Source: a virus. From it: a stretch of DNA of 29,890 nucleotides. The stretch spans positions 1-29,890 of IMG/VR virus record IMGVR_UViG_3300015360_000141. One strand, 5' to 3'. Both the position numbers and the translations under genes were made by a program. The notes below the pieces were generated by a model, which worked only from the letters and a program-made list of their open reading frames with translations, did no database searches and had not been told where the DNA came from. Numbering within the stretch: position 1 is the first letter of the stretch; each line of letters opens with the position of its first letter. Below are positions 1 through 29,890 of the stretch, in pieces.

Positions 1-298
1 CAATTACAGATCCTGCTGATGCGGCCACCGTACCTTCACCTATAGAAGCTAAACCAATACCGAGTGAAGTAATACCCAATCCTACCTGGACTAAGTTTGA
101 TCCATCTATGTCAGCGTATTCGTTAATTCTCTCTAATGGACTGTTTGCTCCAAATAATTCTCCAAATTTATCAGTTAGTCCGCCAATTACAGATCCTGCT
201 GATGCGGCCACCGTACCTTCACCAAGAGAAGCTAAACCAATACCGAGTGAAGTAATACCCAATCCTACCTGGACTAAGTTTGATCCATCTATGTCAGC
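1..298 (-). repeat. In-frame 61-codon direct duplication inside the tape-measure-like gene
   Basis: Bases 1-115 and 184-298 are nearly identical, differing at only two positions (near base 41: cctatag versus ccaagag). The period is 183 bases, exactly 61 codons, so the reading frame is kept. At protein level the only difference within this part is Ile versus Leu in ASIGEG/ASLGEG. Both copies begin ADIDGSNLVQVG. The left copy runs into the window edge, so further copies may lie outside. Identity even at silent positions points to recent duplication or gene conversion. Confidence 0.9.
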
Positions 299-2188
299 AA
301 ATGAGTTAAGACCTTTCGACAACTGTGGGAGGGTCGATCCTATCAACCAGGTTGCACCAGCAATAGCTGCACCAATAGCTAGAATTGCTCCTCCAATACC
401 AGCACCAACTATGGTAATAGACAATGCCAATGAGGCCGCTCCTGCCACAACTTGCGGGCCAGCAAAGGCTTTCAACCCATTTGCTAATCCTGTTAGGCCG
501 CCGCCGACTCCTTTAACTCCTGGATTATTGTCAGTATCTATGAGATTTTCAGCAATATTCCCAATGCTTCCTACCCCTTTTTTCTTGCCGCCACCGAAGG
601 CGCGGTCAACAGTCGTTGAAACTAGATCAGTCGCTCTAGTTGCTACATTAGCAGAAATTATCGAAGACGCCACTGCGCTAACTCCTATTACCAAACTCAG
701 CAATCCGGGCAACTTGTCATTCACCGAAGCTAGCCAATTATTAAATTTGCCCATGTATTCCATAACATTCGTCATTACTCCTACAAATGGACCAACTGCT
801 CCCCACAATGCTGCGCCAAACGCCTTAAAACCTTGATTCATCTCGGCCAATGCCTCTGCCTGTGATTTTTCTAATTCAGCCCGTGCGGCTGCTCTATCTA
901 AAATCTCTTTATATTCAGCTTCTGAGCCCTGGTTAAACGTGTTTTGACGAGTTTGCATACCCTGGAAGGCCTGCCCCATAGCGCCATTTTGCAATGTTAA
1001 TGCCGAAATAGTGTCTTGTCCTAATGCTCGTACATCATTACCGTGTGCTTTGATACCATCTAGTAAAATGTTATCCTGTTCTTCAATTTTTTTCCTAGAA
1101 TCTAATACGTTATTTCCTAGTGCTGAAACTGCATTAGCCGTTTGCCCCATCGTAGCAGTGAACACTTTAGCTTCTTCAGATATTGGAGGCATACCTAAGA
1201 TTTGAGACATCAATGCGTCTACGCCACCTTTGCCACCCAACGCCATAGCATTGGCCATAGCTGCATTAGATTTGGCCTGATCTTCAGCTGACATAGTTTG
1301 CAGCTTGGCCTGCCAAGCTGCATTGGCTGCTTTTTCTTTCAATTCTGCTTGCTGCGCGTCTCTTGTTTTTCCGGTTATTTGAGCAAGTCCGTTCAATGTT
1401 TCTAAGTAGTAAACCGCTCCCTCAGATACCTGCTTAGTTACATTTTGATTCTTCAATTGTTCCGAACTTAATCCGCCAATCATATCAATGTAATCAAGCA
1501 TGCCTTGATTAACTTCTTCAGTAGTATAACCCAAAGTTTGTAGGTATTTTCCACTATCGCCACGATTAAGCTCTTTACTCATTCTCACGAACGCTTCAGT
1601 TCCGTCAGTGGCACTCCCCCCCATTTTAGCCAATGTTTCAGAATTTTTTACAATCATACTGCTAAATTGTCCCAATGTAAGGAATGAATCTGCAGCAGCT
1701 TGACGTAGATCTGTGAGAGATCCTCCAAAATTTACACCTGCTGTTGTAGTTTTCTGATATGCCGAAAAGTTAGCTTCTTGAATAGCCGACAACTGTGCAA
1801 AGCGTTTGGCTAATTCACTGAATATTCCTGGCGGCAGAGACTTACTAAGGTCAACGAACATCCCAGATGCTGACGCTGTGCCCTCCATAAGTGATCCCAT
1901 AGATCTTTCAAGGAATTGAAAGGTGGCATTTAGATTATTAACAATGGTAATTTTTTTACGAGTTACTTCAGTTTCTTCTTCTTTGGTTTCTCGAGCCGCT
2001 TCTATAGCCTCAGTGTATTCTTCAGTTTCTTCTTTCAGTTCTTCAAACTGCACGCCTATCTTGACAGCCATCTCTCGTATGATCGAGCCCATGTCTTTAG
2101 ATGATTTGAGTAGTTCTCGCAGTGTTGTTTCGGTTGCTGCGTTCTCTAATGAGACTGCATCATTACCAATTGTACCGGTTACTGCCAT
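1..2188 (-). CDS. Tape-measure-like virion protein (3' end beyond the window)
   Basis: The frame is open from an ATG at 2188 to the left edge of the window, at least 729 codons, and no stop is reached. The start follows a GGGG stretch about 7 bases upstream, and the first residues read MAVTGTIGNDAV. Residues about 30-75 are Glu/Lys-rich and probably coiled coil. The middle is rich in Ala and Gln. There are hydrophobic stretches near residues 505-525 and 590-625 (Gly/Ala/Ile-rich, for example GAGIGGAILAIGAAIAG). Residues 631 onward form a 61-residue tandem repeat containing VGLGITSLGIGLAS. Long Ala/Gly-rich helical proteins with hydrophobic segments and repeats of the type VGxGLxxLGxGL are typical of tail tape-measure and related tail proteins, and the neighbour gp26 supports a tail role. 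Tape-measure proteins line the tail tube and set its length. The exact role is inferred. An alternative is another large internal virion protein. Confidence 0.6.
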   Translation of the reverse strand, partial: MAVTGTIGNDAVSLENAATETTLRELLKSSKDMGSIIREMAVKIGVQFEELKEETEEYTEAIEAARETKEEETEVTRKKITIVNNLNATFQFLERSMGSLMEGTASASGMFVDLSKSLPPGIFSELAKRFAQLSAIQEANFSAYQKTTTAGVNFGGSLTDLRQAAADSFLTLGQFSSMIVKNSETLAKMGGSATDGTEAFVRMSKELNRGDSGKYLQTLGYTTEEVNQGMLDYIDMIGGLSSEQLKNQNVTKQVSEGAVYYLETLNGLAQITGKTRDAQQAELKEKAANAAWQAKLQTMSAEDQAKSNAAMANAMALGGKGGVDALMSQILGMPPISEEAKVFTATMGQTANAVSALGNNVLDSRKKIEEQDNILLDGIKAHGNDVRALGQDTISALTLQNGAMGQAFQGMQTRQNTFNQGSEAEYKEILDRAAARAELEKSQAEALAEMNQGFKAFGAALWGAVGPFVGVMTNVMEYMGKFNNWLASVNDKLPGLLSLVIGVSAVASSIISANVATRATDLVSTTVDRAFGGGKKKGVGSIGNIAENLIDTDNNPGVKGVGGGLTGLANGLKAFAGPQVVAGAASLALSITIVGAGIGGAILAIGAAIAGATWLIGSTLPQLSKGLNSFADIDGSNLVQVGLGITSLGIGLASLGEGTVAASAGSVIGGLTDKFGELFGANSPLERINEYADIDGSNLVQVGLGITSLGIGLASIGEGTVAASAGSVI

Positions 2189-2211
2189 TTAAAACCCCAA
2201 TTATCTGCGTA

Positions 2212-2219
2212 GATAAATA
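2212..2219 (+). promoter_or_regulatory. T4-late-type promoter candidate for gp26
   Basis: GATAAATA matches the T4 late promoter octamer TATAAATA at seven of eight positions. It lies 38 bases upstream of the gp26 ATG. The longer string GATAAATATT also occurs ahead of the 317-aa gene at 4313-4322 (minus strand), which strengthens the case. Late promoters of this kind need only a gp55-type sigma, which this phage encodes. AT-rich octamers can arise by chance. Confidence 0.45.
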
Positions 2220-2240
2220 TTAGAAATATCATTACACACT

Positions 2241-2248
2241 TATTTATT
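2241..2248 (-). promoter_or_regulatory. T4-late-type promoter candidate for the tape-measure-like gene
   Basis: On the minus strand this reads AATAAATA, seven of eight positions of the T4 late octamer, about 53 bases upstream of the ATG at 2188. With the plus-strand candidate at 2212-2219 it would form a divergent late promoter pair in the 69-base gap between two virion genes. Confidence 0.35.
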
Positions 2249-2257
2249 GGAGTAAAA

Positions 2258-3118
2258 ATGACCTTAAAAATTGAGCCTAAAAAGAACCCGTTGATGTCAG
2301 CAATGCGTCAACCAAAAATTGCAGTTAAGCTACCAAGCCAAGGAAAATACTGGCCACAAAATACCATTGAGTTGCCCGACAATGGAGAATTACCAATATT
2401 TTCAATGACTGCACGCGATGAATTGCTGTTGAAAACTCCAGATGCACTGCTCAGTGGTCAAGCAGTAGTTGATGTAATTGAAAGTTGCGTCCCTAATATC
2501 AAAGACGGGTGGTCAATACCACAGATTGACTTAGATTGCATACTCATTGCCATACGTATTGCATCATACGGCCCAACTATGGAAACAGAAGTTGATGTTA
2601 TGGGAGAACAAGGAGTTTATCCACTTGATCTGCGATCATTACTCGACTATCTCATTGCCAATGTTGTTTGGAAAGAACGAGTCGAAATCAATAATTTAGT
2701 AATATATGTCAAGCCACTAGAATACCGTATAGTGTCAAAAACCAGCAGCGAATCATTTGAATCACAAAGATTGCTTAACATGGTAAATGACAAGACCCTG
2801 TCAGATGAACAAAAGTTAGACTTGTTCAAAACTGGGTTTAGCAAACTAACCGATCTCAATATTGGTACAGTAACCAAAAGCATCTATCGCATTGACACCG
2901 AAGAAACGTCAGTAACAGATCCTGAGATGATCGCTGACTTTATCCGCAATTGCGATGGCAACATTTTCAAAGCAGTCAAAGCTCACATAGATGCCATGCA
3001 TGAACAAAATCGAATCAAGTCGATCAAAGCTCGGGCAACTGATGACATGATTGCTGCGGGATCGGGAGAGGAAATTGAAGTTCCTGTTGTTTTTGATCCA
3101 GCACATTTTTTCGTCTAA
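2258..3118 (+). CDS. 26: Baseplate hub assembly protein gp26-like
   Basis: This 286-aa protein resembles the T4 gp26 family of baseplate hub assembly proteins. Recognisable stretches near the N-terminus are VKLPSQGKYWP (about 24-34), MTARDELLLKTPDALLSGQ (about 50-68), VIESCVPNIKD and IDLDCILIAIRIASYG. T4 gp26 is shorter (about 208 aa). The start has a clear GGAG five bases upstream. The C-terminal third, ending in FDPAHFFV, is charged and less recognisable. In T4 the protein is needed for assembly of the central hub. Its place next to a tape-measure-like gene and upstream of a small gp51-like frame fits a tail-assembly chaperone role, which is inferred. The gene ends in a T_TTT_TTC heptamer that could let ribosomes continue into the next frame. 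Confidence 0.85.
   Translation: MTLKIEPKKNPLMSAMRQPKIAVKLPSQGKYWPQNTIELPDNGELPIFSMTARDELLLKTPDALLSGQAVVDVIESCVPNIKDGWSIPQIDLDCILIAIRIASYGPTMETEVDVMGEQGVYPLDLRSLLDYLIANVVWKERVEINNLVIYVKPLEYRIVSKTSSESFESQRLLNMVNDKTLSDEQKLDLFKTGFSKLTDLNIGTVTKSIYRIDTEETSVTDPEMIADFIRNCDGNIFKAVKAHIDAMHEQNRIKSIKARATDDMIAAGSGEEIEVPVVFDPAHFFV
3106..3112 (+). other. Candidate programmed -1 frameshift site (T_TTT_TTC)
   Basis: In the gp26 frame the codons are CAT TTT TTC GTC TAA, so bases 3106-3112 form T_TTT_TTC, which fits the X_XXY_YYZ slippery pattern, six bases before the stop codon. A -1 slip leads directly into the frame of the 72-codon ORF and would give a fusion of about 361 aa. A six-base stem (3127-3132 with 3142-3147, nine-base loop) lies 14 bases downstream and could be a weak stimulator. 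Runs of T also occur by chance. Confidence 0.5.
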
Positions 3119-3123
3119 GGCTT

Positions 3124-3342
3124 TTGAATCTCTCCATTGACGAGATTATGAGTCTTGTTGATAGAATGGAAAACGAGACAAGGGCCCTCAAGCAAGAACT
3201 ATTCAAAATGTGTTGGTACATGCGAGGTGGGCTCACAATGACTGAAGCATATCAGCTAGACAATACTGACCGAGAGATCATTGGAAATCTTATCAGAGAG
3301 AATTTAGAAATTACCAAAGAAAGCGGAATGCCGTTCTTTTAA
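3124..3342 (+). CDS. Small gp51-like hub assembly protein, possibly made by frameshift from gp26
   Basis: This 72-codon frame encodes a short acidic/basic protein with a conserved-looking centre, MCWYMRGGLT, and the end SGMPFF. Small proteins with a CWYMRGG-type motif follow gp26 in T4-like phages of aquatic bacteria and are often treated as gp51-like hub assembly factors. I recognise the pattern but not with certainty. The only initiation codons are TTG at 3124, with no spaced ribosome binding site, and an internal ATG at 3148. The frame is open upstream through the slippery T run at the end of gp26, so the natural product may be a gp26 extension. The stop overlaps by four bases the convergent 317-aa gene. 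Confidence 0.65.
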   Translation: MNLSIDEIMSLVDRMENETRALKQELFKMCWYMRGGLTMTEAYQLDNTDREIIGNLIRENLEITKESGMPFF

Positions 3343-4292
3343 GGCGTTTTGCCTTCTAGTTCGTCAGCTTTAGTTCTAATAAATGTCGCTAATCGGTCCT
3401 TGTCGGCATCACTAAAGTTGTTAGCTTGCATCAACAGTGTACCCAATGCCACTTCTACATCATTTGCATTTCTAATTGGCGGTATAGCTGATGACTTAGG
3501 TGCGCCCTGTGGAGCCGTTTTCACAACAGGTCCTTGAGGAGTTCTATTAGGGGCAGAAGAAGTACCACTAGGTGCTTTGGAAGTTTGTGGAACAGCCGCT
3601 GCCGGATCAGTAATACCTAATCCCAGATACAATTCTTCAATTTGATCTTGCCTCATGCCTGACGTAATTAAGATCTCTGCAATTTTTTTGGTATTATTTG
3701 GACTACCTGCGGCTATCCATTGCTTGATTAATTTGTCTCGAGTAATTTTATCGAACATGCCCTCTGGTATTGGTCGCCGACCATTGAAAGAAGATATCTG
3801 TCCTTTAACTGCATCAGAGACTAACTTGAAATATCCAATTATAGCGCCTTTGTTAGTTCCACTAGCTGCCATGCCATTAGCAGCTACTAATGAATTGTAT
3901 ATTAAACTCTGAAGTTGAGTATCAGAAATCATCGACTGATTAAAGAAGTTCTTATATATGTCATAGGCCGAATCGTTGCCAGTAGTTGATTTGAGTTTTA
4001 CAAATTCTTCATCAAACTTAGCTGCTATACCAGGAACCGGTCTAGTAGATGCGGCGTTTGTTTCAATATCTGCAATTGCGTCTCTCATTAATGAATCATG
4101 ATCTTTGCCCATAACTTTATCTTTGAGCTGACCAATTGTGGATCGATTAGAACCCATTATATCTGTATTAGCCATTCTCTCTGCACGAGAAAATAGATTA
4201 GATATTTGTTGTGTGTTGAGCTGATCTTCTAACAAGGATTTCACTTCATGGAGGTCCATTTGTGTATTTGATTCGACGTCATGTAGTCTCAT
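3339..4292 (-). CDS. Hypothetical protein, 317 aa
   Basis: I do not recognise this protein. It starts at ATG 4292, behind AAGGA eleven bases upstream and a late-type octamer at 4315-4322. Residues 1-215 look mainly helical and charged, with no membrane segment or signal peptide. Residues about 230-270 are a linker rich in Pro, Ser, Thr and Ala. A short C-terminal helical segment (about 275-314) follows. A folded domain, a disordered linker and a small terminal domain would fit a virion or assembly protein, and the candidate late promoter and position beside tail genes agree with that. The function is unknown. Its stop overlaps by four bases the stop of the convergent gp51-like frame. Confidence 0.75.
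   Translation of the reverse strand: MRLHDVESNTQMDLHEVKSLLEDQLNTQQISNLFSRAERMANTDIMGSNRSTIGQLKDKVMGKDHDSLMRDAIADIETNAASTRPVPGIAAKFDEEFVKLKSTTGNDSAYDIYKNFFNQSMISDTQLQSLIYNSLVAANGMAASGTNKGAIIGYFKLVSDAVKGQISSFNGRRPIPEGMFDKITRDKLIKQWIAAGSPNNTKKIAEILITSGMRQDQIEELYLGLGITDPAAAVPQTSKAPSGTSSAPNRTPQGPVVKTAPQGAPKSSAIPPIRNANDVEVALGTLLMQANNFSDADKDRLATFIRTKADELEGKTP
3341..3355. terminator. Weak hairpin at a convergent gene end
   Basis: AAGGC (3341-3345) pairs with GCCTT (3351-3355) around a five-base loop, exactly where two converging genes end. The stem is short. On the minus strand it is followed by AAAAG rather than a T run, so a terminator role is only suggested by position. Confidence 0.2.
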
Positions 4293-4314
4293 GTAGTTGA
4301 TATTCCTTTGATAA

Positions 4315-4322
4315 TATTTATC
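4315..4322 (-). promoter_or_regulatory. T4-late-type promoter candidate for the 317-aa gene
   Basis: On the minus strand this is GATAAATA, part of the same ten-base string GATAAATATT found before gp26. It lies 22 bases upstream of the ATG at 4292, immediately after two abutting hairpins. The spacing to the start codon is short, so the leader would be only about 10-15 bases. Confidence 0.4.
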
Positions 4323-4328
4323 TGTTAG

Positions 4329-4370
4329 AAGTGAGCTCTGCTCACTTGATATGAGCCTTCAGCTCATATC
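4329..4370. repeat. Two abutting perfect hairpins
   Basis: The first hairpin is AAGTGAGC / GCTCACTT (4329-4336 with 4340-4347, loop TCT). The second is GATATGAGC / GCTCATATC (4348-4356 with 4362-4370, loop CTTCA). They touch with no base between and share a GAGC/GCTC core. Neither is followed by a convincing T run on either strand. They could end the adjacent RNA, insulate the 317-aa gene from upstream leftward transcription, or be an RNA-processing or protein-binding site. Confidence 0.8.
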
Positions 4371-4475
4371 CTTTACTTCGTCTTTGATCTATTGTCGAAA
4401 ACTCTAAAAACGATAATATCAACGTGATACACGAGAACAATGATACTTTGAAATATTCTTTCCAAGATTTGGCCA

Positions 4476-4828
4476 TTCTTTGCCCGGAAACGGGCAAAGA
4501 AATAATAAAAACCCTTTCCTGAGTTATCACCATCTAACATTACTGCATTACAGAGGCGGTCATCCTGTACCTCGAGCAGCGGCTTTATATGACGGCATTC
4601 TGTTGCATAGATGTTAGCCCACACAACGAACCGGGATATTTCTTCCCTCCTTTAGCCATGAGAATTCGTTCTTTTCAAGCAGCCAAACCGCAGCGCTTCG
4701 CGATCGTCGTCCTGTTAAGGATAGTGGCTGAGTACTCTGAAGCAGCGCAGAGAATTCCGACCCCACACGTTCCTGTGGTTATGGGCACCCGATGTTAGCC
4801 GGTGCTAGCTGTTACTGCATTAACGGGT
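4476..4828. ncRNA. Probable structured noncoding RNA of unknown family
   Basis: This lies in a 546-base stretch (4293-4838) with no convincing gene. By hand count bases 4561-4800 are about 52% G+C, against roughly 32-37% in nearby 60-base lines. Perfect inverted repeats are dense. An 11-bp hairpin with a GAAA loop pairs 4476-4486 with 4491-4501. A long arm pairs 4534-4540 with 4611-4617, then 4544-4547/4604-4607, 4550-4554/4599-4603 and 4559-4563/4589-4593. Others are 4625-4630/4665-4670, 4763-4767/4774-4778, and 4787-4791/4824-4828. TTACTGCATTA occurs twice (4540-4550, 4812-4822), as does GATGTTAGCC (4610-4619, 4791-4800), so alternative pairings are possible. The strand is unsettled. The GAAA tetraloop favours plus, while both flanking genes run on minus. 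It does not match tRNA, tmRNA or a group I intron core by eye. Confidence 0.5.
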
Positions 4829-4838
4829 TCTGTTCAAG

Positions 4839-5297
4839 CTATGGGGAGGTTTTTGACGTGGTGTCTGTGGGTTCAAGGTTTTTAATGTGGGAGCCGTGGA
4901 CTCTCAATTGTATGATATTGTTGTAATAGTCTTTGGTTTCGAGGACTTTTCTTTCGAATTGTTCCCTTGCTTCAATGTAGCTGCATTCAGCCTTTGAATG
5001 GCAATAATGCAGAATCTCTCGAGTAAATCGGTCTACTCCTAATAGAGCAATATCGTTGAGCAGTTCGTTGCTGCTCCCATAATATGTACGCCAGTCGGAT
5101 TCGATTTTACTTCTTATCTTTTTCTTTTTCTTCTTGCCGTTTTTTTGAACAACTGTTTTTTGGGTAGTTTTAGAAAATTTACTGAGCTTCTTACCAATAT
5201 ATTTTCGGCCGGTATCAATGTTCACAATGCAGTAGACAAACCCGACACAATCGTCGGGCAGTTCGTCTACTAATGTGCCTTGATATGTCCAGCTCAT
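4839..5297 (-). CDS. GIY-YIG domain nuclease-like protein
   Basis: This 152-aa protein carries a GIY-YIG signature near the N-terminus, GFVY (residues 19-22) and KYIG (32-35). A lysine-rich loop with six consecutive Lys follows, then SDWRTYYGSS and an acidic segment, YIEAREQFERKVLE, where the metal-binding Glu of the family would be expected. GIY-YIG nucleases cut DNA. T4-like phages carry both mobile members (Seg proteins) and stable ones. Its ATG overlaps the stop of the upstream 102-aa gene as ATGA, and that gene overlaps gp46, so it is translationally coupled to the recombination genes. This favours a resident function in DNA processing over a recent homing insertion, which is inference. 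It has no obvious extra DNA-binding domain. Confidence 0.75.
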   Translation of the reverse strand: MSWTYQGTLVDELPDDCVGFVYCIVNIDTGRKYIGKKLSKFSKTTQKTVVQKNGKKKKKKIRSKIESDWRTYYGSSNELLNDIALLGVDRFTREILHYCHSKAECSYIEAREQFERKVLETKDYYNNIIQLRVHGSHIKNLEPTDTTSKTSP

Positions 5298-5602
5298 TCT
5301 TCTTTTTGATTTTCTCGATTTAATTTATTCAGTCTGCGTTGTTCCCGTTGTGTAGCAAGGGTATCTTTTCTTAAGTCTTTCATATGGCGTTTCATTACTC
5401 GCAGATATTTAGATAATGCATGAACACTGCTATTGAGCTCGTGTGATCCCCAATGAGTAGTATAGCGATGGTATTTAATATAGCTGTTGTGGTACCTTTC
5501 GATAAGTGTGAGAAACTCTTCGTGCATTTCCACGATCTCTTTCTTCATTGGCTCGTTTTCTTTGGCCCTAGCTATAGCCTTCTCTTTAGCTTTGCGGTTC
5601 AC
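5294..5602 (-). CDS. Small basic hypothetical protein downstream of gp46
   Basis: This 102-aa protein is strongly charged and probably all helical: a Lys/Glu-rich N-terminus, a central HEEFLTLIERYHNSYIKYHRY segment, and an Arg/Lys-rich end (residues about 70-100). No family domain is recognised with confidence. A small charged protein often follows gp46 in T4-like phages of aquatic bacteria. The start is GTG at 5602, which overlaps the gp46 stop as GTGA. This choice is supported by the overlap and by coupling on both sides, since its own stop overlaps the GIY-YIG start. A role in helping the gp46/gp47 nuclease is possible from position only. Confidence 0.7.
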   Translation of the reverse strand: MNRKAKEKAIARAKENEPMKKEIVEMHEEFLTLIERYHNSYIKYHRYTTHWGSHELNSSVHALSKYLRVMKRHMKDLRKDTLATQREQRRLNKLNRENQKEE

Positions 5603-7392
5603 GGGCCTACCTCTACATATTCTGTGGAGTTCGCGTATGATGTAAATCCACTGGATTTTGTTACTTTGAGAACACTGTTTACTCTTCCAATTAATTCTTC
5701 TTTATGTGATATCAACAGGATATTCTTCTTGCCTTCTCGTACCATCTTTTTTAGAACGCCTAGTCCAGCTTCTACTCCGGCTGTGTCCATTCCCGAATCT
5801 AATAATTCATCTACAAAAAGTAGATTCACTTTGTGATTCATGTGTTCCCAGATATCTCTAAATGAAAAGCTGAAACTGAGGATTAATCGGTTTCGCTCCC
5901 CTCTAGACAAATTATCAAAGTCTAAGTCTTTGCCATAGTGGGTAATTTCAGCAGTGAGATCATCCATAAATGTGACTTTATGTGGTAGGCCTAACTTATC
6001 CAGATAATAACTGAGTCGACTATTGAGATACGGCAGATTTTTGTTGATGATCTTTTTGCGAACGAAGCTTTCTTTATTTGTTAGCAATTTCAACAAGAAC
6101 TCTTGATGATCTCTTAACTTTGACAGCTCATTAATCTCATTCCAATCAACTGTCTGGATTGCTGCATTTTTTAATTCGTTGATCTGATCTTGGTATGTGT
6201 CGACCTCTAACGACTTTGTTTCGAGCAGTCTTTGCAAATTACCCAGTTGATTTTTATGATCTAATGCATCAGCATAAGTTTCGTAGAACGTTTTTGGGCG
6301 AGGGGTGTGATTTTCGTATTCTGGAAGTTGTCCCTCAATTTTGGACAAATTTTCACTAACGCTTTTGAAGTATTGCTCAGAGTCAGCTAAAGATCCAGAC
6401 GCCTCATCTAGCAATTTAGTGTGGTCGTGTGCTTTGAGTGACTGTGAGCATTGTGGGCATGTTTTGTCGTTCAATGATGATATTTCGTTTATGTATTTTT
6501 TGACTGATTTTTCAGCTTGCACGAGTGCAGTCTGATAAGAAGCCTGTCGTTTCTTCAGTTCAGTTAGTTTGGTTTTTTTCTCTAACCATTGAGACAGTTT
6601 CTTGTGCTCTTCTAGTTCATTTTCAATATTGATATTTTCTAGAGTAACAATCGATTCGGCAATGTGAACCAAATCATCTTGCTGCTTTTTATTCCATACC
6701 TTGCTTTTCAACTCTAGGCTAGCGATACTTTTACGTATGTTGGCATTGGCAGATTCGATTGCTTCAATTTTTAATTGTTCTCCGAGAATCTGATCCTTGG
6801 TTGTTTTTGAAGCAATTTTGAGTTTTTCAGCTTTTTCACTTAGCAGAGTTATGCCCAACAATTCCTCAATAACATCACGTTGATCTGATGCTCGCATACT
6901 CAAGAAAGGTTCTGAATAGGTGTTTAATGCTATTAGATTTTTGAACATCACGTGACTCATTCCCAGACACTCTGTGATGAATTTTTGAGTTTCTCGACTG
7001 TCGCCTTGTGCTTCGTCTTCTTCAACATCTTTGGTAGCCTGTTCCACATCATTGATATAGAGGCGCAGGATATTAGGCTTTCTCCCGCGTTCAATGCGGT
7101 AACTTACTCCGTCTTTTTCAAACAACACCGTAACCAACATGGCTTTTCCATTGATGTTGTTGATTAAATTTTCTTTTCTAATTTTTGTCAGTGCCTGACC
7201 GTATAATGCATATGAAAGAGCGTTGACCATCACTGTCTTGCCAACTCCGTTGCGGTTTCCTCCGCCTTCTTCTCCTTTGTCTAGGTTTTCACCGAGCACA
7301 AGGGTAAGGCATTCTTGATCAAAGTCAATAGCTTGAGTTTGGTTTCCGATCGATAGGAAGTTTTTTGCTGTGATGTTTTTGATTTTTGTCAT
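5599..7392 (-). CDS. 46: Recombination endonuclease subunit gp46 (SbcC/Rad50-like ATPase)
   Basis: At 597 aa this is close to the usual length of gp46-type proteins (T4 gp46 is about 560 aa). A Walker A motif GGGNRNGVGKT lies near residues 43-53. Long coiled-coil arms flank a zinc hook CPQC at about 311-314. The ABC signature LSRGERNRL is at about 494-502, and the Walker B motif LLFVDELLDSG at about 524-534. With gp47 it forms the phage Mre11/Rad50 complex, which resects DNA ends for recombination-dependent replication and degrades host DNA. The gp47 stop and gp46 start overlap as TAATG, implying coupled, roughly balanced synthesis. All catalytic motifs appear intact. Confidence 0.95.
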   Translation of the reverse strand: MTKIKNITAKNFLSIGNQTQAIDFDQECLTLVLGENLDKGEEGGGNRNGVGKTVMVNALSYALYGQALTKIRKENLINNINGKAMLVTVLFEKDGVSYRIERGRKPNILRLYINDVEQATKDVEEDEAQGDSRETQKFITECLGMSHVMFKNLIALNTYSEPFLSMRASDQRDVIEELLGITLLSEKAEKLKIASKTTKDQILGEQLKIEAIESANANIRKSIASLELKSKVWNKKQQDDLVHIAESIVTLENINIENELEEHKKLSQWLEKKTKLTELKKRQASYQTALVQAEKSVKKYINEISSLNDKTCPQCSQSLKAHDHTKLLDEASGSLADSEQYFKSVSENLSKIEGQLPEYENHTPRPKTFYETYADALDHKNQLGNLQRLLETKSLEVDTYQDQINELKNAAIQTVDWNEINELSKLRDHQEFLLKLLTNKESFVRKKIINKNLPYLNSRLSYYLDKLGLPHKVTFMDDLTAEITHYGKDLDFDNLSRGERNRLILSFSFSFRDIWEHMNHKVNLLFVDELLDSGMDTAGVEAGLGVLKKMVREGKKNILLISHKEELIGRVNSVLKVTKSSGFTSYANSTEYVEVGP

Positions 7393-8402
7393 TATAATCC
7401 TTGATAGATGTCTAATAGGATTTTATTATCGAATTGTTCGCTTTCGATATTGATAATTTCCTGTGTTACAATTTGATCAACACTGCTGAACGAATCATCT
7501 AGTTCGCTTTCGTCTACTTCTATGTTGTCTCGCTGGTGTATCATACTCAATTCGCGAATATTGTAATTGGTCATGTACGTTTCTCTGAGAAAGTTGGCTT
7601 CCTCATATGAAATATCAATGTCTAAATTTACCTTGAGATATGTTTTATCTTGGCAGATGTCATCTGAGTTGTCGATCAATTGGCTTAGCGTTACAGTGCG
7701 ATACTTTGGAGCATTCTCCCATTTGATAAATTCAGGTGCACCATTCCATTCTAGTGTCATCATTCCGCGCTCGTCGTCCCACGAGTCTGCAAAGTTGTGT
7801 GGAAATGCATTTCCAATATACCATACCTTACCTTGATTCTGTCTTTTGTGAAAGTGTCCTGAAAAAACATAATCCTGGTGTATAAAATGAGTGGTTTGCA
7901 GTTGGCCATGATCAGGCATTTGTATCATAGCATTCATGAAGAATTTTGGCAATTCTAAATGTCCAAATATATATTTGCTTTTGATCTTGCTAATATTCTT
8001 CCATTCGTCGCCAACTAACCACGGAATGAAAGTGACATCGTCGATGGTTGTCACTTCGTCAATTACTGTGACGCCGGGGATGTGATGTGCAAACGATGAA
8101 CTGTGGATGTCTCGTTTATCTCGATAGAATAAATCGTGATTTCCAGGAAACCAATAGAATGTTTCAAATGCAGCACCTAATTTTTCTAAACAACGAGAAC
8201 TGATGTCTAGAGTTACGAAATTGATACTATTACGGTGATGGTGCCAATCGCCTAAAAAAGCGCCAGTTTCACAGCCTGCTTTTTTAGCCTCTACAATAAA
8301 CCAATCTATAAATTCTTCACAATCTTTTAGATGGGTGTAACTGTTGTTTTTATGGCCGAGATGTAGGTCAGTAAAGCAAGCAATTTTTTTGAATAATGCC
8401 AT
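7392..8402 (-). CDS. 47: Recombination endonuclease subunit gp47 (Mre11/SbcD-like)
   Basis: This 336-aa protein matches the length of T4 gp47 (339 aa). It shows the metallophosphoesterase motifs in order: TDLHLG (D12, H14), GDWHHHR (D52), GNHD (residues 87-90), GHLE (137-140) and GHFHKRQ (H183, H185). These bind two metal ions and carry out exo/endonuclease cleavage. It works with gp46. The start at 8402 follows an AAAGGT stretch. A sigma70-like promoter at 8427-8456 overlaps the end of the preceding endonuclease gene, giving gp47-gp46 and the two small genes their own transcription. Confidence 0.95.
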   Translation of the reverse strand: MALFKKIACFTDLHLGHKNNSYTHLKDCEEFIDWFIVEAKKAGCETGAFLGDWHHHRNSINFVTLDISSRCLEKLGAAFETFYWFPGNHDLFYRDKRDIHSSSFAHHIPGVTVIDEVTTIDDVTFIPWLVGDEWKNISKIKSKYIFGHLELPKFFMNAMIQMPDHGQLQTTHFIHQDYVFSGHFHKRQNQGKVWYIGNAFPHNFADSWDDERGMMTLEWNGAPEFIKWENAPKYRTVTLSQLIDNSDDICQDKTYLKVNLDIDISYEEANFLRETYMTNYNIRELSMIHQRDNIEVDESELDDSFSSVDQIVTQEIINIESEQFDNKILLDIYQGL

Positions 8403-8426
8403 AATGTTCTTACCTTTTATTTTTCA

Positions 8427-8456
8427 AATATATTATCATTTATTGATGAAAGTCAA
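8427..8456 (-). promoter_or_regulatory. Sigma70-like promoter candidate for gp47-gp46
   Basis: On the minus strand TTGACT (8456-8451) and TATATT (8432-8427) are separated by 18 bases. Each hexamer matches the consensus at five of six positions. The stop codon TGA of the upstream endonuclease gene lies inside the -35 hexamer. The expected transcript would begin near 8420 and give a leader of about 18 bases before gp47. The spacing is one base over the optimum. Confidence 0.5.
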
Positions 8457-10186
8457 GTATTGAATTGGTAAACTAGGTTTCCACAGTCCCAAATCTTATT
8501 ATATCCGTTGTTTCTCATGTTGTCACTTTCGGACATTGTCGGATCAAACATCGGTAGTTTAGAGTGTAACATATGTTTTTGCCATTGATTCCTTGACCCG
8601 GCGTAATTTCCATTTTTCGTAACATAGAAAAAATTTGGAGAACTCTGATGAAGTTGTGTAAATCCAATTTTTTCATAAAGGTTACCGGTTGAAAATCTCA
8701 AATTGCAATAACTGATTATTTTAGAATGTTTTGGAATTTTCTGAATGAAAGAATTAAGTAATCTACTCACTCCTCCAACTACTGAAATACCTATCTGAGA
8801 ACATGCTCGCAACAGTTCCCAGTCAAAACTCTTATTGAAGCGGCTTTTGCCAAAAGTAACCATGCATAAAATTTCATCAGATGAATCAACCAATGCAAGA
8901 TTGACACTGCTGGCACAATCTCCTTGAATGTGATTCTGTTTCATAAATTTGGATTTATCTTTATTGTTGATTTCTTTTATGGATAGTTTCCTGGCAAAAA
9001 CAGTCTTTCCTAATTTTAATTTATGTGAGAGTTTTGATTTTATGATTGACAATTTTTCTTCAATTTCCCAATCAAAAAAATGCCACAATTCAATGCCATG
9101 TTCACTACACATTTTAGTTTTATTTAGATGATATTTTTGATCTTTTCCTTGTCCTTCATGATGCCAATACCCTCCGTTAATTTCGATCGCGAGATTAAAA
9201 TTAGGGATCAAGATATCTAATTCATATGGATAAATTGTTTTTCTATCTTTTTTAAGGTATGGTATTTTGATTTCGTCTAGGTAATCACATAATACCTGTT
9301 CGTGAGAACTTGAATAATGGTGCATTATTTCTATATTATATTTGGCATAGTATTTGCATAAATTGCTAGAGCTAATCCCAAGGTCGAGAGCAATTTGTCC
9401 TACGCTTTTCCCAAGTTTGTTTTCGTTTTTAAGCCATTCTGGATTATTAAGTTTATCTAGAACATCGGGGTCGTAGTAATTTGTTTTTCGAGATTCACCG
9501 CGCTTTGCGGCTATTTCTTTATTTTTCGCAGGATTATCAACTCCATATCTTGATAACATAGTGTCTTTTATTTTTGACTTTATATCTGGCGATGACAACA
9601 CTGATCGGTGCCCTCGTCGACTGATGTTGGTGTTCTTTATCTTTTCTTTAACACGTTGGCATTTTCCGGGATTGTCAACTCCCATAGAATTAATCCATTT
9701 AATTTTTGCGGCTTCTCGTACTTCTGCATTTTCAAACGGTGTCTTTGTTCCGAATCTTTTTATATTGTTGTCTCTGACCGATTGCTTACATTCTATGGTT
9801 TGAGAATAAAACGAGACTCCGTATTTTTTGATAGAAGTTGCTAGTGACTTCTGTCGATACTCTTTGGTCTTGGAAAAATGGTCAGTACCGTATTTTTTGA
9901 TCGTCGATTGTTTTCTTTTTTCTTGAGAATAAATGCTGGTACATTTTTTTGAACAATATATTCGATATCTTAATTGATCAGTATGCCATTCTAATTCATT
10001 CCCACATTGACATGTTGGAACATTGATCAATTGATTAATTGCATGGTACAACACCTGTCGAGGATTGGTTGTGTTTATCTGAATAGCAATTCTCTGTAAT
10101 TCAGGGTACATGGCAATGTCAGATTTTTTCAGGTACTTTTTTTCAAGTAATGCTTGATATATCGGAATGTTCTTCGTCGAGGGCAT
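8453..10186 (-). CDS. Homing-endonuclease-like protein with a Vsr-type nuclease domain
   Basis: This 577-aa protein has a modular layout seen in free-standing phage homing endonucleases. A zinc-ribbon-like CxC...CxxxC lies at C59, C61, C78, C82. About six short repeats with a K/R-(Y/F)G core (for example KYG 121-123, YGVDNP 214-219) fill residues about 95-235. A helix-turn-helix, SVGQIALDLGISSSNLCKYY, is at 261-280. A Vsr/PD-(D/E)xK-type core follows, with E296, ELDI (D324), IEINGGYWHHE (E335 to E344) and an HLNKTKMC segment. A C-terminal domain (about 410-577) of unclear function ends the protein. The pattern CNLRFSTGNLYEKIGF in it recalls an acyltransferase fold, but this is weak. It sits between gp55 and gp47, which are near neighbours in T4-like phages, and its start overlaps the gp55 end by 44 bases. 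Insertion of a mobile gene is inferred. Confidence 0.8.
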   Translation of the reverse strand: MPSTKNIPIYQALLEKKYLKKSDIAMYPELQRIAIQINTTNPRQVLYHAINQLINVPTCQCGNELEWHTDQLRYRIYCSKKCTSIYSQEKRKQSTIKKYGTDHFSKTKEYRQKSLATSIKKYGVSFYSQTIECKQSVRDNNIKRFGTKTPFENAEVREAAKIKWINSMGVDNPGKCQRVKEKIKNTNISRRGHRSVLSSPDIKSKIKDTMLSRYGVDNPAKNKEIAAKRGESRKTNYYDPDVLDKLNNPEWLKNENKLGKSVGQIALDLGISSSNLCKYYAKYNIEIMHHYSSSHEQVLCDYLDEIKIPYLKKDRKTIYPYELDILIPNFNLAIEINGGYWHHEGQGKDQKYHLNKTKMCSEHGIELWHFFDWEIEEKLSIIKSKLSHKLKLGKTVFARKLSIKEINNKDKSKFMKQNHIQGDCASSVNLALVDSSDEILCMVTFGKSRFNKSFDWELLRACSQIGISVVGGVSRLLNSFIQKIPKHSKIISYCNLRFSTGNLYEKIGFTQLHQSSPNFFYVTKNGNYAGSRNQWQKHMLHSKLPMFDPTMSESDNMRNNGYNKIWDCGNLVYQFNT

Positions 10187-11051
10187 TGGTACTTTTTTTC
10201 ATTTTGAGATTTTTGTAAATTTCGGCTTGCCTTGCTGCTTCCGCAGCAGATTCATCTTTAGACTGTCTAGTGGAACTCGGAGCTAATCCATTTTCTTCAA
10301 GAATATCATCTCTAATATTCTGTCCTCTCTTTTCTATATTTAGTATACGAGTGAATGAATTGGTCACTGCTGCGGTATAATACGCAAACGGATTTTCACT
10401 CTTGGATTCGTCAAATTGTAATCCAATTTGACTTAATTGAAGAACAGCCTGTCCCTTCATTTCGTCAATATAACTATATCCGCGCCAGTTGCTGCGCTGA
10501 GCGTATTTTTCGCTTAATTTCATAAACATTTTTCCAAGATTCTCACTAATACGTCCGTGGTCTTTGCTGAAATGTCCATTTTCAATTCCACCAATCCAAT
10601 GACTTTTCCCTACGCATATCAATTGATTAGTGTCATCAAATTTCCAATGCTGGAACGGTGGGAAGTTTACCTTGTCGTGTCCGTCAGCGACACTTTTATT
10701 GGTCTTCTTTCTAGTGGGATTCAACGGAACATGTTCAAAGGTCATTAATCTAATAACAATATCTTGGTCGTTAATTTCTGATATGTCAACAACGCATTCG
10801 GCTAGTTTGATTTTTTTATTTCCAGCAATGCGTTCTTTAATGAACAATTCAGTCCCTAATCTCTTTGCGCGTGTTTGCTTCGCTTGATTGACAATTTCTT
10901 GGTTTACTTGTGAAAGATTAGGAACAATCACATCGTACATCTTATACGTTGGGTCAATGAAACTGCAAAAACTGCATTTACTTTTGTGGATCTCGGCTAA
11001 AAGATCTCGATTGTTGAGGTATTTTACTCTTCGTCCGGGTATTGTACTCAT
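10143..11051 (-). CDS. 55: Late-transcription sigma factor gp55-like, with a long N-terminal extension
   Basis: Residues about 159-251 resemble T4 gp55. They include EKYAQRSNWRGYSYIDEM, then LQFDESKSENPFAYYT and ITR-type helices ending in KRGQNIRDDIL, as in the region 2-like core of late sigma factors. gp55 binds host RNA polymerase and recognises the TATAAATA-type late promoter. At 302 aa it is much longer than T4 gp55 (185 aa). The extra residues 1-158 begin VKYLNNRDLLAEIHKSK and hold a CSFC pair (C26, C29). Similar extensions seem common in T4-like phages of aquatic bacteria. The C-terminal 50 residues are charged. The start at 11051 has GGAG upstream and sigma70-like promoters before it, suiting early or middle expression. 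Confidence 0.85.
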   Translation of the reverse strand: MSTIPGRRVKYLNNRDLLAEIHKSKCSFCSFIDPTYKMYDVIVPNLSQVNQEIVNQAKQTRAKRLGTELFIKERIAGNKKIKLAECVVDISEINDQDIVIRLMTFEHVPLNPTRKKTNKSVADGHDKVNFPPFQHWKFDDTNQLICVGKSHWIGGIENGHFSKDHGRISENLGKMFMKLSEKYAQRSNWRGYSYIDEMKGQAVLQLSQIGLQFDESKSENPFAYYTAAVTNSFTRILNIEKRGQNIRDDILEENGLAPSSTRQSKDESAAEAARQAEIYKNLKMKKSTNALDEEHSDISSIT

Positions 11052-11074
11052 ATTATAATATTTTCTCCAACGTT

Positions 11075-11103
11075 AGTATATTACCAAAAATTCAAAACGT
11101 CAA
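11075..11103 (-). promoter_or_regulatory. Sigma70-like promoter candidate for gp55
   Basis: On the minus strand TTGACG (11103-11098) and TATACT (11080-11075) are spaced by 17 bases, each with five of six consensus matches. Transcription would start near 11068, right at the GGAG ribosome binding site, giving a very short leader. A second set, TTTACC-17-TATAAT (11134-11106), lies just upstream and would give a more ordinary leader. Confidence 0.5.
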
Positions 11104-11105
11104 CC

Positions 11106-11123
11106 ATTATACACCAGTATAAT
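11106..11123. promoter_or_regulatory. Perfect dyad in the divergent gp55/baseplate promoter region
   Basis: ATTATAC (11106-11112) and GTATAAT (11117-11123) form a perfect seven-base dyad around ACCA. The left arm is the minus-strand TATAAT hexamer of a gp55 promoter candidate, and the right arm overlaps the plus-strand late octamer at 11118-11125. The dyad may simply reflect two back-to-back -10 elements, or be an operator that a regulator could use to switch between leftward early and rightward late transcription. Confidence 0.45.
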
Positions 11124-11125
11124 TA
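11118..11125 (+). promoter_or_regulatory. T4-late-type promoter candidate for the baseplate operon
   Basis: TATAATTA matches the T4 late octamer TATAAATA at seven of eight positions and keeps the leading TATAA. It is 30 bases upstream of the GTG start at 11156, giving a leader of about 20-25 bases with GAGG at 11145-11148. Confidence 0.45.
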
Positions 11126-11155
11126 TCTGGTAAATACACGAAACGAGGATCGCTA

Positions 11156-12232
11156 GTGTATACACCAACCCAGTCATTAGATAGAGCATATGCTCTGGCT
11201 GAAAAAATGAAACTCAATGTGTCTAGGCGCGATGTGCTAGCACACACTGTTGATAGACCCACGGGTATTGTGCTCAGTGTAAATGGGGTGAGAGTTCCCT
11301 CTAGGCTATTTACTCCTCAAGAATTAATTGAATTAGGTGGGCGCGGGTATACAGTAACTGATCGAGATTCTCCACCAGTTTTCAGCGGAACTCCCTCGTC
11401 GTTAGAAGTAAAGCCCCCAACTCGTCCAGACCCGGTAGCTAAAGAAACTGCGGAGAAATATAATGCCGCTAACAATATTTCAACGCCAATTGGAACAGTA
11501 ACAAATACACGCCCACCGCCTGTAAATATTGCTCGACCAACGGCAACACCGACAGCACCAGCTCCAGCAATTGCAAGTTTTCAGAACGATGATCGGCGTG
11601 TTCGACTGGTTGTTCCGCCCCAGTATGTAACTAGTTTGCCTTATACCTCCGGTCCTAGAAAAAATAAACTGGGCGTTGGATTATTGGAACAAAATCAAGG
11701 AATTCTATTTCCATATACTCCTGTAGTTGACGTTTCTCACGTGGCAAATTATGAAAGCCAGCCGGTTACTCACTCCAATTTTAAACAATACTTTTATCAA
11801 AATAGCGAAGTTAGTCAAATTGCACTCACTGCAATTTTTACAGTTCAGAACGAATATGAAGCTGAGATACTAATAGCAATTCAGCATCTGTTCCGGGCAT
11901 TAACTAAAATGCCGTTTGGTGATGATCAGACTCCTTTTAAGTCTGGCTCCCCGCCTCCGGTATGCAGGCTTTTTGCACATGGTGATTTTCAACTAGATAA
12001 CGTGCCTGTGGTGGTAGCCAGTTATAAAATGTCCCTACCTAACGATGTTAACTATTTCACTACTTCTCCGGGAAGTATCTATGGGGTTACTTCGATTCCT
12101 ATGAAAACCACAATTACACTAAATTTAATTCCTATGTATAGTAGACAAGAACAATTGGCATCGACTGTCACTGGTTGGTTAGGGAGAAGACCTTCGGGAC
12201 AGGTAGCTGCAACCAGAACGTTTCGCGTTTAA
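11156..12232 (+). CDS. Baseplate tail-tube junction protein, gp48/gp54-like
   Basis: The 358-aa product has a C-terminal two-thirds typical of tail-tube initiator or cap proteins of contractile phages. Recognisable stretches are GILFPYTPVVDVSHVANYES (about 181-200), THSNFKQYFYQNSEV, ALTAIFTVQNEYEAEILIA, RALTKMPFG, SPPPVCRLFAHGDFQLDNVPVVV and SLPNDVNYF. T4 gp48 (364 aa) and gp54 (320 aa) cap the baseplate hub and start tube assembly. I cannot say which of the two this matches better. Residues about 85-145 form a Pro/Thr/Ala-rich linker after an N-terminal helical part. The start is GTG, supported by GAGG seven bases upstream. It opens the rightward baseplate operon. Confidence 0.7.
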   Translation: MYTPTQSLDRAYALAEKMKLNVSRRDVLAHTVDRPTGIVLSVNGVRVPSRLFTPQELIELGGRGYTVTDRDSPPVFSGTPSSLEVKPPTRPDPVAKETAEKYNAANNISTPIGTVTNTRPPPVNIARPTATPTAPAPAIASFQNDDRRVRLVVPPQYVTSLPYTSGPRKNKLGVGLLEQNQGILFPYTPVVDVSHVANYESQPVTHSNFKQYFYQNSEVSQIALTAIFTVQNEYEAEILIAIQHLFRALTKMPFGDDQTPFKSGSPPPVCRLFAHGDFQLDNVPVVVASYKMSLPNDVNYFTTSPGSIYGVTSIPMKTTITLNLIPMYSRQEQLASTVTGWLGRRPSGQVAATRTFRV

Positions 12233-12253
12233 ACAATATAATGGATATCTCTA

Positions 12254-12556
12254 ATGGCCAATATGTATTCTAAAAACAGTCCTTATTATCGAACTAATAT
12301 TGTGGGATCATACCTTGACATAGCAAATTTGCCACAGATACCATCAATAACAAATGATAAAGTGTTTGAAGTGACAGCCCAATATCAATATCGTCCGGAT
12401 CTACTTGCATATGATCTATACGGAGATGCTGGCCTGTGGTGGGTATTTGCAATTCGAAATAAAGATACAATCAAAGACCCAATTTATGATTTAGTGGCGG
12501 GAATATCTATATATCTGCCACAACCTGCTACACTCAGTTCGGTGTTAGGAAGCTAA
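12254..12556 (+). CDS. 53: Baseplate wedge protein gp53-like
   Basis: This 100-aa protein contains the pattern YQYRPDLLAYDLYGDAGLWWVFAIRNKDTIKDPIYDL (about residues 43-79), which characterises the LysM-like gp53 fold, then GISIYLP. T4 gp53 is longer (196 aa), so this is the core domain only. gp53 joins wedges to each other around the hub. The ATG at 12254 is 21 bases after the previous stop. The ribosome binding site is weak (GGAT). A second in-frame ATG follows at 12263. Confidence 0.8.
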   Translation: MANMYSKNSPYYRTNIVGSYLDIANLPQIPSITNDKVFEVTAQYQYRPDLLAYDLYGDAGLWWVFAIRNKDTIKDPIYDLVAGISIYLPQPATLSSVLGS

Positions 12557-12558
12557 TT

Positions 12559-15500
12559 ATGCAAAATGATGCGGTCCGCAAGACCAATACAACTGCAAGT
12601 CAACAAATAACCGCAAAGGAAGAATTTGTAGAGAATTCAGAATCAAATCCTCTCAATTCATATAGATCATATACCTATAATTTCACCCTAGCTGCTCTTA
12701 AAAATCGAGGCAAGATAGACCCAAGTGAGTATGTGGAAAATCGCGACTATTTTGTCATTGCTAGATCTGGCGGCAAAGGAACTGGTGGAGTACAACTTGA
12801 TTTGTTGCCCGATCGCGTCGCAGCAACGAATGCTTTCACGCGGGCCGGGCAAGGCCTCATTGTAAATTATGAAAAACTCACAGTCACCGGTAAAGTTAGA
12901 GAAGCAATTGATTCGTCTTTGGTAAATTCCTTCAACGCCAAAAGTTCTGGGCGATTTGATTTTTACCTTGAAGATGTTGTAATTGACTCAATTGTATCGG
13001 GCAGCAATAAAACCAACATGAGTATCGCAACGAATATTGAATTTATTGTGCGAGAACAATTGAGCATGGCCGGGTTTATAGAGGCATTACATGTAACATC
13101 AATAGCAGCCGGATACAAAAGTTATCTAGGATCGCCGTTTCTTTTAAAGATGGAATTTATAGGGTATCCGGACGATGATTTGATGGGCCCTGCCCAAATA
13201 GTAGAAAATTCTACTCGATACTTTGTCATGGTGTTTACTGAAATAAACAGTGAGGTTACTGAGAAGGGCACGAAATACCGATGTTTTGCGACTCCGTTAA
13301 ATGAAATGGTATACGGAGAACCGTCAGTACTCAAAACAGATCTCAATGCCAGTGGATCTACAGTTAAGGATATATTAGGGTCACTTATCGACAATCTAAA
13401 TATTTCAATAAGAAAAGAAGCCGAGAAGGAAAAAAATCCTGCAGATCGAGACAAGTATGATGAATACCAAATTGTCTTTCCTTCAATTACCCCAGACGGA
13501 ATTGACGAAGCAACAGTGAATAGGATTGCTGATGCTACGGTTGCTGACTTGCTTTATTCAAGTTCAGTATATCAATTTCCTGAGTTACCTGATATTATAA
13601 CCGGTACAGCCACTCAAGGAATGCTAGACACTGCATCAGTGAAAGTCTCTCAATTGAAAGCAGAAATACCTTTTAGGCAAGGATCGTCTATCATTGATTG
13701 TGTTTCTTCAATTATCAGAGACAGTGAATACACTAAGGGAATTTTTAAGAATTTCAAAGACAGCGTGGATGCAAATGGCAATGTGTCGTATTTTATGGTT
13801 CACGCAGAATCTGAAATAAAAGGGGATTATGATCGAACCCGCAATCGTTTTTACTATAGATATAAATTTATCGTAGTTGAATATAAAATGAATTACAAAC
13901 GGATTACTCCACGTCCACAGGAAACATTAGACGACACGGCAATCAAAAAATTAATTCATCGCAAATATAGCTTTTTCTATTCTGGAGAAAATACAGATAT
14001 AATTCGTTTCAGACTCATATTTAACAGTCTATTTTTTCAGAGCTATCCTCGATACATGGGTAATTTTACCTATGCACCAATAAACACCGCTGGTTTATTA
14101 ACTGATATTAGTGATGTTATTTTAAATCGTGCCACGCAGGAATCAAGCATTAACGGAGACGCTCCATTATATCCCACAGTGGAAAGTTCGAGGGCTTCCC
14201 CTGGAGGATTGGTGAGCGGAGTGGGTATGCAAGGGGATCCGTATAGTGCATTAGCTCGAAGTTTACATCAGAATATTTTAGAAAACATTGATCAATCTCA
14301 GATTGAAATTGACATTATTGGTGATCCATATTTTCTCACATCGTCGGCAATGGGTCAACAACGATTAGTATCTAATCCGGATTTCACAACAGGACTTAAA
14401 GAAGCGCCGGTATACACACAAGACGTTGTGATACTAGCTCAATTTAAAAACCCAATTGATATAGATCCGGAAACAGGAATGGCCATTTTTGATGACCAAT
14501 TTGCTCTTTATAGTGGACTGTTTAGAATTCTTGAAATTAATAGCAGATTTGAATCTGGAGTATTCAGTCAGAATCTCAAGCTCATTCGTTATCCGGGCCA
14601 GTATGCTGATACCAGACAACTGCCGCAGGAATTAAAATCTCCAATAACTTCGGTTGCCAATCCAAGTAAGGAGTCGGTCCCGGCGGCGATACCGGCGCCG
14701 GTTGGTTCTCGAGCAACACAACAGGGACTGGCAGCAAGTATCGCCGCCGGCCTTCCGGTTTTGGGATTGCCGGGGGACCTCAGTAATCTTATACCAGGTA
14801 GCAATATTCCCATATCGGGTCCTGGTTCGTCGGTGTTTACGTCTGGGGAGAATATAACCGGGGCTGCGTCGTCGGGTATTGGCTCTGTTATTAATCGGGT
14901 AATTGGCGGAAATTCTCAAGGATTAAGAAACGTTGATTCTTTGTTGAGGTTGTCACAATCTGGACTATTGCCTTATTCTCCAACATCGAATACCTTTGGT
15001 GCAGATGTATTTCAGGTATCAAATGTTCTAAATTCAACGGGAATTTCTAACATTAATATTGGATCTCTTGCACAGAATCTTAGCTCTCAATTGGGACAAA
15101 CAATTGATGAACAGGCATTGTCGTCAATTATCTCATTGGGCAACAACTCTAGTGGAGTGGTGTCTGGGGCTGCATCAAAAATAAGTGAATTAACTGGTAA
15201 TTCAAACGCAATTTCTGCACAGTTGGGTATAGAAGAATCTGTGCTGTCAGGGCTTTCGCCAACGCTGAGAACTAAGTTGACTGAGAAAATATCAGCCGCA
15301 GCATCAAAAGTTCCTACTAATGTTGATCTAACTCGAGCGTCACAGCAAGGGTTGCTATTGAAAAATATATCAATTTCAGATCTTCCAAATATTCCAGCAA
15401 CTCAATCAAAAAACATATCAACAGCAGTTTCCTCAGTTGCTGCCCGATCTGCAAATCAATTAGATGTTCTGTCAAATTCTCAGAAGGCGTTAGTTGTATA

Positions 15501-15684
15501 TGATAAGATTACATCAACGCTGAAAACGACGTCAGCGAATGAAACGAAATTAAATAGAGTCAGTGAATTTATTGCTGCTGAAGTTCCTAATACATCAAAT
15601 GTGGGATCAAGTGTAGTAGAGCGTTATGGACGAACTGAAACGAGAGTTAGTCCTTTAGATTCTTTGATTAGAAGACGAACTTAA
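12559..15684 (+). CDS. Large baseplate hub-like structural protein, 1041 aa
   Basis: The N-terminal half has stretches found in large structural proteins of T4-like aquatic phages: NPLNSYRSYTYNFTLAAL (about 30-47), DYFVIARSGGKGTGG, GRFDFYLEDVVID, TNMSIATNIEFIVREQLSMAGFIEAL, LLKMEFIGYPDDD, and STRYFVMVFTEI. It precedes the gp5-like spike gene by a single base (TAATATG), and no separate gp27 is visible, so it is the best positional candidate for the hub protein that holds gp5. That is inference, since T4 gp27 is only 391 aa. The last 330 residues or so are low in charge and rich in Ser, Asn, Ile, Gly and Leu, with many short LxxLS-like turns, perhaps an extended or beta-rich region. GGAAG precedes the ATG. 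Confidence 0.7.
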   Translation: MQNDAVRKTNTTASQQITAKEEFVENSESNPLNSYRSYTYNFTLAALKNRGKIDPSEYVENRDYFVIARSGGKGTGGVQLDLLPDRVAATNAFTRAGQGLIVNYEKLTVTGKVREAIDSSLVNSFNAKSSGRFDFYLEDVVIDSIVSGSNKTNMSIATNIEFIVREQLSMAGFIEALHVTSIAAGYKSYLGSPFLLKMEFIGYPDDDLMGPAQIVENSTRYFVMVFTEINSEVTEKGTKYRCFATPLNEMVYGEPSVLKTDLNASGSTVKDILGSLIDNLNISIRKEAEKEKNPADRDKYDEYQIVFPSITPDGIDEATVNRIADATVADLLYSSSVYQFPELPDIITGTATQGMLDTASVKVSQLKAEIPFRQGSSIIDCVSSIIRDSEYTKGIFKNFKDSVDANGNVSYFMVHAESEIKGDYDRTRNRFYYRYKFIVVEYKMNYKRITPRPQETLDDTAIKKLIHRKYSFFYSGENTDIIRFRLIFNSLFFQSYPRYMGNFTYAPINTAGLLTDISDVILNRATQESSINGDAPLYPTVESSRASPGGLVSGVGMQGDPYSALARSLHQNILENIDQSQIEIDIIGDPYFLTSSAMGQQRLVSNPDFTTGLKEAPVYTQDVVILAQFKNPIDIDPETGMAIFDDQFALYSGLFRILEINSRFESGVFSQNLKLIRYPGQYADTRQLPQELKSPITSVANPSKESVPAAIPAPVGSRATQQGLAASIAAGLPVLGLPGDLSNLIPGSNIPISGPGSSVFTSGENITGAASSGIGSVINRVIGGNSQGLRNVDSLLRLSQSGLLPYSPTSNTFGADVFQVSNVLNSTGISNINIGSLAQNLSSQLGQTIDEQALSSIISLGNNSSGVVSGAASKISELTGNSNAISAQLGIEESVLSGLSPTLRTKLTEKISAAASKVPTNVDLTRASQQGLLLKNISISDLPNIPATQSKNISTAVSSVAARSANQLDVLSNSQKALVVYDKITSTLKTTSANETKLNRVSEFIAAEVPNTSNVGSSVVERYGRTETRVSPLDSLIRRRT

Positions 15685-15685
15685 T

Positions 15686-17908
15686 ATGCCTATTGAAAAC
15701 AGAGGAAGTCAATATAACAAAAAAAATATGCCTCGAGCTGGGGCATATATTGCTCGAATAACCAATTATCTTGATCCTACATATATGGGAAATTTAGAAG
15801 TATCGCTTGAAAGTGGTATTGGATCTGATCCAGAAACACGCGGCGAAACATTTCCAGTTATATATTGTAGCCCGTTCTATGGTGTTACCAATGTGCGACA
15901 CGAAGGAAATGATCCGTCAAATTTCAATGATGTTCAAAAAAGTTACGGATTCTGGATGGTTCCGCCTGACATAGGAACCCGCGTATTGGTTATGTTCGTT
16001 GACGGGCAACCACATGGTTACTGGGTTGGATGTATTTCTGACCAATTTCAGAATCACATGGTGCCGGGAATTGCGGCAAGCCAGGATGTGTATCTAACTC
16101 CGGAGCAGGAGATAAAATACGGAACAAATAATCTTCCAGTTGGGGAATTTCTTAAAAAGACCAAGAAAGAACGTGGATTTAATCCAAACAGGGAAAAGAA
16201 GCCAATTCATCCGTTTGCTGATAGATTGCTGACACAAGGGTTGTTGCTTGACAACGTCCGTGGTGTTACATCTAGTTCGGCAAGACGAGAAGTTCCTAGT
16301 TCGGTGTATGGATTTAGCACTCCGGGTCCGTTAGATCCCAACGGCAGAAAAGGGGAAATTGGGTATGATCGAAAATTATTGACTCCAGTCAGTCGTCTGG
16401 GTGGATCACAGTTAGTTATGGATGACGGTGATGCTGGCGGCGAAAACGAGTTAGTGAGGATACGAACGCGTACCGGTCACCAGATACTATTACACAACAC
16501 TAATGATTTGATTTACGTTGCTAATAGCAAAGGTACTGCTTGGATAGAATTAACATCTAATGGAAAGATCGATGTCTTTGCTCAAGACAGTGTTAGCATC
16601 CATAGCCAGCAAGACTTTAATTTTCGAGCAGATCGAGACATTAACATGGAAGCTGGACGAAATATAAACACACGAGCTGGTAAAAATTCTGAAACTAACA
16701 TTGCGGGATTTTATAATCTAATTATTGATGACTACGCTAAAATCGCAATTCGCAATAATAAAGATGAAACAATTGGGCAGTCATATAACCTTTCTGTCCT
16801 CAATTCTTACAGTCTGTATTCGCAAGTTAAGTTGGCTATGACATCGGACGGTAAGATTGATATTCTTGCTGAAGACGATATTCGACAGAGCACCGGAGGA
16901 GATCTACATTTTGGCGCAGCAGGCCGCAGCTATACATCGGCGTCACAGATACACCTTAATGGTCCAGCGGCTGATTCAGCATTGCAGGGAGAATTGGCGT
17001 CGCCACCACCAGAATTACCACTTTATTCGTTGCCAAATCGTGATGCATCAGCTGAATGGAGCAACGGAAAATTCTATCATACAGAAGACATTATTAGTAT
17101 CATGCAAAGAGTACCTACACACGAGCCCTGGGATCAACACGAATCGGTTAATCCTTTGCAATTTTCGCCGCAATCAACAGATGTCTCACTACAATCCAGG
17201 GCGTCTAGTGGGATTCCAGACACCGCACCGAGAGTTAAACCAGCAGCTAAACCGGCAGCAGCAGCAGGCAGTTGTGGGACAGAAGAATCAGCAGTAATTA
17301 ACAACCCCACGAGTCGAAAAGGAATCACATTATTGAGAGACGCAGCGGTTCGACTAGGATTAACGTCGACTGATTCAGTTAATAGCCTCTTGGCAATATG
17401 TGCAGTGGAATCAATATTTGGAAGAATAACGGTAGAAAGTACTAATTATTCGGCAGATGGATTATTGGTAACATTTCCGTCGGTGCTTAACGGGGATCGA
17501 GAACTGGCCGAGCAATATGCAAGTAAGCCAATTGAAATTGCTAATTTCGTCTATGGACCAGATTCTCCAATTGGTAAAATACTAGGAAATACGCAACCTG
17601 GAGATGGTGCTCAGTATGTTGGGCGTGGATATATTCAGATAACAGGACGATACAATTATTCTAAAATTGGAAAACTATTACGACAATATGGATTAGTGTC
17701 ATCAGATACTGCATTGTTAGACAATCCTCGTCTTCTAGAAGATCCAAAATTGGGCGCAGAATCTGCGGTCGCATTTTTACTTGATCGAGTAAAAGTTCCA
17801 CAAACAGATCCTGCGTATTTTGAAAAGGCATTATCTGCTGTTGGCGGCGCCGCCAAACTCAAAAAGAGAAAATACTACGCCTGCTTTACTGCTAGATCTA
17901 GTGGGTAA
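15686..17908 (+). CDS. 5: gp5-like central spike with C-terminal GH19-like lysozyme
   Basis: Three parts can be seen in 740 aa. Residues about 18-125 are an OB-fold-like domain (AYIARITNYLDPTYMGNLEV, FWMVPPDIGTRVLVMFVDG, GYWVGCI). Residues about 250-420 are a beta-helix of short repeats (IELTSNGKIDVFAQDSVSI, DFNFRADRDINMEAGRNIN), as in gp5 and VgrG spikes. After an Ala/Pro linker (about 514-528) comes a GH19/chitinase-like muramidase (about 530-735) with AICAVESIFG (Glu near 573), LLVTFPSVLNGDRELAEQYA, GDGAQYVGRGYIQITGRYNY and a closing helical part. The spike pierces the outer membrane and the enzyme cuts peptidoglycan. In T4 gp5 an unrelated GH24 lysozyme lies between the OB-fold and the helix, so both family and order differ here. 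Confidence 0.85.
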   Translation: MPIENRGSQYNKKNMPRAGAYIARITNYLDPTYMGNLEVSLESGIGSDPETRGETFPVIYCSPFYGVTNVRHEGNDPSNFNDVQKSYGFWMVPPDIGTRVLVMFVDGQPHGYWVGCISDQFQNHMVPGIAASQDVYLTPEQEIKYGTNNLPVGEFLKKTKKERGFNPNREKKPIHPFADRLLTQGLLLDNVRGVTSSSARREVPSSVYGFSTPGPLDPNGRKGEIGYDRKLLTPVSRLGGSQLVMDDGDAGGENELVRIRTRTGHQILLHNTNDLIYVANSKGTAWIELTSNGKIDVFAQDSVSIHSQQDFNFRADRDINMEAGRNINTRAGKNSETNIAGFYNLIIDDYAKIAIRNNKDETIGQSYNLSVLNSYSLYSQVKLAMTSDGKIDILAEDDIRQSTGGDLHFGAAGRSYTSASQIHLNGPAADSALQGELASPPPELPLYSLPNRDASAEWSNGKFYHTEDIISIMQRVPTHEPWDQHESVNPLQFSPQSTDVSLQSRASSGIPDTAPRVKPAAKPAAAAGSCGTEESAVINNPTSRKGITLLRDAAVRLGLTSTDSVNSLLAICAVESIFGRITVESTNYSADGLLVTFPSVLNGDRELAEQYASKPIEIANFVYGPDSPIGKILGNTQPGDGAQYVGRGYIQITGRYNYSKIGKLLRQYGLVSSDTALLDNPRLLEDPKLGAESAVAFLLDRVKVPQTDPAYFEKALSAVGGAAKLKKRKYYACFTARSSG

Positions 17909-17916
17909 ATAATAGT

Positions 17917-18357
17917 ATGGTATACAAGAATACTCAAATCACCCCGGCAAAAGTAAACCAGAACAGTATGGTGAAACGTAGCCAATTTTATAAAGGTTAC
18001 AGCACAGTAAACTCTGGCCCAGTAGGGTCTACTGAGCTATATGATTTTGATCTTATCAAGCAAGATTTGATTAATCAATTTAACACAAGACGCGGCGAGC
18101 GGGTCATGTTGCCCACTTATGGAACAATTATTTGGTCCTTAATTTTTGAACCATTTACAGTGGATATCAAACAGGCAATCGCAGATGACATTAATCGTAT
18201 CTGCACAAGCGACCCTAGAGTAGTTCCGATTCAGTATGACATCAACGAACAAGAATACGGCATGCTTATGGAAGTTACTTTATTATTGAAAGACACTGAT
18301 GTTAGCGACGTGATGCGACTAGCATTTGATAAGGAATTAGGATTAATTTCGCAATAA
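17917..18357 (+). CDS. 25: Baseplate wedge protein gp25
   Basis: At 146 aa it fits gp25 (T4: 132 aa). The diagnostic segment RRGERVMLPTYGTIIWSLIFEP (about 65-86) is present, then a helical IKQAIADDINRICTSDPRV and a C-terminal beta hairpin, as in the gp25/lysozyme-like fold shared with phage P2 gpW and type VI TssE. gp25 sits in the inner core of the wedge and helps start sheath assembly. It begins eight bases after gp5 ends. The next gene is gp6, its physical partner in the wedge. Confidence 0.92.
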   Translation: MVYKNTQITPAKVNQNSMVKRSQFYKGYSTVNSGPVGSTELYDFDLIKQDLINQFNTRRGERVMLPTYGTIIWSLIFEPFTVDIKQAIADDINRICTSDPRVVPIQYDINEQEYGMLMEVTLLLKDTDVSDVMRLAFDKELGLISQ

Positions 18358-18365
18358 TATACCAA

Positions 18366-18388
18366 CATTATTAATAAAATAAATAATG
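18366..18388 (+). promoter_or_regulatory. AT-rich hairpin containing a late-type octamer before gp6
   Basis: CATTATT (18366-18372) pairs with AATAATG (18382-18388) around a nine-base loop, with further ATAC/GTAT pairing outside. The loop and right arm contain AATAAATA (18378-18385), seven of eight positions of the T4 late octamer, 23 bases upstream of the gp6 ATG. This is the longest gap in the baseplate operon (51 bases). It may provide extra late transcription of gp6 and the giant gp7-like gene. Confidence 0.4.
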
Positions 18389-18408
18389 GTATAGAAGAGA
18401 TTTAACTC

Positions 18409-21400
18409 ATGATACCATCGACTACCAATCAATTACTGGTTTCTCAAGACTGGAAAAAAGTCTATCAGAGCTTTAAAAACGCCGAGTTTAAGAGCTATGA
18501 TTTTGAAACTTTACGTCGAACAATGATTACCTATCTGAGGGAAAATTTTCCAGAAGAGTTTAATGATTATATCGACAGCAGCGAGTACATTGCTCTAATT
18601 GATCTCATTGCGTATCTTGGGCAAAATCTCAGTTTTAGAATTGATCTTAATGCTCGAGATAATTTTTTAGAAACAGCCGAACGCCGCGACAGTATTTTGC
18701 GTCTGGCACAGTTAATCAGTTATAATGCCAAGAGAAATATACCTTCTTCTGGACTATTGAAAATTGTATCAGTCTCAACAACAGAAAGCGTGACAGATGC
18801 TGCCAGTACTAATTTAGCGAATAGTGTAGTACAATGGAATGACCCGTCTAACTCCGGCTGGTATCAGCAATTTATTGCGGTTATGAATGCGGCAATGGCG
18901 CGGCCTGCACAATTTGGTAGTCCTTTTTCCAGCGCAGTAGTTAATGGAATTGCCACGGATCAATATCGACTTAGCAGCAACAATGTTGATGTTCCAGTAT
19001 TTCCGTTTAACCGCAATATTGCGGGCATACAAATGCCATTTGAAGTGGTTTCTTGTGCATTTCGAAATCAAGATTTTATATTTGAAGAGCCGCCGCAACC
19101 ATCTAATCAATTGGGATTTGTATTTCAAAACGACAACAGAGGTAGTGGTAGCACTAATACTGGCTTCTTCCTACATTTCAAACAAGGTGCGCTTACTTCT
19201 TCGAGATTTACTATCAATGCTGCGGTGCCTAATGAATTAGTTGGGATCAATGCCAACAATATTAACGACACAGATGTTTGGTTGTGGCAATTTAACGAAG
19301 ACGGCACGGCGCCTCAAACGCTGTGGGACAAAGTTTCTTCAGTTACCGGAAATAATGTCATTTACAACAGTCTCAATGCAGACCAACGTAATATCTATGC
19401 CGTTCTTTCACGAGGATCCGACCAAATTGATCTCAGCTTTGCTGATGGCAGCTTTGGAAATTTGCCTAACGGACAATTTCAATTGTACTATCGTCAAAGT
19501 AACGGACTTACTTATACTATCAAGCCGGAGCAGATGAGTAACGTCAATCTTCGAATTCCATACATTAGTCAGTCGGGACAGACGCACACCCTCAGCATGA
19601 CGGTTAGTTTACAGTATACAGTGAACAACAGTTCGGTAGCAGAGTCAGATTCTGATATCAAGCTCAAAGCACCGCAAACTTACTACACACAGAATAGAAT
19701 GATCACCGGAGAGGATTATAATATCGCTCCATTAAATGTCAGTCCGGACATTATTAAGGTGAAAAGTATTAACCGAGTCAGTAGTGGCATCAGTAAGTAT
19801 TACGAACTATCTGATGTCAGCGGAGCATACAGCTCTACTGATATTTTTGCCACTGACGGGATGGTTTATAAAGATGTTGACGAAACAGAGTTTCAATTTT
19901 CTTTCGTAACAAGGAATGAAATCTTTTCCTTGGTTAAGGGAGAACTGGCGTCGATTGTTAAGTCTCCGGGCATTAAGTCATTCTACCTTGATAAGACTAA
20001 CTATCCGAGAATTAATACCAGCGGTCTTGGAATTACATGGAATCGGTCAAACGCAGCGACAAATCAGTCGAGAGGATACTTTCAATCTAACTTGGCACCA
20101 ATTATGGTTGGGTCATTTAGTAGTAATTCTTTCAAATATATCGAAGCTGGCACGCTTGTTAAATTCATCTCACCATTGGGATATTTTACACAATTTGGAC
20201 AGTTGACTGCTATTCCAGACGATACCACAGTACCATACATATGGGTTTCGGTATCTAATGTAGAAGGAGACGGCTCCGCTAGAGGCGTAGGTAATTTGCC
20301 TACTGGAAATGGCCCAATTACTATTACGAATAATATTCCAACTGGAGCAATTCCGGCAGAAATTGCTCCACTTTTTGACAGCGTCCTTACATATGGATTG
20401 GAGATTGAAGTTATCAACTTACTTCAAACTAAGAGAAACTTTGGTCTTGGATTTGCTGAAGGAACCCGCAGATGGTATATTATACTTGACACTAATTTGA
20501 ATTTAACCAATAATTTTAGCCTTACTGATCAACGAGATATCACCAATACCAGCAAAGACGCCAGTTGGCTAATTTCTTTCCAATGGACCGGAAAGGAATA
20601 TAAAATAAAATATCGAACGGTAAATTACGTTTTCGAAAGCCAACAACAGACGGCGTTCTATGTTGATAGTAACGTTAAGAATTTTGATTTTGTTACTAAT
20701 TCAGTAATCAAAGATAGAATTGATGTGTTGTCAATTAACAAGCAGCCTACTGCTATGACAGAACTTGGAGTAGACTATTCCTGGCAGATTGACAGCGCAA
20801 TTGTGGAGCCCGACGGATACATTCAGCCAAAGAAGGTGTTTGTCAGTTTCTATGACGAGTCAGATGATGGGCAGATTGACGATCCTGATATGTTTGATAA
20901 TATAGTGGCTCCAGACAGTATCAGTGCTCAAACTGGATTCAAGGATAAATTTATCTTCTTTGAAACCAGTTCCGATGGATTGCGATATTCAGTTTATACG
21001 CAACCAATCTATTCATATCCATCGGCAGCAGAGCTTCCTGTGGACGCCAGAGTTGATGGACAACTATATTATTTTTATGATATTAATGCAATTCAATCAT
21101 GGGATGCTACAACATTTTCCTTTGTGCTACAGCCGAGATACTATGCAGTTTCAGGGCGTCGCGGACTTAAGTTTCATTATCTGCATAATACCGACAGCGA
21201 CAGGCGACTAGATCCTAGTAAAATGAATATAATTGATATTTACTTATTGAGCCAAACATATGATCAGTTATATAGAAATTGGTTGTCAGGCGGCAATGGA
21301 AACGAGCCATTGCCGCCTACATCACAAGAATTAGACATTAATTATTCAATTGCTCTAGAACTAATTAAGAGTATAAGTGATTCAATTGTTTATCACCCTG

Positions 21401-21795
21401 CGAGATATAAGGTATTATTTGGAGCTAAGGCACCGATGGCATTGCAGGCCACATTCAAAGCCGTGCAGCTCGCCAACAGCACCTTGAGTCCTACTGGTTT
21501 GAGAACGCGGATTTTAACGGCGATTAATGATTTCTTCGCAATAGAAAACTGGGATTTTGGACAAACATTCAATTTTGGAGAATTGACCGCATACGTTATG
21601 AACGTAATGACCCCGGACATTACCAATTTTGTCATAGTACCTAAATCTCAAAACAGCTCTTTTGGGAGCCTGTTTCAAATAACATGCCAGAGCAACGAAA
21701 TATTCGTTAATGGGGCTACCGTAAGTGACATCCAAATAATTAATAGTTTGACGGCAACCGAATTAAATGCTAATGTGATCACTACAAATGGTTAA
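18409..21795 (+). CDS. 6: Baseplate wedge protein gp6-like, enlarged
   Basis: The N-terminus has the conserved gp6 pattern: SYDFETLRRTMITYLRENFPEEFNDYIDSSEYIALIDLIAYLGQNLSFRIDLNARDNFLETAERRDSILRLAQLI (about 29-103), read here in pieces as SYDFETLRRTMI, EYIALIDLIAYLGQ, FLETAERRDSIL. It is 1128 aa against about 660 in T4. The extra length lies in the middle, with beta-rich segments. The C-terminal part (ALELIKSISDSIVYHPARYK, LRTRILTAINDFFAIENWDFGQ) resembles the gp6 dimerisation end. gp6 forms the ring that clamps wedges together and ties them to gp25. The ATG follows GAAGAG and the upstream hairpin. Confidence 0.9.
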   Translation: MIPSTTNQLLVSQDWKKVYQSFKNAEFKSYDFETLRRTMITYLRENFPEEFNDYIDSSEYIALIDLIAYLGQNLSFRIDLNARDNFLETAERRDSILRLAQLISYNAKRNIPSSGLLKIVSVSTTESVTDAASTNLANSVVQWNDPSNSGWYQQFIAVMNAAMARPAQFGSPFSSAVVNGIATDQYRLSSNNVDVPVFPFNRNIAGIQMPFEVVSCAFRNQDFIFEEPPQPSNQLGFVFQNDNRGSGSTNTGFFLHFKQGALTSSRFTINAAVPNELVGINANNINDTDVWLWQFNEDGTAPQTLWDKVSSVTGNNVIYNSLNADQRNIYAVLSRGSDQIDLSFADGSFGNLPNGQFQLYYRQSNGLTYTIKPEQMSNVNLRIPYISQSGQTHTLSMTVSLQYTVNNSSVAESDSDIKLKAPQTYYTQNRMITGEDYNIAPLNVSPDIIKVKSINRVSSGISKYYELSDVSGAYSSTDIFATDGMVYKDVDETEFQFSFVTRNEIFSLVKGELASIVKSPGIKSFYLDKTNYPRINTSGLGITWNRSNAATNQSRGYFQSNLAPIMVGSFSSNSFKYIEAGTLVKFISPLGYFTQFGQLTAIPDDTTVPYIWVSVSNVEGDGSARGVGNLPTGNGPITITNNIPTGAIPAEIAPLFDSVLTYGLEIEVINLLQTKRNFGLGFAEGTRRWYIILDTNLNLTNNFSLTDQRDITNTSKDASWLISFQWTGKEYKIKYRTVNYVFESQQQTAFYVDSNVKNFDFVTNSVIKDRIDVLSINKQPTAMTELGVDYSWQIDSAIVEPDGYIQPKKVFVSFYDESDDGQIDDPDMFDNIVAPDSISAQTGFKDKFIFFETSSDGLRYSVYTQPIYSYPSAAELPVDARVDGQLYYFYDINAIQSWDATTFSFVLQPRYYAVSGRRGLKFHYLHNTDSDRRLDPSKMNIIDIYLLSQTYDQLYRNWLSGGNGNEPLPPTSQELDINYSIALELIKSISDSIVYHPARYKVLFGAKAPMALQATFKAVQLANSTLSPTGLRTRILTAINDFFAIENWDFGQTFNFGELTAYVMNVMTPDITNFVIVPKSQNSSFGSLFQITCQSNEIFVNGATVSDIQIINSLTATELNANVITTNG

Positions 21796-21807
21796 GGAAT
21801 ACCATAA

Positions 21808-24800
21808 ATGAACAATAATAATAGACGAAAAAAAGCAGTAGAGTTACTGCCGTCTTATTTCCAAACTGACAAAAACAAAAAGTTTCTGTCAGCGACTATT
21901 GACACTTTGTATCAAACTCCGATTCTTAAAAGAATTGACGGGTTTGTTGGTTCAAAAATTACCCCAACATACAATTCTCAACGAGACGTGTATATTTCTG
22001 ATGCGTCAATTACGCCAACACAATTGAGAAACAAGTATGCCTACCAACCGGCGTTGATAATAACCAATGACGAAGATCGTGTGAAATCTGCATTTGGTTT
22101 TGATGACCTAGTAGGGCAGTTGTTGAATTACGGAGCAGAAACTGGAAACTTTAATAAGGTATTCCCGCAGGAATTCTCAGCATACGACCCACACATTGGT
22201 TGGGATAAATTTACCAATTTTAGAGAATATTATTGGCTACCGACAGGTCCACAGTCGGTTACTGTATCTGGTATACAACAGGCAACGGTATCTACTTATT
22301 CAGTAACAGACTCGCCCGACGACGGATTCTTTGTGTTCACACCGGATGGTGTGACCAATAATCCCTTGTTAACTTTTTATAAAGGGGTTACTTATGTTCT
22401 CAACGTAAACTCTGCCTATGGGTTCTATATCAAAAATGTTAATCAAAACGGAATTGACGATGCATTAACAGAGAGTGATGGAGTTCTTAATAATGGAACC
22501 CAAAACGGACAGATTATTTTCACCGTTCCGGACAACGCTCCTGGATCGCTATATTATGGAACAGACAATTCATTAGTAGCAATTGGAACAATTCTGATTA
22601 GAAATATTGAGGAGAATTCCTTCCTTAACATTGAAGACGACATTTTAGGAAAATCTCAATATCGAACTGGAGCAACAACTAACAGTCCTGATGGTATTGA
22701 ATTTATCAATGGATTAAAAGTTCGGTTCATTGGAAACGTTCAGCCTTCTTCATACCTTAATAAAGAATTTATTATTGAAGGAGTTGGCGAATCGATACAA
22801 TTGATAGACTTTTCTACCCTGCACACTCCTGAGGGATTTGCGTCTCTATATGATGATGACTTTGATGTCACTGCGTTTGATGATTTTCCGTTTGACGGAT
22901 TCGAAACGTTGCCGTTGGTTCCGGAATATGTTACTATTAACCGGGCAGGTGCTGACTTAAATTCATGGACACGATATAATCGTTGGTTCCATAAAGATGT
23001 AATCGACGTGTCGTCGAGAGAAAACGCCAACGACACGGTCTATTCACTAGACCTCAGAGCACAGAGACCAATTGTTGAATTTGTTGCTAACCTGCAATTG
23101 TATAATTTTGGTAGTAAGTCTATACCAGCAGTTGATCTATTTGATACAGAAATTACTGATGCATTTTCTCTTGTTGAAGGGTCTACCGGCTATGTAATTG
23201 ATGGAGTTCAGCTCAAAGCAGGACACCGTGTGATCTTTAATGTTGATTCGGATCCTATGATTCGAGGCAAGGTGTTTGAAGTATCACTTAGTCAGATAAA
23301 TGGCGTTACCAAAATAAATTTAGTAGAGACAATTTCTCCATTGTTTGGAAGTACGGTTGTTACAACACAAGGTAACGCTAACCAATCAACGGAATGGTGG
23401 TTCAATGGAGTGGAATGGGTAGCAGCACAGGCACGAGTTGCTCTTAACCAAGCACCATTGTTTGATCTGTATGATAAAGACGGCCGCAGCTACAGTGATA
23501 GAAACTTCTACGATTCAATTTTTTCCGGAAATAAAATATTTGGATATGCTCAAGGATCTGGTCCTAATGATCCGGTGTTGGGATTTCCGTTAAAATATAG
23601 AAGTGTTGGATTAACCGGGACTTATTTGTTCGAAAACTTCTTCACCACGAATACACTGTCGATATTGTCGCCTAACAAAGTGATTGAAGTACCAACTGCA
23701 ACTACGTTTCTCAAGGTCAACTGCCTTCCAGAGACGAGATATGTCAACGTATGGACTAGAGCAGAACCTTACCAATTAGCGGTACAGCAATTTCAATCGA
23801 TTACCAGTAATGATCCTGTTAGAATCAACGTATTTGATAATCCAGGATTTTTAAGTGATTTAGAAGTGAAAGTATTTGCCGACTCAAAGAGATTAGTGTC
23901 GGGTGTTGACTATGTGTTGACTACCGCTGCTTCGGTAGCTAGTGTTGAATTTGTAAACGAATCTATCAAGTATCCAGTGAATTTGCTGATCAATTGCTAT
24001 TCGTCGGCAATTCCTAATGATACGGGCACGTATGAAATACCGTTGAGCATGGTCAACAACCCGTTAAACGGACCGATCAGTGAGTTTACATTGAGTGAGC
24101 TATCAGACCATGTGCAAACAATGGTCAATCGTTCCCCTGATTTCATCGGCTCCTTTCCAGGAATTAGCAATCTCAAAAGCATTCCAAACATCACAAAGTA
24201 CGGATCGAGATTGATCGTAAATCACAATCCGTTGGCGTTTTCGCAGATGTTCATTACCAATATAGAACACAGTATATTGAACGCATCAAGACAGGTTGCC
24301 GATGATTACTATCAATTCAAACTAGGTCTTCTGCGAGAGATGATCAACATTGATACAAATTTCACTGTTGAAAAAATGCTCGACCAGGTGCTGTCGGAAC
24401 TGGTTAAAAACAAGAATAGTAGCTTTCCGTATGCTGAAAGTGATATGATTGCATATGGTAGTAATACCGTAGACAGGACGTATACTGTTACTGACTCTAG
24501 AAATATATTATATCCGATCACAGATAACTTTGATCTCACTCAGTTGTCGTTTAGAGCAGTGTTGGTTTACCGTAACGACGATCTGTTGTTAGGGGGTCGA
24601 GACTATGTGTTTGACACTAATTTACCAAATGTAGAAATATTAGCTCCGTTATCCAAGAACGATGTTGTGGTTATTAAAGATTATCGCTCGACAGTTGGTT
24701 CTTATGTTCCACCTACGCCAACAAAATTGGGATTGTTCCCTAAGTATGAGCCTGTAATTTATAAAGATGCCTCATATGCAAATGATCCTATTATGGTTAT

Positions 24801-27800
24801 ACAGGGGCACGATGGAAGCCTTGGTGTGGCTTACACATCAGTTGAGGATGCGGAACAAGACAATTATGATTATCGCGACCTTGTGTTGCTAGAGTTCGAA
24901 AAAAGAATTTTTAATAATATCAAAGTTCAATATAACACCGATCTGTTAAACATCGACAACGTTCTTCCATCAGTATTCAGACCAACCGGTCCTGAATACG
25001 ATCGAGTCTTTGCTATGGTGCAGGGCGACTTTGTCAAGTGGACTTCTACCTACGGACTTGATTATATCAAAAATTCTACGTTCTCTATTAGCAACCACAA
25101 GACCTACAATTATCGATCGTCACAAGACGTGCTGTTTAATTCGGTCGTTCCGGGTAACTGGAGAGGAATTTACAAATATTATTTCGATACAGATCGACCA
25201 AACACACATCCTTGGGAAATGTTGGGGTTCAGCATCAAACCAAAATGGTGGAATGCTGAATATGGTCCTGCACCGTATACTGCGGGCAACTTAAATCTAT
25301 GGCAAGATCTTGAAGAGGGTCGAATCAGACAAGGCACACGACAGGGTGTTGATCTAGTATATGCACGTCCTGGGTTAAGTCAGATTATACCAGTTGATGA
25401 CAGCGGCAACGTTGTTGATGTTCGCGGATGGGCCAGCATGGGTCTCAACGGATTCATTGATTCTCCGGAACAAGATTGGAGATTTGGTGATCACGGACCA
25501 GTTGAAACAGCATGGAGAAGAAGCAGTCTGTGGCCGTTTGCAGTGCAAATTGCTATGGTATTGTCAAATCCTGCTTCTTATGCGGGAAAACTCTTTGATA
25601 CTTCTAGAATGATCAAAGATGTGACTGGAGAATATCGATATTCAGATAGCAACCATCTGTTGAATCCGTCGGTCATGTACCTTAACGGGGATCGAGATGA
25701 CAATGGAAATATTGTGTTGTCGTCTGGTTACAGCGTGTGGGTTATTGAAAAAGGAAAACTACGTTCCTTAAATTATCTTTCGGACCTCAAGTTGGACTTG
25801 TCCAACATTGACTTTAACTTATTTTATAAAACTGGCGGATTCCTAAATAAAAACAAATTAGAGATACTCATTGACAGCGTGAGTCTGGAAACTACAAGCC
25901 TGGGATTTCTATTGCCCAACGAAGACTACGTGTTACATTTCAATAAAAGTAATCCTATAGACAACGTTTCGATGTCGGGGATCATTGTTGAAAAAGCCAA
26001 TGGTAAGTTTAGAGTTCGAGGATACGACCGCAATTACCCGTATTTCAACATAAACGCACCGATGCACAGACAGAACGACACGTCAGTTACTGTTGGGGGT
26101 AGAAGTCCACCGTTCTTAATCTGGACCGAGAATACACTGTATCAAGCCGGACAGATTGTCCGCAATAACAACATCTTCTATACGGTGCCAAATACTCTAA
26201 ATTCTGGATCAGAATTTAACACTGCTGAGTATATCAGATTGTCGGCACTGCCAATAATTGGCGGCGCATCTGTGTTAGCCACTATCGACTATGATGATCA
26301 AGTAACGGCTGTTCCTTACGGAACACAATATCAGACATTACAAGAAGTATACGATTTAATCGTAGGATATGGAAAATATCTAACAGACAAGGGGTTTGTA
26401 TTTGATGACTATCAAAGCGACCTCGAACAAACATTAGATTGGAAATTCTCCGGTAGAGAATTCTTGTTCTGGACCACACAGAATTGGGCCGACGGGGCGA
26501 TCATAACTTTGAGTCCATTCTCACAGTCTATAAAATATCAAATGGTGAACGCAACAGTTGATAATATTTTCAATAGTTTCTACGAATATGGGTTGCAGTC
26601 AGCTACTGGGAAACCGTTTCCAGTAAAGAACTTCACAGTAAATCGTAGCGATGGAATTTGTTCTATTGACACAGTTAACACGACTGAAGGAATTTACTTC
26701 GTAAAATTGAACCTGATTCAAAAAGAACATGCGATCATTATGAACAATGTTAGCTTGTTTGGGGACATCATTTATGACCCCGAAACGGGATATAAGCAAC
26801 GGAGAGTTCAATTGTCTGGCTTTATTACAGACGACTGGAATGGTGATTACCTTACGCCTGGATTTATGTACGACGAAGCGATCATCACTAACTGGAGAAC
26901 ATACCAGGATTATAAGATAGCCGATGTTGTTAAGTATTCTGGCAAATATTATGCAGCTAACGAAAATATTCCGGGAGCTGACGCCTTTGATTTTGTTAAA
27001 TGGAACCTTCTGGGAGAAGCACCGGTTGCTGAATTGCTGCCAAACTTTGATTATAAGATATCACAATTTGAGGATTTCTACAGTCAAGATATTGATAATT
27101 TTGATATTGCTCAACAGCAATTGGCTCAACACCTAATTGGATACACTCCTCGTCCATACCTAACCAGCATCATTGCAGACCCTATTGCACAATATAAATT
27201 CTATCAAGGATTTATCAAAGAAAAAGGCACCGCAAACTCTATCCAAAAACTGTCTAAGGCTAGTATTAACAACCTTAACGGGCAAATAATCTTTGACGAA
27301 GAGTGGGCAATCCGAGTTGGGGCATATGGTAATTTTACGTCTTATAATGAAGTAGAATTTCCATTAAAAGAATCTGACTTTGAAGAAAACACTCAAATTG
27401 TAAAATTTGTTGATGTATTGCCAACGACAGTTGATAATTTTGTATCATATGTTCTTCCAAGTGAAGTGGTTATTAAATCGGATGACTATGATGCTTCACA
27501 GGTTTTCTCCGTTGATAATTCTCCACTATATAATTCAGGAACTATTGTGTTGCCTGTTGCAGGTTACGTGCGATTTGATGATGTTACTGCAACCGCCTAT
27601 AATAAACAGAGTCTTTTTGAAATCTCAGATGTGTCGGCATTAAATGATGGGGATCTAATTTGGCTAGGATTTAGAGAAGATGGCCAATGGGATGTCTATC
27701 GCTATACCAAACAGGCTGTAAAAATTCTTTCTTCAGAAGTCACTATAGCTGCGAATGAATTAACGTTTGAATCTGATCTATTTCACGGCTTAACAGCAGA

Positions 27801-29890
27801 CGATGTGATTGGTATTGATGGACTCACTAACGGCACAGACGGTGTTTACCGAGTAGTTTCTGTGCCAACCCTAACTACATTTACGGTTCCGACAACGCTG
27901 TCGGAAGTTCAAGAGTTGGATACTTATGCCCTACTGTATAAGTTTACCAGTGTAAGAGTTGGAGAGTTTGATGATATTTCAGATCTTCAGAATTCTATCA
28001 AGTTTAAGTCAAACGATAAAGTTTGGGCAGATTTTGGAGACAACACATCAGATTTAGCTAACTGGAAAGTGTATCAAAACATCTATAATTTCAACACTTC
28101 GGTCGAAGTGTTGAGTGGAATTTCCTTAGCTGATCAGAAATACGGCTATAGCATTGCTACTTATGATGGTGCAAACGGGTTGATTATTTCGGCTCCAAAT
28201 TATGTATCGGGCAGCTCATATGGTAGAGTATTTGCTTTTGCATTATCTGGAAGAGCAGCGTCCCCAATATCAAATTATGGGTTAAGCGCTACTGTTTCGG
28301 CAGGCACGTCAACTGAGTTTGGTTATGCATTGGCATACGATCGAGAATACGATTTGGTTGTTGCTGGTGCGCCGGCAGTAAACGCAATTCAGGTCAATCA
28401 GCTTGATCGACAAACATCACAAGCAACCTTTGTTGCATCAAACATTGGTACTACCGCAACTAATGCCAGATACGGCAGCCAGATAAACTTGCCTAAAAAG
28501 ACCGCCGCGGAAAATCTAAAACTTATGGCCGTTGCAGCCCCGGGAGAGGGCCGAGTATATAACTACGATCTTCGAGTTGAAGGGCCCACGACGGACATAA
28601 CAGTAACGATCGATCTGTTGTCGATAACAATTATCGAATCATCAACAAAAGATTACGCACTAGCATCAAACGAAGATGGCACAATTAATGCTATTGGTAT
28701 TAGCACGGTTCCACAGACTACTGGAACTGGTTTGATATATGTGTTGAATTACTTCCTTCCAGAGCGAAACCCAACTTTATCATACATATTGCGTACTCCC
28801 CAAGTTGACGGGTTTGCTCATTCTATTGCAATGCCTGACGATGCATCGATTATAGTTGTGTCTTCAGATCAAGTAGTTTCAGAAGACGGCCAAGCGGGCG
28901 CTGTATACATCTACGAGTTTGACAATGCTCCGATTAGCTTTGTATCTACTAAGCCGCCGATACAGGTAATTACAAATCCGCTGCGAAACGGAATGACGTT
29001 TGGCACAAAGGTAACACTAGATTCAACTGGAAATACCTTGCTAGTCTCTGCCACAGGAACTCGTAATATTCCTACAACGTTCTCGGACGGCACACAATTT
29101 GATTCACAGTCTACCAGTTTCGTTGAGGTTATTGAAGATTCTGGAACGGTGTGCAAGTTTGAAAGACGCAATCAAAAGTTTGTATTTGCCTGCGAATTGT
29201 TCGATTCAGCAGTTTTGAATACTGTTAATGATCAACTTGATCGTCGCAGCACCGGATATGGAATTAGTTCAGCGATCGTCGACGGCGACGTTTATATTGG
29301 CGCACCTCTAACAAGTGCGGAAACTATCGCTGGTTCGGGGGCCGCACATTACTTTAAGAAAACAGACGTTGATAAAGATTGCTGGTCTGTTCTACGTGAG
29401 CAGGACGACATGGTAGACCTGACCAAAGTTAAGAGAGTGGTTACTGTTGATTCGCGGCAGAAGAAAATTCTCGATTACGTTGATATCTTTGATCCGGCTA
29501 AGGGAAGAATTCCCGGAGTTGCTGAACAAGAGATTAGATTCAAGACCATTAATGATCCGGCTATCTACAGTTTAGGAACTCAATCTGTCGTGGTTAACAA
29601 CGATGCTAACTGGATTGAAGATCATGTTGGTGATCTTTGGTGGGATCTGTCGACAGCCAAATACGTTTGGTATGAACAGGGCAACGACCAATATCGAAAG
29701 AACTCATGGGGAAAACTATTCCCAGGGGCTAGTATTGATGTTTATGAATGGGTTAGATCTGAGTATCTGCCAAGCCAATGGAGTGCATTGGCTGATACCA
29801 CGGACGGTCTTGCACAAGGGATCAGCGGTCAACCACGATATCCTAACAATAACGTCATCAGTGTTAAGCAGCATTTCAATGCGTCGACTG
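21808..29890 (+). CDS. Giant baseplate wedge protein, gp7-like (3' end beyond the window)
   Basis: The frame is open from ATG 21808 (AAGGA ten bases upstream, 12 bases after gp6) to the window end, at least 2694 codons. T4 gp7 has 1032. I read the first 16 lines and several later ones codon by codon and saw no stop. The start, VELLPSYFQTDKNKKFLS, then RIDGFVGSKITPTYN and YDPHIGWDKFTNFREYYWLPTG, is a pattern found in very large wedge proteins of T4-like aquatic phages. Position after gp25-gp6 suggests the gp7 role of linking the inner wedge to the periphery, which is inference. Residues about 950-1250 are another recognisable stretch (GPEYDRVFAMVQGDFVKW, GNWRGIYKYYF, WEMLGF). Residues about 2112-2518 hold seven FG-GAP-like repeats. 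Confidence 0.8.
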   Translation, partial: MNNNNRRKKAVELLPSYFQTDKNKKFLSATIDTLYQTPILKRIDGFVGSKITPTYNSQRDVYISDASITPTQLRNKYAYQPALIITNDEDRVKSAFGFDDLVGQLLNYGAETGNFNKVFPQEFSAYDPHIGWDKFTNFREYYWLPTGPQSVTVSGIQQATVSTYSVTDSPDDGFFVFTPDGVTNNPLLTFYKGVTYVLNVNSAYGFYIKNVNQNGIDDALTESDGVLNNGTQNGQIIFTVPDNAPGSLYYGTDNSLVAIGTILIRNIEENSFLNIEDDILGKSQYRTGATTNSPDGIEFINGLKVRFIGNVQPSSYLNKEFIIEGVGESIQLIDFSTLHTPEGFASLYDDDFDVTAFDDFPFDGFETLPLVPEYVTINRAGADLNSWTRYNRWFHKDVIDVSSRENANDTVYSLDLRAQRPIVEFVANLQLYNFGSKSIPAVDLFDTEITDAFSLVEGSTGYVIDGVQLKAGHRVIFNVDSDPMIRGKVFEVSLSQINGVTKINLVETISPLFGSTVVTTQGNANQSTEWWFNGVEWVAAQARVALNQAPLFDLYDKDGRSYSDRNFYDSIFSGNKIFGYAQGSGPNDPVLGFPLKYRSVGLTGTYLFENFFTTNTLSILSPNKVIEVPTATTFLKVNCLPETRYVNVWTRAEPYQLAVQQFQSITSNDPVRINVFDNPGFLSDLEVKVFADSKRLVSGVDYVLTTAASVASVEFVNESIKYPVNLLINCYSSAIPNDTGTYEIPLSMVNNPLNGPISEFTLSELSDHVQTMVNRSPDFIGSFPGISNLKSIPNITKYGSRLIVNHNPLAFSQMFITNIEHSILNASRQVADDYYQFKLGLLREMINIDTNFTVEKMLDQVLSELVKNKNSSFPYAESDMIAYGSNTVDRTYTVTDSRNILYPITDNFDLTQLSFRAVLVYRNDDLLLGGRDYVFDTNLPNVEILAPLSKNDVVVIKDYRSTVGSYVPPTPTKLGLFPKYEPVIYKDASYANDPIMVIQGHDGSLGVAYTSVEDAEQDNYDYRDLVLLEFEKRIFNNIKVQYNTDLLNIDNVLPSVFRPTGPEYDRVFAMVQGDFVKWTSTYGLDYIKNSTFSISNHKTYNYRSSQDVLFNSVVPGNWRGIYKYYFDTDRPNTHPWEMLGFSIKPKWWNAEYGPAPYTAGNLNLWQDLEEGRIRQGTRQGVDLVYARPGLSQIIPVDDSGNVVDVRGWASMGLNGFIDSPEQDWRFGDHGPVETAWRRSSLWPFAVQIAMVLSNPASYAGKLFDTSRMIKDVTGEYRYSDSNHLLNPSVMYLNGDRDDNGNIVLSSGYSVWVIEKGKLRSLNYLSDLKLDLSNIDFNLFYKTGGFLNKNKLEILIDSVSLETTSLGFLLPNEDYVLHFNKSNPIDNVSMSGIIVEKANGKFRVRGYDRNYPYFNINAPMHRQNDTSVTVGGRSPPFLIWTENTLYQAGQIVRNNNIFYTVPNTLNSGSEFNTAEYIRLSALPIIGGASVLATIDYDDQVTAVPYGTQYQTLQEVYDLIVGYGKYLTDKGFVFDDYQSDLEQTLDWKFSGREFLFWTTQNWADGAIITLSPFSQSIKYQMVNATVDNIFNSFYEYGLQSATGKPFPVKNFTVNRSDGICSIDTVNTTEGIYFVKLNLIQKEHAIIMNNVSLFGDIIYDPETGYKQRRVQLSGFITDDWNGDYLTPGFMYDEAIITNWRTYQDYKIADVVKYSGKYYAANENIPGADAFDFVKWNLLGEAPVAELLPNFDYKISQFEDFYSQDIDNFDIAQQQLAQHLIGYTPRPYLTSIIADPIAQYKFYQGFIKEKGTANSIQKLSKASINNLNGQIIFDEEWAIRVGAYGNFTSYNEVEFPLKESDFEENTQIVKFVDVLPTTVDNFVSYVLPSEVVIKSDDYDASQVFSVDNSPLYNSGTIVLPVAGYVRFDDVTATAYNKQSLFEISDVSALNDGDLIWLGFREDGQWDVYRYTKQAVKILSSEVTIAANELTFESDLFHGLTADDVIGIDGLTNGTDGVYRVVSVPTLTTFTVPTTLSEVQELDTYALLYKFTSVRVGEFDDISDLQNSIKFKSNDKVWADFGDNTSDLANWKVYQNIYNFNTSVEVLSGISLADQKYGYSIATYDGANGLIISAPNYVSGSSYGRVFAFALSGRAASPISNYGLSATVSAGTSTEFGYALAYDREYDLVVAGAPAVNAIQVNQLDRQTSQATFVASNIGTTATNARYGSQINLPKKTAAENLKLMAVAAPGEGRVYNYDLRVEGPTTDITVTIDLLSITIIESSTKDYALASNEDGTINAIGISTVPQTTGTGLIYVLNYFLPERNPTLSYILRTPQVDGFAHSIAMPDDASIIVVSSDQVVSEDGQAGAVYIYEFDNAPISFVSTKPPIQVITNPLRNGMTFGTKVTLDSTGNTLLVSATGTRNIPTTFSDGTQFDSQSTSFVEVIEDSGTVCKFERRNQKFVFACELFDSAVLNTVNDQLDRRSTGYGISSAIVDGDVYIGAPLTSAETIAGSGAAHYFKKTDVDKDCWSVLREQDDMVDLTKVKRVVTVDSRQKKILDYVDIFDPAKGRIPGVAEQEIRFKTINDPAIYSLGTQSVVVNNDANWIEDHVGDLWWDLSTAKYVWYEQGNDQYRKNSWGKLFPGASIDVYEWVRSEYLPSQWSALADTTDGLAQGISGQPRYPNNNVISVKQHFNAST
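28141..29360 (+). repeat. Seven FG-GAP-like repeats, candidate beta-propeller domain in the gp7-like protein
   Basis: Seven aromatic-Gly/Ala openings recur at 28141 (YGYSIA), 28318 (FGYALA), 28471 (YGSQIN), 28654 (DYALAS), 28813 (FAHSIA), 28999 (FGTKVT) and 29257 (YGISSA), residues 2112, 2171, 2222, 2283, 2336, 2398 and 2484. Most are followed some 10-20 residues later by a hydrophobic strand ending in an AP-, SA- or GAP-like turn (LIISAPN, LVVAGAP, MAVAAPGEG, LLVSATG, VYIGAP). Then comes a strand such as GRVFAF, GRVYNY, LIYVLN or AVYIYEF. Spacing is 51-62 residues for the first six steps and 86 for the sixth to seventh. FG-GAP blades of integrin-like propellers are about 60 residues and come in sevens. 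Confidence 0.6.

Follow-up and report, generated by a model that had tools for sequence, protein, structure and literature searches.

Polynucleobacter-1 (Rfam RF01718) was entered in a 2010 motif table as an RNA ("y") that is cis-regulatory ("y") and queried as a switch ("?"), with its taxa and habitat given as "Burkholderiales, fresh water/estuary" (PMC2864571). Among the large ornate RNAs, GOLLD combines a conserved 3' region with a variable 5' region, and OLE works with several proteins and dimerises (PMC12286853).

The window analysed here, a virus record of 29,890 bases, looks like a fragment of a T4-like myovirus, with SbcC/SbcD (gp46/47-like), a late sigma factor, a homing endonuclease and many baseplate proteins. 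Its gene-free segment, 4293-4838, has minus-strand ORFs on either side, with boundaries at 4292 and 4839, and codes for a structured minus-strand RNA that runs from about 4826 to at least 4447. The 5' domain of this RNA matches the Polynucleobacter-1 model over its full length. The RNA differs from Polynucleobacter-1 in belonging to phages, in being more than twice as long (roughly 400 bases, against the 141 nt of the model), in having two extra pseudoknots within the known part and in carrying also a 3' core and the matched elements R1 and R2; furthermore, its gene placement contradicts the suggested leader role, a proposal that lies outside the Rfam model.

The RNA as a whole is built along the lines of the large ornate phage RNAs. 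Like GOLLD and ROOL, which are of unknown function, it is a large, multi-pseudoknot RNA of phages or prophages, and with GOLLD it shares the layout of a conserved 3' and a variable 5' region; it is, however, shorter and has a different neighbour gene, and whereas GOLLD and ROOL are often near tRNA islands, the window holds no tRNA. OLE is likewise large and ornate but occurs mainly in extremophilic bacteria, whereas the present RNA is found in phages. Neither a cmscan of the window nor a permissive scan of 4200-5000 gave a match to GOLLD, ROOL or OLE, in agreement with an earlier note on this DNA that could place the stretch with neither of the first two. The omega RNAs of IscB and TnpB are structured RNAs lying immediately 3' of a nuclease gene. 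The present RNA, too, directly follows a nuclease gene, but the protein in question, SegE, is a GIY-YIG protein that occurs in many phages without the RNA. Group I and II introns gave no Rfam match, and the RNA lies between complete ORFs. A literature search, made largely in open-access journal papers, recovered no description of the extended RNA.

One continuous minus-strand RNA of at least about 380 nt

The earlier note had proposed an unrecognised, densely structured noncoding RNA and suggested a cmscan against Rfam. This search found RF01718 on the minus strand (76.3 bits against a gathering cut-off of 37; E = 1e-14), the sole family to reach its cut-off in the window, and its score places the 5' domain inside that family. 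Thus, "unrecognised" does not hold for 4677-4810; it does hold for the 3' core and the pseudoknots, for the exchange of the 5' domain, for the assignment to phages and for the repeats that match each other. In homologs, conservation extends downstream past the model, and covarying structure reaches beyond it by about 230 nt on the 3' side and by a few nucleotides on the 5' side. The Rfam model is a fragment, covering about one-third (the 5' third) of the whole RNA.

The latter is one continuous minus-strand RNA of at least about 380 nt, consisting of the 5' domain, a pseudoknotted core and matched elements flanking a hairpin (Table 1). Among 81 dereplicated homologs, the top covarying column pairs are mostly complementary and stack into helices, and the homolog alignment contains at least five pseudoknot helices. 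In a second alignment, built with MAFFT from 57 of the 81, standard pairs fill 93.8% of the pair cells, a figure that is inflated because the structure was derived from overlapping sequences. The compensatory counts are stronger evidence: both sides change in 62 of the 79 pairs, and cells changed on both sides number 649, whereas shuffling gives 184 and sliding the partners no more than 115. This massive covariation, for which the earlier note had proposed looking in homologs, together with the Rfam match, bears out the densely structured RNA; its noncoding nature is likewise upheld, with no long ORF in 4293-4838 kept in relatives and no protein conserved across the stretch. In the window sequence, 70 of the 76 pairs that can be counted are formed. 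The 5' domain and the core are taken as one unit because 48 of 50 records chosen solely by the core motif GGTACNGGNNNACCGCCNNNGTAA also carry RF01718; in the remaining two, the core starts 102 and 137 bases from the contig end.

The strand is assigned as minus because G-U cells (403) outnumber A-C cells (54) in the paired columns of the homolog alignment. Folding energy by itself is weak evidence and insufficient to reveal the RNA: calculated for both strands, as the earlier note had advised, its z-score is -1.6 for the minus strand, which offers the RNA little, and -3.2 for the plus strand. Several local readings in the same note proved accurate. The G+C content of 4561-4800, counted by hand as about 52%, is 51.7% (40.0% in the whole window and 38.2% at 4333-4560); the 11-bp stem with a GAAA loop, TTCTTTGCCCG-GAAA-CGGGCAAAGAA on the plus strand, is hairpin o; and the "long arm" at 4534-4617 overlaps the covarying helices k, m and n. 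Values above 50% G+C also occur at 14541-14960, within a large virion-protein ORF (12559-15684), and high G+C is thus not unique to the RNA segment.

A covariance model that we built for the core matches the window, one of its 39 sequences, at E = 2.8e-26, and cmscan offered no plausible Rfam family for the 3' core (best E, 3.2). The outer pair of helix m is CG in 23, GC in 22, UA in 8 and AU in 3 of the 57 sequences, with zero mispairs.

Table 1. Features of the RNA locus in window coordinates (the RNA reads downwards)
Feature	Position	Strand	Remarks
SegE-like GIY-YIG protein gene	4839..5297	-	Just upstream of the RNA; PF19835, E = 5e-34; phrog_447
Covariation-supported RNA body	4447..4826	-	57-sequence alignment; starts near 4826 and ends at 4447 or below
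5' domain (RF01718, Polynucleobacter-1 RNA)	4677..4810	-	cmscan, model positions 1-141 of 141
Pseudoknot helix a	4818-4814/4746-4742 (hairpin loop)	-	Outside Rfam structure line; 88% of cells paired, both-side changes in 4/5 pairs (57-sequence alignment)
Pseudoknot helix b	4810-4808/4799-4797 (hairpin c loop)	-	Outside Rfam structure line; 93% of cells paired, both-side changes in 2/3 pairs
Hairpin c	4805-4801/4789-4785	-	
Hairpin f	4752-4748/4739-4735	-	
Helix g	4730-4725/4685-4680	-	Closes 3' half of 5' domain; 98.5% paired, 5/6 pairs covary
Helix h	~4705-4700/4691-4686	-	
Hairpin j	~4628-4619/4610-4600	-	
Helix k	4617-4611 (hairpin j loop)/4540-4534	-	96% paired, 7/7 pairs covary
3' core domain	4449..4598	-	Absent from Rfam
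Core pseudoknot around GGTACnGGnnnACCGCC	4543..4593: l 4593-4589/4563-4559; m 4579-4576/4546-4543; n 4573-4569/4557-4553	-	
Element R1 (ACTC + 7-mer AGGAAAG)	4514..4524	-	Sequence; matched-pair rule in homologs
Hairpin o	~4477..4502	-	Between R1 and R2; kept in alignment
Element R2 (ATCT + 7-mer TGGAAAG)	4458..4468	-	Sequence; matched-pair rule in homologs
3' tail	4327..4446	-	Hairpins 4370-4348 and 4345-4327; inferred from sequence and analogous tail hairpins in relatives
Downstream ORF	3339..4292	-	317 aa, no family; not kept behind the RNA in homologs

We observed two further peculiarities in homologs. In the RF01718 part, CTATCC...GGACG alternates with CTACCC...GGATG (e.g., L316, L326 and L440); these columns switch jointly without base pairing (TC 58, CT 23), hinting at a tertiary contact. 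In five loci (L282, L284, L311, L315 and L338), short-repeat arrays (TTATAGTnAATTATAGTnAA) are inserted between core helix strands, after the ACCGCC strand, as if this core loop tolerated a mobile or expanding repeat.

Exchangeable 5' domains and phage ownership

The core is a broader unit than the RNA defined by RF01718, because it occurs with another 5' domain and in contigs lacking that family. Two loci (L191 and L197) and related contigs have the same core and R1-hairpin-R2 layout joined to a different 5' domain that lies outside Rfam, and this form of the RNA sits after a SegE gene or another stretch. The core model also detects weaker relatives in contigs without RF01718. A possible third 5' domain (AAGGTTGGCGGGCCAG...CACTATCCTGAAAAATCGG) was seen about 260 to 420 nt after the SegE gene in L210 and L211, where the core model gives only a weak match (E ~4e-5).

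The family is present on about 150 IMG/VR phage contigs, some of them larger than 340 kb. RF01718 exceeds its cut-off in 150 of 200 IMG/VR records (31, 40, 32 and 47 in four sets of 50), which is not a prevalence, since the records were selected by motif or SegE similarity, and in none of 14 control genomes. The strict core motif, which is about half sensitive (present in 33 of 70 homologs), was matched once in 84,980 species genomes of prokaryotes. The contig concerned, 4.5 kb long and binned in a Bacteroidetes metagenome-assembled genome, also bears baseplate-hub and homing-endonuclease genes. Among phage isolates, blastn with the stretch and with eight relatives recovered nothing credible, and a core-model search under stricter filters found the RNA in 0 of 12 SegE-bearing genomes. 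Judged on the IMG/VR contigs, the owners of the RNA are T4-like phages, and these infect aquatic bacteria. What entered the literature in 2010 as a small control motif of Burkholderiales thereby becomes about one-third of a large RNA of many T4-like phages; Polynucleobacter-1 gains a full structural model and is reassigned in its ownership, its limits and the way it probably acts.

The matched elements R1 and R2

In homologs, R1 (ACTC plus 7 nt) and R2 (ATCT plus 7 nt) are spaced 47 to 58 nt apart. Across 98 homologs, gathered by a pattern that did not require equal 7-mers, the two 7-mers of each RNA are equal at all variable positions save one cell, whereas between phages three of these positions agree only about half the time. 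The unselected alignment gives the same picture, with the paired columns reading GG 43, AA 36 and other 2; AA 45, GG 35 and other 1; and TT 55, AA 18, GG 5 and other 3. On a tree built without the R1/R2 columns, we counted 40 changes of the 7-mer in R1, 41 in R2 and 41 jointly. Even divergent copies are still matched (GACGAA in L322 and GTGTCAA in L283); in the window, the elements are identical at six of seven positions (GGAAAG), with A versus T at position +4. No close pairs of relatives (>45% shared 10-mers) have different words, and we do not claim an "instant" co-change of R1 and R2, because the closest word-differing pairs are about 80 to 85% identical.

On these alignments, the constraint looks like equality rather than complementarity, an unusual evolutionary signature, and we know of no structured RNA with a constraint of this kind. 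Several searches of limited power returned nothing: there is no covarying third column that would indicate a third strand pairing with R1/R2, no excess of R1/R2 complements within 1.4 kb (19.0 own against 18.6 swapped), no copy recurring consistently in either orientation among seven long contigs with usable motifs and no SegE residue associated with the fastest-changing R position. The last result speaks against SegE as the reader of R1/R2. A coding or ribosome-bypass reading, in which a codon is followed by UAA/UGA in both elements, was set aside as well, since the match continues through the stop into the next base; an in-frame stop just upstream, seen by eye in one homolog, also counters it. 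Hairpins enclosing R1 and R2 showed no clear pairing excess.

The matching could come from a partner with two binding sites, from a step of strand transfer or from concerted evolution. We tentatively entertain, while giving it somewhat less than an even chance, the idea of a modular class of large phage RNAs that includes this one, with a constant pseudoknotted core and an exchangeable 5' domain, built on a self-matching code of 7-nt words. Under such a code, two words vary across phages but must equal each other, so that a two-site partner would read the same word twice or a strand would be transferred from copy to copy across the hairpin, that is, by a programmed jump, template switch or excision. 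The signature opens either possibility, a specific partner or strand transfer, to direct testing.

Gene neighbourhood and mode of action

We consider it fairly probable, from comparative sequence evidence, that the stretch encodes a free-standing, trans-acting structured RNA of T4-like phages, most likely working as an RNA-protein or an RNA-only assembly. Carried by phages, the RNA stays in its position behind a SegE-like gene and retains the core where the 5' domain has been replaced. It would be transcribed with or just after the SegE gene, accumulate during infection and act as a scaffold, in the form of an RNA-protein particle or an RNA-only assembly. R1 and R2 might offer a single partner two copies of one variable word, or might take part in a process that depends on the words being equal.

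In 109 of 111 RNA loci, a SegE-like gene is found no more than 1.5 kb upstream, mostly 0 to 60 nt away; some loci were collected via SegE similarity, which favours that neighbour, and those found by RNA motif only show SegE too. This proximity, the close adjoining of the RNA to the SegE stop codon and the occasional overlap of the 5' pseudoknot strand with the last SegE codons would suit a purely cis-acting 3' UTR element that stabilises, processes or terminates the SegE message. We regard this as unlikely: in about ten loci other sequence intervenes, with SegE 800 to 1,060 nt from the RNA; the dozens of covarying pairs, swappable 5' domain and matched elements exceed the needs of a terminator; and SegE homologs are present in 457 isolate phages, of which the 12 searched with the core model showed no RNA. 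The last point also speaks against a mobile or RNA-guided nuclease unit formed with SegE (in the manner of TnpB/IscB and their omega RNAs) or a self-splicing intron and the homing endonuclease that goes with it. Such a unit is suggested by a structured RNA directly following a nuclease-fold gene while both neighbours change, the gene before SegE belonging to several families; nevertheless, with no intron or omega-RNA family matched by cmscan, no SegE residue tracking the fastest-changing R position and the RNA located between genes rather than within one, we judge it very improbable.

The trans-acting reading also fares better with respect to the gene after the RNA than does the riboswitch-like leader that the 2010 table implied and the earlier note had listed as an option. 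This gene is on the same strand in 47 of 93 loci and convergent in 46, and its identity varies over many families, unrelated ones among them; a general leader role is disfavoured because of the convergent cases, and we hold it to be extremely doubtful. Relatives of the 317-aa downstream ORF were sought and none was found, so it is useless as an anchor gene. Late-promoter-like TATAAATA sites, which also argue against a leader, lie 277 to 303 nt past the RF01718 end in 14 loci (e.g., L279, L309 and L316). The sites come after the tail hairpins in loci whose next gene shares the strand of the RNA, the window counterpart being GATAAATA at about 4308-4316, and their position suggests an end of the RNA ahead of a late transcription unit. 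No promoter turned up for the RNA itself, an exact TATAAATA being absent from the 600 nt upstream in all 93 loci, which counts against the trans-acting reading. That the segment holds no functional RNA, only compositional or repeat-derived structure, as the minus-strand folding energy could be read, is already refuted by covariation that beats both controls, alongside the Rfam match, and its probability is negligible.

Elsewhere in the window, an HNH/homing endonuclease gene (8453-10186, minus strand) is flanked by the SbcD-like gene and the gene for the late sigma factor.
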